This document shows, piece after piece, positions 1 to 62,559 of a stretch of DNA of 62,559 bases. Position numbers and translations under genes: made by a program. The notes below the pieces were generated by a model. The model saw only the letters and a program-made list of their open reading frames with translations. It did no database searches and was not told the origin of the DNA. Position 1 is the stretch's first letter. The number at the start of each line of letters is the position of its first letter. Source of the DNA: Candidatus Gastranaerophilales bacterium (GTDB lineage: Bacteria > Cyanobacteriota > Vampirovibrionia > Gastranaerophilales > Gastranaerophilaceae); assembly GCA_944324485.1 (NCBI GenBank), contig CALUWM010000011.1, positions 1 through 62,559 of the forward strand, written 5' to 3'.

Positions 1-1194
1 AGTAAAATTGAAGACGCCTTAATTGGTTATCAAAAAGGTAAAATAATTATAGTTGTTGATGATGAAGACAGAGAAAATGAAGGCGATATGATATGCAATG
101 CAAAATTTGCAACTCCTGAAGTTATAAACTACATGGCTCAAAATGCAAGAGGACTTATATGTGTTGCTATCAATAGTGACATTGCAGAAAAAATGCAACT
201 CAATCAAATGGTTGCACAAAATACGGAAAGCATGAAAACAGCCTTTACCGTATCAGTTGATGCAGATGAAAAATATGGAGTAACAACAGGCATATCAGCT
301 TTTGACAGAGCAAAAACAATTGAAATTTTAATCAACCCAGATTCATCTCCTCAAGATTTAAGACGCCCGGGACATCTTTTTCCTTGCGTTTCAAGAAAAG
401 GTGGAGTATTAGAGCGTATAGGTCATACTGAAGCGGTTGTAGATTTAGCCAAATTAACTAATTTACCATTAGCAGGAGCAATGTGCGAAATAATGACTCC
501 AGATGGCCATATGGCAAGAAGAGACTATATTATAGAATTTGCAAAGAAAAATGATATAAAAGTTATCACAGTTGCAGATTTGGTTAAATATCGTATATCC
601 AAAGAAATGACTGTCAAAATGGAAGCCAGTGCTAAGCTTCCGACACAATTTGGCGAATTTACAATACTCGGATACAGAAATTTATTAAACAATGACGAAT
701 ATGTTGCACTTATAAAAGATGACGGCACGGATAAAATACCAATGGTTAGAGTACATTCAGAATGCTTAACCGGAGATATTTTTCACAGTTTAAGATGTGA
801 TTGCAACTATCAACTTCATACCGCATTAAAAATGATAAATGACTATGGCAAAGGAGCTTTAGTTTATTTAAGAGGGCAAGAAGGTAGAGGTATTGGTTTA
901 ATAAATAAAATAAAAGCATACGCTCTTCAAGACAAAGGTGAAGATACGGTAGAAGCAAATATATCACTTGGTTTTGCACCGGACTTAAGGGATTACGGAA
1001 TTGGAGCACAAATTTTAAGACAGATAGGCTATTCACAATTTAACCTTTTAACGAACAATCCAACCAAAATAATCGGACTAGAGGGTTATGGCTTAGAAAT
1101 TATCAAAAGAATACCAATTGAACCAATAATTACAAAATATAATGAAAAATATATAAAAACAAAAATTGAAAAAATGCACCATATGATACGATAA
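1..1194 (+). CDS. ribBA: Bifunctional riboflavin enzyme RibBA, 5' end outside the window
   Basis: This protein makes two riboflavin precursors: 3,4-dihydroxy-2-butanone 4-phosphate from ribulose 5-phosphate, and the pyrimidine precursor from GTP. The frame is open from the first base of the window, so the true start lies upstream; the internal ATG at 88 is not the start because the conserved [10 protein letters not shown] motif of the butanone-phosphate synthase precedes it (about bases 58-87). The second half carries the GTP cyclohydrolase II zinc cysteines ([14 protein letters not shown], about bases 766-807) and the RGQEGRGIG loop, so both domains are present. It ends 41 bases before a GNAT gene on the same strand. 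Only a few N-terminal residues should be missing. No frameshift is visible. Confidence 0.95.
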
Positions 1195-1235
1195 GTTACA
1201 TTTCTACATAATTATTTGATAAAAAATTTACTTCC

Positions 1236-2249
1236 ATGGTACAATTTGTAAAAACCAAGGAAAGTATTGCTTTTATGTATGATATTGCTGTATTAGAAGA
1301 AAAATATTTTAGAGTATTCCAAGGGGCATACAACGATTTTCGCCTCAGAGCCAGAACAGATTATAAATTTGAAATCGATCCTCTGCTATATGATGATTTT
1401 ATAGACTCATTTACAAAGGGGTTAATTAATTGCATAATTCTTCTTGAAGATTCAATACCAACAGGATTTTTAGCTTATACAACCGTACCACATGATGTTA
1501 TTGAATTATTTGTTATTCATTGTTTAGGAAATGAAGATATAACCGAAAAAAGAAGATGCTTATTTGAAAAGTTTATGGAACAAACAAAAAGCCAAAGAAA
1601 ACATTCGGTCGTAAGCTATGCAATGCTTGGCGTACAAGAAAACTTCAAAAAAGATGTTGCAGAATTTGGATTTAATTTTATTGATACGGGTGTTGTTGTT
1701 TTTGACATTAAAAACAAACAGGCAATAAAAGAATTGTCTCAATTTAATTTTACTGATTTACCAATAGGATATAAATTTACACCATACAGAGATATATATT
1801 TTGAAGAATTATCAGAAGCAATCTATAACTCATTTAAAGATTCATCAGATGTGAACTTCGATGCCAGATTTGCTTCTCTTGACGGTTGCAGAGATATTAC
1901 CCATAAAATTACAACATCAATATATGGAAGATTCTTACCTCAAGCAAGCAAAATTTTACTATATGAAAACAGACTTGTTGGCTTCTGTTTAGCAAATGTA
2001 ACCGGTGATGGTATTGCAAATTTACCTTTAATCGGAATACTTCCGGAGCATAGGGGCTTCAAATTATCAAAACCATTAGTTAAAGCAGCTGTTCTTGATA
2101 TAATAAAATTGCATCAAGGCGGTATTGTTGAATTAAACGAGCTTAATGCAAGCCTGGATTTAAGTTTACAAAGTGCAGTTAAGATGTATGAATCCGTAGG
2201 CTTCATTCAATCATACAGATACTCACAGGCATACCTGCCAAGAGGATAG
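1236..2249 (+). CDS. GNAT-family acetyltransferase-like protein, probably a tandem pair of GNAT folds
   Basis: This 337-residue protein has the acetyl-CoA loop of GNAT acyltransferases in its C-terminal half (PEHRGFKLSKPLV, about residues 270-282), followed by a typical end motif (AVKMYESVGF). The N-terminal half has a similar rhythm, with a strand reading IPTGFLAYTTV, but no clear acetyl-CoA loop, so it may be a degenerate first copy of the fold. The substrate cannot be read from the sequence. The gene lies between ribBA and serA, only 11 bases before serA, so it is probably co-transcribed with serA. The ATG at 1236 has a weak ribosome site; an in-frame ATG at 1275 with an AAGGAAAG stretch upstream is a possible alternative start. 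The family call is fairly secure and the role is unknown. Confidence 0.7.
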   Translation: MVQFVKTKESIAFMYDIAVLEEKYFRVFQGAYNDFRLRARTDYKFEIDPLLYDDFIDSFTKGLINCIILLEDSIPTGFLAYTTVPHDVIELFVIHCLGNEDITEKRRCLFEKFMEQTKSQRKHSVVSYAMLGVQENFKKDVAEFGFNFIDTGVVVFDIKNKQAIKELSQFNFTDLPIGYKFTPYRDIYFEELSEAIYNSFKDSSDVNFDARFASLDGCRDITHKITTSIYGRFLPQASKILLYENRLVGFCLANVTGDGIANLPLIGILPEHRGFKLSKPLVKAAVLDIIKLHQGGIVELNELNASLDLSLQSAVKMYESVGFIQSYRYSQAYLPRG

Positions 2250-2260
2250 AAAGAGGAAAA

Positions 2261-3838
2261 ATGTCAAAAGTTTTAATAACGGATAAAATCAACGATTTAG
2301 CCGTAAAAATCGTATCAAGAGTTGCAGAAGTTGATAATCTTCCGACAATGGATGAAGATGAATTATGCAAGATTATTGACAAATATGACGCCCTTTTGGT
2401 TCGCTCACAAACCAAAGTAACTTCAAAAATAATTGAAGCCGGTAAAAATCTAAAAATAATAGGTAGAGCTGGAGTCGGAGTAGACAATATCGATATAGAA
2501 GCAGCTACACAAAAAGGTATAATTGTGGTAAATTCTCCAGACGGAAATACACACGCAGCGGCAGAACATACAATTGCTATGATGATGGCAATGTCAAGAA
2601 ATATCCCTTCTGCAGATGCCTCGATAAAAAATGGTCTATGGGAACGTTCAAAATTTACGGGAGTTGAAGTATATAATAAAACTTTAGGCATTATAGGGCT
2701 TGGAAAAATAGGTTCACATGTAGCAAACGTTGCTATTGCATTAGGAATGAAAGTTGTAGTATTTGATCCTTATTCAAATCCTGAAGTAATTGAAAACATG
2801 GGAGCTAAATATATTAAGCATTTAGATGATTTTTGGGGAATATGTGACTATATAACAATCCACACACCAAAAACAAAGGAAACAACAAGCTTAATAAATA
2901 CAAATACTATCAACAGAATGAAAAAAGGAGTCAGAATAATAAATTGTGCTCGTGGCGGAATTATTGACGAAAAAGCACTTTTTGAAGCAGTTAAAGCAGG
3001 GCAAGTGGCACAATGTGCGATTGATGTCTTTGAAGACGAAAAAAATATTGCATCTTCGCCATTATTAAAACTTGATAGAAATGCTATTTTAACTCCTCAT
3101 CTTGGAGCAAGCACCGATGAAGCTCAAATTAATGTTGCTATTGATGTTGCAAATCAGGTGGCAGAAGTATTATCAGGCAGAAATGCAACCAGTGCAATTA
3201 ATATACCTGCGCTAAAACCCCAAAAACTTGAAGCAGTAAAAGATTATATGGATTTAGCACAAAATATAGCTCAAATCGCTTCACAAATTTCAAATGGAGC
3301 AATAAAAGAAGTCTCAATTATAGCAGGCGGAAAATTGTCTAATTTAGATATTTCACCTCTTGAGATTGCAATATTAAAAGGGGTATTGTCTACAAATATG
3401 GTTGGTATAAATTATGTAAACGCACCTGTTATAGCAAAACAAAGAGGTATAGAGGTTAAAACATCAAAAACAAATGATAACGAAAACTCAATTGAAGTAA
3501 ACATTAAGACATCGGAAAAAATTGTAAAAGTTAAGGGTGCCTTGCTTGCAAAAGATATAAAAAGAATTATTCAAATAAATAATTATATCACATCAATAGA
3601 ACCTAAAAAGCACATGTTGCTTGTACCGCATATAAATAAACCAAATATGGTCGCAAAAGTAGCAGGAATATTAGGATGCGACGATATAAATATTTCCGGT
3701 ATGCAAGTAGCACAATCAACAGACATACCTGAAAAATCCATTATGATAATAAATACAGATAGCGAGGTTAATGCAGAAACACTTGATAAAATAATGGCAA
3801 CAGACGGAATAGATAAAGCAAAATATATTGGATTATAA
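2261..3838 (+). CDS. serA: D-3-phosphoglycerate dehydrogenase SerA
   Basis: SerA oxidises 3-phosphoglycerate to 3-phosphohydroxypyruvate with NAD, the first committed step of serine synthesis in the cytoplasm. The protein has 525 residues, the long form of the family: a substrate and NAD-binding region (residues 1-315, with the Rossmann GLGKIG motif and the NCARGGIIDE active-site strand), an intervening allosteric-substrate-binding domain (about 320-450) and a C-terminal ACT domain (about 453-525), which in this family usually binds serine for feedback control. An AGAGGAAAA ribosome site precedes the ATG. It follows the GNAT gene by 11 bases. The ACT domain includes the expected NKPNMVAKVAGILG strand, so serine regulation is likely, though I infer this from family knowledge. 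Confidence 0.95.
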   Translation: MSKVLITDKINDLAVKIVSRVAEVDNLPTMDEDELCKIIDKYDALLVRSQTKVTSKIIEAGKNLKIIGRAGVGVDNIDIEAATQKGIIVVNSPDGNTHAAAEHTIAMMMAMSRNIPSADASIKNGLWERSKFTGVEVYNKTLGIIGLGKIGSHVANVAIALGMKVVVFDPYSNPEVIENMGAKYIKHLDDFWGICDYITIHTPKTKETTSLINTNTINRMKKGVRIINCARGGIIDEKALFEAVKAGQVAQCAIDVFEDEKNIASSPLLKLDRNAILTPHLGASTDEAQINVAIDVANQVAEVLSGRNATSAINIPALKPQKLEAVKDYMDLAQNIAQIASQISNGAIKEVSIIAGGKLSNLDISPLEIAILKGVLSTNMVGINYVNAPVIAKQRGIEVKTSKTNDNENSIEVNIKTSEKIVKVKGALLAKDIKRIIQINNYITSIEPKKHMLLVPHINKPNMVAKVAGILGCDDINISGMQVAQSTDIPEKSIMIINTDSEVNAETLDKIMATDGIDKAKYIGL

Positions 3839-3909
3839 TAAATTTTAATCCAGAATACTATTGCTTTATTTTAAATTTTGTAGTTAACTAATATATGAGA
3901 TAGGTGTTA

Positions 3910-3944
3910 TGTAAAGTTTTGTAAAATTGATTGTGTGTTGTAAA
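3910..3944 (+). promoter_or_regulatory. TGTAAA direct repeats, candidate operator A
   Basis: TGTAAA occurs at 3910, 3920 and 3939. The first two form TGTAAAGTTTTGTAAA, copies exactly 10 bases apart, which puts them on the same face of the helix. The array sits about 100 bases before the start of the gene at 4026. Closely similar pairs lie upstream of two other lineage-type genes (24358-24373 and 19630-19645 on the minus strand). A regulator-binding role is inferred from the repetition and spacing. Confidence 0.45.
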
Positions 3945-3979
3945 AATAAAAAGCAAAAAAAATAAATCAACAGTTTTAA

Positions 3980-3985
3980 TATAAT
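3980..3985 (+). promoter_or_regulatory. Candidate -10 box (TATAAT) for the gene at 4026
   Basis: A perfect TATAAT lies 41 bases before the ATG and downstream of the TGTAAA repeats. No good -35 box is present at the usual distance, which fits a promoter that depends on an activator, but this is inference. Confidence 0.4.
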
Positions 3986-4025
3986 TGTAAATTAAAAATA
4001 TACAGAAAAGGTGAGGTATAAAATT

Positions 4026-4994
4026 ATGTCAGTAAATGCTATTCAAGGTCAGTTTTCTCAAGAAAACAGAAAAAGAAACACTGCAATAGGTGCAGGCGTA
4101 GGTGCTGTTGCCGGTGCTGGAATTGGCTATGCAACAAAAGGTATAGCAACAGTTAATGAAGGGAAAACAGAACTTAGTAAAGATGTTTTTAATCGCGCAG
4201 TTGGAATGATTGCAGCTAATCAAAAATCAAACAGCGACGCTCTTAAAAATATTGATAAGCTTAAAACAGCAGCAAATGAAGCAAAAAACGAACTAGGTAA
4301 ACTTGCAAAACCAGCTGAAGATGCAGCTGAAGAAGTTAAAAATACATTCAAAGCAGCTGAAGAAAAAGCAAAAACTGCGGCAGATAAATTAAAATCTGCA
4401 CAAGAAAAATTCTTAAAAAGCAATGACTACACATTAAAAGAAAACGAATCACTTGAAGCAGCTGTTGACGCTGTTAAATCAAAACAAACTTTTGATTTAA
4501 CAGGAATCAAATTAGCACAATCAAAAGTTGGCACAACATTAAAAGAAGCTACAAAAGATAACAAAGCTGCAACACTAGAAGACATGAAAAACGTAATCAA
4601 AGCTTATACTGAAGCTGCCGGAAAAAATGCAGATTTATCTATTAATGGTTTAAATGTAGCTGACATTACCGAAGAAACATTAAAAGACGAAGGCAATGTT
4701 AAAAAATACTTTGGACAAATTCAAGAAGCTGTAAAAAAAGGTGAAGAAAACGAAGGAACCCTTAAAACAACATTGAATGGTGTATTTGAAAACGGCAAAA
4801 AGAAATTTAAAGAAATAGCAGAAAATACCGAACAAGGAGTAAAAGACGCAGTAAACTACGTTAAAAAAGCTGCTAAATCAGTTAAAATGAAACAAGCGGC
4901 AATCATTGGTGCGGCAGCAGCCGTTGTTGCTGGTGCGGTAGCATTTATCGCATCTAAAGCTCCAAAAGCAACCGAACAAAAAGAAGAAAAATAA
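4026..4994 (+). CDS. Unknown lineage-type protein with glycine-rich N-terminus, coiled coil and C-terminal membrane segment
   Basis: I do not recognise a named family. From the ATG at 4026 the protein has 322 residues; this start is chosen over the in-frame GTG at 4011 because AAAGGTGAGG (4007-4016) is an excellent ribosome site for it and is used up by the earlier codon. The N-terminus carries a glycine/alanine-rich hydrophobic stretch (AIGAGVGAVAGAGIGYA, about residues 22-38) that looks like a glycine zipper. A long Ala/Glu/Lys-rich helical and probably coiled-coil region follows, and a hydrophobic segment (AAIIGAAAAVVAGAVAFIA) sits near the C-terminus before a charged tail. There is no Sec signal peptide. 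The gene stands alone between a TGTAAA-repeat promoter and a strong terminator. A membrane-bending or tethering role is possible but unsupported. Confidence 0.75.
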   Translation: MSVNAIQGQFSQENRKRNTAIGAGVGAVAGAGIGYATKGIATVNEGKTELSKDVFNRAVGMIAANQKSNSDALKNIDKLKTAANEAKNELGKLAKPAEDAAEEVKNTFKAAEEKAKTAADKLKSAQEKFLKSNDYTLKENESLEAAVDAVKSKQTFDLTGIKLAQSKVGTTLKEATKDNKAATLEDMKNVIKAYTEAAGKNADLSINGLNVADITEETLKDEGNVKKYFGQIQEAVKKGEENEGTLKTTLNGVFENGKKKFKEIAENTEQGVKDAVNYVKKAAKSVKMKQAAIIGAAAAVVAGAVAFIASKAPKATEQKEEK

Positions 4995-5030
4995 TTCGAA
5001 TAGCATATTTGGACATATTTAATAATAAAA

Positions 5031-5064
5031 AAACATCAGGAAATATATATTTCCTGATGTTTTT
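5031..5064 (+). terminator. Rho-independent terminator after the gene at 4026
   Basis: A perfect palindrome with the stem core AACATCAGGAAATA is followed by a T run. It ends the upstream gene 36 bases after its stop codon. The preceding A run means it could also work on the opposite strand. Confidence 0.85.
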
Positions 5065-5120
5065 GCTAGTTCGTTTATACTAAAAAATTATATAAATATG
5101 CTTAAAATTGTTTTTTCATA

Positions 5121-5126
5121 TAAAAT
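5121..5126 (+). promoter_or_regulatory. -10 box of mlaE, leaderless type
   Basis: TAAAAT ends exactly six bases before the mlaE ATG (5133) and no ribosome site is visible, so transcription would begin at or next to the start codon. Confidence 0.5.
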
Positions 5127-5132
5127 ATAAAT

Positions 5133-5930
5133 ATGTTCGAACTAAATAAAACACTCACTTATCAAAGTTTTGCTTTGCTTTGGGAAGAAATAAAAGACTT
5201 TTTAATCACATTAGGTAGAATGGGATGTGATTTTTGTAGTGTTTTAAAATATATTATAAAATTACGCATCAATTTTAAGGAAGTTATAGAGCAATCTAAA
5301 CGATTTGCATATGACAGCATTCCAATCAGTTTAACAATCGTTGGAATGACATCAGCAATTATTGCAATGCAACTCGCTCCGGAATTAGCAAAACAAGGCG
5401 GAGCCGATTATACCGGTATGCTTTCTGCCTTAGTCATGGTAAGAGAATTGGCAGTTGTAATGAGTGGCTTTGCAATAATTTCAATGGTAGGTTCATCTTT
5501 TGCTTCTGAAATTGCATCCATGGCAGTAACGGAGCAACTAAGTGCAATGAAGGTTTTAAAAGTAGACCCCATTGAATTTCTAATTGTTCCAAGATTTGTT
5601 GCGGGAGTAATATTTATGCCAATGGTTTTTATTATTTCTGCGACTTTCGGTTTGATTTGTGCAGGCTATGTATCAAACATAACAGCTGATTTAAGCCTAT
5701 TAAATTATTATACTTCACTTTGGCATGGTTTATATGTAAGAGATATATTCATAGCAATTTTAAAAGCTTCATTTTTTGGAGGAACAATAGCTTTAATTAG
5801 TTGCTCGTGCGGATATTCAACAAGAGGTGGTGCAAAAGAGGTCGGTATTGCAACCACTAAAGCAGTTGTATGGTCATTTTTGGCAATTGCTTTATGGGAT
5901 TTTATATTTGCTTCGGTATTTTATTTGTAG
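5133..5930 (+). CDS. mlaE: MlaE-family ABC transporter permease for lipid transport
   Basis: This 265-residue membrane protein belongs to the MlaE/YrbE permease family, which moves phospholipids between the inner and outer membranes. Family signs are the conserved amphipathic stretch before the first core helix, the core motifs around MLSALVMVRELAVVMSGFA and SEIASMAVTEQLSAMKVL, and a hydrophobic end (WSFLAIALWDFIFASVFYL). About five hydrophobic segments are visible. Six bases separate it from the ATPase gene mlaF, followed by the MCE-domain gene, so the whole transporter is encoded in order. The direction of transport cannot be told from the sequence. An extra charged N-terminal region of about 60 residues precedes the core, as in many members. 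Its start appears leaderless. Confidence 0.92.
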   Translation: MFELNKTLTYQSFALLWEEIKDFLITLGRMGCDFCSVLKYIIKLRINFKEVIEQSKRFAYDSIPISLTIVGMTSAIIAMQLAPELAKQGGADYTGMLSALVMVRELAVVMSGFAIISMVGSSFASEIASMAVTEQLSAMKVLKVDPIEFLIVPRFVAGVIFMPMVFIISATFGLICAGYVSNITADLSLLNYYTSLWHGLYVRDIFIAILKASFFGGTIALISCSCGYSTRGGAKEVGIATTKAVVWSFLAIALWDFIFASVFYL

Positions 5931-5936
5931 GTTATT

Positions 5937-6662
5937 ATGTCTTTAGAAGTTAAAAATTTATCAAAATCTTTTGAAGGAAAAAAAGTTTTAAATAACATAT
6001 CGTTTGAAATTCTAAACGGACAAACTCTTGGTGTTATTGGTTTTTCAGGTTCCGGAAAATCTACGCTATTAAAAATAATCTCAGGAATACTAGAAAAAGA
6101 TTCAGGGGAAATAATATATCCAAAAGATTCAGAAATTGCTATGTCATTTCAATATAGTGCACTGTTTGATTTCTTAGATGTATATGACAACATAGCTTTC
6201 CCGCTTGTTGAAAGAAAAGAATTCAGATCAAAATATACGCAAAATGAAATCTCAAAAATAGTAAAAGATAAGCTAAAGATGGTCGGTCTTGAAGGAATAG
6301 AAAACTTGTATCCTTCTGAATTATCAGGCGGCATGCAAAAAAGAGTTGGGTTTGCAAGGGCTATTGTTACAAACCCAAAAATAATTTTATATGATGAACC
6401 AACAGCCGGTCTTGATCCTGTTACATCAACTATGATTGAAGATTATATAGTCAGATTAAAAAATGAACTAAATGCCTCATGCGTTGTTGTAACACACCAA
6501 CTTTCCACAATAAAAAGAGCGGTTGATTACGTAATTATGTTATATCAAGGTAATATAGTTTTTAAAGGAAGTGTTCAGGAATTATTAGAAGGCAGAAACG
6601 ATTATGCAAGACAATTTGTAAGTGCCTCAATAAACGGACCAATGAACATAGCAACAAAATAA
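5937..6662 (+). CDS. mlaF: MlaF-family ABC transporter ATPase
   Basis: This 241-residue ATPase powers the MlaE permease from the cytoplasmic side. Walker A (GFSGSGKS) is at residues 35-42, the Q loop is in MSFQYSALFDFL, the ABC signature LSGGMQKR at 129-136, Walker B (ILYDEP) at 150-155, followed by the D loop AGLD and the switch His in VVTHQL. All catalytic residues are present. The start is six bases after mlaE, and the MCE gene starts 12 bases after its stop, so the three form one operon. MlaF ATPases often have a C-terminal extension that binds the neighbouring half-site; the last 20 residues here could do this. Confidence 0.93.
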   Translation: MSLEVKNLSKSFEGKKVLNNISFEILNGQTLGVIGFSGSGKSTLLKIISGILEKDSGEIIYPKDSEIAMSFQYSALFDFLDVYDNIAFPLVERKEFRSKYTQNEISKIVKDKLKMVGLEGIENLYPSELSGGMQKRVGFARAIVTNPKIILYDEPTAGLDPVTSTMIEDYIVRLKNELNASCVVVTHQLSTIKRAVDYVIMLYQGNIVFKGSVQELLEGRNDYARQFVSASINGPMNIATK

Positions 6663-6674
6663 GGAAAAAAATTA

Positions 6675-8039
6675 ATGGATAAAAAAGGTAAATACGCATC
6701 ATCTTTAAAAGTAGGTATTTTAACGCTAACCGCGATTTCAATACTGATTTTTACAGTTCTATGGGTAAAAGGAAGAAGCCTGTCTGGTGGCGAGCGTATC
6801 GACTTAGCTTTTAAAGATGTTAACGGAATGCGCGCAGGTTCAGCCGTTCAAATGATGGGTCTTAGAATTGGACAAGTAGAAGAAATTACACCCGTTATTC
6901 AAGGTAAAGACAGTTATGTCAAATTAAGATTTGTTGTAACGGAAAAAGGTGTAAAAATCCCATACGCATCGACAATCTCCATTCAACAATCAGGAATAAT
7001 AGGTGAACAATTTTTGGAAGTAACACCTCCAAAAACAGAATTTATATATGGCGAAATAAATAAATCAACTACGGATATTCAAAAAAACCAACCCATATAT
7101 ATGGAATTATCAAACGGAATGGCAGAAATCGGAAAGGTTTTAGATGCGGAAGTTCTAAAGAAATCTCAACTGCCATATCAAATAAGGCAAAAAATAAAAT
7201 CAAAAAACGTAGTAAAAGTTGCTTATATGATTGATTTACCAGGATTAATTTTAGAAAATGATATGCTTGGCTTAAAAGTTCAAAATGACAAACTATTATT
7301 CTACATTCTTGATGGTGAAATACCAATCACTCCTAATGAAAATCTAAAATATACAGTAATAGAACCTATGCGTTTGTCAGATTTCATGGACTTACAATTC
7401 AGAGCAGCTCGCTCACTTGCTGAAACTAATGACAGAGTTTCTGAAATTTTATCTGATGAATTTATAGGAAACTTAAAAAGCTCGGTTGATAATATAAGAA
7501 TACTAACCGCAAGCGCTAATACCACTTTAGACAAAGCAACAATACTTATTGATTCAAGCAAAAAAGAAATTGAAACATTAATTGCTCAATCTGATGATTT
7601 AATTAAAAGTTTAACAAAATTATCGGATAATATTAATGCAATAATTTCTGATGAAACACTTAAAAATGATGTGGTTTCAAGCATTAAATCAGTTGGAAAG
7701 ATGTCTGAAAACATAAATAAAATCTTAGAAGACAGTCAAACAGAAGAAATAATTGCAAATTCAAATGAAACAATGAGAAATTTATCTGAAATAACAAGCT
7801 ATATTAATGAATATACAAAAGATGAAAAATTAAAAGAAGATATAACTTCGACCGTTTCTAATTTGGCAAATATAACGGAAAATATATCAAAATTAATAGA
7901 TGAATACAATAAACTTGAAGATACCGAAAAACTAAAATTAAGAAGTACCGTAAAAGATGTTCTTATAATTACAAGAAATGTCAAAAAATTCTCAGAAAAA
8001 TTAAATAAACGCTTCTTATTGTTTAGACTAATGTTTTAA
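6675..8039 (+). CDS. mlaD: MlaD-family MCE-domain substrate-binding protein with long helical tail
   Basis: This 454-residue protein has one N-terminal membrane anchor (about residues 11-30) and an MCE domain (about 35-125, with RAGSAVQMMGLRIGQV and SGIIGEQFLEV) facing the periplasm. MCE domains form hexameric rings that bind lipid. Beyond the domain is a long region, including a helical stretch rich in SNETMRNLSEI-like heptads (about 240-450), which probably forms a bundle or tube reaching across the periplasm, as in the longer MCE proteins of Cyanobacteria. The 183-residue E. coli MlaD lacks such a tail. The gene follows mlaF by 12 bases and precedes lpxK by 2, linking lipid trafficking to lipid A synthesis. 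Confidence 0.88.
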   Translation: MDKKGKYASSLKVGILTLTAISILIFTVLWVKGRSLSGGERIDLAFKDVNGMRAGSAVQMMGLRIGQVEEITPVIQGKDSYVKLRFVVTEKGVKIPYASTISIQQSGIIGEQFLEVTPPKTEFIYGEINKSTTDIQKNQPIYMELSNGMAEIGKVLDAEVLKKSQLPYQIRQKIKSKNVVKVAYMIDLPGLILENDMLGLKVQNDKLLFYILDGEIPITPNENLKYTVIEPMRLSDFMDLQFRAARSLAETNDRVSEILSDEFIGNLKSSVDNIRILTASANTTLDKATILIDSSKKEIETLIAQSDDLIKSLTKLSDNINAIISDETLKNDVVSSIKSVGKMSENINKILEDSQTEEIIANSNETMRNLSEITSYINEYTKDEKLKEDITSTVSNLANITENISKLIDEYNKLEDTEKLKLRSTVKDVLIITRNVKKFSEKLNKRFLLFRLMF

Positions 8040-8041
8040 AT

Positions 8042-9103
8042 ATGACAAATACAGCAAAAAATTACTTTCAAAATTTACACTATTCAAAAATAAAAGCTAA
8101 TTTTATTTTAAATAGTGCGCTTACAATAGGAGAATTTTTCTATAAAATTATAATAAACTTTAAAAATTTCTTATACGAAAAAAAAATCCTAAAAGAAAAA
8201 AAAGTTGGAGCTTATGTAATTTGCGTAGGCAACTTAACAACAGGAGGAGTAGGCAAAACTCCAATTGTGATTGAACTTGCAAACAAAATTTCAAAAGAAA
8301 AAAAGGTCGCAATAATTTCAAGAGGATATAAATCAAAGCTTTCGTCTGAAAAACCGCATATTATAAAAGATTATTCAAACATTAAATACAATGATGGAAC
8401 ATTATGCGGAGATGAACCTTTTCAACTGGCAAAAAAGGTTTCAAATAATGTTGTGGTAATAACCTGCAAAGACAGATACAATGCAGCGCAAGAAGCAATT
8501 ATAAAATATGGAAGCGAAGTCATTATTCTTGATGACGGATTTTCAAACAGAAAACTAAAAAAAGATAAAACTATTTTAGTTATAGATTCAAAAATGCGTT
8601 TTGGAAATAACTGTCTGCTTCCAAAAGGTCCTTTAAGAGAACCTATTAATCAAATTAAAAGAGCAAATGAAATAATCATAGTAGACAAAAATGATAAAAA
8701 CTTAGATGAAGCAATAAACCTTATCAAAAAGTTCAACCTGCCTATAAAAATTTGCAAAATGGTCCCTAAAAAAATATATAATGCTCAAACAAAAGCAGAA
8801 ATCAAAAATCAAACAGAAGAAAAACAAAAAATAATTGCTTTTTGTGCCATTGGTCAACCGGAACAATTTTTTGCATTTTTGGAAGACAAATACGATATAG
8901 TACAAAAAATTTGTTTTAGTGACCACCATATGTACACAAAAAAAGATATTAAAGGCTTATTAAAAATAGCAAATGACAATAACGTAAGTACTTTTATCAC
9001 AACCCAAAAAGACGAAACAAAACTCCTATCAATAATAAAAGAGATTAAAGGCTTTTCATTTAATATTCTGGAACTGGAAAATATAATTCAAGATGTTAAA
9101 TAA
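8042..9103 (+). CDS. lpxK: Tetraacyldisaccharide 4'-kinase LpxK
   Basis: LpxK phosphorylates the 4' position of the lipid A disaccharide using ATP, at the inner face of the inner membrane. The protein has 353 residues, near the usual size. The P-loop GGVGKT is at residues 68-73, and family motifs follow: ISRGYK, GDEPFQLAK, CKDRYNAAQ and ILDDGFSNRKLKKD. The C-terminal half has the HHMYTKKDI motif. The N-terminus has a hydrophobic helix (about 21-40) that attaches the enzyme to the membrane. It starts two bases after the MCE gene, so it is in the mla operon. Its 3' end overlaps the convergent receiver-STAS gene by eight bases. Other lipid A genes are at 40533-43757. Confidence 0.94.
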   Translation: MTNTAKNYFQNLHYSKIKANFILNSALTIGEFFYKIIINFKNFLYEKKILKEKKVGAYVICVGNLTTGGVGKTPIVIELANKISKEKKVAIISRGYKSKLSSEKPHIIKDYSNIKYNDGTLCGDEPFQLAKKVSNNVVVITCKDRYNAAQEAIIKYGSEVIILDDGFSNRKLKKDKTILVIDSKMRFGNNCLLPKGPLREPINQIKRANEIIIVDKNDKNLDEAINLIKKFNLPIKICKMVPKKIYNAQTKAEIKNQTEEKQKIIAFCAIGQPEQFFAFLEDKYDIVQKICFSDHHMYTKKDIKGLLKIANDNNVSTFITTQKDETKLLSIIKEIKGFSFNILELENIIQDVK

Positions 9104-10010
9104 AATTATTCATTTCAATATATTCAACAGCTTCTTCCATAGTATTGAATATTGGAATAGCTTCGCTTAAAAACACAAATTCTAAAGCCTTAAGAACGTC
9201 CTCACAAGGTTTTACAAGAATAAACATTCCTTCTTTTAAACTTGTGGATTTATACACCTCAGCGAAAAGATTTGCAAAATTATCGGAGAAAATTTTTATA
9301 TGTTCCATATTAAAAATAATATTTTGTTTTCCGGTTAAAACATTTGCATTAACTTCTTTTATAATTTTATCTACATATTTTTCGTTATTAACTTTATATA
9401 AAGTCAATGAACAAATATTATCATTTACGTAATATCTTGTATATTCTTCGTTTGTAATTTTATTTGTAGAATTAGAAATAAATTTTAATACTTTTTCATG
9501 CCACATAGGCGCCTTGGAAATAAATTCATCTATTTCTAACTTATACGCATCTTGAATGATTTTTGGATTATCGGTTCCGGAAATTGCAATAATTCTAAAA
9601 TCTCTTCCTTCTTCATTTCTCAATTTGTTTGCTTCTTTAATTAAATCAAAACCGTCTTGATAATCCGGAAGATATAAGTCCAATACAAGGAAGTCAAAAT
9701 TTTTCTTCTTGAACTCAGCAAGAGCTTCTTCCTTGCTTCTTGCCACATATACGTTCATACCGATTTTTTCAAGCATAACAGATAACTGAAAAATTGAAAG
9801 TTCGGTATCATCAACTATTAAAACATTTGTAACTTCAGCTGTAAAAAAACTCAAAGGATAGTTAAAGTAATTTAACTTTCTTTCTAACGAAATCAAGGCT
9901 CTTGAGACAAGGTCTTGAACATCCTCTTGTGTGTCGGCTGCGATTTCTATATCAGACAATTTTAAAAGATTATCAAATTGTTCCTGCGTAATTTTAATTT
10001 CATTATCCAT
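9096..10010 (-). CDS. Response regulator: receiver domain fused to a STAS-like domain
   Basis: From the ATG at 10010 the protein has 304 residues. Residues 1-58 form an uncharacterised helical head. A full CheY-type receiver follows (about 60-180), with acidic residues D67 and D68, phospho-acceptor D111 in LVLDLYLP, S144 and K166. The last 105 residues look like a STAS domain, as in anti-sigma-factor antagonists (strand ICSLTLYKV, helix NIIFNMEHIKIFSDNFANLF, then FILVKPCEDV). STAS domains usually work by protein binding, so phosphorylation may control partner switching. No kinase gene is adjacent. A TTG at 10025 is possible but the ATG fits a TATAAT box exactly six bases upstream. Receiver assignment is firm; STAS is a fold-level inference. 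Confidence 0.8.
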   Translation of the reverse strand: MDNEIKITQEQFDNLLKLSDIEIAADTQEDVQDLVSRALISLERKLNYFNYPLSFFTAEVTNVLIVDDTELSIFQLSVMLEKIGMNVYVARSKEEALAEFKKKNFDFLVLDLYLPDYQDGFDLIKEANKLRNEEGRDFRIIAISGTDNPKIIQDAYKLEIDEFISKAPMWHEKVLKFISNSTNKITNEEYTRYYVNDNICSLTLYKVNNEKYVDKIIKEVNANVLTGKQNIIFNMEHIKIFSDNFANLFAEVYKSTSLKEGMFILVKPCEDVLKALEFVFLSEAIPIFNTMEEAVEYIEMNNFI

Positions 10011-10016
10011 ATTGAG

Positions 10017-10022
10017 ATTATA
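10017..10022 (-). promoter_or_regulatory. -10 box of the receiver-STAS gene, leaderless type
   Basis: On the minus strand TATAAT is followed by six bases and the ATG at 10010. No ribosome site is visible. Confidence 0.5.
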
Positions 10023-10062
10023 CAATTATTTTTTAAAAAATGCTACAATATTTTTTTTATTA

Positions 10063-10068
10063 TATAAT
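10063..10068 (+). promoter_or_regulatory. Candidate -10 box for the phosphomutase gene
   Basis: TATAAT lies 31 bases before the ATG at 10100, between it and an AAGGAG ribosome site. The -35 region is not clear. Confidence 0.45.
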
Positions 10069-10099
10069 TGCATGAAACAAGTTAATTCAAGGAGTTTTA

Positions 10100-11602
10100 A
10101 TGAACGGTTCAATAAATACCAGTGCATTTGGCAAAAACGACATAAGAGGTATATTTCCATCACAAGTTAATTCGGAAATATTTTTCCATACTGCAAAAGG
10201 CTATGTAGCATTTGTTTTAGAAGAATTTAAAAAAATAAATCAAGAAAAAACTCCAAGAGAACTTTTATTTACAGTTTGTATGGATGCAAGAACTCACTCA
10301 CCGGAGTTAAAAAGAGCAATAATTCAAGGGGTTACTTCTATGGGAGCAAATATTCTGGACTTAGGTCTTGCACCGACTCCCTTAGGGTATTATTCCGAAT
10401 TTGCAAAAATAAATCCTGAAATAACAGAAAACAAAAAAATAGTAGGAGCCTTAATAATAACAGCTTCACATAATCCACCAGAATACAACGGTCTTAAAAT
10501 GACATTTAATCGCCAAAGCCTTAACGAAAATCAAATCAAAGAGGTTAAACGATTAACAGAAGAAATTCACGACAAAAGTTGCGGATACAGACAAGTTATA
10601 TCAGGCTTTGTTAAAACCTACGATATAATAGCCAATTATCAAGATAAAATCTATGATATGTTCGGCAAAATAGGAAAAGATATTAAAGTTGTAGTCGATA
10701 GTGCAAATGCAACAGGAGGGCTTGTAGCGCCACAATTATATAGAGATCTGGGTTGTGAAGTAATTGAATTATTCTCCGAACCTGACGGAGCATTTCCCAA
10801 TCACCACCCAAACCCCTCAGATATTAAAACTCTTGATAAAATTATCGAAACGGTTAAAAAAGAAAAAGCTGATATCGGAATTGCTTTTGATGGCGACTCG
10901 GACAGAATTGGCGCCATTGCAAGCGATGGGACAATTATTTCAGGTGATAAACTCCTGTATATTTATGCTCAAGATTTAATTAAAACTCTTGCACCAAGAG
11001 GAGAAAAGCCTATTATAGTATCAGAAGTTAAGTGTTCACAAGTTTTATATGATGAAATTAATAAAACCGGTGGCATAGCCATTATGACTAAAACAGGACA
11101 TGGCTATATAAAATCTAAAATGAGAGAAACTGACGCTTTGCTTGCAGGGGAAATGTCAGGTCATACATTTTTTAAAGACAGGTATTACGGCTATGATGAT
11201 GCTATATATGCGGGTTGTAGGCTAATTGAAATAATAGCAAAAAACAAAAAAATAAATCCAAGCTTCAAATTAACAAACTTATTGGAACCGTTTAATTCTG
11301 TACACTTATCGAACGAGGTTCGTCTTAAATGTCCAAATGAGTTCAAAAAAGATGTCTTAGAAAAATTAAAGTCATCAATAAATGATAATCTTTTTAATTC
11401 AAAAATTAAAGAAATTATTACAATAGACGGACTTAGGATAATTTTTGATGATGGTTTTGCTCTAATCAGACAAAGCAATACCGAACCTGTATTTACCTTG
11501 AGATTTGAAGCAAAAACAAAAGAAAAATGCGAACAATATAAAGAAGCATTGGTAAATTTTACTTGTAAATTAGTAGAAGAAAAAACATCACAGAAAGTCT
11601 AA
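10100..11602 (+). CDS. Phosphomannomutase/phosphoglucomutase family enzyme
   Basis: This 500-residue enzyme of the alpha-D-phosphohexomutase family moves phosphate between C6 and C1 of a hexose. The phosphoserine loop TASHNPPEYNG has the catalytic Ser at residue 123, the metal loop DGDSDR begins at residue 264, the sugar-selecting loop is GEMSGH, and the phosphate-binding loop near the C-terminus is RQSNTEP. The GEMSG loop and the length suggest phosphomannomutase/phosphoglucomutase activity, supplying sugar nucleotides for surface glycans; exact specificity cannot be read. An AAGGAG ribosome site lies eight bases upstream of the ATG. The gene diverges from the receiver-STAS gene. Confidence 0.88.
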   Translation: MNGSINTSAFGKNDIRGIFPSQVNSEIFFHTAKGYVAFVLEEFKKINQEKTPRELLFTVCMDARTHSPELKRAIIQGVTSMGANILDLGLAPTPLGYYSEFAKINPEITENKKIVGALIITASHNPPEYNGLKMTFNRQSLNENQIKEVKRLTEEIHDKSCGYRQVISGFVKTYDIIANYQDKIYDMFGKIGKDIKVVVDSANATGGLVAPQLYRDLGCEVIELFSEPDGAFPNHHPNPSDIKTLDKIIETVKKEKADIGIAFDGDSDRIGAIASDGTIISGDKLLYIYAQDLIKTLAPRGEKPIIVSEVKCSQVLYDEINKTGGIAIMTKTGHGYIKSKMRETDALLAGEMSGHTFFKDRYYGYDDAIYAGCRLIEIIAKNKKINPSFKLTNLLEPFNSVHLSNEVRLKCPNEFKKDVLEKLKSSINDNLFNSKIKEIITIDGLRIIFDDGFALIRQSNTEPVFTLRFEAKTKEKCEQYKEALVNFTCKLVEEKTSQKV

Positions 11603-11657
11603 AAAATATACTTTAATTCTAATACTTACTTCCAAGAAAAAATCATTAAAGACCTGA

Positions 11658-11663
11658 TATAAT
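11658..11663 (+). promoter_or_regulatory. -10 box of the exported repeat protein, leaderless type
   Basis: TATAAT is followed by exactly six bases and the ATG at 11670. No ribosome site is visible. Confidence 0.5.
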
Positions 11664-11669
11664 ATCATT

Positions 11670-12524
11670 ATGTTTAATAGAAAAAATCTAATAGTTTATA
11701 TAATGGTTTTATTTTTGAGCACCGGTATATCATTTGGTGCACAAAATGCTTCATACGAACAAATCTCAAAAATGGAAAATTCAATATGGGGATTTGAATA
11801 TACTAAAGACAACGCTCAAGAAAGATTATCGAGAATTGAAAATAATGTTTTCGGAACAACATATTCAAAACTTTCTATTGAACAAAGAATTAAAAAATTA
11901 AATGAAGCGCTTGGCTTAGAAAGCTATGAAGATAGTGTAAAACCGGCATATGAAATCAATTCTGATGAAGTAGCAGGAATTAACTACCCACAAATTGATA
12001 CACTTGAGTATCAACTTTTTAATTCAACATATGAAAAAGAAAATATTTATAAAAGATTAGACAGGCTTGAAAAAAAGATATTTGGTTCAACACAAGAAGG
12101 AGACTTAGCCTCAAGAACAGACAGATTAAAAGCATATGTAAGAAAAGACGCAGTTGCTCAAAACCCTTCATATCATTACGAACAACCATACACAACAACA
12201 AAAGATATAGAATCATATATGGGTTCACAAAATAAATATGAAAATTCAGACATACACATTCAACTGTCAGGTCTTGAAACAGTTTTATTTTCGAAAACGT
12301 ATTCTCAAGATCCAGTTGGGCTAAGGTTAAACAGACTAGAAAGAAGGATTTTTCAAAGAGATTTTTCATCAGATGACGATTATCTAAGACTTCAAAGACT
12401 TCAAGCAGCAGCCAATGCGCAACAAACAGCTAAACTTTATGAAGCAAATAAAATTCAAAAATTTACATCAACAGGGCTTCAAATCGGCTCAATTATTCTT
12501 ATGATACTTGCTTTAATTTTATAA
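11670..12524 (+). CDS. Exported protein with three internal LE-RLxRLE-FG repeats
   Basis: I do not recognise a named function. The 284-residue protein begins with a signal peptide (LIVYIMVLFLSTGISFGA), probably cleaved after SFGA. Three imperfect repeats of about 45-50 residues follow, starting near residues 31, 109 and 200. Each reads like LE-x3-F-x3-Y followed by RL-x-RLE-x3-FG, for example RLDRLEKKIFGST and RLNRLERRIFQRD. The repeats are probably paired helices. The C-terminus ends in a hydrophobic segment (IGSIILMILALIL), so the protein may be anchored in the inner membrane facing outward. It is monocistronic or leads into bioF 25 bases later, although bioF has its own promoter box. Confidence 0.75.
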   Translation: MFNRKNLIVYIMVLFLSTGISFGAQNASYEQISKMENSIWGFEYTKDNAQERLSRIENNVFGTTYSKLSIEQRIKKLNEALGLESYEDSVKPAYEINSDEVAGINYPQIDTLEYQLFNSTYEKENIYKRLDRLEKKIFGSTQEGDLASRTDRLKAYVRKDAVAQNPSYHYEQPYTTTKDIESYMGSQNKYENSDIHIQLSGLETVLFSKTYSQDPVGLRLNRLERRIFQRDFSSDDDYLRLQRLQAAANAQQTAKLYEANKIQKFTSTGLQIGSIILMILALIL

Positions 12525-12549
12525 AAAAACTTTGTGCTATTATAATTCT

Positions 12550-13683
12550 ATGGAGAATTATATAGCTGAACTCAATAAATTAAAAGAAAATTCGAGTTTT
12601 CGTTCAATCAAAAACATAAACGAAAAACATTCTAAATATATAATCGTTGAAGGAAAACAAATGCTTAATCTTTCTTCTAACGATTATTTGAATATAAGTA
12701 CCAATAAGGATTTAATTTTAGAATTTATTGAAAAATACAAAAATCATCCTGAATTTTTATTTTCATCAACTTCAGCTCGTCTTTTAACGGGCAATTCTAC
12801 AAGTTATAATAATCTGGAAAATAATATCTCATCTCTTTTTAACAAAGAATCTTGTTTAATTTTTAATACAGGATACCAATGCAATCAAAGCATAGTAAGC
12901 ACTTTATTTAAAAAACAAGATTGCATTTTTTCAGACAAATTAAACCATGCCAGCATAGTTTCAGGTCTAAAACTATCTCAAGCTGATCATTTCAGATACA
13001 AGCACAATGATTATGATTCTTTAGAAAAAATACTTATCTCAAATAGAAATAAATACCAAAACGCAATAATAATATCAGAATCCGTATTTTCAATGGATGG
13101 AGATATAGCTGACATAAAAAAACTGGTTGAACTCAAAAAAAAATATAATTGCCTGCTAATGATTGACGAAGCCCACGCTTTTGGAGTTTTTGGGGAAAAT
13201 CTTGCAGGAGTAAGCTCGGAATTAAATTTGCTAAACGATATAGATATAATAACAGTTACTTTTGGAAAATCGCTGGCATCATCAGGTGCAGTTGCAATTT
13301 CAAATAAAATAATCATAAATTACCTAATAAACAAAGCGTCCGGTTTTATTTTTTCAACAGCACTTCCACCTTCGAGCATAATGTGGAGTAATTTTTTGTT
13401 AAATGAAAAATTTGATTTCTTAATTAAACAAAAAGAAAAATTAAATAATTTATTCAAAAAAGTACACAAAATATATCCCACAATAAGTTCTTCACAAATA
13501 ATACCTGTTATTTTAAAAGACAGTGTAAAAACAAAACAAACAGCTATAAAACTTCAAAAAGAAGGGTACTACGTTCTTCCCATAAACCCTCCAACTGTCC
13601 CAAGTGGAACTTCAAGACTCAGGCTTTCTTTAACCAGCGATATGGAATTTGAAGAAATTAAAAATTTATTGGAGAAAATATAA
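12550..13683 (+). CDS. bioF: 8-amino-7-oxononanoate synthase BioF
   Basis: BioF is a PLP enzyme that joins pimeloyl-ACP or -CoA to alanine with loss of CO2, the first step of biotin ring assembly. The 377-residue protein has the family motifs: SNDYLNIS near the N-terminus, STSARLLTGNS, the DEAHAFGVFG strand that binds PLP, and FGKSLASSGA with the PLP lysine. The ATG at 12550 is preferred over an in-frame TTG at 12532 because a TATTAT/TATAAT box lies immediately upstream, giving a leaderless start and placing the TTG within the promoter. The stop codon overlaps the bioG start (13683), so the two are translationally coupled. Confidence 0.92.
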   Translation: MENYIAELNKLKENSSFRSIKNINEKHSKYIIVEGKQMLNLSSNDYLNISTNKDLILEFIEKYKNHPEFLFSSTSARLLTGNSTSYNNLENNISSLFNKESCLIFNTGYQCNQSIVSTLFKKQDCIFSDKLNHASIVSGLKLSQADHFRYKHNDYDSLEKILISNRNKYQNAIIISESVFSMDGDIADIKKLVELKKKYNCLLMIDEAHAFGVFGENLAGVSSELNLLNDIDIITVTFGKSLASSGAVAISNKIIINYLINKASGFIFSTALPPSSIMWSNFLLNEKFDFLIKQKEKLNNLFKKVHKIYPTISSSQIIPVILKDSVKTKQTAIKLQKEGYYVLPINPPTVPSGTSRLRLSLTSDMEFEEIKNLLEKI

Positions 13684-14321
13684 TGCAATATTTTTGGCTA
13701 AACAAAAACAACAATAAAAACCTAATAGTTTTTTTTAACGGCTGGGCAATGAACGAAACTCCTTTGCAACATTTAAATAAAGAAGGGTTTGATATATTAT
13801 TTTTACAAGATTACAGAAATTTAGATTTTGACTTTTCAATTTTTAATTTTGATAAATATGAAAAAAAATACTTAATTTGCTGGTCAATGGGGGTTTTTGC
13901 AGTAAATAATTTTTATAAGATATTCAATGAATTTGACTCTAAAATTGCAATCAACGGAACATGTAAAATTGTTGACGATAATTTTGGAATACCCGAGAAA
14001 ATATATAAAATAACAACTAAATTTTTAAATGAAGACTCTTTAGACAAATTTATAAAAAATATGTTCAAAGGAGGCGAGCTAAATCCCGAAATAACAATTA
14101 CCAGACCTTTAAAGGAATTAAAAGAAGAACTTATTGAAATTCAAAAAATTAAATTCGAAAATGAAATAAAATTTGACAAAGCAATAATTTCAAATGACGA
14201 CAGAATAATTCCTGCCAAAAACCAAATCAATTTTTGGAAAAATAAAGCCAAAATTGAAATTATACAAAATACCCACTGCCCCTTTAAAATCTACACAAGT
14301 TGGCAGGAATTAATATGCTAG
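13683..14321 (+). CDS. bioG: Pimeloyl-ACP methyl ester esterase BioG
   Basis: BioG removes the methyl group that BioC adds, releasing pimeloyl-ACP for BioF. The 212-residue protein matches the BioG (DUF452) form rather than BioH: it opens with the strand LIVFFNGWAMNE, has the nucleophile elbow CWSMGV, then an Asp in ISNDDRIIP and a His in NTHCPF, which gives a complete Ser-Asp-His set. It lies between bioF and bioC and overlaps both (one base with bioF, seven with bioC), a bioF-bioG-bioC order consistent with the BioC-BioG route to pimelate. The sequence is diverged and rich in Lys, Asn and Phe, like its neighbours. Confidence 0.88.
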   Translation: MQYFWLNKNNNKNLIVFFNGWAMNETPLQHLNKEGFDILFLQDYRNLDFDFSIFNFDKYEKKYLICWSMGVFAVNNFYKIFNEFDSKIAINGTCKIVDDNFGIPEKIYKITTKFLNEDSLDKFIKNMFKGGELNPEITITRPLKELKEELIEIQKIKFENEIKFDKAIISNDDRIIPAKNQINFWKNKAKIEIIQNTHCPFKIYTSWQELIC

Positions 14322-15034
14322 ATAAAAAATTAATTAAAAATAAATTCAAAAGAAGTATGGAAACATATGACAAAAATGCTTTTATACAAAATTTAATGGC
14401 GCAAAAATTAATAGAACTAATAAAAGATAAAAAATTTAAAAACATACTTGAAATAGGTTCATATACAGGTATTTTAACAAAAAAACTAATAGACATAAAT
14501 CCAAATTTCACAAGCTATACAGCAATAGATATAATTAAAGAATCAAAAAACTATATTAAAAAAATAGACAACAATATAATTTTTCTAAATAAAGACGTTG
14601 AAGACTTTTATACCGGTCAAAAATTTGATTTAATTATTGCAAATGCAAGCATGCAATGGTGTCTTGATTTATCAAATACTATTAAAAAATTACAATCTTT
14701 TCTTGAAAACGAAGGAATTATGGCTATTTCACTCTTTTCAAAAAACAATTTCTTTGAAATAAAAGACATATTTAATATAGGACTTAATTATCCATCGCCA
14801 AACGAAATAAAAAAAATATTTGATAAGGAAATTTTAATTTTTGATGAAAATTATGAACTAAATTTTGATAATACCTTTAATATATTAAAACATCTAAAAC
14901 TTACAGGCGTTAATGCTCTAAAAAAAGAATCTTTTTCAATCAAAGAATTAAAAGAAAAAATGAAAAATTATCAGTTAAAGTACGAAAATAAACTTACATA
15001 TAATCCAATGTATGTTATATATCAACGCCCATAA
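14315..15034 (+). CDS. bioC: Malonyl-ACP O-methyltransferase BioC
   Basis: BioC methylates malonyl-ACP with S-adenosylmethionine, disguising it as a fatty acid primer for pimelate synthesis. From the ATG at 14315 the protein has 239 residues, close to the usual size. The start has a GCAGGAAT ribosome site and lies inside the last codons of bioG; the TTG at 14300 would remove that site. The N-terminus has the BioC-type opening (KFKRSMETYDKNAFIQNLMA), the SAM loop is LEIGSYTGILT and motif II is FDLIIANASMQW. The 3' end overlaps the convergent bioD by 20 bases. Confidence 0.88.
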   Translation: MLDKKLIKNKFKRSMETYDKNAFIQNLMAQKLIELIKDKKFKNILEIGSYTGILTKKLIDINPNFTSYTAIDIIKESKNYIKKIDNNIIFLNKDVEDFYTGQKFDLIIANASMQWCLDLSNTIKKLQSFLENEGIMAISLFSKNNFFEIKDIFNIGLNYPSPNEIKKIFDKEILIFDENYELNFDNTFNILKHLKLTGVNALKKESFSIKELKEKMKNYQLKYENKLTYNPMYVIYQRP

Positions 15035-15677
15035 AAGCATTAATTATGTTTTCTTTTGTTAAATTAATAACCTCAGGAATAGTACCTATAATTTTTACAT
15101 CGGTAAACATTTTTAATTCTCTAATAAAATATTCTTCTGACAAAGTTTTATTTTTAGGCATTTTATTTATAATTATTCCTTTTATTTTAATATTATTTTT
15201 CTTTGCACATTCTATTGTCATTAATGTATGATTTAATCTTCCAAGACAAGGGGTTGTAACAATTATAATTTCAATATCAAGCAATTTTATAATATCAGAA
15301 AACAAAAACCCCTTAACAGCAGGACAATACAAACCGCCTGCACCTTCTATTACAACAAAATCTTTATCCTTGATAAAATCTAAAAAATCTTTTCTTACTT
15401 TATCTAAATCTACCTCTACATTATCCAAAAGACTGGCAAGATGAGGAGAAACTTCTCCTTTAAAAAGATACGAATATTTAGATTCAATATTTGAATATTT
15501 TTTTAATTCAAATAAATCAGGTGCTATCATTTGACCGTCTTTTTCATAAGCACCACTTTGAAATGGTTTAAAATAACCTACTCTTTTACCTTTTGATTCA
15601 TTTGAAAGCACTAGACCTAATGAAACAAAAGTCTTTCCAATATCTGTATCAACTCCTGTTATAAAAATATTATTCAT
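15015..15677 (-). CDS. bioD: Dethiobiotin synthetase BioD
   Basis: BioD closes the ureido ring of dethiobiotin using ATP and CO2. The 220-residue protein has the P-loop GVDTDIGKT near the N-terminus (residues 7-15), the FKPFQSGAY lysine motif, and the VIEGAGGLYCP strand that is diagnostic of the family. It is transcribed toward bioC and away from bioB; the divergent gap to bioB is 45 bases and must hold both promoters. An AGGTGAT ribosome site precedes the ATG. Length and motifs are normal. Confidence 0.93.
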   Translation of the reverse strand: MNNIFITGVDTDIGKTFVSLGLVLSNESKGKRVGYFKPFQSGAYEKDGQMIAPDLFELKKYSNIESKYSYLFKGEVSPHLASLLDNVEVDLDKVRKDFLDFIKDKDFVVIEGAGGLYCPAVKGFLFSDIIKLLDIEIIIVTTPCLGRLNHTLMTIECAKKNNIKIKGIIINKMPKNKTLSEEYFIRELKMFTDVKIIGTIPEVINLTKENIINAFMGVDI

Positions 15678-15722
15678 ATAATCACCTTTTTGTAATACAA
15701 TTATAAAACAAATGAGAATAGG

Positions 15723-16649
15723 ATGAATATGGATAAAGAAAAATTATTAAAATTATATAATCTACCACTTGACGAACTTCTAAAAATCGCAAAAAAATAC
15801 ACTTTTCAAGAATTTGAATTTTGTTCTTTAATTTCCGCAAGAACAGGTAAATGTTCTCAAGATTGCAAATACTGCGCTCAATCAACACATTATAATACCG
15901 AAATACATACTCACCCTTTGGTGAACACAAAAGAAGTAATAAAAGCAGCAAAAGAATCCAAGAAAAACGGAGCAATTAATTTTGCAATAGTTACTTCAGG
16001 AAAAACCCCCGATGAAGCAAAAGATTTTAATGAGCTTTTAAAAATGATAAAAGAAATAAATCTTCTCGGCTTAAAAAGTTGTGCAAGTATTGGAATATTA
16101 ACAAAAGAACAAGCACTAAAACTAAAAGAAGCAGGGCTTAATCGTTTTCATCATAATATCAACACATCTAAAAGCTACCATAATAAAATTTGTACCACTC
16201 ATACATATGAAGATAGAGTTAATACTTGTAATTATGTCAAAGAAGCAGGTATGGAGCTTTGTTGCGGAGTAATAATCGGAATGGGCGAAACCATTGAACA
16301 AAGAATTGAAATGGCAATAGAATTATCTGAAATAGCTCCAGACAGTATCCCTGTAAACATTCTAACCCCAATAAAAGGAACGCCTTTTGAAAACTATTTC
16401 GATAAAATTGATGAAGAAAATATTTTAAGAACTCTGGCAATATTTAAAATTGCAAATCCAAATTCAAGTATTAGACTTGCAGGAGGCAAAAAAGCAAGAC
16501 TTTCAGAGAAAAATATTCTTTTAGCAATGGAAAATATGGTAGATAGCGCAATAGTTGGTAATTATTTAACAACCACAGGCTTTAGTGCGCAAGATGACAA
16601 GAAAAAAGTTCTCAAAGTAAACAAAAAATTAAAAACCTGCAACAAATAA
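15723..16649 (+). CDS. bioB: Biotin synthase BioB
   Basis: BioB is the radical SAM enzyme that inserts sulfur into dethiobiotin. The 308-residue protein has the CxxxCxxC cluster motif in SARTGKCSQDCKYCAQS for the [4Fe-4S] centre, and later conserved Cys and Arg residues (CASIG; NPNSSIRLAGGK) expected for the second cluster. Two in-frame ATGs, at 15723 and 15729, are both possible. No biotin-operon repressor site is obvious in the 45-base gap to bioD. The last codons and the stop lie inside the stem of a terminator that serves the convergent minus-strand gene. The window has no bioA, so the diaminopelargonate step must be encoded elsewhere. Confidence 0.95.
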   Translation: MNMDKEKLLKLYNLPLDELLKIAKKYTFQEFEFCSLISARTGKCSQDCKYCAQSTHYNTEIHTHPLVNTKEVIKAAKESKKNGAINFAIVTSGKTPDEAKDFNELLKMIKEINLLGLKSCASIGILTKEQALKLKEAGLNRFHHNINTSKSYHNKICTTHTYEDRVNTCNYVKEAGMELCCGVIIGMGETIEQRIEMAIELSEIAPDSIPVNILTPIKGTPFENYFDKIDEENILRTLAIFKIANPNSSIRLAGGKKARLSEKNILLAMENMVDSAIVGNYLTTTGFSAQDDKKKVLKVNKKLKTCNK

Positions 16650-16660
16650 TTTGTTGCAGG
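16623..16660 (-). terminator. Rho-independent terminator of the 953-residue protein gene, overlapping the bioB stop
   Basis: The stem is CCTGCAACAAA/TTTGTTGCAGG (16636-16646 with 16650-16660). On the minus strand it is followed by a T-rich run, so it ends the leftward gene 20 bases after its stop. The plus-strand side lacks a T run. Confidence 0.75.
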
Positions 16661-16679
16661 CACTGGTGTTTTGCAATAT

Positions 16680-19541
16680 TTATTCTTGGGTGTTGTCTTC
16701 CGCTTGGTATCTTTTAAGCATTAATTGCGCAAGATCTTGTGCACTTTTATTTTGCATAAAGCTTCTATCATTTTGTTGTTCAACGCAAAGCTCAGCAAGC
16801 GCATCTACGACCTTATCATTCAGACCAACTGCATTAAAAGCTTCATTAAAAGCGTTGTAGATTTCCTCTTCACGTTCACTGTCAAATCCTAAATCATTGA
16901 CGTTTACAGTAATATTTGCTTCATCCTGAGCTTGTTTTAATATATCTACAACTTCTTGAGCTGTTTTAGCTTCACCGCTTGAAAGCATTTCCAAAATCTT
17001 ATCAGCACTTGGAGCAACTCCATTTTGAACACATAAAACTATTGCATCCCAAGCTTCTTTTTGTATTGCTTTTTCATTTGCGATAGAATTTTCATTTGCA
17101 ATCATTTCTTTATATTTATCGACAACACCTTGAGCGGATAAACTTCCATCGGTAACATATATACCTTTTGCCTGTTCCATATCGATTACAATACCTTCAT
17201 TGATTGCAATTTGAGCAACTTGCGCTTGTACATTAGTCCAATCACTAATATTAGTCAAGGCAGCAGCTTTATTACTTGCTCTTAATAATTGAGCATTTTC
17301 ATCTTGGTTAACTCTGTCCATTGTTTCATTATACATAGCACGTGTTTCTTGAGCAGCCTGACCTGCACTTGCAAGAATACTTACATCTGTATATACATCG
17401 GCATAAGCAGCGTCAAACTTATCAAATTCGCCATAATCTTTGTCCATTATAGACTGAACTTCATTTTCGCTCATTCCTATATTGAAATTTTTACCATATG
17501 CATCTTTATAAATTGCATTCATGAAATAATCAGTATCATCTTTTCTTGTTGCAGTTATTTCTTGACCGTTTAATGCAAATTTAAAGCTATCATTAAATAA
17601 TTCTGAACCGTTGATATCATTTATATTTTTAGATTTATCTACTTGTTCTTCAAGTCCTTCAAGATTAATTTCACCTATGCCCATGGCATCAGCATTTGTT
17701 AATTTATATTGAATATTAGTTGTTTGTTCATTTAAGAACTTACCACCTGTATATTTTGTTTTATAGTTATCTGTATAATCTGTACCCAATATTTTTAAAG
17801 ATTGAAGTTCATCCCCTGACAATTTTCCATCACTATTAGCATCTAATGATTTCAAATCATCGAGCCAGCTCGTGCCTTTCAACCCTCCGACAAAATCTTC
17901 GCTTCCGCTAAACGCGCCATCATTATTTCTGTCAATTATAAAGGCATATTCGCTTCCGTCATCCAATTTAAATGTAATAGGGTCTTTTTTATCTATTTCA
18001 GGTGTTTTACCACCATCATCAGGATCCTTAACGCTATCTTCGTCATAATTTTCAACGTCAGCACCGCGAGAAGGCTTAACTCCCCAAATATCATATATTT
18101 TTGTAGCTAAATTTTTATACATTTCCGCAGTTGCATCGTCTCCTGCGTATTCAATAAAGTAATTTGGAGTTTCTCCTTGTAATTCAGGGTCATAAACCAC
18201 GCCGCTATTCTTAAATAATCCTGAATCCGGATTAAATAAAGCGTACATGGCCTCCTTAAATGTGAATTTTGGTTCGCTGGAACCCATTTTATCTAAAATA
18301 GCAGCATAATTATCTGCTAAAGCAGCAATTTGCTTATTAGAATCTATGGTGTTACCGCCCATTTCATCCCAAGTATTCAAAGTGCCCTTAAAATTTTCCT
18401 TTGTCCACTTAGATGTATCATTACCAAGTTTATTGTTTTCTATAAAATCAGTAAGTTTGCCAAATATTTTTTGCGCATCACTACCATGTCCAATAGGAAC
18501 ATTAAGAGTACCTTTATCAGAATATTTTATATTTGCACCGGAAAAATTCTTTACAAAAAAGTCTGTTAACTCTTTACCATATATACCTGCGCTGTTTAAC
18601 TCTTCAAGCAATCCGTTATTAATGGCTTCACCTAAATTTTTAACAGCTTCGTTTTTAATACTATTTGAATCAACCCCGGATGTTGCTTTAGTTCCAAAAT
18701 ATTTACCAAATTTTTCATTAATATTTTCAACACTAGGAATTTTGGTTCCTTCTACATAATTTGAATTTTTACCCGGTTCAACATTTATTTTAGGATCTTC
18801 AAATAAATCGCTTACAATATCTGTTTTTTCTAAAGAATAAACAGGAATTGATTTATCAAAATCCGAATTTGTATAATTAGTTTCCGTATTACCAATTTTT
18901 GCCAAATTTCCATTAATTAAATCATAAGTAGATTTAGTAACACCATATTGTGATTTTAAAAGATTCCTTTGATCGATCCATTTTGTTGCATCATTAACAA
19001 GTGCATCAACTTCTGCTTCCTTAGCATCCAACTTACCCAGCAATTTTTCTATTGCAGCAGATTGACGATCTTTATATGAATTATTTTTTACTCTTTTTCT
19101 AATTTCACCAGAAACGGCATCTTTTCCAATAATGCCTTTTTCATATTCATAAAATACATCTTCAATTGCATTTTTTACGTTTCTTTTTTGTTGCTCCTCA
19201 AGAGCTTCAGACTTATCTTCAACAGAAGTAATTAAATTTGTAATTTCATCGGCATGACGAGCAATCTCTGCTTGATTTTTAGCAAGCTCTTCTTCTAAAA
19301 CAGCCATCTTGGCTTCTAATCGCTCAACTTTATCTTGCAAAACTTCTTTTCTTGTAAGCAAGACTTTTCTTTCACTTTCAGTTACATCATTAGAAGAAAT
19401 CACAGTAAAAATCTTCTTTAACTCATTTTGTTGGTCTGTTTTATTAACACCATACATATTTTTAAGCCAAGAATCGTTCATTACTGTTGAACTAAGTTTT
19501 TTTAACAGTTCATTGCTAGAAGATGATAAGTCGTTACCCAT
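16680..19541 (-). CDS. 953-residue helical protein with two EF-hand-type calcium loops, function unknown
   Basis: No named family is recognised. The protein lacks a Sec signal peptide. It begins with a Ser-rich head, then a coiled coil (about residues 55-130), and continues with mixed helical regions. Two EF-hand or dockerin-like loops, DRNNDGAFSGSEDF (537-550) and DANSDGKLSGDEL (567-579), are 30 residues apart and have acidic residues at the usual calcium positions. The C-terminal 300 residues are Ala, Gln and Glu-rich and predicted helical. The ATG follows AAAGGG. It has the TGTAAA repeat about 90 bases upstream, like the genes at 4026 and 24495. Base composition matches its neighbours, so recent transfer is not evident. 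A structural, possibly non-Sec secreted role is inference. Confidence 0.75.
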   Translation of the reverse strand: MGNDLSSSSNELLKKLSSTVMNDSWLKNMYGVNKTDQQNELKKIFTVISSNDVTESERKVLLTRKEVLQDKVERLEAKMAVLEEELAKNQAEIARHADEITNLITSVEDKSEALEEQQKRNVKNAIEDVFYEYEKGIIGKDAVSGEIRKRVKNNSYKDRQSAAIEKLLGKLDAKEAEVDALVNDATKWIDQRNLLKSQYGVTKSTYDLINGNLAKIGNTETNYTNSDFDKSIPVYSLEKTDIVSDLFEDPKINVEPGKNSNYVEGTKIPSVENINEKFGKYFGTKATSGVDSNSIKNEAVKNLGEAINNGLLEELNSAGIYGKELTDFFVKNFSGANIKYSDKGTLNVPIGHGSDAQKIFGKLTDFIENNKLGNDTSKWTKENFKGTLNTWDEMGGNTIDSNKQIAALADNYAAILDKMGSSEPKFTFKEAMYALFNPDSGLFKNSGVVYDPELQGETPNYFIEYAGDDATAEMYKNLATKIYDIWGVKPSRGADVENYDEDSVKDPDDGGKTPEIDKKDPITFKLDDGSEYAFIIDRNNDGAFSGSEDFVGGLKGTSWLDDLKSLDANSDGKLSGDELQSLKILGTDYTDNYKTKYTGGKFLNEQTTNIQYKLTNADAMGIGEINLEGLEEQVDKSKNINDINGSELFNDSFKFALNGQEITATRKDDTDYFMNAIYKDAYGKNFNIGMSENEVQSIMDKDYGEFDKFDAAYADVYTDVSILASAGQAAQETRAMYNETMDRVNQDENAQLLRASNKAAALTNISDWTNVQAQVAQIAINEGIVIDMEQAKGIYVTDGSLSAQGVVDKYKEMIANENSIANEKAIQKEAWDAIVLCVQNGVAPSADKILEMLSSGEAKTAQEVVDILKQAQDEANITVNVNDLGFDSEREEEIYNAFNEAFNAVGLNDKVVDALAELCVEQQNDRSFMQNKSAQDLAQLMLKRYQAEDNTQE

Positions 19542-19629
19542 ATTCCATTGTCCCTTTCAGAAATAAAACTATTGTTCAAATACGTTAACGACATCTTCAA
19601 TATATTACTTTATGTTTTTTTAAATTTTA

Positions 19630-19645
19630 TTTACAAAATTTTACA
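19630..19645 (-). promoter_or_regulatory. TGTAAA direct repeat, candidate operator C
   Basis: On the minus strand this reads TGTAAAATTTTGTAAA, two copies exactly 10 bases apart, about 90 bases before the ATG of the 953-residue protein. It matches operator A (3910) at 15 of 16 positions. Confidence 0.45.
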
Positions 19646-19654
19646 AAAATATTA

Positions 19655-19681
19655 AAAAGCCTTATCAATTAAGATAAGGCT
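19655..19681 (-). terminator. Terminator of the small FKAG-tagged protein
   Basis: On the minus strand the stem AGCCTTATC/GATAAGGCT with a six-base loop is followed by TTTTT. It lies about 55 bases after the stop of the gene at 19736-19993. Confidence 0.85.
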
Positions 19682-19735
19682 GTTGTTTGTTGTTTATGCT
19701 TCGAGATTGTGTTGTTAGGTGTTGATAATGCTTGT

Positions 19736-19993
19736 TTACGCAATTGCGTTAATCTTATTTACTTGGGTTTCTAAATTCTTCTCAATACTTTTTTGTCTTT
19801 GAATAAACGTGTCATAAAAAAGTGGAGATTGTTTTATAGTACCCAAAAAGTCTGTTAAAAAGCTTCCTTCGTGTTTAATATCTGCGGTGTTGTTTATAAC
19901 ATCTGCACCATAATTGGTTCTAACACCTGCTTTAAAACTTATATTTCTATTAATTGTATTTTGTACATTTTTTACTGGAGTTATCATTAACAT
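19736..19993 (-). CDS. Small protein (85 aa) with N-terminal FKAG tag
   Basis: I do not recognise a function. The N-terminus reads MLMITPVKNVQNTINRNI then SFKAG. A similar start (VTPFNFNNKNKILFKAG) is found in the truncated ribonucleotide reductase homologue at 30887-32221, so this may be a lineage-specific tag. The rest is polar and ends in a short helix (RQKSIEKNLETQVNKINAIA). The gene is supported by a consensus promoter, an AGAGGTGAG ribosome site and its own strong terminator, so it is a real expressed unit. There is no membrane segment or signal peptide. Confidence 0.8.
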   Translation of the reverse strand: MLMITPVKNVQNTINRNISFKAGVRTNYGADVINNTADIKHEGSFLTDFLGTIKQSPLFYDTFIQRQKSIEKNLETQVNKINAIA

Positions 19994-20061
19994 TTTGGTT
20001 TTCTCACCTCTTGTTTAGTTTAGTTTTTAGTGTTTTATTAACACTTTATCTTTATGTTTTT

Positions 20062-20090
20062 ATTATGCACCTAAAAATTATATTTGTCAA
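20062..20090 (-). promoter_or_regulatory. Sigma-70-type promoter of the small FKAG-tagged protein
   Basis: On the minus strand TTGACA (20085-20090) and CATAAT (20062-20067) are separated by 17 bases. This predicts a leader of about 60 bases, which includes a short AGTGTT/AACACT hairpin before the ribosome site. Confidence 0.8.
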
Positions 20091-20262
20091 CCCCTCTGAA
20101 AAAAAATATTTTTTCTTGATATTACTGGATTATAGACACGTAAATCAAAAATATTTGATTAACTGTCAAATGTACACTTATTTAATTTTAAGGATTAATT
20201 TCGAATAGTACTCAAAGATTACCCATGTGTGTAATTGCTTTTCGCTTCTAAGTATTTGATTA

Positions 20263-20336
20263 TATAATTAATCTTTTTCATACTTCCAGCTATTCTTAAT
20301 TCCAGACAGTTTGGGGCGATAAGCCCCCTTTTTTTT
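20263..20336 (+). ncRNA. Candidate small RNA ending at an orphan terminator
   Basis: A TATAAT box (20263-20268, with a weak TTCGCT 16 bases before it) and a strong terminator (20313-20336) would give an RNA of about 60 bases starting near 20275. It contains two TTCCAG copies (20284-20289 and 20300-20305) that could pair with targets. No known RNA family is recognised. Confidence 0.3.
20313..20336 (+). terminator. Strong plus-strand terminator without an upstream gene
   Basis: Stem GGGGC/GCCCC with loop GATAA is followed by C and eight T. Both flanking protein genes run on the other strand, and the minus-strand side has no T run. Confidence 0.8.
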
Positions 20337-20346
20337 ACAATTATCA

Positions 20347-21126
20347 CTATTCATGAGTGTAGTAATTACGCTCACCTACTTTTGAGCCTAAAATATAATA
20401 TATTAAAGGCAACGCTCTATCCAAAGGTAAACCGGCAAGCATACTTTCCTTTGAAGAAATCATTATTGGAATTATGTCATCAATATGTACCAGAAAATCA
20501 GATGCTTTTATTGTTTTCTTCTTTTTATCATCCGGTTCAATTATTTTTGTATTAATTGTATTAGATACACTTATGCTTGTTGCCATACCACTCGCGAGTC
20601 CAATTAATACTGAAATATTTTTGAATAATTTATTATTAGCAATGGTTTTTAAAATAGTCTTATCGGTACTATTTTTTGCAACCAACAAAACATGTTCAAC
20701 AGTTTTAGCAAAAGCAGTTGGAATTGCAACATTATTAACTACATACACGGCTTCCTTTAGTTTTTCGACTCTGTTTTCCGAATGCTTATCTGCCATTGAA
20801 CCAGCAATTAAACTGCCTATACTAGCACCTGCAGCTTGAAACAACATATAAATATAGCCTTTTAAACCTTCATAATCAATTTTTGTATATTTTGCTATAT
20901 TTTTCATTGTTTCTTTACAGCTTCCCTTAACAAAGACATCCTTAATCGGCTGACCTTTTCTTGCAAGCGCGACCGAGGCAGCAAAACCCGTAGTAACACC
21001 TATTAAACTTCCTAGAGCACTGGCCTTTCTTGTCTTTGCTTCTTTTCTTATAGTTTCTAGGGCATGTTCATCAGGAAAATTAAAATCCTTATATAATTTT
21101 TTTTGTTTATCAGAAACATACAACAT
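20347..21126 (-). CDS. Unknown membrane protein
   Basis: I do not recognise the family. Starting at the ATG at 21126 (an in-frame TTG at 21147 is less likely) the protein has 259 residues. Moderately hydrophobic, Gly/Ala/Ser-rich segments occur around ASALGSLIGVTTGFAASVAL, GYIYMLFQAAGASIGSLIAG, NNVAIPTAFAKTVEHVLLVA and NISVLIGLASGMATSISV, suggesting about four short membrane-associated helices. A charged DDKKKKTIKAS linker precedes a C-terminal domain that is only mildly hydrophobic. There is no signal peptide. It is divergent from minC with a 140-base gap. No clear terminator of its own is seen on the minus strand. Confidence 0.65.
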   Translation of the reverse strand: MLYVSDKQKKLYKDFNFPDEHALETIRKEAKTRKASALGSLIGVTTGFAASVALARKGQPIKDVFVKGSCKETMKNIAKYTKIDYEGLKGYIYMLFQAAGASIGSLIAGSMADKHSENRVEKLKEAVYVVNNVAIPTAFAKTVEHVLLVAKNSTDKTILKTIANNKLFKNISVLIGLASGMATSISVSNTINTKIIEPDDKKKKTIKASDFLVHIDDIIPIMISSKESMLAGLPLDRALPLIYYILGSKVGERNYYTHE

Positions 21127-21266
21127 AGGTAATTTATTAAAACACAAAAATAAATTAAATTGCCCTAAATTTATTTTACATTCCTTTATAAATAATTGTA
21201 GTTATATATTTTTTAATGTAGTCTTAAATAAAAGTATTAGATTTATTTTAAGGTAGTGAAAACTGT

Positions 21267-22379
21267 ATGTACGATAATGAATATTTTGTAGTGGACATGT
21301 CGTCTTGCTCATCAACCGGCGAAATAATCAACAGCCTTTCCTTGGCTCTTGAAACCCTAAATCATTCAGGTAAAAAAATTGTTTTAAAATTAAATGACGG
21401 GTATTTAAACCAATCTCAAATGCTAAGTATTCAATCTTTAATTACTAGCTATGGATGCATTTTAGATACTATTGAAACAATAAACCCTGAAACAGCTGCT
21501 ATTGCAGAAAACATGAATATACTTGTACAAAAACCTATTGAAAAAAGAGTTGAAGATAAAACAATTAATCAAGAAAACAATTCAGGATTTGAAAAATTCA
21601 GCATAAATACAAGCGAAAATAATGATATAATTGCACTTAAAGATGTTAATGGTTTACATTTTGAAGCTGATTTAGATGCAATTAAAAAACAACAAGATGA
21701 AATCAATATAAAATCAGACTTAAAAAATGCTGGAATTAATCCAAACGAAGACTTTAATAAAATTGAACAACAGGTTATTTCCAAATACAAAAAACCTGAA
21801 GAAGTCATAGATACAATAGACAAATTTTCAGGATTGACTAATTTAAAAATTAACAGTGCAAGTGAGTCTGCAATTGGACTTGAAGAAATAGAAGACTATA
21901 CCAATGTAGAAAAAAATTCAATTGGTGTATATAAAAAAGCTTATGACGAAAATGAACTCAGTCCTGATGATTGGGAAGAAGTTGATTTTTATGAAACACC
22001 AACAACTGACCCCGTTGTTTCAGATTCAAAGAGTACAACATATATAAACCAAACACTCAGATCAGGTCAAATATTAGAATCTGACGGGAATGTTGTAATT
22101 ATTGGTGATTGCCACCCGGGAAGTGAAATTAGAGCCATTGGCGATATTACGGTATGGGGCGTATTATCAGGAATTGCCCATGCCGGATATAAAGGCAATA
22201 AAAACGCCAAGGTTCGTGCCCTAAAAATGAATGCAGTGCAATTAAGAATTGCTAATTGTTATTCAAGACGTCCGGATGGTACAAACATACCGTATATTAT
22301 AAGATCATCCATATTTACCCCTGAAGAAGCGAGGGTTGTGGATAATGAAATTATGTTATTTAAGATTAATCAAAATTAA
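21267..22379 (+). CDS. minC: Septum-site inhibitor MinC
   Basis: MinC blocks FtsZ assembly away from midcell and is recruited to the membrane by MinD. The 370-residue protein is longer than the 231 residues of the E. coli form. A MinC N-terminal fold is likely in residues 1-75 (FVVDMSSCSSTGEIINSLSL). The C-terminal beta-helix (about 263-365) has the family hallmark strands (LRSGQILESDGNVVIIGDC, HPGSEIRAIGDITVWG, LSGIAHAG). Between them is a charged linker of about 180 residues that is unlike E. coli and may be disordered. It starts the minC-minD-minE operon; minD follows after 12 bases with a GGAG ribosome site. Confidence 0.92.
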   Translation: MYDNEYFVVDMSSCSSTGEIINSLSLALETLNHSGKKIVLKLNDGYLNQSQMLSIQSLITSYGCILDTIETINPETAAIAENMNILVQKPIEKRVEDKTINQENNSGFEKFSINTSENNDIIALKDVNGLHFEADLDAIKKQQDEINIKSDLKNAGINPNEDFNKIEQQVISKYKKPEEVIDTIDKFSGLTNLKINSASESAIGLEEIEDYTNVEKNSIGVYKKAYDENELSPDDWEEVDFYETPTTDPVVSDSKSTTYINQTLRSGQILESDGNVVIIGDCHPGSEIRAIGDITVWGVLSGIAHAGYKGNKNAKVRALKMNAVQLRIANCYSRRPDGTNIPYIIRSSIFTPEEARVVDNEIMLFKINQN

Positions 22380-22391
22380 AGGAGCAAATAA

Positions 22392-23201
22392 ATGGCTGGT
22401 TCTGTTATTGTAATTACATCCGGAAAAGGCGGAGTCGGAAAAACTACAACATCTGCCAACATTGGTACAGCTTTAGCACACATGGGAAACAAAGTTGTAT
22501 TAATAGATACAGATATAGGGTTAAGAAATTTAGATCTGCTTTTGGGATTAGAAAATAGAATTGTATACACCATTGTTGATGTAGTTGAAGAACGCTGTAA
22601 ATTAAAACAAGCCCTTGTAAAAGACAAAAAAAATCCAAACTTATGCCTCTTAGCTGCCGCACAAACACGTGATAAATCAGCAGTTGATGCGGAACAATTA
22701 AAAGATATTTGCGAACAATTGAAAAAAGACTTTGACTATGTTCTTGTAGATTGTCCGGCAGGAATAGAGCAAGGTTTCCAAAATGCAGTAGCGGGAGCAA
22801 ATGAAGCAATAGTTGTAACAACACCTGAAATGAGTGCAATTAGAGATGCAGACAGAATAATCGGTCTTCTAGAATCAAAAGAAGGAGTTGAAAAATACAG
22901 ACTTTTAGTAAATCGTGTCAGACCCAAACTTATAAAATCAAACGACATGATGGGTGTTGATGATGTAGTTGAAATTCTATCCTGCGAATTAATTGGAGTT
23001 ATACCGGAAGATACCAACATTATTACATCTACAAACAAAGGGGAACCTGTTGTGAATGACGAAAAATCATTAGCAGGACAAGCATATTTAAACGTTGCAA
23101 GGAGAATTATGGGCGAAGATGTGCCTTTATTAGATATAGATGAACCTACAACATTTATTGACAAAATAAAGAAATTCTTTGCTAAGAAAGCGCAGGGCTA
23201 A
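22392..23201 (+). CDS. minD: Septum-site ATPase MinD
   Basis: MinD is the membrane-cycling ATPase of the Min system. The 269-residue protein has the deviant Walker A motif SGKGGVGKTT (residues 10-19), with the signature lysine of this family, the DTDIGLRNLD strand, and a VLVDCPAGIE Walker B-like motif. The C-terminus (TFIDKIKKFFAKKAQG) forms a short amphipathic helix with basic residues, as expected for membrane binding. minE starts one base after its stop codon. All conserved parts look intact. Confidence 0.96.
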   Translation: MAGSVIVITSGKGGVGKTTTSANIGTALAHMGNKVVLIDTDIGLRNLDLLLGLENRIVYTIVDVVEERCKLKQALVKDKKNPNLCLLAAAQTRDKSAVDAEQLKDICEQLKKDFDYVLVDCPAGIEQGFQNAVAGANEAIVVTTPEMSAIRDADRIIGLLESKEGVEKYRLLVNRVRPKLIKSNDMMGVDDVVEILSCELIGVIPEDTNIITSTNKGEPVVNDEKSLAGQAYLNVARRIMGEDVPLLDIDEPTTFIDKIKKFFAKKAQG

Positions 23202-23202
23202 A

Positions 23203-23715
23203 ATGAAAGATATCTTTTCAGATTTATATGATAAAGTTTTGAGTTTTTTTACAGCTCAAAATGACGATACAAAAGTCGTAGCAAAAAGCAGACTAAGAAC
23301 TGTTTTAATGCAAGATAGAGTTGGTTTCTCGGAACGTGCCATGCAAATGCTTAAAGATGATATGATAGACAGCATTTCTAAATATTTAGAAATTGATGTC
23401 GATTCTTTTGATTTAAGTATAGATGCAACAGAAAATGCCACAATACTTAATTTAAGCATACCTGTTTTAAGACCAAAAACTGATGAAGAAATTGATGAAG
23501 CTTTATCTATCCAAGAAAAAGTTAAAATTGAAAAAACTGAAGAAATAGTTGGCGAACTTAAAGAACTGGTTAAAGAAAAAGCACAAGAACTTGCTGATCA
23601 AATGAATGAATCAACAGAAAATAAAACAGAAAATGAAGAAAACATAGAATCAGCAGAAGAATCTGTTGAAGAAAACAAAAAAGAAGAAAAAAAATCACAA
23701 AAGAAAAATAAATAA
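23203..23715 (+). CDS. minE: MinE topological specificity factor with long charged tail
   Basis: MinE stimulates MinD ATPase and displaces MinC, producing pole-to-pole or static patterning. The start at 23203 (MKDIFSDLYD) is chosen because an AGGG ribosome site lies just before it; the earlier frame at 23179 overlaps the minD end. The conserved core has the MinD-contact helix (RLRTVLMQDRVGFSERAMQMLK) split by the usual basic and hydrophobic residues, then a beta/alpha domain ending near residue 90. After it come about 80 residues of Glu/Lys/Asn-rich low complexity, which most MinE proteins lack (usual total near 90). I see no known role for the tail. Confidence 0.88.
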   Translation: MKDIFSDLYDKVLSFFTAQNDDTKVVAKSRLRTVLMQDRVGFSERAMQMLKDDMIDSISKYLEIDVDSFDLSIDATENATILNLSIPVLRPKTDEEIDEALSIQEKVKIEKTEEIVGELKELVKEKAQELADQMNESTENKTENEENIESAEESVEENKKEEKKSQKKNK

Positions 23716-23802
23716 TTCGCTATGCTTGAAATTTAAACATGTTTTAAATATGATAAAGCTTAGCTCATCACAAAAAGTTAATTAAGCAAAAGGAGAATAC
23801 CA

Positions 23803-24291
23803 ATGCAGGTTATATTAAAAAAAGATGTACAAAATATAGGTGAAATGGGTGATCTTGTAAATGTAAAAGACGGATATGCAAGAAACTACCTAATCCCTAA
23901 TGCTTTAGCTGAAATTGCAACAGCTGGCGCTCTGGCACAAAGAGAAAGAAATATTGCAAGAATTAAAGCAAAAGCTGAAAAATTACACCAAGAGGCACTA
24001 AGCGCAAAAGAAGAAATAGAAAAAATTGAAACAATCCAATTAAGCGCAAAAGCTGGTGAATCAGGAAAATTATTCGGAACTATTACAACTAAAAAATTAG
24101 CTGAAGAGTTATTGGCAAAAACCGGTATGGAAATTGACAAAAAAGCTATTATTCTAGATAGTCCTATAAATCATATCGGAAATTTTGTTATGACAATCAA
24201 ACTTTCTTCAAAAGTAAAAGCTAAGATAAATGTCGAAGTTAGTGCTTCAGAAACAATAAAAGAAGTTTTTGAAGAAGAAACAGCGGAATAA
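23803..24291 (+). CDS. rplI: Ribosomal protein L9
   Basis: L9 binds 23S rRNA at the base of the L1 stalk and supports translation fidelity. The 162-residue protein begins with the conserved N-terminal domain (MQVILKKDVQNIGEMGDLVNVKDGYARNYLIP), followed by the long connecting helix (about 42-75) and the C-terminal domain (LFGTITTKKLAEEL). AAGGAG lies upstream of the ATG. The gene is not followed by dnaB, as it often is, but by a strong terminator. Confidence 0.96.
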   Translation: MQVILKKDVQNIGEMGDLVNVKDGYARNYLIPNALAEIATAGALAQRERNIARIKAKAEKLHQEALSAKEEIEKIETIQLSAKAGESGKLFGTITTKKLAEELLAKTGMEIDKKAIILDSPINHIGNFVMTIKLSSKVKAKINVEVSASETIKEVFEEETAE

Positions 24292-24309
24292 AATAAATCA
24301 TAAATATTC

Positions 24310-24344
24310 AAAACCCCCTTGTTGTCAAAAAGCAAGGGGGTTTT
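24310..24344 (+). terminator. Terminator of rplI
   Basis: Stem AAAACCCCCTTG/CAAGGGGGTTTT (12 pairs, loop 11) ends in T residues 19 bases after the stop codon. Confidence 0.88.
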
Positions 24345-24357
24345 GAATTAGCAATTT

Positions 24358-24373
24358 TGTAAAGTTATGTAAA
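24358..24373 (+). promoter_or_regulatory. TGTAAA direct repeat, candidate operator B
   Basis: TGTAAAGTTATGTAAA has two copies exactly 10 bases apart and matches operator A at 15 of 16 positions. It is about 120 bases before the ATG at 24495 and about 15 bases after the rplI terminator. Confidence 0.45.
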
Positions 24374-24494
24374 TTAAAAAATCTCATTTTGTTATCAATA
24401 AAATTTTTAGGGAACTAACTAAATGGATAAAAGAACATCTTAGTTTTGATGTCAAAAATCTGCTACAAGTAATTAAAAGTAAAGGTGGTAAAAA

Positions 24495-25727
24495 ATGGGA
24501 TTATCGGCAAGCCAAGGCAGAATGTTATTATTAACTGCCAGAAAGAGTGACCTGGAATATAGGGCACAACAGATTTCACAAAAAAGATTAGTTTTAGCAC
24601 AACAACTTGAAGAAATTGCAGTTGAATACGAAGACGCAACTTCAAACAGACAAATGAAAATTTCACTAGCTCTTGCATCAACAGATTCAGGAAATGATGT
24701 AGTAAATAGAACTGCTAACTTAACTTATTCTACTTTAATTAGTGGTACATTAAATCAATTTTCACCTGATGATAGCGGCATACAACCATATGACAGAACA
24801 GCAAATCAAGAGTATGCAAGTACAACCGCATACAGATTAGTAGATGCTTATGGGGCTATTGTAGTTTCAAGCGAAGATGAAATTCCCGGTACAATTTCCA
24901 AAACATCTAATGTACCTACAACTCAAGATAAAGACGGCGTATACAGAGTAGGCTCTAAATCCTCTGACGGACAAAAAGAAAACAATGGTGATAACTATGT
25001 TGTAGTTCCAAAAGCTTCAAATGGTACAGAAACAGCCTTAGGAACTTTTTTAAATTCATCAAAAGATATCAGTACCAAAAATTTAAATATAGACACTACT
25101 CATCAAATGATAGAAATAATAAAAGGTGACGGCTCAAAAGTTTATTACAACTATATGACAGGAGCTGAAATTACTGATGAAAATCAAAAAAATCAATTTG
25201 AAAGCTCAGAAACAGCTACAATGGTTAATGACTCATCATCTATACCATCATCTACACTAAAAACCGTAACAAACGTCAATAAAGTTGAAGGTTCAGATGG
25301 AAAATTTAGCCTTGTTGATGACAACGGCGTTGTATTAAGAAGATATGTAGTAGATAGCACCTTAAAATACGGCTCAACCGATGTAAACGGAACAACAGAT
25401 GGTCCAAATTATCTTCAAGATTGCTTAAGAAACGGCAAATACTTACTTGAAAAAGGAAGTATTGATGCAGAAACAAAAGAAGTAAAATGGAATAGCTTAT
25501 CTTGGGATACTACTGCAAACATTTCTGACTCATATTACACAGAAGATGACGACAAAGCAAAAGCAAAATATGACAGATTGCAAACACAAATTCAAAACCA
25601 AGACAAAAAACTTGAACTTGAACTAGATAACATCGAAACTCAAAGAAGTGCTGTTACAACTGAAGTTGAATCAGTACAAAAAGTAATCGATGATAACATT
25701 GAAGGTTCATTTAAAACATTTGCTTAA
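24495..25727 (+). CDS. Unknown 410-residue protein with helical ends and a variable middle
   Basis: I recognise no named function. The N-terminal 65 residues (from MGLSASQGRMLLLTARKSDLE) and the last 65 (NQDKKLELELDNIETQRS region) are predicted helical and conserved-looking, while the middle is rich in Ser, Thr, Asn and Asp and looks like beta or loop sequence. Helical ends with a surface-exposed centre resemble the layout of flagellin, hook-associated and needle-type proteins, but I find no sequence motif of those families. There is no Sec signal peptide or membrane segment. It is monocistronic: TGTAAA repeats upstream, an AAAGGTGG ribosome site, and a strong terminator after it. I recall similar N-termini in gut Melainabacteria proteins, from memory only. 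Confidence 0.75.
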   Translation: MGLSASQGRMLLLTARKSDLEYRAQQISQKRLVLAQQLEEIAVEYEDATSNRQMKISLALASTDSGNDVVNRTANLTYSTLISGTLNQFSPDDSGIQPYDRTANQEYASTTAYRLVDAYGAIVVSSEDEIPGTISKTSNVPTTQDKDGVYRVGSKSSDGQKENNGDNYVVVPKASNGTETALGTFLNSSKDISTKNLNIDTTHQMIEIIKGDGSKVYYNYMTGAEITDENQKNQFESSETATMVNDSSSIPSSTLKTVTNVNKVEGSDGKFSLVDDNGVVLRRYVVDSTLKYGSTDVNGTTDGPNYLQDCLRNGKYLLEKGSIDAETKEVKWNSLSWDTTANISDSYYTEDDDKAKAKYDRLQTQIQNQDKKLELELDNIETQRSAVTTEVESVQKVIDDNIEGSFKTFA

Positions 25728-25765
25728 CCTAATAAACCCACATTCCGCTTAGTTTAATTACTTGA

Positions 25766-25796
25766 ATGCAAGCTATAATTATGCTTGCATTTTTTT
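25766..25796 (+). terminator. Terminator of the 410-residue protein gene
   Basis: Stem ATGCAAGC/GCTTGCAT with a nine-base loop is followed by six T. It ends next to the stop of the convergent histidine kinase gene. Confidence 0.85.
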
Positions 25797-26481
25797 ATTT
25801 CTCGGGAATTATAAATCCAAATATATTAATATTATCAGGATAGCTTTTTGCGATCATTTTACCAAAATGAGCGTGAATAATCTCTTTTGACAAATATAAC
25901 CCCAAACCAACCCCGGCCTTATTATAATTTGAAGGATAAGTTTTAAATTTCTCGAAAATTTCTTTTAAAATCTTAGGTTCAATATAAGGGCTATTATTTT
26001 TAATTTCAACAGTCGTATCTCCTCTTTTAGTATCAACGTTAATATAGATAATACTGTTTTTAAAAGCATAATTAATACTATTTGAAATTAGATTATCCAA
26101 CACTCTTTTTATTTGGAGCTTATCGCCATTTATTATAATTTCTTCATCATATTTTAATTCTATTTTTAAATTATAATATTTTAACAATATATTTAATTCT
26201 TTAATAGTATTTTTAATAAGCTCAATAAGACTAAATTTTTCATAATTTAATACAAGCTCTTCATAATTAAGCTTATGTACGAAACTAAAAGTATCAATGA
26301 GCTTTTGCATATAATTGCACGAGTTAAGCGTTAATTCAATTAAATCTTTTTCATCTTGATTTATTTTATCTGAACAAGTGGTCAAAAAACACTCAAGTGC
26401 CTTTATTTGTGCAATTGTTGGAGTTTTTAAATCATGAATAATTTTTGCTAAAAATTCGTCTCTTTTAGTTTGTAGTTTCAT
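25795..26481 (-). CDS. Minimal histidine kinase-like protein without sensor, altered ATP-binding box
   Basis: The 228-residue protein consists only of a dimerisation/phosphoacceptor domain and an ATPase domain. The acceptor His (H16) lies in IIHDLKTP and the N box is NLISNSINYA. The F box is IFEKF, and the G2 box GVGLGLYLSKE is intact. The G1 box, usually VxDxGxG, reads VEIKNNSPYI, with Asn162 in place of the nucleotide-binding Asp, and Ser and Tyr in place of the two Gly. It could still accept phosphate or act as a scaffold, but ATP binding may be weak. There is no membrane segment, sensor or linked response regulator. The nearest receiver gene is at 9096, so pairing is unknown. Confidence 0.8.
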   Translation of the reverse strand: MKLQTKRDEFLAKIIHDLKTPTIAQIKALECFLTTCSDKINQDEKDLIELTLNSCNYMQKLIDTFSFVHKLNYEELVLNYEKFSLIELIKNTIKELNILLKYYNLKIELKYDEEIIINGDKLQIKRVLDNLISNSINYAFKNSIIYINVDTKRGDTTVEIKNNSPYIEPKILKEIFEKFKTYPSNYNKAGVGLGLYLSKEIIHAHFGKMIAKSYPDNINIFGFIIPEK

Positions 26482-26594
26482 CGTGCTTTTCGTAAATGCG
26501 TTTCAAATTAAAATAATTCTACTACAAAAATCAAAAAAAATAAATGAATTTTACATATTTAGTATAAATTTAATTTATATATATTAGATTTATG

Positions 26595-27203
26595 TTATTT
26601 TGAAATTACAAACACAACTTCTTCCGAGAAAAAATTAGCAATATTTCTTATCAAAAAACCGCTTCTTGATTTTCTTTTTGTTAAATATACTGATTTTTCA
26701 ATTTTTATATTTCTCTTTAAGCAAAATTCAAAAAAATCACTTATAGTAAGCAGATGAACATTTGGAGTATTGTACCATTCATAAGGAAGAACTTTCGATT
26801 TTGGCATTTTACCCTTAAAAAACAAATAAAACCTTACTTTCCAATATGCAAAATTAGGAAAAGAAACCACACACCTTTTTGCTACTCTAAGCATCTCATA
26901 TATAACAAACTCCGGATTTTTTGTTGATTGCAATGTTTGATTTAATATTGCAAAATCAAAGCTATTATCCTGAAATTCTTTTAAACCCATATCAAGATCG
27001 CCTTGAACAATACTCAAACCTTTTTGGAGTGCCTCAAGGACATAGTTTTGATTAATTTCAACTCCAAGCCCGCTTATATTTTTTTCGTTTTTTAAAATTT
27101 TTAAAAGTTTACCATCCCCACAACCAAGATCTAAAACTCTGGATTTTTCAGGAATTAAATTACATACAATTTTATAATTAAAATTAAATTCTTTAGTTGT
27201 CAT
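26595..27203 (-). CDS. metW: MetW, methionine biosynthesis methyltransferase-like protein
   Basis: This 202-residue protein has a SAM-binding loop (VLDLGCGDGKLLKIL, about residues 20-34), a GDLDMGL motif and the MetW hallmark region FANFAYWKVRF-like (VSFPNFAYWKVRFYLF). In many bacteria MetW works with MetX, and MetX needs it for full activity. The ATG has an AGGAG site that lies within the metX coding end; metX stops immediately before this ATG, so the pair is translationally coupled. The C-terminal region (HLLTISDFFEFCLK) is also typical of MetW. Confidence 0.92.
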   Translation of the reverse strand: MTTKEFNFNYKIVCNLIPEKSRVLDLGCGDGKLLKILKNEKNISGLGVEINQNYVLEALQKGLSIVQGDLDMGLKEFQDNSFDFAILNQTLQSTKNPEFVIYEMLRVAKRCVVSFPNFAYWKVRFYLFFKGKMPKSKVLPYEWYNTPNVHLLTISDFFEFCLKRNIKIEKSVYLTKRKSRSGFLIRNIANFFSEEVVFVISK

Positions 27204-28298
27204 TTATTCTCCTAAAAAACTTTTGATTATTTTTGTTTGTTTCTCAAATTCTAAAAGAAAAGCATCATGCCCGCACTTGCTCTCAAGTTCTACAAAAGAA
27301 ACATCTTTATTTAATTTTATTAAAGTACTTACAATTTGCTTAGCTTGTTCTGTTGTAAAAAGCCAATCGGTCGAAAAAGATATAACAAGAAACTTGGAGC
27401 TGCTGTCTTTAAGTGCATTTTCCAAACTTCCATAAGATTTAATCGGATCATAATAATCAAGAGCTTTTGTAATATACAAATAGCTGTTAGCATCAAACCT
27501 GTCTACAAATATCTTACCTTGATGTTCTAAATAACTTTCAACTTGAAAATCAACACCAAAATCAAAGCTTGGTGTATCTTTAAATTCTCTTCCGAATTTC
27601 TTATACATAGCTTCTTCGCATAAATATGTAATGTGTCCTATCATCCTTGCAATAGCTAAACCGTTTTCCGGACAAGAAGAATTATAATAATTTCCATTAT
27701 TAAAATTTGCATCTTTTAAAATAGCATTTCTTGCAACAGCATTAAACGCAATAGATTGCGCATTTAACCGTGCAGCAGTCGCAATTAAAATAGTCGATTT
27801 AACATATTCCGGATATGCAATTGACCACTCAAGCGCCTGCATTCCCCCCATTGAACCGCCTGCAACGATTATTTTTTTAATTCCAAAATAATTTACTAAT
27901 TCTTTTTGAACTTTTACCATATCCTCAATAGTAACAACAGGAAAATCAAGAGCGTATGGTTTATTTGTTAAAGGGTTAATTGATTTTGGTCCGGTTGTAC
28001 CGTAGCAGCCACCTAAAACATTAGATGAAATTACAAAAAATTTATTAGTGTCAAAAGCTTTATTTGGACCTATCATATCATCCCACCAGCCTTTTTTATT
28101 TGTTTTTTTATTTAAAAAAGCAGCATGGGCACTACCGGTTAGTGCATGTAAAACCAATATTGCATTATCTTTATTTTCATTTAATTTGCCGTATGTTTGA
28201 TACGCAACCTCAATATTATCGAAGGTTTTACCGCATTTTAATACAATTGGTTTATTTAATTTATAAATTTTAGTTTCCGTATAATTTTCATTTTCCAT
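27204..28298 (-). CDS. metX: Homoserine O-acyltransferase MetX
   Basis: MetX acylates homoserine using acetyl-CoA or succinyl-CoA, opening methionine synthesis. The 364-residue alpha/beta hydrolase has the nucleophile motif GGSMGG (Ser in AGGSMGGMQALEW), the early HALTGSAHAA strand (oxyanion), an Asp in ISFSTDWLF and the catalytic His in CGHDAF. Which acyl donor is used cannot be read safely. The metW ATG follows its stop directly. Its start looks leaderless: TAAAAT lies six bases before the ATG. Confidence 0.93.
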   Translation of the reverse strand: MENENYTETKIYKLNKPIVLKCGKTFDNIEVAYQTYGKLNENKDNAILVLHALTGSAHAAFLNKKTNKKGWWDDMIGPNKAFDTNKFFVISSNVLGGCYGTTGPKSINPLTNKPYALDFPVVTIEDMVKVQKELVNYFGIKKIIVAGGSMGGMQALEWSIAYPEYVKSTILIATAARLNAQSIAFNAVARNAILKDANFNNGNYYNSSCPENGLAIARMIGHITYLCEEAMYKKFGREFKDTPSFDFGVDFQVESYLEHQGKIFVDRFDANSYLYITKALDYYDPIKSYGSLENALKDSSSKFLVISFSTDWLFTTEQAKQIVSTLIKLNKDVSFVELESKCGHDAFLLEFEKQTKIIKSFLGE

Positions 28299-28304
28299 TG
28301 TATT

Positions 28305-28310
28305 ATTTTA
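28305..28310 (-). promoter_or_regulatory. -10 box of metX, leaderless type
   Basis: On the minus strand TAAAAT is followed by six bases and the ATG at 28298, without a ribosome site. I see no S-adenosylmethionine riboswitch in the 129-base gap before the divergent gene. Confidence 0.5.
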
Positions 28311-28427
28311 TCACCTACAACAAAAGTATAAAAATATATTAACTAATGTATAATTTTTTTAAAAAAAACTGAAGTTTTTTAAAAAAATGTCGTTTAAAAA
28401 ATTATAAGCGGCACAGGATTGGTATTT

Positions 28428-29711
28428 ATGAGTAAAATAAAAAAAACGAAGGCTAAAGAAAATGCTTCAGTATACACCAGAAACATAAACCTTCTGGAAG
28501 ACGACCCGTTAGAAGAAATTTTTGCGCTTAATTTAGGTGATTTTGTAACCGAACAGCTAATTAACCCTGAATTAGTAGAAAAAATTTCCAAAAAAGCAAA
28601 AGAAAAAGATAAAAAAGAAAGCCTAAAAGCGCAACTTAATGAACTTATATCAATTTATTCCATTGATAACACATTGAGCTTGTTGGGCTTTGAAAATAAC
28701 GAAGATTTTGTAATATACAATTCTATCGCAAAAACAATTAAACTAATGCTTAATTTAGTAGAATGCAATATTTTTCTTGCAAAAAAAGGTGAAGAACTTC
28801 GCCACGCAGGCTCTTCAGATGAAGAATTATCAAACCAAAATATAACTGACTACATAAAAAATGTTATGGAAAAAGAAGAAGAGTTTTGTTTTGAAAAAGA
28901 TGAAATGCAATTTTCAATTTTTCCTATGAAAAACAATTTTGAATGTATTGGCGTTATTGAAATTATAAGAAAAATAGAAAGACCTCTCGAATTTGAGTAT
29001 GCAGATTTAATTCAAAACATGGCCGGTCTGTTTGTAACTTCAATGGGACTTCAAAAACTTATTGATGAAGTAAAAAGATTAATTGGACTTGAAAATGTTT
29101 CAACATTAGAATTGCAAAACCTAAGAGCACAACTAACAGCTATCATCGGCGATTTAGGCGATCAACAACAGACATTTGTTGAAAAACTAGCTTATGCTGT
29201 TGATTTAAAAGGTCAATACAAACGCTCACACTCAAATGAATGTGCTAATCTTTCAAGAGAAATATGCGAGCATATGGGTCTAAATGAAAAAACAACAGAC
29301 CTAATATATTATGCAGGGCTTTTACAAAATATAGGCAAAATAACCCTCTCAGAAGAATTATTTACAAAAAAAGATAAATTAACAGATGCAGAGTGGAACG
29401 AACTTAAAAATCATCCAAATGTCGGCGTTGATTTGTTAATGAACATCAATTTCATGTCTGAAGTTGTACCTTACATAAATTATCAGGAAGAAAGATATAA
29501 TGGAAAAGGTTTCCCTGAAGGCTTGAAAGGTAACTCAATTCCTCTGGGTTCAAGGATTATAGCTTTAGCAGGAGCATATTGCGCCCTGACGCAAGATAGA
29601 GCACACAGAAAAGCTCTTTCAAACACGGAAGCACTTGAAATAATCAAAAAAGAGTCAGGTACAAAATGGGATCCAAAGATAGTAGATGTTTTAATTGAAA
29701 TTAAAAAATAA
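28428..29711 (+). CDS. GAF plus degenerate HD-GYP protein, catalytic residues lost
   Basis: From the ATG at 28428 the protein has 427 residues (TTG at 28419 is an alternative). The N-terminus is charged; a GAF-like sensor domain lies at about 85-215; a helical linker follows; and the C-terminal region (about 240-425) has the HD-GYP fold. HD-GYP enzymes hydrolyse cyclic di-GMP with a metal site formed by HD and HHExxDGxGYP motifs. Here the HD pair reads Gln300-Asn301 (LLQNIGKI), and the second motif reads QEERYNGKGFP (353-363), with Gln and Glu for the two His, Asn for Asp and Phe for Tyr. The phosphodiesterase is therefore predicted inactive and may instead bind a ligand or partner. Its own terminator overlaps the next gene's start region. 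Confidence 0.82.
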   Translation: MSKIKKTKAKENASVYTRNINLLEDDPLEEIFALNLGDFVTEQLINPELVEKISKKAKEKDKKESLKAQLNELISIYSIDNTLSLLGFENNEDFVIYNSIAKTIKLMLNLVECNIFLAKKGEELRHAGSSDEELSNQNITDYIKNVMEKEEEFCFEKDEMQFSIFPMKNNFECIGVIEIIRKIERPLEFEYADLIQNMAGLFVTSMGLQKLIDEVKRLIGLENVSTLELQNLRAQLTAIIGDLGDQQQTFVEKLAYAVDLKGQYKRSHSNECANLSREICEHMGLNEKTTDLIYYAGLLQNIGKITLSEELFTKKDKLTDAEWNELKNHPNVGVDLLMNINFMSEVVPYINYQEERYNGKGFPEGLKGNSIPLGSRIIALAGAYCALTQDRAHRKALSNTEALEIIKKESGTKWDPKIVDVLIEIKK

Positions 29712-29723
29712 TTTTTTTATGAT

Positions 29724-29756
29724 AAAATCCTGATATACGTTATATATCAGGATTTT
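29724..29756 (+). terminator. Terminator overlapping the leader of the ATP-grasp gene
   Basis: Stem AAAATCCTGATA/TATCAGGATTTT (12 pairs) ends four bases before the next ATG at 29761, and its downstream arm contains AGGA, the only ribosome-site candidate for that gene. It could terminate the HD-GYP gene and hide that site when folded. Confidence 0.7.
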
Positions 29757-29760
29757 AATT

Positions 29761-30900
29761 ATGATTGTTTTAGAAAAACCATATGTTTCAGATTTTTTAA
29801 TTGATACTATTCAAAAAAATAATTTTTATGTTCTTGAAACACCTTTTTCAAAAGAACTTTTACCAAATAATTGCCTAATAAAAGAACAAGATGCAATTCA
29901 ATTAAAAAATGAATTGTTTTATTCAAATTCAGAAAATTCCATTGATTGGATATTAAAAAATTATCCTAAAGAAGAAATATGCAAATATATAAAATTATGC
30001 AAAAACAAAATTTTATTCAGGGAAGCCCTAAAATCAATATATCCTAATTTCTATTTTAAAAAAATTTCATTATCTGAAATTGAACAAATTGATTCATCTG
30101 AGCTTATTTTTCCTATTATCATAAAACCATCTGTGGGTTTTTTAAGTTTTGGAGTTTATCCGATTAAAAATAAGTTTGAATGGGAAAATACTATATCAAA
30201 ATTAAAGCAAGAAATTGAAAAACACAAAGGAATATTTCCCGATGAAGTTGTTAATTTTGATGAATTTATTATAGAAGAAATAATAGCAGGAGATGAATAT
30301 GCACTTGATGCCTATTTTAATGAAAATGGTGAAGCTATTATATTAAACATATTTAAACATCCGTTTTTCGATGATAATGACGTATCGGATAGAATATATT
30401 ACACTTCAAAAGAAATTATAAACAATAATCTGGATAATTTTAAAGAAATTCTTAACAAAATTGGGAAATGTTGCAATTTTAAAAACTTCCCATTTCATAT
30501 TGAATTGAGAGTTGATAAAAACTCTATTATACCAATAGAAATAAATCCTCTAAGATTTTGTGGATGGTGTATTACAGACATTGCTCATTTTGCTTGGGGA
30601 ATTAATGTTTATGAATATTATTTAAATAAACTATCACCGGATTGGTCAAAAATATTATCCAAGGCAGATAATTCATATTACTATTTTACTATGGCAGATA
30701 TTCCTTCAAATATACAAAAAGAAAAAATTAAAAATATTAATTATGAAAACTACCTAAAAAACATTAAAAATCCTATTGAAATAAGAAAAATTAATCCAAA
30801 ACAAAACCCTGTTTTTGCAATTATTTTTGCAAAAACAAATTCAATAGACGAAATAAAAAACATACTAAAACTCAACATGGAAAATTTTATTGATTTTTAA
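29761..30900 (+). CDS. ATP-grasp ligase of unknown substrate
   Basis: The 379-residue protein has ATP-grasp features: FPIIIKPSVGFLSFGV (the ATP-binding Lys and glycine-rich loop), DEFIIEEIIAGDEYALDAYF (adenine-binding strand and acidic residues), and IEINPLRFCGW (the ExN metal motif). The enzyme probably joins a carboxylate to an amine or thiol. I cannot assign a substrate. The first 110 residues form a preATP-grasp-like domain. It overlaps the convergent pseudo-ribonucleotide reductase gene by 14 bases. It is not in a visible pathway with neighbours. Confidence 0.8.
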   Translation: MIVLEKPYVSDFLIDTIQKNNFYVLETPFSKELLPNNCLIKEQDAIQLKNELFYSNSENSIDWILKNYPKEEICKYIKLCKNKILFREALKSIYPNFYFKKISLSEIEQIDSSELIFPIIIKPSVGFLSFGVYPIKNKFEWENTISKLKQEIEKHKGIFPDEVVNFDEFIIEEIIAGDEYALDAYFNENGEAIILNIFKHPFFDDNDVSDRIYYTSKEIINNNLDNFKEILNKIGKCCNFKNFPFHIELRVDKNSIIPIEINPLRFCGWCITDIAHFAWGINVYEYYLNKLSPDWSKILSKADNSYYYFTMADIPSNIQKEKIKNINYENYLKNIKNPIEIRKINPKQNPVFAIIFAKTNSIDEIKNILKLNMENFIDF

Positions 30901-32221
30901 ATACCGTAATTCCGTTAATTTTATACTCTTTTGATTTCCTAACAATAAAATCAACATCTTCTATGGTGGCATTTTTATCTAAAATAATTGTTTTTGAAAT
31001 ATTACCATCAATATGTTTTTGTGCTACTTTTAGGGTTTCCAATTCTGATAAATAATCACCTTTATTTTTCGGTTCTATTGCAGGTGAAACTTTTAAAATC
31101 CTTGATATAGTTCCGGTTGGAGAAATTGCCATCTTAAGATTAAATTTTAAAATCTGACTTTTAATAGTAAACAACATATCATCAAGAACTTTAAGAGCGT
31201 TATCACTTCCATATTGAATATTCATCTTATCTAACAAAGACTGATACCCCAAAATACCAATATATCCGTTTTTATCAGTATTAAACATTGCTTTTGATAA
31301 AATATTTGCTGCCTTGTTTAATTTATTAAAATCTATTTTTTTCTTTTCTGTATCATAAAATTTAGAAAGATTAATATGGGCTAATGTCAAACCTTCATCA
31401 GGTTTTAATGGCGCAGTTGCGCAACAATCGCAAATATAATTTGCATCGTCTGAAAATATAATTCCAGGCTCACCTTTTTTTAACATAGAATCTAAAAGGG
31501 CAGAATAAATTTCTCCGGCTTTTTTCTTTGTTCCATCTGACATAGTCAAAAATTCATCATTATCTACTTTTCTTAAAAAATCATCACTTAAAACAACAGA
31601 TAAATCAAAACACCAATCATTAAAATCAACATTATTTTTTAATCTAATAAAATCAATAATTTGAGGATGATTTACATTCAATAATGCAATACCTGCCGGA
31701 GGTCTTTTTATATCACCTTCCTTTTGTCTATATAAAAAATAAGAATTTATATCTTTAATCCTTGATAAGGAATCATCAAAATTAGAAAAATTAATACCAA
31801 TACCTTTTTCATCTTTTATATATTGTTCCAAAAGAGCCAAATGCTGTATTGTGTTTTTGTTTTTGTCTAAATTGACAGCTAGCGCACTATTTAAGCTATC
31901 AGAATTCAAAATCCCTTTATAATATGATGTAGAAAAAGAAATACATCCTTCACTTAACATATTTTTTAAAAGATTTAAATCATCAATATCAGTAAAAATT
32001 TTACTCGAAACACTTTTAAAAAAATCATCTGGCTTTTGATTATTTGGAATTATTCCTCTTTGAATCAAAGGAAAAATATTAATATCTTCAAATTGTGTTA
32101 TATCTTTTTTTAAATATAACTGAAACTCTTTCATTGTTTTAGGGGCAGAAAACATAGTATTGCCTGCCTTAAACAATATCTTATTTTTATTATTGAAATT
32201 AAAAGGAGTTACTTTTATCAT
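30887..32221 (-). CDS. Truncated, catalytically altered class II ribonucleotide reductase homologue
   Basis: This 444-residue protein is clearly related to class II (NrdJ-type) ribonucleotide reductase, which is usually 600-750 residues. Conserved parts include GIGINFSNF, RPPAGIALLNVNHPQIIDF, INLSKF, SPTGTISRILKVSPAIEP and the C-terminal NISKTIILDKNATIEDV. The catalytic loop, normally NPCGEQPL, reads DCCATAPL: the thiyl-radical Cys is kept (C267), but the Asn and Glu are Asp265 and Thr269. Both reducing cysteines are replaced (Leu114 and Leu278), and the N-terminal ATP-cone and a central stretch are missing. It begins with a KILFKAG tag. It starts two bases after scpB. Reductase activity is unlikely; an adenosylcobalamin or nucleotide-binding role is a guess. 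Confidence 0.85.
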   Translation of the reverse strand: MIKVTPFNFNNKNKILFKAGNTMFSAPKTMKEFQLYLKKDITQFEDINIFPLIQRGIIPNNQKPDDFFKSVSSKIFTDIDDLNLLKNMLSEGCISFSTSYYKGILNSDSLNSALAVNLDKNKNTIQHLALLEQYIKDEKGIGINFSNFDDSLSRIKDINSYFLYRQKEGDIKRPPAGIALLNVNHPQIIDFIRLKNNVDFNDWCFDLSVVLSDDFLRKVDNDEFLTMSDGTKKKAGEIYSALLDSMLKKGEPGIIFSDDANYICDCCATAPLKPDEGLTLAHINLSKFYDTEKKKIDFNKLNKAANILSKAMFNTDKNGYIGILGYQSLLDKMNIQYGSDNALKVLDDMLFTIKSQILKFNLKMAISPTGTISRILKVSPAIEPKNKGDYLSELETLKVAQKHIDGNISKTIILDKNATIEDVDFIVRKSKEYKINGITVFKNQ

Positions 32222-32223
32222 TT

Positions 32224-32739
32224 TTAAAGATTTTTAAGATCTTCTGTTGCATCTAATTTTTTAACAAGTGCTTTTATATCACCTTTTAATTTAAAATACT
32301 CCTGAAATTTTTTTGTTGTCCTAATATTAAAACTTCTTCCGTTTTTATCTTTTGTTTTGGAAATCAATCCTTGTTCTAAAAGTTCTGCAATATGTTCATA
32401 GGCATTAGAACGCAAATCTTTAAGCGCAGTCTGCCTTATTGGTTCTTTAAGAGCAATTACGGTTAAAGTTTTTAATACAGCAGGCTTTAATTCAACAGGA
32501 CATAATTTCTCAACTATATCCATATGCTCCGCCTTGACTTGTATTATATATCCGTCTTCATCATCTATTTCAAGCGCTCCATTTCTTGACGAATAATCAA
32601 ACATTAAGTCCAACAAAGCTTCTGTAACCTTTTCTTCTTCCAGTCCTAAAATCTCAGCGATTTCAATCGGCTGCATAGCTTTTGAAGTTATAAATAAAAC
32701 GGCTTCAACTTTTGCCTTTAAGCTCTCTATTTCCATCAT
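32224..32739 (-). CDS. scpB: Condensin accessory protein ScpB
   Basis: ScpB forms a dimer of winged-helix proteins that regulate the SMC-kleisin ring. The 171-residue protein has the typical early segment VEAVLFITSKAMQPIEIAEILGL and the second winged helix (IRQTALKDLRSNAYEHIAELLEQGLI). It overlaps scpA by four bases (ATGA) and stops two bases before the next gene, so smc, scpA, scpB and the pseudo-reductase are translationally coupled in one operon. Length is usual for the family. Confidence 0.92.
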   Translation of the reverse strand: MMEIESLKAKVEAVLFITSKAMQPIEIAEILGLEEEKVTEALLDLMFDYSSRNGALEIDDEDGYIIQVKAEHMDIVEKLCPVELKPAVLKTLTVIALKEPIRQTALKDLRSNAYEHIAELLEQGLISKTKDKNGRSFNIRTTKKFQEYFKLKGDIKALVKKLDATEDLKNL

Positions 32740-33605
32740 TTTATTTCAACCTCTTTTTCTTGTGCTTTTTGAACAAACAATTTTCCATAAAATTCTTTTT
32801 GCATTATTTCATATTCTTCTTCACGAGCCAAGAACAACAAAGCTATAAAGGCAGAACTTCTATCAAAACCCAGCAAACAAAGTTCTCTTAACTCAATATT
32901 TTCTTCATGAGACAATATTTGGGTCAGATTTTGTCTCATTCTTTCAACCACTTCTTCAACATATTCTTCATGAGCCAACTCTTTAATTTCAGCCGCTTTT
33001 AAATTTGAATAGTTCTTGACTCTTCTTTCTTTTCTATCCAGTGCATTTTTAATAGCATATTTTTTTTCTAAATCTTCATAAAATTGAATATGCCTAATTA
33101 AGTCTTTTAATGTTACGCTTCTTTTTCTATTTAAACGAACAGATGTTCTTCTTTGCAAAACTTCATCAAATGAAACTATATTATTAGTAGGAATTTGTGT
33201 TTGTTCATAATTTGCTTCAAAATTATCATCTTCAAAATAATCCAAAGGCTCAGGATTAAAATCATTAATTGAAATTCCTTGCAAAATATCAGATTTTATT
33301 TTTAAAAGAGTAGATGAAAAAAGTATTGCCTTTCCTACTGATCGCAAATTTTCCTGCTTTAGCTCCGATATTCTTTTCATATATTTATCATACAAATCAA
33401 TAATATCTATATTCCAAGGGTCAAGTTTACCCTCTTTAACAAGATCAAGAATTATCTCGATTGCATCAGTTTGTACATCTTTTTTAATCCCTGAGCGAGA
33501 AATAAATTCAGTATTAGAACCAAAATCAACGGTACCATCTAATACCTTTATTTCATCATAATTTAATTTATTATTTGTATAAAAATCACTAACAGCTTCT
33601 GACAT
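32736..33605 (-). CDS. scpA: Kleisin subunit ScpA
   Basis: ScpA is the kleisin that bridges the two SMC heads. The 289-residue protein contains the motif IILDLVKEGKLDPWNIDIIDLYDKY, characteristic of ScpA, near residues 48-72, and ends in a winged-helix region (FIALLFLAREEEYEIMQKEFYGKLFV) that binds the SMC head. An N-terminal extension of about 40 residues precedes the core. Its start overlaps the smc stop by one base (TAATG), and its end overlaps scpB by four, both indicating coupled translation. Confidence 0.92.
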   Translation of the reverse strand: MSEAVSDFYTNNKLNYDEIKVLDGTVDFGSNTEFISRSGIKKDVQTDAIEIILDLVKEGKLDPWNIDIIDLYDKYMKRISELKQENLRSVGKAILFSSTLLKIKSDILQGISINDFNPEPLDYFEDDNFEANYEQTQIPTNNIVSFDEVLQRRTSVRLNRKRSVTLKDLIRHIQFYEDLEKKYAIKNALDRKERRVKNYSNLKAAEIKELAHEEYVEEVVERMRQNLTQILSHEENIELRELCLLGFDRSSAFIALLFLAREEEYEIMQKEFYGKLFVQKAQEKEVEIK

Positions 33606-36600
33606 TATTCATCTTTCACTTTAATTCCGGAGACCTTTGTAACTCCCTTATCTTTTTGTGTAACACCTATCATCCTATCTGCACAATCAAGCATTGGTTT
33701 TCTTAATGAAATTACTACAAATTGTGCTGTTTCTGATTGTTTTTCGATAATAGATGCCAATCTTTCAACATTTGGGCCATCCAAGTGCATATCGACCTCA
33801 TCAAATGCGTAAAATGGCGATGGTAAATATTTTTGTATGGCAAAAACAAAAGCAAGAGCAGTTAGAGATTTCTCCCCACCTGACATGCCTGCAAGCTTTT
33901 GATTTCTCTTATCTCTTATATTTGCCTCAAAAGTAAGCCCCCCTTCAAAAGGATCGTTTTCATTTTCCAACACAAGGGTACCTTCCCCCTCAGAAAGCTT
34001 AGCAAAAACTTCCTTAAAGTTATTATTAATTGCCCAATAAGCATCAAGGAAAGTTTCTTTCTTTAACTTTTGATAACCATTCATACGAGATTTTATTTCA
34101 TTTTTTTCATTTTCCAAAGTTAAAACTTTTTCTTTATAAGAATTTTGACGCTCTAATGCCTCATCATATTGAGTCAATGCACGCATATTAACGGGTTCTA
34201 ATTCTTCCATTTTCTTTTGCAACTTGGAAATTTTAGAATTTATCTCATCAAGCGAAATTTCTGTTTGTTCAAGCTCCTTCGGATTAATGCCCGCATTTTC
34301 AAATTCTTTTAAAATACCCTCTAATATAGGTTCAAGTTCTCTTCTTCTGGCTTTATAGCTCTCTTCTTGTTCTAAAAGCCTTTCAATATTATCTTGAATC
34401 TTATTTTTTTCAGTTTTTGCACTCAATAATTCTTCTTGCAATTCATCTCTTTTTGTCTGAAACTCAACAAGATTTTTTCCGAGTTCTTCAATCTCTTTTT
34501 CTAATAATTCAAGTTCTTTTTTTACCTTTTCAATTTCAATTATAAATTGTTCTTTTTCCGTTTTTAAATTTTCATTATCTTTTGTTAATTTTTCAATATC
34601 GGTTTGTCTGGTTAAAATTTGACTCTGTTGAAATTTTATTTGGTTTTCATCTTTTTCAATATCATTTTCAACAGTCATTATAGATTTTTCTACCGCTTTA
34701 ATTTCTTCTTCTATATCATTTGTTTTCTCTTTGAGTTTTTTTAATTCGCCTTCATCAATGAGTTTCTCAACTGCTTCAAGTTTTTCTTGAGTAGCTTGAA
34801 GTTTATCGTTTAATTTTATGTGGCGATTTTCAAATAAATCTAATTCTTTTGAAAGTTTTTTATTTCTATCTTTTAAAATCTTTATTTCTTCTTCACCTTT
34901 TTTAATAACCTCAGAAGATTGCTCATTATTTGAAACAAGATTTTTCAATTCCATTTTTGCAGAATTTAAACTATTTAAAGAAGCAGAATGTTTTTGTCTT
35001 ATGTCATCTAATCTTCTTTCTAAATCTTTTTCTTTTTGACTTAAATTCTTAACAAGCTCTTCTGTTTCTTTTAATAATTTCTTATATTTTTCAAGTTCTT
35101 TTTCTTGGCTTTTATCAAAAAATGAAGCATTTTTCTTTTTCGCACCGCCAGTAATAAGACCGCTCTTTTCTGTAATATCACCTTCAAGGGTTACAACTCT
35201 ATATTTTCCTGCAAGTTTTTTAGCAGTAACCTCGCTTTCAACAACAACAGTTTCACCCAGGGCGAAATAAAAAGCATCGATATATTTATCATCAAAATCT
35301 ATTAAGTTAATTGCAAAATCAATAACTCCCTTTTCCTTGGGCAAAGCCATCTTCAAAGGAGCCTTTTTAATTACATCCATTGGTATAAAAGAAGCTCTGT
35401 CTCTACCTTGCGAACGCAGAACTTGAATTGCTTTATATGCTGTATCTTGATCATCAACTACTATGGAAAAAGCCCTTGCTCCCATTGCAACATTAATAGC
35501 ATCTATATACTCACTTTCAACATCTGCCAACTGAGCCAACGGCTGATGTACACCTTGGATGTGTGCCTTCATAACGGTTTCAATTCCTGAACCCATACCA
35601 ATAGATTTATAGGCATTTTTATTAGCATCCAATATTGCAATTCTTTTTTGTGCTTGCTGAATCTTGTAAAAAGAATCCTCTTTTTGTACTTTAGTCTTAT
35701 CCAGCTCCTCAAATGTCTTTGTCTGAAGAAGTTTAAAATCTTTTACTTCATTTTCTAAAGTTTCTATTTGTAAATTTAACTTATCTTTTTCACTTTCAAA
35801 TATTTTAGCTGAATTTAAAAATTTATCTATTGTTTCTTTTGTGGAATTAATTTTTTCTTCGTTGTTTTTATACTCATTTTCAAGAGGTAATTGCTCTTTT
35901 ATTAGTTGAGTTTCTTCATCTTTTAAATCTTCAATTTCTTTCCTTAATTTATTTCTGTTTTGAATATGCTCATCAGCCGATTTATTTAAACCTGTCATTT
36001 CACTTATAATCTTAGCCAGTTGAGCTTTTTTTTCTTTTAAAGTTTTGTTTAGATTTTTAAGTTCATTATTTTTTTCTTTAATAGCGGCTTTAAACTCTTC
36101 AATTTTTTGTTTTTGAACCTCTATACCATTTTTATAGCTTTCTATTGCCTTTACATTATCCAGAGTTGTTTTTTCAACTTGTGCTATTGCTGATTTTTTT
36201 CTTTCAATTTCACCTTTTTTTTCTTCTGCGGTTTTTTTTACTTCAAGTTGTTTTTCTTCTCCTTGCGCTTTAACTTTTGCGTTTATTTCATCATATTTTG
36301 TTTTTGTATCTTCAATCTTTGATTCAACTTCTTTAAGCTTTTGATTTAATTCTTTTTTGTCCTTTGTAGCAGCAAGGATATTCTGATGAACAAGCTCAAG
36401 CGAACGAACAGTATCAAAATACTTTGCACTTTGTATTTGATTTTCCAGTGCATTTTTCTCATCTTTATATTTTTTATATTTTAAGGCAACTTCACGCTCT
36501 TCTTTTAATTGTTCGATTTGATTATCTATTTCGCTCATCAAGATATTCGTGTTTGCAACTCTGTCTTCAACATCTTGAATCTGTTCGGAAGCTAAATTAA

Positions 36601-37108
36601 TTTTTCTTTCAAAATCAGCAATTCCGGCTATTTCATCAATTATTTTTCTTCTTTCAGTAGGGGAACATTTTGTAATCTCAGTTACGTCACCTTGCATCAT
36701 AACATTATAACTATTAGGAGTTATATTATATTTTTCAAGTTCTAAGTGAATTTGGGTTAATGTACAAGGTTTATCATTATAATAATAATTCGACTGGACT
36801 CCATTTTTTCCTTTTTTAATGTGTCTTTTTATTGAAAATTCATTATCAGCATTGTTTTCGTCTCCAAATGTAACTTTAACAATTGCTTCGCCACGCTTAT
36901 TATGATTGGTAATTAAATCAGCGGAACCTTGTTCTGAACGCAAAGCTCTCGCAGAAGAAAGGCCAAGTGCAAATAAAATACTATCGATTATATTACTTTT
37001 TCCTGAGCCATTAGGTCCGGATATTGCCGTAAACCCTTGAAGCAAAGGAATCGTTACTTTATTTGCAAAAGATTTAAAATTGTCTATTTCTATTTCTTTT
37101 ATATACAT
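33605..37108 (-). CDS. smc: Chromosome condensation protein SMC
   Basis: SMC dimers extrude DNA loops and help segregate chromosomes. The 1167-residue protein has Walker A at residues 31-39 (GPNGSGKSN), a long coiled coil to about 500, a hinge domain (about 505-660, with VSEYIDAINVAMGARAFSIV-like sequence), the returning coiled coil, the ABC signature (KLAGMSGGEKSLTALAF) and Walker B (PFYAFDEVDMHLD) near the C-terminus. All are intact. The gene has its own promoter (37140-37169). It heads the operon with scpA, scpB and the reductase homologue. Confidence 0.96.
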   Translation of the reverse strand: MYIKEIEIDNFKSFANKVTIPLLQGFTAISGPNGSGKSNIIDSILFALGLSSARALRSEQGSADLITNHNKRGEAIVKVTFGDENNADNEFSIKRHIKKGKNGVQSNYYYNDKPCTLTQIHLELEKYNITPNSYNVMMQGDVTEITKCSPTERRKIIDEIAGIADFERKINLASEQIQDVEDRVANTNILMSEIDNQIEQLKEEREVALKYKKYKDEKNALENQIQSAKYFDTVRSLELVHQNILAATKDKKELNQKLKEVESKIEDTKTKYDEINAKVKAQGEEKQLEVKKTAEEKKGEIERKKSAIAQVEKTTLDNVKAIESYKNGIEVQKQKIEEFKAAIKEKNNELKNLNKTLKEKKAQLAKIISEMTGLNKSADEHIQNRNKLRKEIEDLKDEETQLIKEQLPLENEYKNNEEKINSTKETIDKFLNSAKIFESEKDKLNLQIETLENEVKDFKLLQTKTFEELDKTKVQKEDSFYKIQQAQKRIAILDANKNAYKSIGMGSGIETVMKAHIQGVHQPLAQLADVESEYIDAINVAMGARAFSIVVDDQDTAYKAIQVLRSQGRDRASFIPMDVIKKAPLKMALPKEKGVIDFAINLIDFDDKYIDAFYFALGETVVVESEVTAKKLAGKYRVVTLEGDITEKSGLITGGAKKKNASFFDKSQEKELEKYKKLLKETEELVKNLSQKEKDLERRLDDIRQKHSASLNSLNSAKMELKNLVSNNEQSSEVIKKGEEEIKILKDRNKKLSKELDLFENRHIKLNDKLQATQEKLEAVEKLIDEGELKKLKEKTNDIEEEIKAVEKSIMTVENDIEKDENQIKFQQSQILTRQTDIEKLTKDNENLKTEKEQFIIEIEKVKKELELLEKEIEELGKNLVEFQTKRDELQEELLSAKTEKNKIQDNIERLLEQEESYKARRRELEPILEGILKEFENAGINPKELEQTEISLDEINSKISKLQKKMEELEPVNMRALTQYDEALERQNSYKEKVLTLENEKNEIKSRMNGYQKLKKETFLDAYWAINNNFKEVFAKLSEGEGTLVLENENDPFEGGLTFEANIRDKRNQKLAGMSGGEKSLTALAFVFAIQKYLPSPFYAFDEVDMHLDGPNVERLASIIEKQSETAQFVVISLRKPMLDCADRMIGVTQKDKGVTKVSGIKVKDE

Positions 37109-37139
37109 TTGCTAACTTTAAACCCACTTCGGTATATTA

Positions 37140-37169
37140 ATTACACTATAAAAACTTGAGGCATGTCAA
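37140..37169 (-). promoter_or_regulatory. Sigma-70-type promoter of the smc operon
   Basis: On the minus strand TTGACA (37164-37169), an 18-base spacer and TGTAAT (37140-37145) place transcription start about 25 bases upstream of the smc ATG. The promoter lies in the 75-base gap after lepB. Confidence 0.6.
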
Positions 37170-37183
37170 ATTTTATATAAAAA

Positions 37184-38521
37184 TTAATATCTATCTATGA
37201 TATATGTGGAATCTTCTGTCAATTTTCCGGACTGTTTTTTATGCAATACTACATACTTATCTTTTAAAACATTAATTCTTCGTATCGGGAAAAACATAAA
37301 GTTAGCTCTGCCTATTATTCTATCTTTATTTAAAAAGCCCCAAAAGCGGCTATCTTGAGAGTTATTTCTATTATCTCCCATCATGAAATAATGATTTTCA
37401 GGTATTATAAAAGGTCCACAATACATATTTTCCATGCAAGGCGTCCAATTTGTTTTTGAACTTATATATGGTTCATTTAGCGCTTTATCATTTATATATA
37501 CTCTATATTGACCGTTTTTAAAATCTTTTTTAATTTCAAATTTATCATTGGGCATTCCAACAACACGCTTAATAAAAGCAATATCTTTACAAAAAATTCC
37601 GGATAATCTCGATAAAACAGCAAGAGGCGAATTAGATAATTGAACTTCAGGAGGATAAAAAACAAGAATATCACCTCTTTTTATTTCCTTCTTAGGAAAA
37701 TCTAATTTTTCCACAAAAACTCTATCTTTTTCTAATATAGTAGGGCGCATCGAACCCGATGGAATCCAACGCAATTCCCCAATAAAGTATCTTATTATGA
37801 TAACGCATGCCAAAACAAAAACAACCGTACTTACGATTTCTTTTGTAAAACTTGTTTCTTTTTCATTTCCGTTTTCGTCTTCAGTATCATCAAATAAAAT
37901 CTTTTTTAACAAATACAAAAAACCTTTTTCTTTTGTTTTTTTAACTAATTCTTTAAATCCTTCTTTTTGTTTAGCAAAAAAAGATTTAATAATATTTTTC
38001 AAAGACTCAAACGAAAAAGTTTTATTGAAAAATATTTGCAAAGTTAAACAAAAAAGAAAAGTCGAAATAAGTAAAATAAAAAAGAATTTTAAAAATGTAC
38101 TATAAGAATCATTATAGGAACTACCCAAAGTGCTGACATTTATAAGCTTAGCATTGTTATCGTTTTCAAATACAAAATCTGAGATCTTATTTACTAACAT
38201 AGTATTTTTTTCATTAAGCAGTAATGGAATCCTAACCAAAAGAACATTTCTTACTGGTTCATTATCAAAATCATACTCAACTTCATCAAGTTCAAAAACT
38301 TTTCCTGCAAGATACTTAACATTTAAATCATTTAATTTGTCCTCGATATTTTTATTTTGATTGCTTATTGAATATTCAAGCAATGTTCCTCTTTTTAAAA
38401 TATAATTTAGCGAAAAATTATTTAAATTGTAGACAAAACACACAAATATAAAAATTATTAAAAAAAGCATTAGCTTATATTTTTTTATAAAAAAAGTTTT
38501 AATTTTTGCCGTATCTATCAA
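37184..38521 (-). CDS. lepB: Signal peptidase I with an extra SecF-like N-terminal region
   Basis: Signal peptidase I cleaves signal peptides from exported proteins at the outer face of the inner membrane. The C-terminal half of this 445-residue protein has the catalytic Ser257 (SGSMRPT) and Lys318 (FIKRVVGMPND), the MGDNRNNSQDSR motif and a membrane helix just before (IVSTVVFVLACVIIIRYFIG). The first 190 residues are extra: one membrane helix (about 16-36), an exported domain starting KRGTLLEYSIS, and a second helix (about 146-167). Start, spacing and pattern resemble the first third of SecF. Translation starts at TTG with an AAGGAG ribosome site. It overlaps no other gene; the prenyl synthase stops two bases upstream. 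Confidence 0.88.
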   Translation of the reverse strand: MIDTAKIKTFFIKKYKLMLFLIIFIFVCFVYNLNNFSLNYILKRGTLLEYSISNQNKNIEDKLNDLNVKYLAGKVFELDEVEYDFDNEPVRNVLLVRIPLLLNEKNTMLVNKISDFVFENDNNAKLINVSTLGSSYNDSYSTFLKFFFILLISTFLFCLTLQIFFNKTFSFESLKNIIKSFFAKQKEGFKELVKKTKEKGFLYLLKKILFDDTEDENGNEKETSFTKEIVSTVVFVLACVIIIRYFIGELRWIPSGSMRPTILEKDRVFVEKLDFPKKEIKRGDILVFYPPEVQLSNSPLAVLSRLSGIFCKDIAFIKRVVGMPNDKFEIKKDFKNGQYRVYINDKALNEPYISSKTNWTPCMENMYCGPFIIPENHYFMMGDNRNNSQDSRFWGFLNKDRIIGRANFMFFPIRRINVLKDKYVVLHKKQSGKLTEDSTYIIDRY

Positions 38522-38523
38522 TA

Positions 38524-39423
38524 TTAACTCCTTAAGGTGTAATTACATAAATTAACTAATGCTGACTTATAAACAGTATCTTCAATTTTATCTAAAAAAT
38601 TAATTGCTGCTTCTTTGTAACTACAAACCTTTTTATTTGCCAAATCTATGCAATTTTGAAAACAATCATTTTTACAATCAAGTAAATCAATATTATTTTC
38701 CTTGCAAAAGTATAGCACAGGCAAAGTATAGTTTCCATTTTTAATATCAGACGAATTTTTATTTTGAATATTATCTATATCATTTTTAATCTGAAATGCA
38801 AGAGTATAATTTTTCAAAAAATTTTCCAAATCTATTTTTATTGCATTGTCAAAATTCTCCAAAGTAAAAAGCGATTCAAGTCCAGCAAAAAAAAGATTTC
38901 CTGTCTTATTAAAAGTTTTCTCAAGGTATTTTTTTTCATCAATTACTTTATTTAAAAATGAATTTTGTTCTATTTCGCCATCTAAAGTTTTTTGTATTTT
39001 ATTTGAAAAGATTTTTAAAATATCTAAGTTTGTCTCACTCAAAACATTTAATGCCATGCTCAAGAGCAAATCCCCCTCTAAAACGGCAAGCTTTGCACCG
39101 TATTTTTCATAAAAAGTTGGATTGCTTCTTCTAATTTTTTCATTATCTAATATATCATCATGAATCAAAGATGCACTGTGTATAAATTCAAGTGTAAGTG
39201 CAATATTGAAAACTTGACTAAAATCTTTTATTTTTAATATTTTTGCGAAAAGAAAAACAAACAAAGGTCTCAATCTTTTTGGATTTGAAAATATAAAATC
39301 ATTCAAATCTTTTTTTAAAAAATTATCATTTTTATCCAAAATCTTTTTTATTTTTTTCTCAAAAAATTCTAATTCATCTTTAACAACAAATGTAATATCT
39401 TTAATCTTTACAATTTCATTCAT
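38524..39423 (-). CDS. Polyprenyl diphosphate synthase family protein
   Basis: This 299-residue protein is a trans-prenyltransferase, which extends isoprenyl diphosphates for carriers or quinone side chains. The first aspartate-rich motif is intact (LIHDDILDNEKIRR). In the second motif, usually FQIxDDxxD, the sequence is FQIKNDIDN, so only part of the metal-binding set remains. The KRLRPL segment binds the diphosphate. It starts two bases after the aminopeptidase gene stops, so the genes are in one operon. Chain length and role cannot be told. The reduced second motif could mean lower activity or a partner subunit. Confidence 0.8.
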   Translation of the reverse strand: MNEIVKIKDITFVVKDELEFFEKKIKKILDKNDNFLKKDLNDFIFSNPKRLRPLFVFLFAKILKIKDFSQVFNIALTLEFIHSASLIHDDILDNEKIRRSNPTFYEKYGAKLAVLEGDLLLSMALNVLSETNLDILKIFSNKIQKTLDGEIEQNSFLNKVIDEKKYLEKTFNKTGNLFFAGLESLFTLENFDNAIKIDLENFLKNYTLAFQIKNDIDNIQNKNSSDIKNGNYTLPVLYFCKENNIDLLDCKNDCFQNCIDLANKKVCSYKEAAINFLDKIEDTVYKSALVNLCNYTLRS

Positions 39424-39425
39424 TT

Positions 39426-40532
39426 CTATATAATAAATTTGCCATTTTCATATATTAATTTATCGTCAGCATATATTTTGCCGTTATTTTTCATATTTTT
39501 AATCATATCCCAATGTAAACCGGACTTATTTTTACCTCCTGCTTCCGGATAACTTGATCCAAAAGCAACATGTATTGAACCGCCTATTTTTTCATCAAAT
39601 AAAATATTTCCGGTTACATTTTGTATTCTTTCATTTGTGCCTATTGCAATCTCGCCCACAAAACGAGAGCCCTCATCCATATTTAACATACTCTGAAGAA
39701 AATCATCTCCCATTTGAGCACTTGCTTCAATGACTTTACCCTCTTTTAAGGTAACACATACTTCTTTTGCACATGAACCATGATAATTTTGAGGAAAATC
39801 AAAATAAATCGTTCCTTCTGCACTATTTTCAACAGGAGAAGTAAAGATTTCACCATCGGGAAAATTCATATTTCCGGAACAAGGAACCCAAGTTCTGCCT
39901 TCTGTTGAAAATGTAACGTCTGTTTTATCCCCTACAAATCTAATTTTTGAAGTTTTATTTAAAATATCAGCTATTCTTTTTTGTTCTTTGTCTATTTCTT
40001 CCCATTTTTTAGTAGGATTATCTAAATCTAAATAACAAGAATTAATCAAAAACTCACTATATTCTTCAAGGCTCATAGAAGCTTCTTGTGCCAGAGCATT
40101 CGTAGGATAATCTGCAATTACCCAACGCATTTCATTATTTGCAGACCGTTCTAGTCTTTTTGATAATATAGGTTGCATAGCTTTTGAACGTTTTGCAAGT
40201 TTATTTGAATCTGCATTTGCCATATTTTTTACATTACTTGGAGCCCCGATAAAAATCATTACATCGGCAATTTCTACTTCTTTTTTAGACATCTCATCAA
40301 CAAATTCAAGCTGTTCATCGTTTGCATACTTTATAAATGTTTCCGCCAATTCATCCATTGATGTTCTAACAATCGGATTTGCACCATTTACAAGACAAGC
40401 ACTATAAATTTCCTTAACCAAAGGTTGAGCTTCGTAACCTCTTGCATAAATTATAACCAAATCACCTTTTGTAACCTTTACGGAATAATTTACAAGAACA
40501 TCAGCATATTTTTTAATCAACGGATTATACAT
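39426..40532 (-). CDS. M29-family (thermophilic type) aminopeptidase
   Basis: The 368-residue protein matches metallopeptidase family M29 (AmpS/AmpT/PepS type), cytoplasmic aminopeptidases that use two metal ions. Family signs are GDLVIIYARGYEAQPL near the start, the LPTNALAQEA-like region (YPTNALAQEASMSLEEY), the GEIFTSPVENSAEGTIYF segment that carries a conserved metal ligand glutamate, and SGLHWDMI near the end with a His and Asp. It follows lpxA directly, with no intervening bases. The substrate preference is unknown. Confidence 0.85.
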   Translation of the reverse strand: MYNPLIKKYADVLVNYSVKVTKGDLVIIYARGYEAQPLVKEIYSACLVNGANPIVRTSMDELAETFIKYANDEQLEFVDEMSKKEVEIADVMIFIGAPSNVKNMANADSNKLAKRSKAMQPILSKRLERSANNEMRWVIADYPTNALAQEASMSLEEYSEFLINSCYLDLDNPTKKWEEIDKEQKRIADILNKTSKIRFVGDKTDVTFSTEGRTWVPCSGNMNFPDGEIFTSPVENSAEGTIYFDFPQNYHGSCAKEVCVTLKEGKVIEASAQMGDDFLQSMLNMDEGSRFVGEIAIGTNERIQNVTGNILFDEKIGGSIHVAFGSSYPEAGGKNKSGLHWDMIKNMKNNGKIYADDKLIYENGKFII

Positions 40533-41357
40533 TTATTCATCCTCATTTTCGTCCATATGACCATGATAAGCTGCTTTAAATCTTAATGTACAGCCCCTCT
40601 TGGATGATCTTACAAAATTAACAAGATTATCTACATATTTATTTCCGCTAAATTCTTTTTCTATTAATTCAAGCGCCTGAGAAGTATTGTATTGCTCATT
40701 TCTAAGCAATCTAATTGCCTTATGAATCGCATCTCTTGATTCCTTATCAACATTTTTTCTTCTTAGCCCAATTGCATTTAAACCAATTGGTAAGCAAGGT
40801 ATACCTTCTGCCTTACAATACGGTATAATATCAGCCCTTGCAGCCGAAGCACCTGATATTATAGCCATTTCACCTATTCTTACATGCTGATGAAAAACAG
40901 ACATTCCACCAAGAAAAGCTCCAAAACCAACATGACAATGTCCACCGATTGTTGCAGCATTCGCCATAATAACATTATCTTCAAGGACACAATTATGAGC
41001 TACATGGGTATAAGCCATCAACATACAATTATTTCCAACAACTGTATTGCAACCCTCACCTGAAGCCCTATTTACTGTTGCAAATTCTCTTATCCAACAA
41101 TTATCGCCAATTATTACCCCTGTTTTTTCACCTTTATATCCTAAATCCTGAGGCTCGCCACCAATAGAAGCAAAAGGTGATATTCTGGTATTCTTACCTA
41201 TGTGCGAGTATTGTATATTAGCACTTTCACCAATCTTACAACCTTCTTCAATAACAGTGTCAGGTCCTATTATAGCATAAGCGCCAATCTCAACATCAGG
41301 TGCAATCTTAGCGCTTTTATCAATTATTGCACTTGGATGAATTTTACTGGAGTCCAT
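40533..41357 (-). CDS. lpxA: UDP-N-acetylglucosamine acyltransferase LpxA
   Basis: LpxA adds the first acyl chain to UDP-GlcNAc, the first step of lipid A synthesis. The 274-residue protein is built from hexapeptide repeats of a left-handed beta-helix (IDKSAKIAPDVEIGAYAIIGPD and onward). The active-site His region is in LMAYTHVAHNCVL, and the conserved GGMSVFHQHVRIGEMAIISG loop is present. The C-terminus is a helical domain. It follows fabZ by 13 bases. Length is close to the usual 260. Confidence 0.95.
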   Translation of the reverse strand: MDSSKIHPSAIIDKSAKIAPDVEIGAYAIIGPDTVIEEGCKIGESANIQYSHIGKNTRISPFASIGGEPQDLGYKGEKTGVIIGDNCWIREFATVNRASGEGCNTVVGNNCMLMAYTHVAHNCVLEDNVIMANAATIGGHCHVGFGAFLGGMSVFHQHVRIGEMAIISGASAARADIIPYCKAEGIPCLPIGLNAIGLRRKNVDKESRDAIHKAIRLLRNEQYNTSQALELIEKEFSGNKYVDNLVNFVRSSKRGCTLRFKAAYHGHMDENEDE

Positions 41358-41370
41358 TTTTATCCCTCTA

Positions 41371-41817
41371 TTATTTTAATGCTACTGTTAATTCAGCTTC
41401 TGTACACAATTTACCATCAACATAGGCTCTGCCTAAACATTTAGCAATAGGTCCTTTAACCTTTAAGCATTGCGTTTCCATTTCAAGCCTATCGCCAGGT
41501 CTTACTATATTTTTAAATTTTGCATTTTCAACACCGGCAAAAAGTGTTAATTTTCCTTTATATTTTTCCATTGTCATTAATATTGGAGCAGAAGTCTGAG
41601 CTAACGCTTCTATTTGTAACACCCCCGGCATTATCGGATTATTTGGAAAATGCCCTTGAAAAAAAGGTTCATTGAAAGTTACATTTTTATATCCCTTTGA
41701 ATATTCTCCCGGAACACATTCTGTTATTCTGTCAACCAATAAAAACGGATACCTATGTGGCAACATTTCAAGTATTTGACTATAATCAAGAGTAATTGGT
41801 GTAACTACTGAATCCAT
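41371..41817 (-). CDS. fabZ: 3-hydroxyacyl-ACP dehydratase FabZ
   Basis: FabZ dehydrates 3-hydroxyacyl-ACP in fatty acid elongation. The 148-residue hot-dog protein has the catalytic His in MLPHRYPFLLVDRI and the Glu in IMPGVLQIEALAQ, the family hallmark. It lies between lpxC and lpxA, the widely conserved order that links lipid A and fatty acid supply. An AAGGAGA ribosome site precedes the ATG. Confidence 0.96.
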   Translation of the reverse strand: MDSVVTPITLDYSQILEMLPHRYPFLLVDRITECVPGEYSKGYKNVTFNEPFFQGHFPNNPIMPGVLQIEALAQTSAPILMTMEKYKGKLTLFAGVENAKFKNIVRPGDRLEMETQCLKVKGPIAKCLGRAYVDGKLCTEAELTVALK

Positions 41818-41830
41818 ATTTATCTCCTTG

Positions 41831-42652
41831 TTATTTATTTAATGTCTTCTTAAGTGCCTTTGCACATTCTACATGATAAGCATGTCCTGCTTCTTTAACT
41901 AAAATATTTGCCTTTAATTTTAAAGGATTATAACCTGTCAAATACAAATCGCCAATTATATCAAGTATTTTGTGCTTTGCAGGCTCAAACTCACTTCTAA
42001 GAGAAGTTGTGTATCCGTCTTCTGTTAATCCAACAGTATTTTCTATTGTAACACCCTTAGAGTAACCTGCAGCCTGAAATCTTTCCAAATCTTTTAAATA
42101 TCCAAAAGTTCTAGCTTCAATAATTTCATTTATATTGTCTTTATTAAAATTAACCCATCTTTGTTTTAAATCAGGATGATTAAAATTGACTGAATAAGTT
42201 ATAGTTGTTTCAGTTTTAGATGGCATTATAACAATTGAAGAATTGTCTCTTTGAAAGGAAACAACGCTACTTAAAGGTTCAATTTCATCACTTTCGCCAA
42301 CATAACCTATCTTGTCAAATTCTTCAACCCAAACCTTTGAACTACCATCAAAAATAGGCATTTCAAAACCTTGAGAGCTGAAATAAACATCTAAAGCATC
42401 AATGCCTCTTATAGCACAAGCAGCCATAAAATGCTCAACCAAAGCGATTTTATGCTTTGCGCCACTTTCAACATCTGCCAAAATAACACAATGTTCAGTA
42501 GAAACAACATTTTCAACTTTTGCTTCCACCATACCATCTTCTATATAAAACCTTATGCCTTTTTTATCGGAAGGTTTAACAGTAAGTTCCACAGGGGCTG
42601 CAAACATAAGCCCTGCACCATTTAAAATTAAACTAGATTTTAGCGTCTTCAT
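41831..42652 (-). CDS. lpxC: UDP-3-O-acyl-N-acetylglucosamine deacetylase LpxC
   Basis: LpxC is the zinc deacetylase that commits the pathway to lipid A. The 273-residue protein has the zinc ligands His in VEHFMAAC and His/Asp in [13 protein letters not shown], and the hydrophobic loop around the active site. It is a little shorter than the 305 residues of the E. coli enzyme, within the family range. The start overlaps lpxD by 20 bases, and 13 bases separate its stop from the fabZ start. Conserved position [12 protein letters not shown] is present. Confidence 0.95.
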
Positions 42653-43757
42653 TTAAAAATTTCTCATAATCCTCTAATAAATGTTGATATTTTTTATACT
42701 TTTGAACCATAATTTCCGCTTCATCAAGATATTTTAACCTCTTAATGAAATCTTTTCTTAATACAGCCGGAGCACCCATTATAACAGATTTTTTAGGGAA
42801 TGATTTTGTAACACCGGCTTGAGCTAATATAATTGAATCATCGCCAATTTCAACATGGTCTTTTAAACCGGCTTGACCCGCAATTACAACTCTATCTCCA
42901 ATAGTACAACTGCCTGCAATGCCGACTTGAGATACAATCGTACAAGCATTACCTATTTTACAATTATGGCCAATCATAACAAGATTGTCTATTTTAGTTT
43001 GGCTTCCAATAGTTGTGTTTTCAATAGTTCCTCTGTCTATTGTCGTATTTGCACCGATTTCAACATCATCACCTATCACAACAGAACCTAAAGAAGGTAT
43101 TTTAAAGACTTTAACTTCAGTATTTATTTCTTTTATTGCTCCTTCTTGACGTGCTTGTTCTATATTACTCGGTGCTTCAGTAACAAAAGAAAAACCATCT
43201 GCTCCAATACTTGCACCATGATGGATTATACAGCGCGAACCAATCTGAATAAAATCTCCAATATTAACTCCAGGATGAAATAAGCAATCAGAACCGATTT
43301 TTGCCCCTTTACCTATATATACATTAGGCATAATTGCTGTATTATCACCAATTTCGACATTTCTTGAAATAACAACATTTGCTCCAATCGAAACATTTTT
43401 TCCAATTTTTGCAGTTTCATCAATAACAGCAGAAGGATGAATATTTCTTGGAGTATCCGGAGCTATATAAAAAACATTTAAGAGTTTCATAAAAGCAAGC
43501 CTTGGACGTTCAACTTCAATAGTTGAAATGCCTTCTAAATTAACTCCTAATGGAACAAGGACAGCTTTTGCCTTAGATTGAGACATATTCTCTATTTCAT
43601 CTTCATTCATAGCTAATGCCAAAGTATTTTCATTAGCTAATTTAGGCGGCGCAACATTTGTTATTGTAATATCGCTTACTTTTGTTAAGATGCCACCAAC
43701 AATTTGAGACAACTCTTCTAGGCTAAACCTTTTTTCGCCTGCATTCATTTCACCCAT
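42633..43757 (-). CDS. lpxD: UDP-3-O-acylglucosamine N-acyltransferase LpxD
   Basis: LpxD adds the second acyl chain in lipid A synthesis. The start at 43757 is chosen because AGGGAGTG lies just upstream; earlier in-frame codons would remove it. The 374-residue protein has an N-terminal uridine-binding domain (about 1-105), then left-handed beta-helix repeats (ISIG/IGDN-type) and the catalytic His in [14 protein letters not shown]. It is longer than usual (about 340), through a small insertion of ISNVEQARQEG type ([20 protein letters not shown]) and a longer C-terminal helix. The four genes lpxD, lpxC, fabZ and lpxA are one operon. Confidence 0.94.
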
Positions 43758-43841
43758 TTTCACTCCCTCTGTATCAATTGTATATTTATTGTATAACAAC
43801 AAAAGTTTTTTGCCAATTCTTTTAACAAAAATTAGCAGTTT

Positions 43842-44312
43842 TTACGAATTTTTTGTTTTTTCGATAATACTTGTTGTTGATTTTCCCTCGACAAGATTAA
43901 TGAATTCTATCTTGCCTCCATTCTTTAAAACCGTTTGTGCTTCAGGAAGTGTTTCAACTGTATAATCAGCACCTTTTGTATAAATATCGGGTTTAACAAT
44001 ATCTAAAAGTTCAACAGGGCTTTCCTCTTCAAAAATTACAATATAATCAACAAAAGATAACGCACTCAATACTTCTGCTCTATCACTTTGATTATTTATA
44101 GGACGTGTATCACCTTTTAATTTTCTAACTGAAGCATCAGAGTTCAAACCAACAATCAATACATCACCAAACTCGGCTGAATTCTTAAGGTATCTCACAT
44201 GCCCGACATGCAAAATATCAAAACACCCATTCGTAAACACAATTTTTTTATTTTCTTTTTTTAATTTATCAACTATTTGTTTAATATTTTGTTTTTCAAT
44301 AACTTTTTCCAT
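43842..44312 (-). CDS. rfaE2: Heptose 1-phosphate adenylyltransferase domain (RfaE2/HldE C-terminal type)
   Basis: This enzyme activates D-glycero-beta-D-manno-heptose 1-phosphate with ATP to form ADP-heptose, a core sugar of lipopolysaccharide. The 156-residue protein carries the nucleotidyltransferase signature (FTNGCFDILHVGHVRYL, HxGH), KLKGDTRPI, and the GKSTTSIIEK end. The kinase half of HldE is absent, so a separate heptose kinase should exist elsewhere. A hairpin terminator ends the preceding gene just before its ribosome site. Confidence 0.92.
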   Translation of the reverse strand: MEKVIEKQNIKQIVDKLKKENKKIVFTNGCFDILHVGHVRYLKNSAEFGDVLIVGLNSDASVRKLKGDTRPINNQSDRAEVLSALSFVDYIVIFEEESPVELLDIVKPDIYTKGADYTVETLPEAQTVLKNGGKIEFINLVEGKSTTSIIEKTKNS

Positions 44313-44329
44313 TTTTATTTCCTTTAAAA

Positions 44330-44347
44330 AACCGCCAAAAGGCGGTT
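44330..44347 (-). terminator. Terminator between the PpiC lipoprotein and rfaE2 genes
   Basis: On the minus strand the stem AACCGCC/GGCGGTT with loop TTTT is followed by four T, just before the AAAGGA ribosome site of rfaE2. Read-through may supply rfaE2, as no other promoter is clear. Confidence 0.8.
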
Positions 44348-44352
44348 ATTTA

Positions 44353-45516
44353 TTATTTTTTATCGTTCTTTGTCTTATCTAAAATTTTCATTTTTGATTT
44401 TGGAGCCCCTTGTTTTTTTTGAAAATCCAATTGTTTTGGCAACGCCTCTTCTAATTGTTTTTTAATGTTATCAGGACTTAAAGATAAATCAACATATTCA
44501 ATTTTTGCATTTTGCTTTAAACCATTAATTAAATTTTGCAAAGCTTGAACTTTCTTTTGTTCGGTTAAATAAGTTTTTAAATCATTTTTAACCGTAGCAA
44601 GAGACTGCGTTGTAGCTTTTGCCTTGTCAACAACAAGTATAATATGTTCGCCAAACTGAGATTTAACAACAGGACTTATTGAACCAACTTTTTGACCAAA
44701 AGCGGCATCGCCAAATTCTTTAACAACTTGTGTACGGGTAACAAAACCTAAATCTCCACCATTTTGAGCACTTCCAGGGTCTTCAGAATATTGTCTTGCA
44801 AGTTCAGCAAAACTCTTTGGGTTTTTCAATGCTTTTTGTCTTACTTCTTGAGCAAGCTTTTCTTTTCTTGCTATTTCTTCTTTAACTTTTTTATCAATTT
44901 CCGCACTGGATAACTTTGCTTCTTTGTCAGCTTCTGTTATTTTTCTTCTTAAACTCTCAGGATTGGTATCAAATAAAATATGTGATGCTCTGACTCTTTC
45001 AGGAACAAAAAATTGATCCTTATTTTGTTTGTAATATTTTTCAACTTCAGCATTTGTTGCTTCTTTTGCTCCAAGGGATTCAATTAATTTTGCAACTTTA
45101 ACTTCATTTGCCAAATCAGAATTTAATCTTTGTTCCGATATTTGGTTTTCCTTTAATACATTATTAAACTGTTCTTGCGAACCAAATTGAGCAACTATTT
45201 GTGCTTTTTTATCCTTAATTTCTTTTTCTGAAGCTTCTATTTTTCTTTTTTCAAACTCTTGTTCCAAAAGACTTCTCACGATAACATCGTTTACAAATCT
45301 ATCTTTAAGCGCAATAACTGCGTAGCTGTCGTCTTTTTGTAGTTCTTTTGGTGCATTTTTCAACTGAGCATTTTTTATTCTGTTAAAATCATCATTGAAT
45401 TCAGCTCTTGTTATACTTTTATCATTAATTTTTAATACAATGTCACTATCCTTAGCACACCCACAGAAAAACATCACGCAACATAAAAAAGTTAGTGCCA
45501 TCTTTGTAAACTTCAT
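44353..45516 (-). CDS. PpiC/parvulin-type prolyl isomerase lipoprotein
   Basis: The 387-residue protein starts with a lipoprotein signal ending in MFFCGC, the lipobox with the modified Cys at about residue 20. A SurA/PrsA-type N-terminal chaperone region follows, then a parvulin domain (ASHILFDTNPE; FAELARQYSEDPGSAQNGGDLGFV; GSISPVVKSQFGEHIILV). An insertion of about 40 charged residues breaks the start of the parvulin domain. It may assist folding of exported proteins. The ribosome site is AAGGAG. mfd lies 21 bases upstream on the same strand. Confidence 0.88.
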   Translation of the reverse strand: MKFTKMALTFLCCVMFFCGCAKDSDIVLKINDKSITRAEFNDDFNRIKNAQLKNAPKELQKDDSYAVIALKDRFVNDVIVRSLLEQEFEKRKIEASEKEIKDKKAQIVAQFGSQEQFNNVLKENQISEQRLNSDLANEVKVAKLIESLGAKEATNAEVEKYYKQNKDQFFVPERVRASHILFDTNPESLRRKITEADKEAKLSSAEIDKKVKEEIARKEKLAQEVRQKALKNPKSFAELARQYSEDPGSAQNGGDLGFVTRTQVVKEFGDAAFGQKVGSISPVVKSQFGEHIILVVDKAKATTQSLATVKNDLKTYLTEQKKVQALQNLINGLKQNAKIEYVDLSLSPDNIKKQLEEALPKQLDFQKKQGAPKSKMKILDKTKNDKK

Positions 45517-45537
45517 ATTTTTCTCCTTATTTGAAAA

Positions 45538-48500
45538 TTAATTGTTTTCTATTTTAAAATTTAAAACTACCTCAGAAATATAATAAAACAAATCCGCCAG
45601 TTTGTTAAATATTTCATCAAAATCATCATCATTTTTATTCATAAGCAAAATTCCCTTTGTTTTTGCAAGGGTTTTAGGCGGTTGAGTAAATGTAAAGAAT
45701 CTTGTAATTTTTGTTTCTATTTTAGACTTTAAAATCATCCACTCTTGAATTGTATAAGGCATATAAATCCTAATCACATTCCCTGCCTGTCTAACTAAAG
45801 TAATCCCGGCATTTTCTGCCAAAATTCTTAATTTAACTAATTTAATAAGATTTTTTACACACTCGGGTATTTGGGCAAATCTATCCTTAAAATTTAACTC
45901 CATTTCTTCCAGTTCAGATATTGTCGAAACATCAGATATTCTTTTATATTCAAGTATTTTTTGTTCATAAGTTTGTGCCCAATCATCAGGAATATATGCT
46001 TGTGCGTTTATGTCGACAATGGCAGGTTCTTTTTTTATCTTTGGTTTTTCGTATGGGTTTTTATTTTTTCTTGCTTTAATATCTTCTATACATTCAGACA
46101 ATAGATTACAATATGTATCAAAACCAACATTTACCATCTGGCCGTGTTGATGAGTTCCCAAAATATTCCCAACACCCCTTATTTCAATATCTCTTAATGC
46201 AATCTGGTATCCACTTCCAAGATTTGTAAAATCTTTTATCGACTCAAGTCTCTTTCTTGCTTGCTCATTTAATTCTTTAGATTTTTTATAAAAACAAAAA
46301 CAATATGCTTGCCTATCTGAACGTCCTACTCTTCCTCTTAGTTGATATAGCTGAGCAAGTCCAAATCTATCCGCATCATGAATAATAATAGTATTAGCAT
46401 TAGGTATATCAAGTCCGGATTCAATTATAGTTGTAGAAAGTAAAACATCATATTTTCGTGCCAAAAAATCACAAATAATTTCTTCAAGTTGTTTTTCTTG
46501 CATTTGCCCATGTGCAACTGCAATTCTAACATTAGGCACAATCTCTTCTAATTTTTCTTTGAATCTTTCAATCGTTTCAACCCTGTTATACAAGTAAAAA
46601 ACTTGCCCTTCTCGCTGTATTTCTTGACTTATAGCATTTTTTACATAAGCAGAAGAAAATTCACCCACATAAGTTTTAACAGGCAGCCTGTTTTTCGGCG
46701 GAGTATTTATAACGGATAAATCTTTTAAACCGGATAGTGCCATATTTAATGTTCTTGGTATAGGAGTTGCGCTTAACGACAAGACATCTATATTTTCTTT
46801 GAACTTTTTTAGTTTTTCTTTATGTCTTACACCAAACTTATGTTCTTCATCTACAACCAAAAGTCCCAAATTTTTAAATTCTATATCGTCTGATAAAAGC
46901 CTATGAGTACCAATTACAACATCTATCTCGCCTGATTTAATTCTATCGATAACATTTTTCTGTTCTTTTTTAGAACAAAACCTATTCAACAAAGCCATTC
47001 TAACTTCAAAAGGCTCAAATCTATCTCTTATGGTTTCAAAATGTTGCATAGTAAGAATAGTAGTAGGAGCTATCAATGCAGTTTGATAACCGCTCATAAC
47101 CGCTTTAAACATTGCTCTTAAGGCAATTTCTGTTTTCCCAAAACCAACATCAGCACAAATAAGCCTATCCATCGGTTTTTCATTTTCCATATCTTTTTTT
47201 ACATCGATAATTGCCTTCATTTGATCAGGGGTTTCCGTGTATTCAAAATTATCTTCCATTTCATATTGCCAAGTTGAATCCGCCTCAAATTGAATTCCTT
47301 TAGACATTTTTCTTTTAGCATACAAATCCAAAAGGTCATAAGCAATAAGTTCAACTTCTTTTTTTGCTTTTGCTTTTGTATTTTCCCAAGCATTTCCACC
47401 CATTTTGGATAATTTCGGCTTTACATTACCGGAGCCTCTGTATCGATATAACAGATTAATCTGTTCTGCCGGCATAAATAATTTGTCGCTACCTTGAAAT
47501 TGAATTTCAAGGTAATCTTTTTGATTATTATCTATTGATTGTTTTACAATTCCATTATAGATACCTATCCCATGTACGCTATGTACTACGTATTCACCGA
47601 TTTTAAGATCATTTATAGAATCTATAAAATCTTGTGTTTGCTTATTTGAATAATATTTTTTTGTAGTAATATCTCTTGAATGTTTATTAAAAAGCTCTTT
47701 ATCACTTATGAAAATCAATTTATCATCAGAAATCTTATTATCTTCACTAATTGCACCACCACAGGAAATATCCGGTAAATACATTATGTTATTAGAAAAT
47801 ATCTCAAATTCTTCAAAAATCTCTTTTAATCTGTTTGGAAAATTTGAGCAAAGATATATTTTGTAATTTTCAGACAATTTCTTTTTAATAAATTTAGAAA
47901 TATTTGGAATATCAGATGAAAATATTGGAACTAAAGCTGTTGTAAAGTCAATTATTTTATCATAATCATCAGATATAAAATTGTCTAAACCAATCCTTTT
48001 GAAACTTTTTATCTTCTTTAAAAATTCTTCATAAGAAAAATGATTTAATCTTTTTAAAGGCAATTTTAAATTTGATGAAATATTATCATTATAATTTCTT
48101 ATAAACATTTCATCTATACTTTGAAATTTTGACAAAATTTGAGAAGTTTCATCAAAAATCAAAATATAATCACTAAAAAATTCAAGAGTTGAATTTGATT
48201 TTTCTATGAAACTATTTAAATAGTACTCAATTCCTTCAAAATAACCTATTTCATCTATTTTTTCAATCAACTCGTTTTTTAAATTTTCCAAAAAATCATT
48301 TTCTTTGGTTAAAGTAGCCTTAATATCTTTTTTAAAATTTTCTTTATTTGCCTCATCTAAAATAAACTTATACAGCGGAATAATTTTTATTTCATCAATA
48401 TGTTCAAAGCTTTTTTGACTATTCGGATAAAAATATCTGATATCTTCTACATTATCTGCAAAAAATTCTATTCTAACAGGATTTTTATCTAAAGTATAAA

Positions 48501-49014
48501 TATCAAGAATATCCCCTCTTAAAGCAAACTCACCAATGTCAACAACTTGTGTAGTTCTTTTGTAACCCAATGCTGTTAGTCTTTTTGAAAGACTTGAATA
48601 ATCAACTGTATCATTTTTTTTAATTTTTAAAATGTTATTTTGATAAAATTCAATATTATTGAATTTTTCAAAAAGAGATTTAACTGGCATTATTATAATT
48701 TCAGGCTGTTTTAAAATTATACTGATTTGTTCTTCATATATATAATAATTTTTTTCTAATTCACTATAAAAACTAATCTCTTGAGAAGAAAAAACTTCAC
48801 TGTCTAAATTGAGAAGATTTTTCAAATCTTTTTGAGCTTTAAGAGCACTTTGCTCATCTAAAGTTAAATATATGATTTTTTTCTTATTTTTTAAAATAGA
48901 ATTAATTAAAAATAAATTAAAAGGCTTCAAAAGACCGGATAAAACAAGCCTTTGTTTGTTAGGACTTTTTAAAAAATTATTTATACAATTAAAATTTATA
49001 TTTTCAAAAGACAT
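45538..49014 (-). CDS. mfd: Transcription-repair coupling factor Mfd
   Basis: Mfd removes RNA polymerase stalled at lesions and recruits UvrA. The 1158-residue protein has the UvrB-homology region near the N-terminus, a polymerase-interaction domain (GEYVVHSVHGIGIYNGIV, about 490), Walker A (CADVGFGKTEIALRA), the DEEH box, the SATPIPRTL motif III, and TRG-type motifs (LYQLRGRVGRSDRQAYCF). The C-terminal D7 domain is present. Its first ATG lies inside the end of the ROK kinase gene (11-base overlap). Confidence 0.96.
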   Translation of the reverse strand: MSFENINFNCINNFLKSPNKQRLVLSGLLKPFNLFLINSILKNKKKIIYLTLDEQSALKAQKDLKNLLNLDSEVFSSQEISFYSELEKNYYIYEEQISIILKQPEIIIMPVKSLFEKFNNIEFYQNNILKIKKNDTVDYSSLSKRLTALGYKRTTQVVDIGEFALRGDILDIYTLDKNPVRIEFFADNVEDIRYFYPNSQKSFEHIDEIKIIPLYKFILDEANKENFKKDIKATLTKENDFLENLKNELIEKIDEIGYFEGIEYYLNSFIEKSNSTLEFFSDYILIFDETSQILSKFQSIDEMFIRNYNDNISSNLKLPLKRLNHFSYEEFLKKIKSFKRIGLDNFISDDYDKIIDFTTALVPIFSSDIPNISKFIKKKLSENYKIYLCSNFPNRLKEIFEEFEIFSNNIMYLPDISCGGAISEDNKISDDKLIFISDKELFNKHSRDITTKKYYSNKQTQDFIDSINDLKIGEYVVHSVHGIGIYNGIVKQSIDNNQKDYLEIQFQGSDKLFMPAEQINLLYRYRGSGNVKPKLSKMGGNAWENTKAKAKKEVELIAYDLLDLYAKRKMSKGIQFEADSTWQYEMEDNFEYTETPDQMKAIIDVKKDMENEKPMDRLICADVGFGKTEIALRAMFKAVMSGYQTALIAPTTILTMQHFETIRDRFEPFEVRMALLNRFCSKKEQKNVIDRIKSGEIDVVIGTHRLLSDDIEFKNLGLLVVDEEHKFGVRHKEKLKKFKENIDVLSLSATPIPRTLNMALSGLKDLSVINTPPKNRLPVKTYVGEFSSAYVKNAISQEIQREGQVFYLYNRVETIERFKEKLEEIVPNVRIAVAHGQMQEKQLEEIICDFLARKYDVLLSTTIIESGLDIPNANTIIIHDADRFGLAQLYQLRGRVGRSDRQAYCFCFYKKSKELNEQARKRLESIKDFTNLGSGYQIALRDIEIRGVGNILGTHQHGQMVNVGFDTYCNLLSECIEDIKARKNKNPYEKPKIKKEPAIVDINAQAYIPDDWAQTYEQKILEYKRISDVSTISELEEMELNFKDRFAQIPECVKNLIKLVKLRILAENAGITLVRQAGNVIRIYMPYTIQEWMILKSKIETKITRFFTFTQPPKTLAKTKGILLMNKNDDDFDEIFNKLADLFYYISEVVLNFKIENN

Positions 49015-49984
49015 TACTATATTCTTCTAATAATGTTGCACCAATTACGCCTGAATAATCTCCAAGTTCTGCTTTTTTAAACTCTGTTTTTTCACTAGCT
49101 ACTTTAAGCGCCTTTGCTTTTGCTAAACGTATTGTCTTTAAATAAATTTCATCTATCCCCTGAATTAAACCTCCACCTAAAATTATCAGTTCGGGATTAA
49201 AAAAATTTATTGCACTGGCAAGCCCGCCGGATAAATATTCAATTGCTTCGTTTACATACTGAATTGTTACTTCATCGTGCGCATCAAGCGCCTGCTTTAT
49301 ATATTTAGTTGAAATATTTTGACCGTCTGTCAATTCCGTAATAATTGATTTTCTTCCTTTTTTTATTGCTCCTTGTATTCTGGATTCAATAGCACTTCTT
49401 GAAGCATAAGCTTCAAGACAACCTACGCCACCGCAAGAGCAATTTCTTCCATTTAAATCAACTATAATATGCCCAATTTCACCTGCTGAGCCTGAAGCAC
49501 CTTTATATATCTTGCGGTTTATTATCATAGACGAGCCAATGCCGGTACCTATAAAAACACATAAAATATCTCTATGATTTTTACCGGCACCAAGGATAAG
49601 TTCACCTAAAGCAGCTGCTTCAACATCATTAAAAACGTTTGTTTTAATAGAATACTTTTCTTCAAGAATTTTTTTAATTTCAAAATTTCTTAAATCAAGA
49701 TTACAAGCATTAATAACTATACCATCTTTTCTGTCTATTTGTCCTGCTACTGCAACTCCAATCGAATCAATGTCTTCTTTTTTTAAATTCGAAATTTCAA
49801 ACAATTCTTCAAGCACTTCGAATAATTTAGCAAGTACCTTTTTATTTCCCTTTTCTTTTTTTGTCTTCTTTTTTACTTCGTAAAGAATTTTTCTTTTACA
49901 ATCATTATTTATCTTATCTTTTTCAACAACGGCACAAAGTACCTTTGTTCCGCCTAAATCAATTCCTATATCATATTTTTTCAT
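49004..49984 (-). CDS. ROK-family glucokinase-like sugar kinase
   Basis: This 326-residue protein of the ROK family has the ATP-binding DLGGTKVLCAVV start, the substrate loop GEIGHIIVD, and the ROK zinc motif CSCGGVGCLEAYAS. A conserved DVEAAALGELILGAG strand contains the catalytic Asp. Most such proteins phosphorylate glucose or N-acetylated hexoses. There is no N-terminal HTH, so it is a kinase and not a repressor. It starts by overlapping the stop of the acyltransferase gene (TAATG) and overlaps mfd at its end. Confidence 0.9.
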   Translation of the reverse strand: MKKYDIGIDLGGTKVLCAVVEKDKINNDCKRKILYEVKKKTKKEKGNKKVLAKLFEVLEELFEISNLKKEDIDSIGVAVAGQIDRKDGIVINACNLDLRNFEIKKILEEKYSIKTNVFNDVEAAALGELILGAGKNHRDILCVFIGTGIGSSMIINRKIYKGASGSAGEIGHIIVDLNGRNCSCGGVGCLEAYASRSAIESRIQGAIKKGRKSIITELTDGQNISTKYIKQALDAHDEVTIQYVNEAIEYLSGGLASAINFFNPELIILGGGLIQGIDEIYLKTIRLAKAKALKVASEKTEFKKAELGDYSGVIGATLLEEYSNVF

Positions 49985-50814
49985 TATTGCTCAATTTTAT
50001 CTTTCATTCCGATATTTTTTAATCTTCTTTCGATATCTCGCCACCAGCTAAGTTTCTGCTTAAATAAATATCTGTAACCGTCAAAATTCCCTCTTGAGAT
50101 TTGCGCCTGCTGATTATCACATAATATCTCAAATTCTTTTTCTAATTTATGACAAAATTCCTTTCTGTTGTACTTAAAATCATGATACGTTGTAACTTCA
50201 CCAAATTCAAGGACAATTTCAGGTTTATCTTGTCTTAAAAACGTATAATTTACGGCAACAGGACAAAGATTAATTCCACCATAATTTTTAACGGCATTTT
50301 CAGTTAAATATGCTAAACCAGTTTGAAAAACCTCAGGTCTATAATGCGGAGGTCTGATAATACCTTGCGGAAAAAGCCAAAAATTAATATCCGGGTCTTT
50401 TAAAGTAGTAGCAGCATATTTAAGAGCCTTGATTGCGTCTTGGGCAGTCTTTTTATTTATAGGAAAACAACCTATATATTGAAAAAGAGGAAAACGATTC
50501 ATTTCTTCAATCATAAGTCTTAATCTGCCCTTCATAATTCTTCGTGCAACATTAAAACCTAAAATGCCATCCCACCAGTTATTATGATTGGTATAAAAAA
50601 GCATCGCTTTTGTTTTGTCTCTTTTTTCAATATTTTCAATACCTTTATACATCAAAGAATGAAATCTTGCTTCTATCATTCTCGGAAAAACATAATCAGC
50701 TATAAAAAGCCAAAAAGGCACATCCTTCGCTGTTCTGAATTTCTCTTCTCTGTTTCTTAAAATTGTTGGCGGTGTATCGCTGTACAAATGTTTCGGAGTT
50801 TCAATTATTGCCAT
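49984..50814 (-). CDS. PlsC-like lysophospholipid acyltransferase family protein
   Basis: The 276-residue protein has the HX4D acyltransferase box (TNHNNWWDGILG), the FPIN motif that binds glycerol phosphate-like substrates, and the WLFPQGIIRPP strand with a Pro-rich end. It lacks an obvious membrane helix. It may acylate lysophospholipids, or a glycolipid, at the inner membrane; the substrate is not known. It lies between the ROK gene and the large AAA gene on the same strand, starting 12 bases after the latter's stop. Confidence 0.82.
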   Translation of the reverse strand: MAIIETPKHLYSDTPPTILRNREEKFRTAKDVPFWLFIADYVFPRMIEARFHSLMYKGIENIEKRDKTKAMLFYTNHNNWWDGILGFNVARRIMKGRLRLMIEEMNRFPLFQYIGCFPINKKTAQDAIKALKYAATTLKDPDINFWLFPQGIIRPPHYRPEVFQTGLAYLTENAVKNYGGINLCPVAVNYTFLRQDKPEIVLEFGEVTTYHDFKYNRKEFCHKLEKEFEILCDNQQAQISRGNFDGYRYLFKQKLSWWRDIERRLKNIGMKDKIEQ

Positions 50815-50826
50815 AATTATTTCCTG

Positions 50827-53800
50827 TTATTTGTCCTCTATTATTCGATTTAGCTGACAATGAGCTCTAAAAGACGTTAAATCTTTCTCTATTTTTTTAG
50901 TATACATTTTAAGATTTAAGTTTTTAGTAAGTTCTATTGTTTTATTATACATTTTAATAATATTTTGTGCATAATTGTATTTTTTGTTATCAGGTTCAGC
51001 AGATAAAAATTCACGTGCAATTTCTGTTTTCAATTTATATAGTTTTGCTTGAAGGTATAAAAGCTCATTATCGGAAGCAGACTCCAAAGCAAGTTCACAA
51101 TACATTTTAGCATTTTCTTTATCATTTAATTTTAAATAAGCTTTTGAAAGAAGCTCTTGGAATAATATTTTAAAATAATGATTATTATTTTGTGCATTTT
51201 CACAAATTTTAACTGCTTTTTCACAAATTTCTATGCAATATGTATCTGCTTTATTATTTGCCGTAGCAGCAGCACTTATATACCAAGCTAAAAGCGCACC
51301 AAAAGCAATTTTCTTAGAAGAAAAATACTGCATCTGCTCTGTTGCAATTTCAATTGACTTTAAATGAGACTTTTCTTCTAAAAGCACGTATGCCAACAAA
51401 GTTTTTATTATATTTTTAGAAACTTCATCCCCACAATTATTTGCAAACGCACTAGCTTCAAAAAGTTCATCTTTTATAGAACTCAAATCAAGTCTTAGAA
51501 TTTTATTTATAAGACTAATAATATTCCATTTACATACCCATTCAGGGTTATCTATTGCATACGAATAATCATCTACAATCTCTTTTAAAATATTGTCGGA
51601 TTCATCGAAATAACCTTTTGCAGTATTAGCCATTGCTTCAGCATATGCAAGACGAATTTTAAGATAATCGGCCCTTTGTCCTTTTTCCTTATCAAGAATT
51701 TTACTTATTTCATTTATAAGCTCAAAAGCAAGCGGTGAACCTTGTTGAGAATAACTCTGGGCAAGTGTAATATTTGAATTAATCCAACAATAAAAAATTT
51801 CGTTTTGGCTAATCCATTTATGCTTTGAAAAAATATTAAGATGTTTTTGCAAAATCGGATTTATCTCAGTATTTACAAGACTTGCAATCTCTTCCCAAGA
51901 TCCAAGTTTCAATAACGGCTCAAGTTTTCTTGCCTTAATTAAGGCAATTTGTAATTCAAGAGTTGATTTTTTCTCACTTTTATCATTTTTATCAAAATAT
52001 TTTAAAACATTATCACAAACTTCAACAGCACCTGTATAATCTTGGGTCAAAACGGCACTTTCAAGCAAAAATCCCGACAAATCAATAACTTTATTTTCAT
52101 CGTCATTTTTTTGAGCCGCAATTATTGCATTAGACAAATAGTCTTTTGCTTCTTGCGGGCTTTTTTTATAAATTAATTTACCTAATCTTTCGCATATATT
52201 GTTCTTTGTGTATTCAAAATTATCTAATCTTACATTTTCGAGCAAAATAAGGCACTGTTTTTGAGCCATTGAATAGATATTAACATCGCCTATATAATTT
52301 GCATATTGTAAATTTTTTGTCCAAAGGCTATATGCCAATTCTTTATTTCCTATAATTTGAGCCAAAATAGGACAAATCAAAGGAGTTGAAATTGTTTTTC
52401 CGTTCAATTCAACCAAAAGCTTTTGGGCATCATTTTTTATAAGTTCTTCTTCTTTTGCTTTTATATAACAATATGACCAAGTAAGAGAATTTTTAAAACC
52501 ATATATATCATCGAATTTTCTTTTCAAATAGCCTTTTTTGCTTAATTTTTCAACTATTTCAAAAAATTCATTTTCATTAAGTTCGTACAGCCCTGAGAGA
52601 ATCTTATAATCCAACTTATCACCCAAAAGTGATGCTGTACACAAGAATATATATTCTTTTTGGTTTTGAGTTTTTAAAAATTCCAATCTTTCATAAAAAC
52701 ATTTTTCTAAAGTATCGGGTATTTCTATATTTTCACTATCTTTTATAAAATTCACTTTTTTGTCTTTAATGAAAAGATATTTTCTTTCAAAAAGATATTG
52801 CAGAATTTGCTCAATATAGGCTATGTTTCCTTGTGCATTATATGCAATTTGAGCCAATATATCATTTGGAATAACTGGATCTTCGCCTAAAACTTTTTTA
52901 ATAAAATTTTTACTTTCTGAAGTATTAAAACTTCTTAGAGATATATTCAAACAATTAGCATTGTCAAGCTTATTTGACTGAAAATACATAGCTATTGCAT
53001 GTTGATTTTTATATCCTAAAATCATTTTTGCATCTCTTGCAAAATAATCCTCATCAACAAGATATTTCAAAAAACCATAAGACGACTCGTCAATTAAATC
53101 AAAATCGTCAATGATTACAATTATATTTTTTCTTTGTTTGAGATAATCAAAAACATCTTTCAAATGTTTATATGTTATTTCTTTATTAATCAAAATGTTT
53201 TCAAAATAGTCTTTTTTTAAAGGATAAATAAGATTTGCAAGAGTTTCTAATTTTTCTTCATCAATTTTTTCTAGATTGAGTTTATCTAGAACTTTCTTTT
53301 CAAATGCTTTTATATTAAATTCATCTTTTAAAACTACGGGGCAATTAAAAAGACTTGCAAAAAAACTTTGAATTAATCCATAAGGACTAACTTGTGTTAA
53401 AGCGGAACACTGAGCATAAAAAATAACAGTAGAAGGTGAAGAAGCCTTATTTATTCTAAAATATAAATCATTTAACAAGTGTGTCTTTCCGACACCTCTG
53501 GGAGCATTTATTGAAATAGCCCTAACTGCAGAATTATTATCAGTTAAATTATTCAAAATTAACTCAAGTGCTTTATCGTATTTTTTATACTCACTGTGTT
53601 CAAAAGAAGGTTTTTGATCCAAAAAAACCATTTTATAACAATCCGGAGCTATCTTAATCAAAGACATCTCCCGATTTAATTTTACATATGCACCGTTTGT
53701 TGCGATAACATCTTTATCAGATGCCAGTTTTAACTGCTTTATATCTTTATTTTTCTTAAATTCATCTAAAGTTAAAATAGCAAATTTATATGAAATTCCT

Positions 53801-54411
53801 GTATCAAGAGTTTTTTCAAGAATCTGATTAAATTTTGAAAACTCGGCTTCAAATTGATTTAATTTTTCTAAAATTTTGACATTTGCTGAATAATTAAATT
53901 TAAAAATTACCGTGTTTTGATTTAAAAACTTACAAAAAACACCAAACACTATTTTGATTGTTGTTTTTATATTCTCAATTACCTTTTGTTTAAATTCTTC
54001 TTTATTATATTTTTCAAATGTAGATTCTAAATTTGAAAAATTTATACAAATTAAAAGCGTATTATCTTCTTTTTTTTCATCGTTTGATTTTTCCAAAATC
54101 AACTTGCCGCGAGATTTACTCTGCTCACTTATTTCAATTTTTCTCGACTGTTCTTTTTTATCTATGCTTTGATTTTTTTCTTCATTATGAAAATCATAAC
54201 CACATTTTCTACATTTTTTACTCGTAGAATAGTTGGCACTATTACAACTTGGGCAAAATTTCACAAAAGCATATCCGCAACGAACACAATTAACCGAGCC
54301 AAGACGATTTGGGGAACCGCACTTTGGACATTTAACAACAAGTCTTAATTTACAAGTCGGACAAAATGTTTCCTTGTCAGACACTTCAGTTTTACATTTC
54401 GGACAAATCAA
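50827..54411 (-). CDS. Large zinc-ribbon, cyclase-like, AAA ATPase and helical-repeat protein
   Basis: This 1194-residue protein opens with three or four zinc ribbons (CPKCKTE, CPTCKLR, CPKCGSP, CVRCGYA, CPSCNSA, CRKCGYD; residues 3-75). A region at about 110-270 resembles a class III nucleotidyl cyclase (LLICINFSNLE) but lacks the metal-binding Asp pair. A STAND/AAA-type ATPase follows (Walker A PRGVGKTHLL near residue 310, Walker B IIVIIDDFDLID). The C-terminal 500 residues form helical repeats of TPR type. The start is TTG (54411), with no good ribosome site, so it may be leaderless or slightly different. Proteins of this architecture are thought to be signalling scaffolds; the target here is unknown. 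Confidence 0.78.
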   Translation of the reverse strand: MICPKCKTEVSDKETFCPTCKLRLVVKCPKCGSPNRLGSVNCVRCGYAFVKFCPSCNSANYSTSKKCRKCGYDFHNEEKNQSIDKKEQSRKIEISEQSKSRGKLILEKSNDEKKEDNTLLICINFSNLESTFEKYNKEEFKQKVIENIKTTIKIVFGVFCKFLNQNTVIFKFNYSANVKILEKLNQFEAEFSKFNQILEKTLDTGISYKFAILTLDEFKKNKDIKQLKLASDKDVIATNGAYVKLNREMSLIKIAPDCYKMVFLDQKPSFEHSEYKKYDKALELILNNLTDNNSAVRAISINAPRGVGKTHLLNDLYFRINKASSPSTVIFYAQCSALTQVSPYGLIQSFFASLFNCPVVLKDEFNIKAFEKKVLDKLNLEKIDEEKLETLANLIYPLKKDYFENILINKEITYKHLKDVFDYLKQRKNIIVIIDDFDLIDESSYGFLKYLVDEDYFARDAKMILGYKNQHAIAMYFQSNKLDNANCLNISLRSFNTSESKNFIKKVLGEDPVIPNDILAQIAYNAQGNIAYIEQILQYLFERKYLFIKDKKVNFIKDSENIEIPDTLEKCFYERLEFLKTQNQKEYIFLCTASLLGDKLDYKILSGLYELNENEFFEIVEKLSKKGYLKRKFDDIYGFKNSLTWSYCYIKAKEEELIKNDAQKLLVELNGKTISTPLICPILAQIIGNKELAYSLWTKNLQYANYIGDVNIYSMAQKQCLILLENVRLDNFEYTKNNICERLGKLIYKKSPQEAKDYLSNAIIAAQKNDDENKVIDLSGFLLESAVLTQDYTGAVEVCDNVLKYFDKNDKSEKKSTLELQIALIKARKLEPLLKLGSWEEIASLVNTEINPILQKHLNIFSKHKWISQNEIFYCWINSNITLAQSYSQQGSPLAFELINEISKILDKEKGQRADYLKIRLAYAEAMANTAKGYFDESDNILKEIVDDYSYAIDNPEWVCKWNIISLINKILRLDLSSIKDELFEASAFANNCGDEVSKNIIKTLLAYVLLEEKSHLKSIEIATEQMQYFSSKKIAFGALLAWYISAAATANNKADTYCIEICEKAVKICENAQNNNHYFKILFQELLSKAYLKLNDKENAKMYCELALESASDNELLYLQAKLYKLKTEIAREFLSAEPDNKKYNYAQNIIKMYNKTIELTKNLNLKMYTKKIEKDLTSFRAHCQLNRIIEDK

Positions 54412-54481
54412 AATTTTTATCCCAGTATAGCTGTCATATTCAAAATTGATTATAATACAAATATGAAAAAAACATGTTTTT

Positions 54482-54496
54482 TGTAAACTTTGTAAA
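54482..54496 (+). promoter_or_regulatory. TGTAAA pair with 9-base spacing, weaker candidate operator D
   Basis: TGTAAACTTTGTAAA lies between the divergent AAA-protein and pdxJ genes. The copies are 9 bases apart, not 10, so it may not be the same site. Confidence 0.25.
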
Positions 54497-54523
54497 TTTT
54501 TAGTTTTTTAATTTTTGTTGTAG

Positions 54524-54529
54524 TAAAAT
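54524..54529 (+). promoter_or_regulatory. -10 box of pdxJ, leaderless type
   Basis: TAAAAT is followed by exactly six bases and the ATG at 54536. No ribosome site is visible. Confidence 0.5.
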
Positions 54530-54535
54530 CTAATT

Positions 54536-55243
54536 ATGAAATTAGGAGTAAATATTGATCATATTGCAACTTTAAGAAATGCAAGAGGAGGCATTGAGCC
54601 AAATTTAGTTGAAGCTGCAAAAATTATTTTAAAAGAAGATATTTTAGCTTTAACTATGCACTTAAGAGAAGACAGACGTCATATAAAAGACAAAGACTTG
54701 TATGACATAAAAGAATTAGGTGCAAAAATAAATCTTGAGATGGCAGCCACCAGTGAAATACAAAAAATAGCACTGGATATTGTACCTTACAGTGTGTGTA
54801 TCGTTCCTGAAAGACGCTTAGAAATAACTACTGAAGGCGGCTTAGATGTATTCGGTCAAAAAGAAAAATTAAAAGAATTTATCAAACCTTTAAAAGATAA
54901 AGGCATAAAAGTTAGCATGTTTATCGATCCAAACAAGGAACAAATAGAAGCATCAAGTTATATAGAAGCAGATTACATCGAAATGCACACAGGATGCTTT
55001 TCAAGAGCATTTGATTCTAATGACTGGTCAGAGGAACTTGATAAATTAAAACAATCTGCAACATATGCAGAAAAATTAGGATTAAAAGTTAATGCAGGAC
55101 ATGGACTGAATTATAAAAATGTTTATTTAATGAAAGAAATAAAGGAAATTTCAGAATTAAATATTGGACACAGTATTATATCAAGAGCAGTTTTTGTCGG
55201 AATTGAAAAAGCTGTAAATGAAATGCTTGAACTTATAAAATAA
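54536..55243 (+). CDS. pdxJ: Pyridoxine 5'-phosphate synthase PdxJ
   Basis: PdxJ condenses 3-amino-2-oxopropyl phosphate with deoxyxylulose 5-phosphate to make pyridoxine phosphate, the last step of the DXP-dependent vitamin B6 route. The 235-residue TIM-barrel protein begins with the signature KLGVNIDHIATLRNARG and has HLREDRRHI, the VPERRLEITTEGGLDV strand and NAGHGLNYKNV. Length and motifs are normal. It stands between the divergent AAA gene and the rplU promoter. Confidence 0.95.
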   Translation: MKLGVNIDHIATLRNARGGIEPNLVEAAKIILKEDILALTMHLREDRRHIKDKDLYDIKELGAKINLEMAATSEIQKIALDIVPYSVCIVPERRLEITTEGGLDVFGQKEKLKEFIKPLKDKGIKVSMFIDPNKEQIEASSYIEADYIEMHTGCFSRAFDSNDWSEELDKLKQSATYAEKLGLKVNAGHGLNYKNVYLMKEIKEISELNIGHSIISRAVFVGIEKAVNEMLELIK

Positions 55244-55260
55244 GAATTGTAAACAATTTC

Positions 55261-55289
55261 TTGACATAAAATTTTGTCTTGGATATATT
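55261..55289 (+). promoter_or_regulatory. Sigma-70-type promoter of rplU-rpmA
   Basis: TTGACA (55261-55266), a 17-base spacer and TATATT (55284-55289) predict a start near 55296 and a leader of about 70 bases. Confidence 0.8.
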
Positions 55290-55308
55290 AAAATATGCAG
55301 ATAGGTTG

Positions 55309-55342
55309 ATCGCTCATAAATGCTTAAAAAATAAGCTGCGAT
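55309..55342 (+). promoter_or_regulatory. Structured leader of rplU
   Basis: An outer stem ATCGC/GCGAT (55309-55313 with 55338-55342) encloses a hairpin GCTTA/TAAGC (55322-55326 with 55332-55336). L21 operons in several phyla have autoregulatory leaders; this one resembles that idea but I cannot match a known family. Confidence 0.4.
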
Positions 55343-55364
55343 TCCTTAAAAGAAAGGATAAAAA

Positions 55365-55718
55365 ATGTACGCAATAGTTGAAACAGGCGGAAAACAATAT
55401 AAGCTTGAAGAAGGCAGATATGTTGATATCGAATTGTTAGACGCTCAAGCGGACGAAAAAGTAACTTTTGATAAAGTAGTTATGTTAGTTAACGGAAAAA
55501 AATCAAAAGTTGGCAAACCCTATGTAGCTGCTGCTACTGTTGATGGTACTGTTGTTAAAAATGATAAAGCTAAAAAAATCATTGTTTACAAACAACGTCC
55601 TAAAAAGGGCACAAGAGTTAAACAAGGGCACAGACAACAATTCACTCGTGTTATGATTAATAAAATTAACACAAAAGCAAAATCAGCTAAGAGTGATGAA
55701 ACGACAGGAGAAGAATAA
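55365..55718 (+). CDS. rplU: Ribosomal protein L21
   Basis: L21 binds 23S rRNA in the large subunit. The 117-residue protein has the conserved start [17 protein letters not shown] and the [19 protein letters not shown] end, plus a short Lys/Ser-rich tail. AAAGGA precedes the ATG. rpmA follows after two bases, the usual order; the YsxB protease often found between them is absent. Confidence 0.97.
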
Positions 55719-55720
55719 CA

Positions 55721-55975
55721 ATGGCACATAAGAAGGGTGTAGGTTCATCAAAAAATGGACGCGACAGCGAAAGTAAGAGATTAGGCGTAAAAAAATATGC
55801 CAATGAAGAAGTTGTTGCAGGAAATATTATCGTAAGACAACGTGGAACAAAAATCCATCCTGGTAATAACGTAGGCAGAGGTTCAGATGATACTTTATTT
55901 GCATTAATTGATGGCGTAGTTAAATTTGAACCATACAGAAGAACAAGAAAACAAGTTAGCGTTTACGCTAAATAA
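55721..55975 (+). CDS. rpmA: Ribosomal protein L27
   Basis: L27 reaches the peptidyl transferase centre with its N-terminus. The 84-residue protein starts [19 protein letters not shown] without the cleavable N-terminal extension found in Firmicutes, which fits the missing YsxB protease. The body ([19 protein letters not shown]) is typical. A ribosome site (AGGAG) overlaps the end of rplU. Confidence 0.97.
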
Positions 55976-56005
55976 CAATCGAACAATTAAAATTTAATAT
56001 GGTTT

Positions 56006-56083
56006 GGGAGCGTAGCTCAGTTTGGTTAGAGCGCTTGCCTGTCACGCAAGAGGTCGCGGGTTCGAGCCCCGTCGTTCCCGCCA
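56006..56083 (+). tRNA. tRNA-Asp (GTC)
   Basis: The cloverleaf folds well: acceptor stem GGGAGCG/CGTTCCC (one G-T pair), D stem GCTC/GAGC, anticodon stem CTTGC/GCAAG with loop CTGTCAC (anticodon GTC at 56041-56043), T arm with TTCGAGC. The CCA end is encoded. It follows rpmA by 30 bases and has its own terminator. Confidence 0.97.
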
Positions 56084-56091
56084 TATTTATA

Positions 56092-56113
56092 AAAAGCACC
56101 GGAAGGTGCTTTT
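56092..56113 (+). terminator. Terminator of tRNA-Asp (and the rplU-rpmA operon)
   Basis: Stem AAAAGCACC/GGTGCTTTT with GGAA loop, nine bases after the CCA end. Confidence 0.85.
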
Positions 56114-56141
56114 ATATTATCCATTTAACTAGAGGTTGTTT

Positions 56142-57248
56142 ATGTATAAAAAATTTTTAAAACAAATTCCAAAAAATGTCAGAAAAATTGCCATTTATGG
56201 AGCAGGAACTTGTGGTATCGCTTTAAGGGATAACATAAGAAAAGAATTACCTGATATTGATATTGAATTTTTTATTGACTCTTATAAGTCAGAAGATAAC
56301 AGGATTGATATACCAATTTATAAAACCTCACAAATTGATGAAATTAAAGATAAAATTGACATGGTATTAATATCTGTGAGGAATTCTCTTCATGTTACAG
56401 TTGGAATATTAAAATACTTTAATATTCCCTATTTATTTATTCCATATCAACTTGAAAACAAAATAAGAAATTCAATTTACCAAGATAACTACAAAAATGC
56501 ACTAAAAATTTTTTCAGATAAAAAATCCAAAAAATTGTATGAAGAATTATGGAATGCAAAATTAAATATGGATTATTCAAAAATTGCTAAATTTGCAGCC
56601 AAAAAACACAACATTAAAAAAGGCGGAACCGGAAGAAATTATAGTGCTCAATATTTAGAATATATAAACAAAGATGCAATACAGACAATTTTTGACTGTG
56701 GTTTTTGCAACGGTGCGCATGTTTTTGGATTTAAAAAAGTACTAAAAAATTTAAAAACTGATTACGCATTTGAACCTTTATATGATGAATTAAAAGAAGA
56801 AAATCTTGATATTTTATTGAAAAAATTAAATTGTGTTCAAATCGTTCCTTATGGGGTTTGGGATAAAAAAGAAAAATTAAACTTTATAGTTAGCGGGCCT
56901 GCTTCAAGGGTAGTTGGCATAAGTAATCTTAAACCACAAGTTACAAAAGAAATTGAAACCATTACTCTTGATGAAGCAAAGGAAATGCTTGATGTTAAAA
57001 AAGTTGATTTTATTAAAATGGATATTGAAGGTGCTGAGTTACCTGCCCTCAAAGGAGCGGAGAAAATCTTATTAAATGATAGGCCTCAACTAGCCATATC
57101 AATTTATCACTCAAGCAGTGACTTTGTTAATATACCAATATATCTAAAAGAGCTTTTAAAAGATTACGGTTTTTATTTAGGACACTATGCAATGAATCAA
57201 CATGAAACAGTATTGTTTTGCATTCCAAATGAACTTAAAACAAACTAA
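56142..57248 (+). CDS. FkbM-family methyltransferase with N-terminal Rossmann-like domain
   Basis: The start at 56142 is preferred over TTG at 56136; a weak AGAGG ribosome site precedes it. The 368-residue protein has a first domain (about 1-95) starting KIAIYGAGTCGIALRDNI, a Rossmann-like fold often seen in sugar-modifying enzymes. The FkbM methyltransferase domain follows: FDCGFCNGAHVFGF (SAM loop), FEPLYDELKEEN, VVGISNLKP, and FIKMDIEGAELPALKGAEKIL, the family's hallmark. It probably O-methylates a sugar or lipid-linked glycan. Its end overlaps the convergent pth by four bases. Confidence 0.88.
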   Translation: MYKKFLKQIPKNVRKIAIYGAGTCGIALRDNIRKELPDIDIEFFIDSYKSEDNRIDIPIYKTSQIDEIKDKIDMVLISVRNSLHVTVGILKYFNIPYLFIPYQLENKIRNSIYQDNYKNALKIFSDKKSKKLYEELWNAKLNMDYSKIAKFAAKKHNIKKGGTGRNYSAQYLEYINKDAIQTIFDCGFCNGAHVFGFKKVLKNLKTDYAFEPLYDELKEENLDILLKKLNCVQIVPYGVWDKKEKLNFIVSGPASRVVGISNLKPQVTKEIETITLDEAKEMLDVKKVDFIKMDIEGAELPALKGAEKILLNDRPQLAISIYHSSSDFVNIPIYLKELLKDYGFYLGHYAMNQHETVLFCIPNELKTN

Positions 57249-57799
57249 ACTATCTTTTTATTAAATCTATTTTGAGCAACTTCAATACCTTCTTTTAACC
57301 AGCAATCGATTAATTGAATTGCGCAGTCGCCCATGGTTTCAATACCTTTTAATTCATCGTTTGTAAAATTTGAAAGAACAAAACTATCAATAGCAATATT
57401 ATTTGGAACAGGACCAACGCCTACTTTTAATCTATCAAATACATCTGTTCCAAGACACTTTATAATTGATTTTATTCCATTATGTCCACCAAAAGAACCG
57501 TTTTTCTTTAATCTAAATGTTCCAAACTCAATAGTTGCATCGTCATATATTACAAGTATGTCTTTATTTGATAACTTATAAAATTTTGCAAGCTCAGCGA
57601 CAGCAAGACCTGAAAGATTCATATAAGTTTTTGGAAGAAGAAATAACAAATCGCCTTTTTTTGCAAAAAAAGAATTAAATTTATCAACAAGACTTACCTG
57701 ATAAGCTTCTAAAATTTTATCCATTATTAAAAAACCTGTATTATGACGGGTAATTTTATATTTTACTTCAGGATTTCCTAAGCCTATTATCGCTTTCAT
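57245..57799 (-). CDS. pth: Peptidyl-tRNA hydrolase
   Basis: Pth frees tRNA from prematurely released peptidyl-tRNA. The 184-residue protein has the catalytic His in GLGNPEVKYKITRHNTGF, the Asn in TYMNLSGLAV, the DD in ILVIYDDATIEFG and the GSFGGHNGIKSI loop. All are intact. The gene converges with the FkbM gene. Confidence 0.95.
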   Translation of the reverse strand: MKAIIGLGNPEVKYKITRHNTGFLIMDKILEAYQVSLVDKFNSFFAKKGDLLFLLPKTYMNLSGLAVAELAKFYKLSNKDILVIYDDATIEFGTFRLKKNGSFGGHNGIKSIIKCLGTDVFDRLKVGVGPVPNNIAIDSFVLSNFTNDELKGIETMGDCAIQLIDCWLKEGIEVAQNRFNKKIV

Positions 57800-57924
57800 T
57801 TTTTATTTCTTCTTTTAAACAATATTTGAATTAATCGTTGTTATTTATCTTTTTCGGTAATTTAAAAATAAATAAAAAGGGTTATTTGTAAGATAGCATA
57901 CAAGACGGAGTAAAATCAACATAA

Positions 57925-58503
57925 ATGAAAAATAATTTAAAAATACAAAAGAAAAGTTCTAAATTAGTAGGGGATTTTCTTGAAAAAACAGGACTACACA
58001 AAAAAGAATTCGCACAAATGATAGGTGTAACATTGTCCTATATATATAATTTAATTGATGAAAATGTACCATTTTCAACTCGCTCAATAACTCTGGAACG
58101 AATAGCGACAGTTATGGATATAAATCCCGAAGAATTTATAGAATATCAAATACCAAACGACATAATAAGTTATAGCGAAAATTTACTAATGCTAAAAGAT
58201 TTAATAAAACATAATAATCTCACAACTCTAGATTTTCTCAAAATGTTTGAACGCAAAAAAAGACTTGAATTAGTAGATATTTTAAGAGGTGCAAAACCAA
58301 TTCAAATAGATTTTGAGGAACTAAAACAAATAGCAAAAGCTTTAAATATGAAAAATGAAGAGCTTTTTGAAATGTGGAAATCAAGAATGCTTGAATATTT
58401 ACAAGAAGGCGGGTTTAACTTCAACAAAGGGAAAGAAAAAAACAAAGAAATAATCGACACAATGTTTGATTGTGCAAAGAAAAAAATTATTACGAATAAT
58501 TAA
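57925..58503 (+). CDS. XRE-like helix-turn-helix regulator, probably two HTH units
   Basis: The 192-residue protein has an XRE-type HTH near the N-terminus (about 14-60: GDFLEKTGLHKKEFAQMIGVTLSYIYNLIDEN), with a recognition helix (TLSYIYNLIDE). A second similar unit may lie at about 88-145 (LLMLKDLIKHNNLTTLDFLKM, then FEELKQIAKALNMKNEELFEMW), suggesting a duplication. The TAAAAT box is eight bases before the ATG, so the leader would be short. The target is unknown. The next gene is 91 bases downstream with its own promoter. Confidence 0.72.
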   Translation: MKNNLKIQKKSSKLVGDFLEKTGLHKKEFAQMIGVTLSYIYNLIDENVPFSTRSITLERIATVMDINPEEFIEYQIPNDIISYSENLLMLKDLIKHNNLTTLDFLKMFERKKRLELVDILRGAKPIQIDFEELKQIAKALNMKNEELFEMWKSRMLEYLQEGGFNFNKGKEKNKEIIDTMFDCAKKKIITNN

Positions 58504-58531
58504 TAAAACTTTACATAAAACAAGTCCTTTC

Positions 58532-58560
58532 TTGACTTTAAACGAAACTCTTTATAACAT
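58532..58560 (+). promoter_or_regulatory. Promoter of the LysM protein gene
   Basis: TTGACT (58532-58537), a 17-base spacer and TAACAT (58555-58560). The start of transcription would be near 58567, about 28 bases before the ATG. Confidence 0.6.
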
Positions 58561-58594
58561 GTCTACAAGACTATTTATGATGATAGGATAAGAC

Positions 58595-59152
58595 ATGAAA
58601 GGTTCAACATTACATAGATCGGGTCTAACCCGTGAAAAAATGGGTGTGCTTGCAAGCTTAACCCAAAATGATAAAAAACAAGCAACCAGAACTCAGCTAA
58701 ATCAATACTATAAAACACAAAAGGCTCACGAACTTGATATTTTGTGGGGTAGTGTACAAAAAGGAGTCCAAAAGGTACATAATGCTACAAAGGCAACTCA
58801 ACAAAAATCCCCTGCCGTATATTTAACAATCGGCTTTATTGCGGGTGTATTATTTATGAGTTGCATATTCTTTATTGTTTCAATATGCTCAATGACTCCT
58901 AAAAACACAGTAGATATCAAAGAAGATGTTGCGGTTATAGGTACGGATTCTGCTCCGACTGCCGAAAATACAGTAACCGAAGAAAAATATGTCGTAAAAA
59001 AAGGCGATACCTTAAATGGCATAGCATACAGGTTTTACGGTAAATACGATGAAGCAAAAATTTTAGAAATACAGAGAATTAATCATATTGTTAATCCTGC
59101 GGCAATTAGCATAGGACAAGAACTTATAATTCCTGTATCTCAAGATAGATAA
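58595..59152 (+). CDS. Membrane-anchored LysM protein
   Basis: The 185-residue protein has a cytoplasmic basic head (about 1-72), one membrane helix (about 75-100: YLTIGFIAGVLFMSCIFFIVSI), and a periplasmic LysM domain at the C-terminus (KYVVKKGDTLNGIAYRFYGKY and AISIGQELIIP). LysM binds peptidoglycan. The topology (long inner head, single helix, short linker) suggests a link between the cytoplasm and the wall; I know of no named counterpart. A terminator follows at 59158. Confidence 0.88.
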   Translation: MKGSTLHRSGLTREKMGVLASLTQNDKKQATRTQLNQYYKTQKAHELDILWGSVQKGVQKVHNATKATQQKSPAVYLTIGFIAGVLFMSCIFFIVSICSMTPKNTVDIKEDVAVIGTDSAPTAENTVTEEKYVVKKGDTLNGIAYRFYGKYDEAKILEIQRINHIVNPAAISIGQELIIPVSQDR

Positions 59153-59157
59153 AATTT

Positions 59158-59180
59158 AACCGCCCAAAAGGGCGGTTTTT
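59158..59180 (+). terminator. Terminator of the LysM protein gene
   Basis: Stem AACCGCCC/GGGCGGTT with AAAA loop and a short T run, six bases after the stop. Confidence 0.88.
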
Positions 59181-59270
59181 AATTAAACTTTTTTACAACA
59201 CATAATTATATCTTTTTATATTGTTTAAAAAATAAAAATCATTTAAAACCTTATAAAAGAGGTTTTATAA

Positions 59271-60074
59271 ATGAAAAAATTACTATTTTTATCTTTAATA
59301 TATCTATATTTTAGTTCTCCTTATGTTTTTGCCGATGTAATTTCCGGAAAAATTGACAGATACGATACTAACTACCAAAACAAAATCGTCGATTCAAAAA
59401 CACAAAAAGGTTTAAGCAATGCAAAAATAACAATTCCCGAAATACATTATACAACTTATTCAAATAAAGACGGAACATTTCAGCTAAATGCCGATGTTAA
59501 TGATAAGACGGTTTTATTTGTTGAAAAAGAAGGCTATAAAGTATTTTCACTAACGGTAGATAATAGCGTACTAAAAAATCCACTTAAACTTGGCATAGAA
59601 CAAACAAGCCCATTTGATATGCAAATTACAGACGGTGTAATTCACTTGGGTGATAATTTATTTTCAGATAATTCTGCAAATAGCGGAGATTTTCGACTAA
59701 ATGCAAAAGGGCATTATTTATCTCAAACCTTCAAAAGACCTTCAGCAGGAGCAAATCAAGATGTTGTTATAAAAATAGGTACAATAATTGGACTTGATAC
59801 AAAAAAGGCAAAACAACTTGGGCAAAATAGAATAGCAAAAGTATATTCAAGTCCAGCAGAAGTAATTGTAAATGGACACAAAGTAGCAATTTTAGAAGTA
59901 AACGGTGATAATCACACAATTGTTATAAATAAAAATATTTTAAAAGACACAAATGAACTTATAATTCGAACAGGAAGAAACCTGTTTCAAACAGAATATG
60001 TTGACTATGACGACATGGAGCTTGCAAATATTCGTATAGAAGTACAAGAAAAAACATACTATGCTCGACAGTAA
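59271..60074 (+). CDS. Exported protein with carboxypeptidase-regulatory-like domain
   Basis: The 267-residue protein starts with a signal peptide (LLFLSLIYLYFSSPYVFA). A CarboxypepD_reg-like beta domain follows (about 38-100: KTQKGLSNAKITIPEIHYTTYSNKDGTFQLNADV). The rest is probably beta-rich, ending in a strand set with TNELIIRTGRNLFQ. The mature protein is predicted outside the inner membrane. No enzyme motif is seen. It is possibly an adhesin, surface or lipoprotein-like component, but lacks a lipobox. AGAGG and GAGG lie upstream of the ATG. Confidence 0.75.
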   Translation: MKKLLFLSLIYLYFSSPYVFADVISGKIDRYDTNYQNKIVDSKTQKGLSNAKITIPEIHYTTYSNKDGTFQLNADVNDKTVLFVEKEGYKVFSLTVDNSVLKNPLKLGIEQTSPFDMQITDGVIHLGDNLFSDNSANSGDFRLNAKGHYLSQTFKRPSAGANQDVVIKIGTIIGLDTKKAKQLGQNRIAKVYSSPAEVIVNGHKVAILEVNGDNHTIVINKNILKDTNELIIRTGRNLFQTEYVDYDDMELANIRIEVQEKTYYARQ

Positions 60075-60093
60075 AACTGATATATAGTATAAT
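60065..60093 (+). promoter_or_regulatory. Promoter of the HisC-HAD gene, leaderless type
   Basis: TCGACA (60065-60070), a 17-base spacer and TATAAT (60088-60093). Six bases follow before the ATG at 60100, with no ribosome site. It overlaps the stop of the preceding gene. This is the clearest leaderless example in the window. Confidence 0.65.
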
Positions 60094-60099
60094 TTTTCC

Positions 60100-61827
60100 A
60101 TGATAGAACCAAGAAAAACCATTGAAAATATTTCCCCCTATAAGGCAGATGAATATCAAATAGATTGGCGACTTAAACTAGATTCAAATGAAAATATATA
60201 TGGTGCTTCAAGCAATGTTTTAAGTGCCATAAAAAATATTGATTTATCAAGCATTTCTTTATATCCAACATATGGAAAAACTCTAGACAAACTTTCTCAA
60301 AAATACGATATTAAAAAAGAAAATATATTACTTACAAATGGATGCGATGAGGCGATAAATGTAATTTTAAACACATATTTAAATCCGCAAGATGAAATAT
60401 TATCATACTATCCGACTTTTGTTATGCCTCAAATTTACGGAGAAATCTTAGGCGCTTCCATTAAATTAATAGATTATGATGAAAAATTTATTTTTGATTA
60501 TAAAAAAATTGAAAGCAACATCTCAAACAAAACTAAAATTGTATACATCGCAACACCAAATAATCCGACAGGCGAAATTGTAAAAGCATCTATAATTGAA
60601 ATTTTGCTTCAAAAATTTCCTAATATTCTCTTTATAATAGATTGCACATATATAAATTTCTCATATAATGCAACTTTTATGGACTATATTGATTTAGTAA
60701 AAAAATATAACAACATAGCAATAATTAAATCTTTTTCAAAAGACTTTGCATTGGCAGGATTAAGATTTGGCTTAGTATTAGCAGATTTTAAAATTATAAA
60801 TAACCTTAAAAAGGTCATTCCACCGTATAGCGTTAACACCATATCACTTAATTGTGCAATTTCTGCTCTTAACGATGAAAAAAGGATTGAAGAAATAAAA
60901 GAACAAAATTCATTAGCAAGAAAAGCTTTATTTGAAACTCTAAACGAAAAAGGGTTTAAACCTTACGAAAGTGAAGGGAATTTTATTTTTTGCGATTTTA
61001 ATTCATATAGCAAATTTTATTATGAAAAATTCAAAAAATCCGGCATTATAGTAAGAGATTTTCCAAAAAGTTCAAATTATTCAAATTTTTTAAGAATTAC
61101 TGTTCCAAAACTCGGCGGCGTGAAATATATATCAGAATTATTAAATAAAAAAGATGTATTAATATTTAACTTAGATGGAATTATAGTAGATTCAACAGAA
61201 TCTTATCTAAAAACAATAATTAAAACAGTTGAACACTTTACAGATAGAGAAATCTCGCTAAAAGAAGTTTTAAATGCAAAAAATCTAGGTAAAATGAGCT
61301 GCAACTGGGAAACAGTTAAATATTTGTTATCTACTTACGATAAAGATATTGAATTAAGTGAAATCATTACTGTTTTTCAAAATATTCTTACTAAATATAT
61401 TGATAATGAAAAACTTTTAATATCAAAAGAGACTTTTGAAGAATTATCTAAAGACTATGATATGGTTATTTTTTCAGGACGGTTAATGGATGAAGTTAAA
61501 TATACATTAGAAAAATTTGATATTGACAAATATTTTTATTTTTATATAACAAGTGACGATTTACCAAGAAATATGCTAAAACCTAATCCAAAAGGAGTCT
61601 ATGAAATATTGAAACATTGTCCCCATAAAACAATTACACATCTAGGAAGCAGTGTGGATGATATTATTGCAGCAAATTCCGCAAATATAAATGTTATCGG
61701 AATAATACCACCATTTACAAATGAAAATATAATGATTAATAATTATAGGCATCTTGGAGTTAGTCATATATTAAATGACGTAAAAAATATTAATTCGTTT
61801 CTACAAGATATTAAAAAGAAAGAATAA
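60100..61827 (+). CDS. HisC-type aminotransferase fused to a HAD domain with altered nucleophile
   Basis: The first 350 residues match histidinol-phosphate aminotransferase: DSNENIYG, PNNPTGEI (cofactor phosphate pocket) and SFSKDFALAGLR with PLP Lys214. The last 220 residues (about 353-575) are a HAD-IA-like domain. In histidine synthesis a phosphatase follows HisC, so the pair could act on histidinol phosphate. But the HAD nucleophile motif reads FNLDGIIVDS: Asn357 replaces the catalytic Asp, and the GDS motif reads GSSVDD (Ser517 for Asp). The rest (SGR, LKPNPKG) is kept. Phosphatase activity is therefore doubtful. No other his genes are in the window, so a role other than histidine synthesis is possible. 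Similar HAD domains are known to me in Cyanobacteria. Confidence 0.85.
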   Translation: MIEPRKTIENISPYKADEYQIDWRLKLDSNENIYGASSNVLSAIKNIDLSSISLYPTYGKTLDKLSQKYDIKKENILLTNGCDEAINVILNTYLNPQDEILSYYPTFVMPQIYGEILGASIKLIDYDEKFIFDYKKIESNISNKTKIVYIATPNNPTGEIVKASIIEILLQKFPNILFIIDCTYINFSYNATFMDYIDLVKKYNNIAIIKSFSKDFALAGLRFGLVLADFKIINNLKKVIPPYSVNTISLNCAISALNDEKRIEEIKEQNSLARKALFETLNEKGFKPYESEGNFIFCDFNSYSKFYYEKFKKSGIIVRDFPKSSNYSNFLRITVPKLGGVKYISELLNKKDVLIFNLDGIIVDSTESYLKTIIKTVEHFTDREISLKEVLNAKNLGKMSCNWETVKYLLSTYDKDIELSEIITVFQNILTKYIDNEKLLISKETFEELSKDYDMVIFSGRLMDEVKYTLEKFDIDKYFYFYITSDDLPRNMLKPNPKGVYEILKHCPHKTITHLGSSVDDIIAANSANINVIGIIPPFTNENIMINNYRHLGVSHILNDVKNINSFLQDIKKKE

Positions 61828-61967
61828 ATTTGTAATTCTTAATTTACTTCAAAAGAGTAATTGTTTTTTGGTTTTATAAAAGTTATTTTAAAAAATGAAC
61901 AAATTAGTTTTAAATTCGTTTAAAAAAATGTAGTATGTGTATACAATTTTTTAAAAAGGAGTAAAAA

Positions 61968-62306
61968 ATGACAGAAGAAATTAAAGAAACTGAAATTAAA
62001 GAAGAATGTTTTTGTAAATCTAAAAGCTTTAGAAAATTTTTAATTGTTGCCGGTGGAAGTTTTGTTGGGGTATTTTGCGCAATAAGTTTATTTGCAGCAT
62101 TAAATAAACCTCCAATGCCGCCTGTTCCAATGGGACCTATGCCTCTGATGGCAGGAGGATATGGACACCATTATATGGAGCACATGAAACATTTTAAAAA
62201 ACATGATTGCGATTGTCCTTGTCACAAAAAAATGATTAAGAAAATGGAAAGAAGAATGGAAGGAATACCTAAAGCGCCAGAACCAAAACCCGAAACAGAT
62301 GACTAA
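61968..62306 (+). CDS. Small membrane protein with His/Cys/Met-rich C-terminus
   Basis: The 112-residue protein has an acidic head with a Cys pair (EECFCKS), one membrane helix (about 26-46: FLIVAGGSFVGVFCAISLFAAL), a Pro/Met/Gly segment (PPMPPVPMGPMPLMAGG), and a stretch HHYMEHMKHFKKHDCDCPCHKK with many possible metal ligands. It then ends in a basic helix and an acidic tail. A metal-sensing or binding role is suggested by the ligands alone. AAAAAGGAG precedes the ATG. It is followed by a strong terminator. Confidence 0.78.
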   Translation: MTEEIKETEIKEECFCKSKSFRKFLIVAGGSFVGVFCAISLFAALNKPPMPPVPMGPMPLMAGGYGHHYMEHMKHFKKHDCDCPCHKKMIKKMERRMEGIPKAPEPKPETDD

Positions 62307-62310
62307 TTGA

Positions 62311-62332
62311 AAGCCCCTTTTGGGGCTTTTTT
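62311..62332 (+). terminator. Terminator of the small His/Cys-rich membrane protein gene
   Basis: Stem AAGCCCC/GGGGCTT with a four-base loop and a T run, five bases after the stop. Confidence 0.88.
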
Positions 62333-62384
62333 AAAATTTAACTTGTAATTTTTATTTTTTTATGCAAAAATTAACTTACGAATT

Positions 62385-62398
62385 TGGCAAGGTAGCTC
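62385..62398 (+). repeat. Partial copy of the 5' end of tRNA-Met
   Basis: TGGCAAGGTAGCTC is an exact 14-base copy of the sequence at 62484-62497, the 5' edge of tRNA-Met. It is followed by CTTGAGTGAGC, which completes a D-stem (GCTC/GAGC), but then diverges, so it is a pseudo-tRNA fragment. Confidence 0.75.
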
Positions 62399-62484
62399 CT
62401 TGAGTGAGCAACGTGAACGAAATAAAAAACGTGAGAGCAAGCTCGAAGCAACTGAGCCGATGATAATTAAATAGTAAAATTTAT

Positions 62485-62558
62485 GGCAAGGTAGCTCAGT
62501 TGGTGAGAGCGCACGGCTCATACCCGTGAGGTCGAGAGTTCGAATCTCTCCCTTGCTA
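62485..62558 (+). tRNA. tRNA-Met (CAT), elongator type
   Basis: Acceptor stem GGCAAGG/CCTTGCT with a G-T first pair, D stem GCTC/GAGC, anticodon stem CACGG/CCGTG with loop CTCATAC (anticodon CAT at 62519-62521), T arm with TTCGAAT. The anticodon stem lacks the three G-C pairs of initiator tRNA, and the sequence resembles elongator Met tRNAs I know from Bacillus. Lysidine-modified Ile tRNA is an alternative. The CCA end is not encoded at once (the base after the discriminator is T), and the window ends there. Confidence 0.92.
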
Positions 62559-62559
62559 T

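Follow-up and report, generated by a model that had tools for sequence, protein, structure and literature searches.

Few enzymes are as conserved as ribonucleotide reductases (RNRs), and herpesviruses are the only source of RNR pseudoenzymes that we know of. The R1 proteins of betaherpesviruses (MCMV M45 and HCMV UL45) are homologues of the RNR large subunit that have lost catalysis and have no small subunit, and M45 in particular is a catalytically inactive homologue put to another use (PMC12282084). Our literature search, which covered an open-access library with few subscription papers, returned no description of a bacterial RNR pseudoenzyme and nothing on RNR in Gastranaerophilales; one paper joined scpB and RNR, on hydroxyurea (PMC4634966).

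Here we describe nrdJL, a gene of one Gastranaerophilales genus (gut bacteria with kinship to cyanobacteria) that encodes a putative RNR-fold pseudoenzyme of 444 aa. Like class II NrdJ of the dimeric, diphosphate type (T. maritima, PDB 1xje/3o0o), NrdJL combines a predicted barrel fold with a GxGxNFS strand B, a thiyl-Cys finger loop, a distal PTG loop and the C-terminal motifs DxxISKT and GITVF. Unlike class II NrdJ, it lacks the catalytic Asn and Glu, the reducing Cys pair, loop 1, the cofactor hairpin region, the PNSP apical loop and the Cys-rich C-terminus, and it is much shorter than the NrdJ of sister genera (about 660 aa). With class O RNR (cyanophage S-CBP4, PDB 7urg) it shares a minimal length (412 aa on average in class O) and the absence of an ATP-cone; class O, however, still has a TTP-bound loop 1, an NVCLE finger loop, the Cys pair of the active site and the hairpin that follows strand H (PMC9531940), none of which is left in NrdJL. 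Finally, whereas the betaherpesvirus R1 proteins are viral and class I derived, with M45 acting on host signalling, NrdJL is bacterial, class II-like and encoded in an smc-scpAB operon.

The window, i.e., the whole stretch of 62,559 nucleotides that was analysed, comes from a genome of 1.72 Mb (99.6% complete). On its minus strand, smc (33605..37108), scpA (32736..33605), scpB (32224..32739; 171 aa) and nrdJL (30887..32221) form a same-strand run, of which nrdJL is the final gene. The smc assignment comes from SMC ATPase motifs read from the sequence, a homologous ORF being present at 24/25 loci. As the earlier note had stated, nrdJL starts (with ATG) 2 nt past the scpB stop, and its translation contains SPTGTIS, INLSKF and GIGINFSNF, as well as CDCCATAPL, with DCCATAPL in place of NPCGEQPL; the coordinates given there were also right, and the strand, missing there, is minus. 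A convergent ATP-grasp gene on the plus strand (29761..30900) shares 14 nt with the 3' end of nrdJL.

Some features of the surroundings may be recorded here. Between an HD-domain gene and the ATP-grasp gene lies a terminator-like 15-pair stem with an AT-rich tail (29723-29757, plus strand), and upstream of the smc operon, on the same strand, there are lpxA-, lpxC- and lpxD-like genes (lipid A), a polyprenyl synthetase gene and a signal peptidase gene (38524-43802, minus strand). The 3' end of scpB, just before the nrdJL start, holds a short inverted repeat (32224-32245, minus strand; AGATTTAAAAAATCT in many orthologues), which is also coding (DLKNL) and so may mean nothing. PADLOC returned no match to defence systems, and a search for RNA elements at 28-40 kb of the window found none.

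NrdJL matches the RNR barrel family PF02867 of Pfam (E=6e-21), as do all 26 orthologues, and scores 114.9 bits against NCBIfam NrdJ_Z (TIGR02504), below the equivalog cut-off of 399.95 bits. An AlphaFold2 model built on the alignment of the 26 orthologues reached a pLDDT of 88 and a pTM of 0.84, residues 1-19 and 38-44 being unreliable. Foldseek placed T. maritima NrdJ first (E 7e-20), and VIA-align superposed the model on this enzyme with Z scores of 33.5-34.1, at 2.1-2.4 Å over 385-392 residues (25-26% identity); for the class Id enzyme 6dqx the values were Z 35.7 and 2.5 Å over 374 residues, and many class I enzymes rank after T. maritima NrdJ in the VIA-align comparison. The RNR alpha fold, a ten-stranded alpha/beta barrel with a finger loop, is thus confidently predicted, and the RNR kinship claimed in the earlier note is borne out in the model, with Z 34 to NrdJ. 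A common fold, of course, proves nothing about function.

The catalytic elements were compared by aligning the NrdJL orthologues with 32 NrdJs of the same class. Among 200 columns invariant in NrdJ, 34 are kept in NrdJL, 34 are deleted, 116 are variable and 16 have switched to another fixed residue. Where NrdJ has NPCGE, the finger loop of NrdJL reads DxC[A/G][A/T]; in the window, codons 264-267 (31421..31432, minus strand) encode C264-D265-C266-C267, where class II enzymes have T-N-P-C. In 26/26 orthologues the catalytic Asn is replaced by Asp265 and the base Glu by Ala or Thr269. The first reducing Cys position is Ala113 in every orthologue, and the second is Leu278 (23 Leu and 3 Phe). The earlier note had put Leu at both of these positions, which holds for Leu278, three Phe orthologues aside; the first position, however, aligns with Ala113 and not with Leu114. 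Since neither position is Cys in any orthologue, the conclusion that the reducing pair is lost stands. Its description of the protein as having no redox cysteines fits the reducing pair, lost along with Asn and Glu, but not the thiyl-radical Cys position, kept as C267 in 26/26. C267 and C204 are the sole Cys fixed in all orthologues, C266 occurring in just 19/26; codon 204 (31610..31612, minus strand) is Cys also in the G383 relative described below and Asn in 27/27 NrdJ. A sequencing error can be ruled out, because 25 independent orthologues show the same losses.

The losses extend to the effector, cofactor and redox elements. Loop 1, the specificity-effector site of RNR (PMC9669993), carries a 14-residue deletion. 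Relative to a sister NrdJ of 660 aa, and with deleted blocks assigned to strands by our reading of the predicted model, 16 aa appear to be missing before strand G and 56 aa before strand H. A further 61 residues are absent after the PTG loop, in the stretch after strand H holding the hairpin that binds the cofactor in class II and contacts the small subunit in class I (PMC9531940). The C-terminus is shorter by 66 aa, including the Cys-rich redox domain; it ends in GITVFKNQ and has no glycyl radical motif. The apical phosphate loop, PNSP in RNR (PMC8365446), has become [F/L]S[S/T]x, and the distal phosphate loop PTG is mostly kept (P-T-G-T-I, codons 368-372; 31106..31120, minus strand). Judged by sequence, NrdJL fails every tested defining feature of RNR classes O, I, II and III, and because the Asn, the Glu and the Cys pair are lost, we take ribonucleotide reduction to be abolished (for the enzymology, see PMC4390871).

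The metabolic context was examined as well. NrdB (PF00268) was absent from 24/24 genomes of the genus, with the positive control (G036) matching, and so were the BtuR/CobO and PduO-type adenosyltransferases; these genomes thus offer no class I radical source, and no evident one of class II. No full-length NrdJ occurs in the searched genomes of the genus, including the source genome, so that the comparison with an active NrdJ of the same genome, proposed in the earlier note, had no object. NrdD was found in 23/24 genomes tested, in the source genome as a gene separate from nrdJL, and dNTPs in the genus are presumably made by this class III enzyme. BtuR was present in 8/9 sister genomes with full-length NrdJ. 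One genome of family f1 (G039) encodes a full-length NrdJ, and neither BtuR nor a PduO-type adenosyltransferase was detected in it.

These data bear on two readings in which NrdJL would retain radical chemistry or the class II cofactor. The earlier note had suggested an adenosylcobalamin-binding sensor, in keeping with the best family match of NrdJL, the class II, B12-dependent NrdJ. However, with neither of two adenosyltransferase families, full-length NrdJ nor NrdB found in the searched genomes of the genus, and with the cofactor hairpin region deleted, adenosylcobalamin sensing is disfavoured, and we consider it very unlikely. NrdJL might also be a thiyl-radical enzyme with a new reaction, its C267 oxidised by an unrecognised activator. 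The thiyl-Cys position is fixed, and the finger loop D-C-C-A superficially resembles the double-Cys M-C-C-R of class III; but C266 is not conserved, and such an enzyme would have to work without reducing Cys, base Glu, NrdB, a glycyl-radical C-terminus or an adenosyltransferase of the two families searched, so we consider it very improbable.

NrdJL is a genus-wide gene. Orthologues with 44-64% identity occur in 26/28 available species of one Gastranaerophilales genus, and since G015 and G027, which lack the gene, branch within the genus in the smc-scpA-scpB tree, it has been lost twice. In G015, the convergent ATP-grasp gene comes immediately after scpB. Elsewhere in the family, genera encode a class I RNR or a full-length NrdJ, or lack both; the genus with class I RNR instead of NrdJ (G036:C16; L101, L229) encodes NrdA (759 aa) and NrdB. 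Short alignment-derived patterns run against 84,980 species, a search limited by those patterns, retrieved nothing but 25 loci from this genus plus three intact, distant RNRs; the same contig search with a single NrdJL protein as query gave no match. A phage gene was considered and rejected, the best phage matches being RNRs at 22-26% identity. An IMG/VR match (L163) likewise turned out to be an intact 752-aa NrdJ with NPCAET and not a viral NrdJL.

A family-profile scan of 382 genomes of the class added one further protein, intermediate in character. This is the second RNR-like protein of G383, from another genus of the family (562 aa; INTERMEDIATE; L195:2375-4063, plus strand), whose genome also encodes an intact NrdJ. 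Among the 383 family genomes searched it is the only protein of its kind, and a viral scan with it gave no match. It resembles NrdJL in having RxPAGIA, C204 and the thiyl Cys and in lacking the Asn, loop 1 and the second of the reducing Cys; unlike NrdJL, it has not lost the base Glu, the first of the reducing Cys or the part of the barrel that precedes strand H. Its gene adjoins neither scpB nor the intact NrdJ gene. In trees the two proteins form a clade (support 100/100) on a long stem, and this is the robust grouping; an origin of both proteins from the resident NrdJ of Gastranaerophilales is rejected weakly (p-AU 0.027), and long branches are involved.

The position of nrdJL is constant. 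In all 26 orthologues the start of nrdJL lies -4 to +6 nt from the scpB stop, which answers positively the question whether homologues cluster after scpB. A Shine-Dalgarno-like motif precedes nrdJL in 3/26, a rarity that fits coupled translation with scpB. Among 25 loci, some of which end at contig edges, scpB and nrdJL are linked in 25, the ATP-grasp gene is present in 17 and genes beyond it in 12-13; the way of searching does not skew this count of linked loci, because nrdJL was found by its own sequence. The ATP-grasp gene is thus a neighbour, not a conserved partner. In sister genera unrelated genes follow scpB, and the intact NrdJs examined are encoded elsewhere, which points to a probable single gain of this position, in the genus or its stem. 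The post-scpB ORFs of other genera were checked as hidden NrdJL homologues and dismissed: they are a TPR-metalloprotease, MraW, T2SS-F and others. In three other genera (L089, L092, L094) a matrixin-like metalloprotease with TPR repeats lies right after scpB, its start falling between 4 nt before and about 80 nt after the scpB stop.

Since the gene after scpB varies among sister genera, the linkage could be one lucky insertion inherited vertically. The main rival to our reading starts from here: NrdJL would be a dead RNR with a non-chromosomal job, e.g., as a protein scaffold or as a redox sensor via C204 and C267, placed after scpB for expression only. The two cysteines speak for it, both being present in the G383 relative, which is not beside scpB. 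The tight start-stop spacing in every orthologue and the persistence of the linkage while other neighbours were lost argue against it, and we rate it as somewhat unlikely. As for the tie to SMC-ScpAB proposed in the earlier note, it is supported solely as a shared operon with likely coupled translation, in 26/26, and gene order is all that suggests a role with SMC-ScpAB.

The gene is constrained but fast-evolving. In the closest pairs its dN/dS is 0.14-0.23; in a wider pair set, where the filter favours underestimated dS, the medians are 0.41 for nrdJL, 0.07 for scpB, 0.10 for scpA and 0.25 for the ATP-grasp gene. Mean identity across orthologues is 51% for NrdJL vs 87% for scpB. Because it evolves fast relative to its operon and has been lost at least twice, NrdJL is not essential. 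One might then see in it a decaying RNR remnant, heading for loss and with no important function, as the rapid evolution, the two independent losses, the large deletions relative to NrdJ and the wider-set median (with its caveat about dS) would suggest. Nevertheless, the reading frame is open in 26/26 species, the alignment holds 43 invariant columns, novel residues are fixed genus-wide and dN/dS in the closest pairs is low, which makes simple decay quite improbable.

We therefore favour, with a probability of about 0.5 for the whole, the explanation that NrdJL is a trimmed, catalytically dead RNR alpha barrel kept as an accessory co-translated with scpB and endowed with a ligand pocket. The proposal of a repurposed, non-catalytic RNR is upheld by the predicted fold, the loss of catalytic residues in 26/26, purifying selection and the fixed novel residues. 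On the explanation we favour, NrdJL would be made by coupled translation with ScpB and would be unable to reduce ribonucleotides. Its pocket would be lined on one side by the retooled finger loop (D265/C267), with the distal phosphate loop (P368-S373) also contributing, and might hold a nucleotide or similar phosphate ligand without turnover. The protein could serve SMC-ScpAB, or replication, in an accessory or regulatory capacity. Nucleotide sensing, as the earlier note had also suggested, is possible, with the distal phosphate loop mostly kept and the loop 1 effector site deleted.

In its most specific form, NrdJL would be a working SMC-ScpAB accessory whose old substrate pocket takes up a (deoxy)nucleotide and which relays nucleotide-pool or replication status to chromosome organisation. 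We put this forward tentatively and deem it unlikely as it stands; if it were true, we would know of no earlier case of an RNR used in this way. In B. subtilis, the viability of an smc mutant is partially restored by sub-lethal hydroxyurea, a dNTP depleter (PMC4634966), so a link between nucleotide supply and the chromosome is not far-fetched.

Irrespective of the actual role, the retention of NrdJL as the last gene of the smc-scpAB operon in 26/28 species suggests a new job. The bacterial NrdJL, the intermediate from a sister genus and the metabolic context make up a natural series for the dismantling and reuse of an essential enzyme, and as NrdJL is probably co-translated with ScpB, one can test whether nucleotide supply is linked to chromosome organisation.
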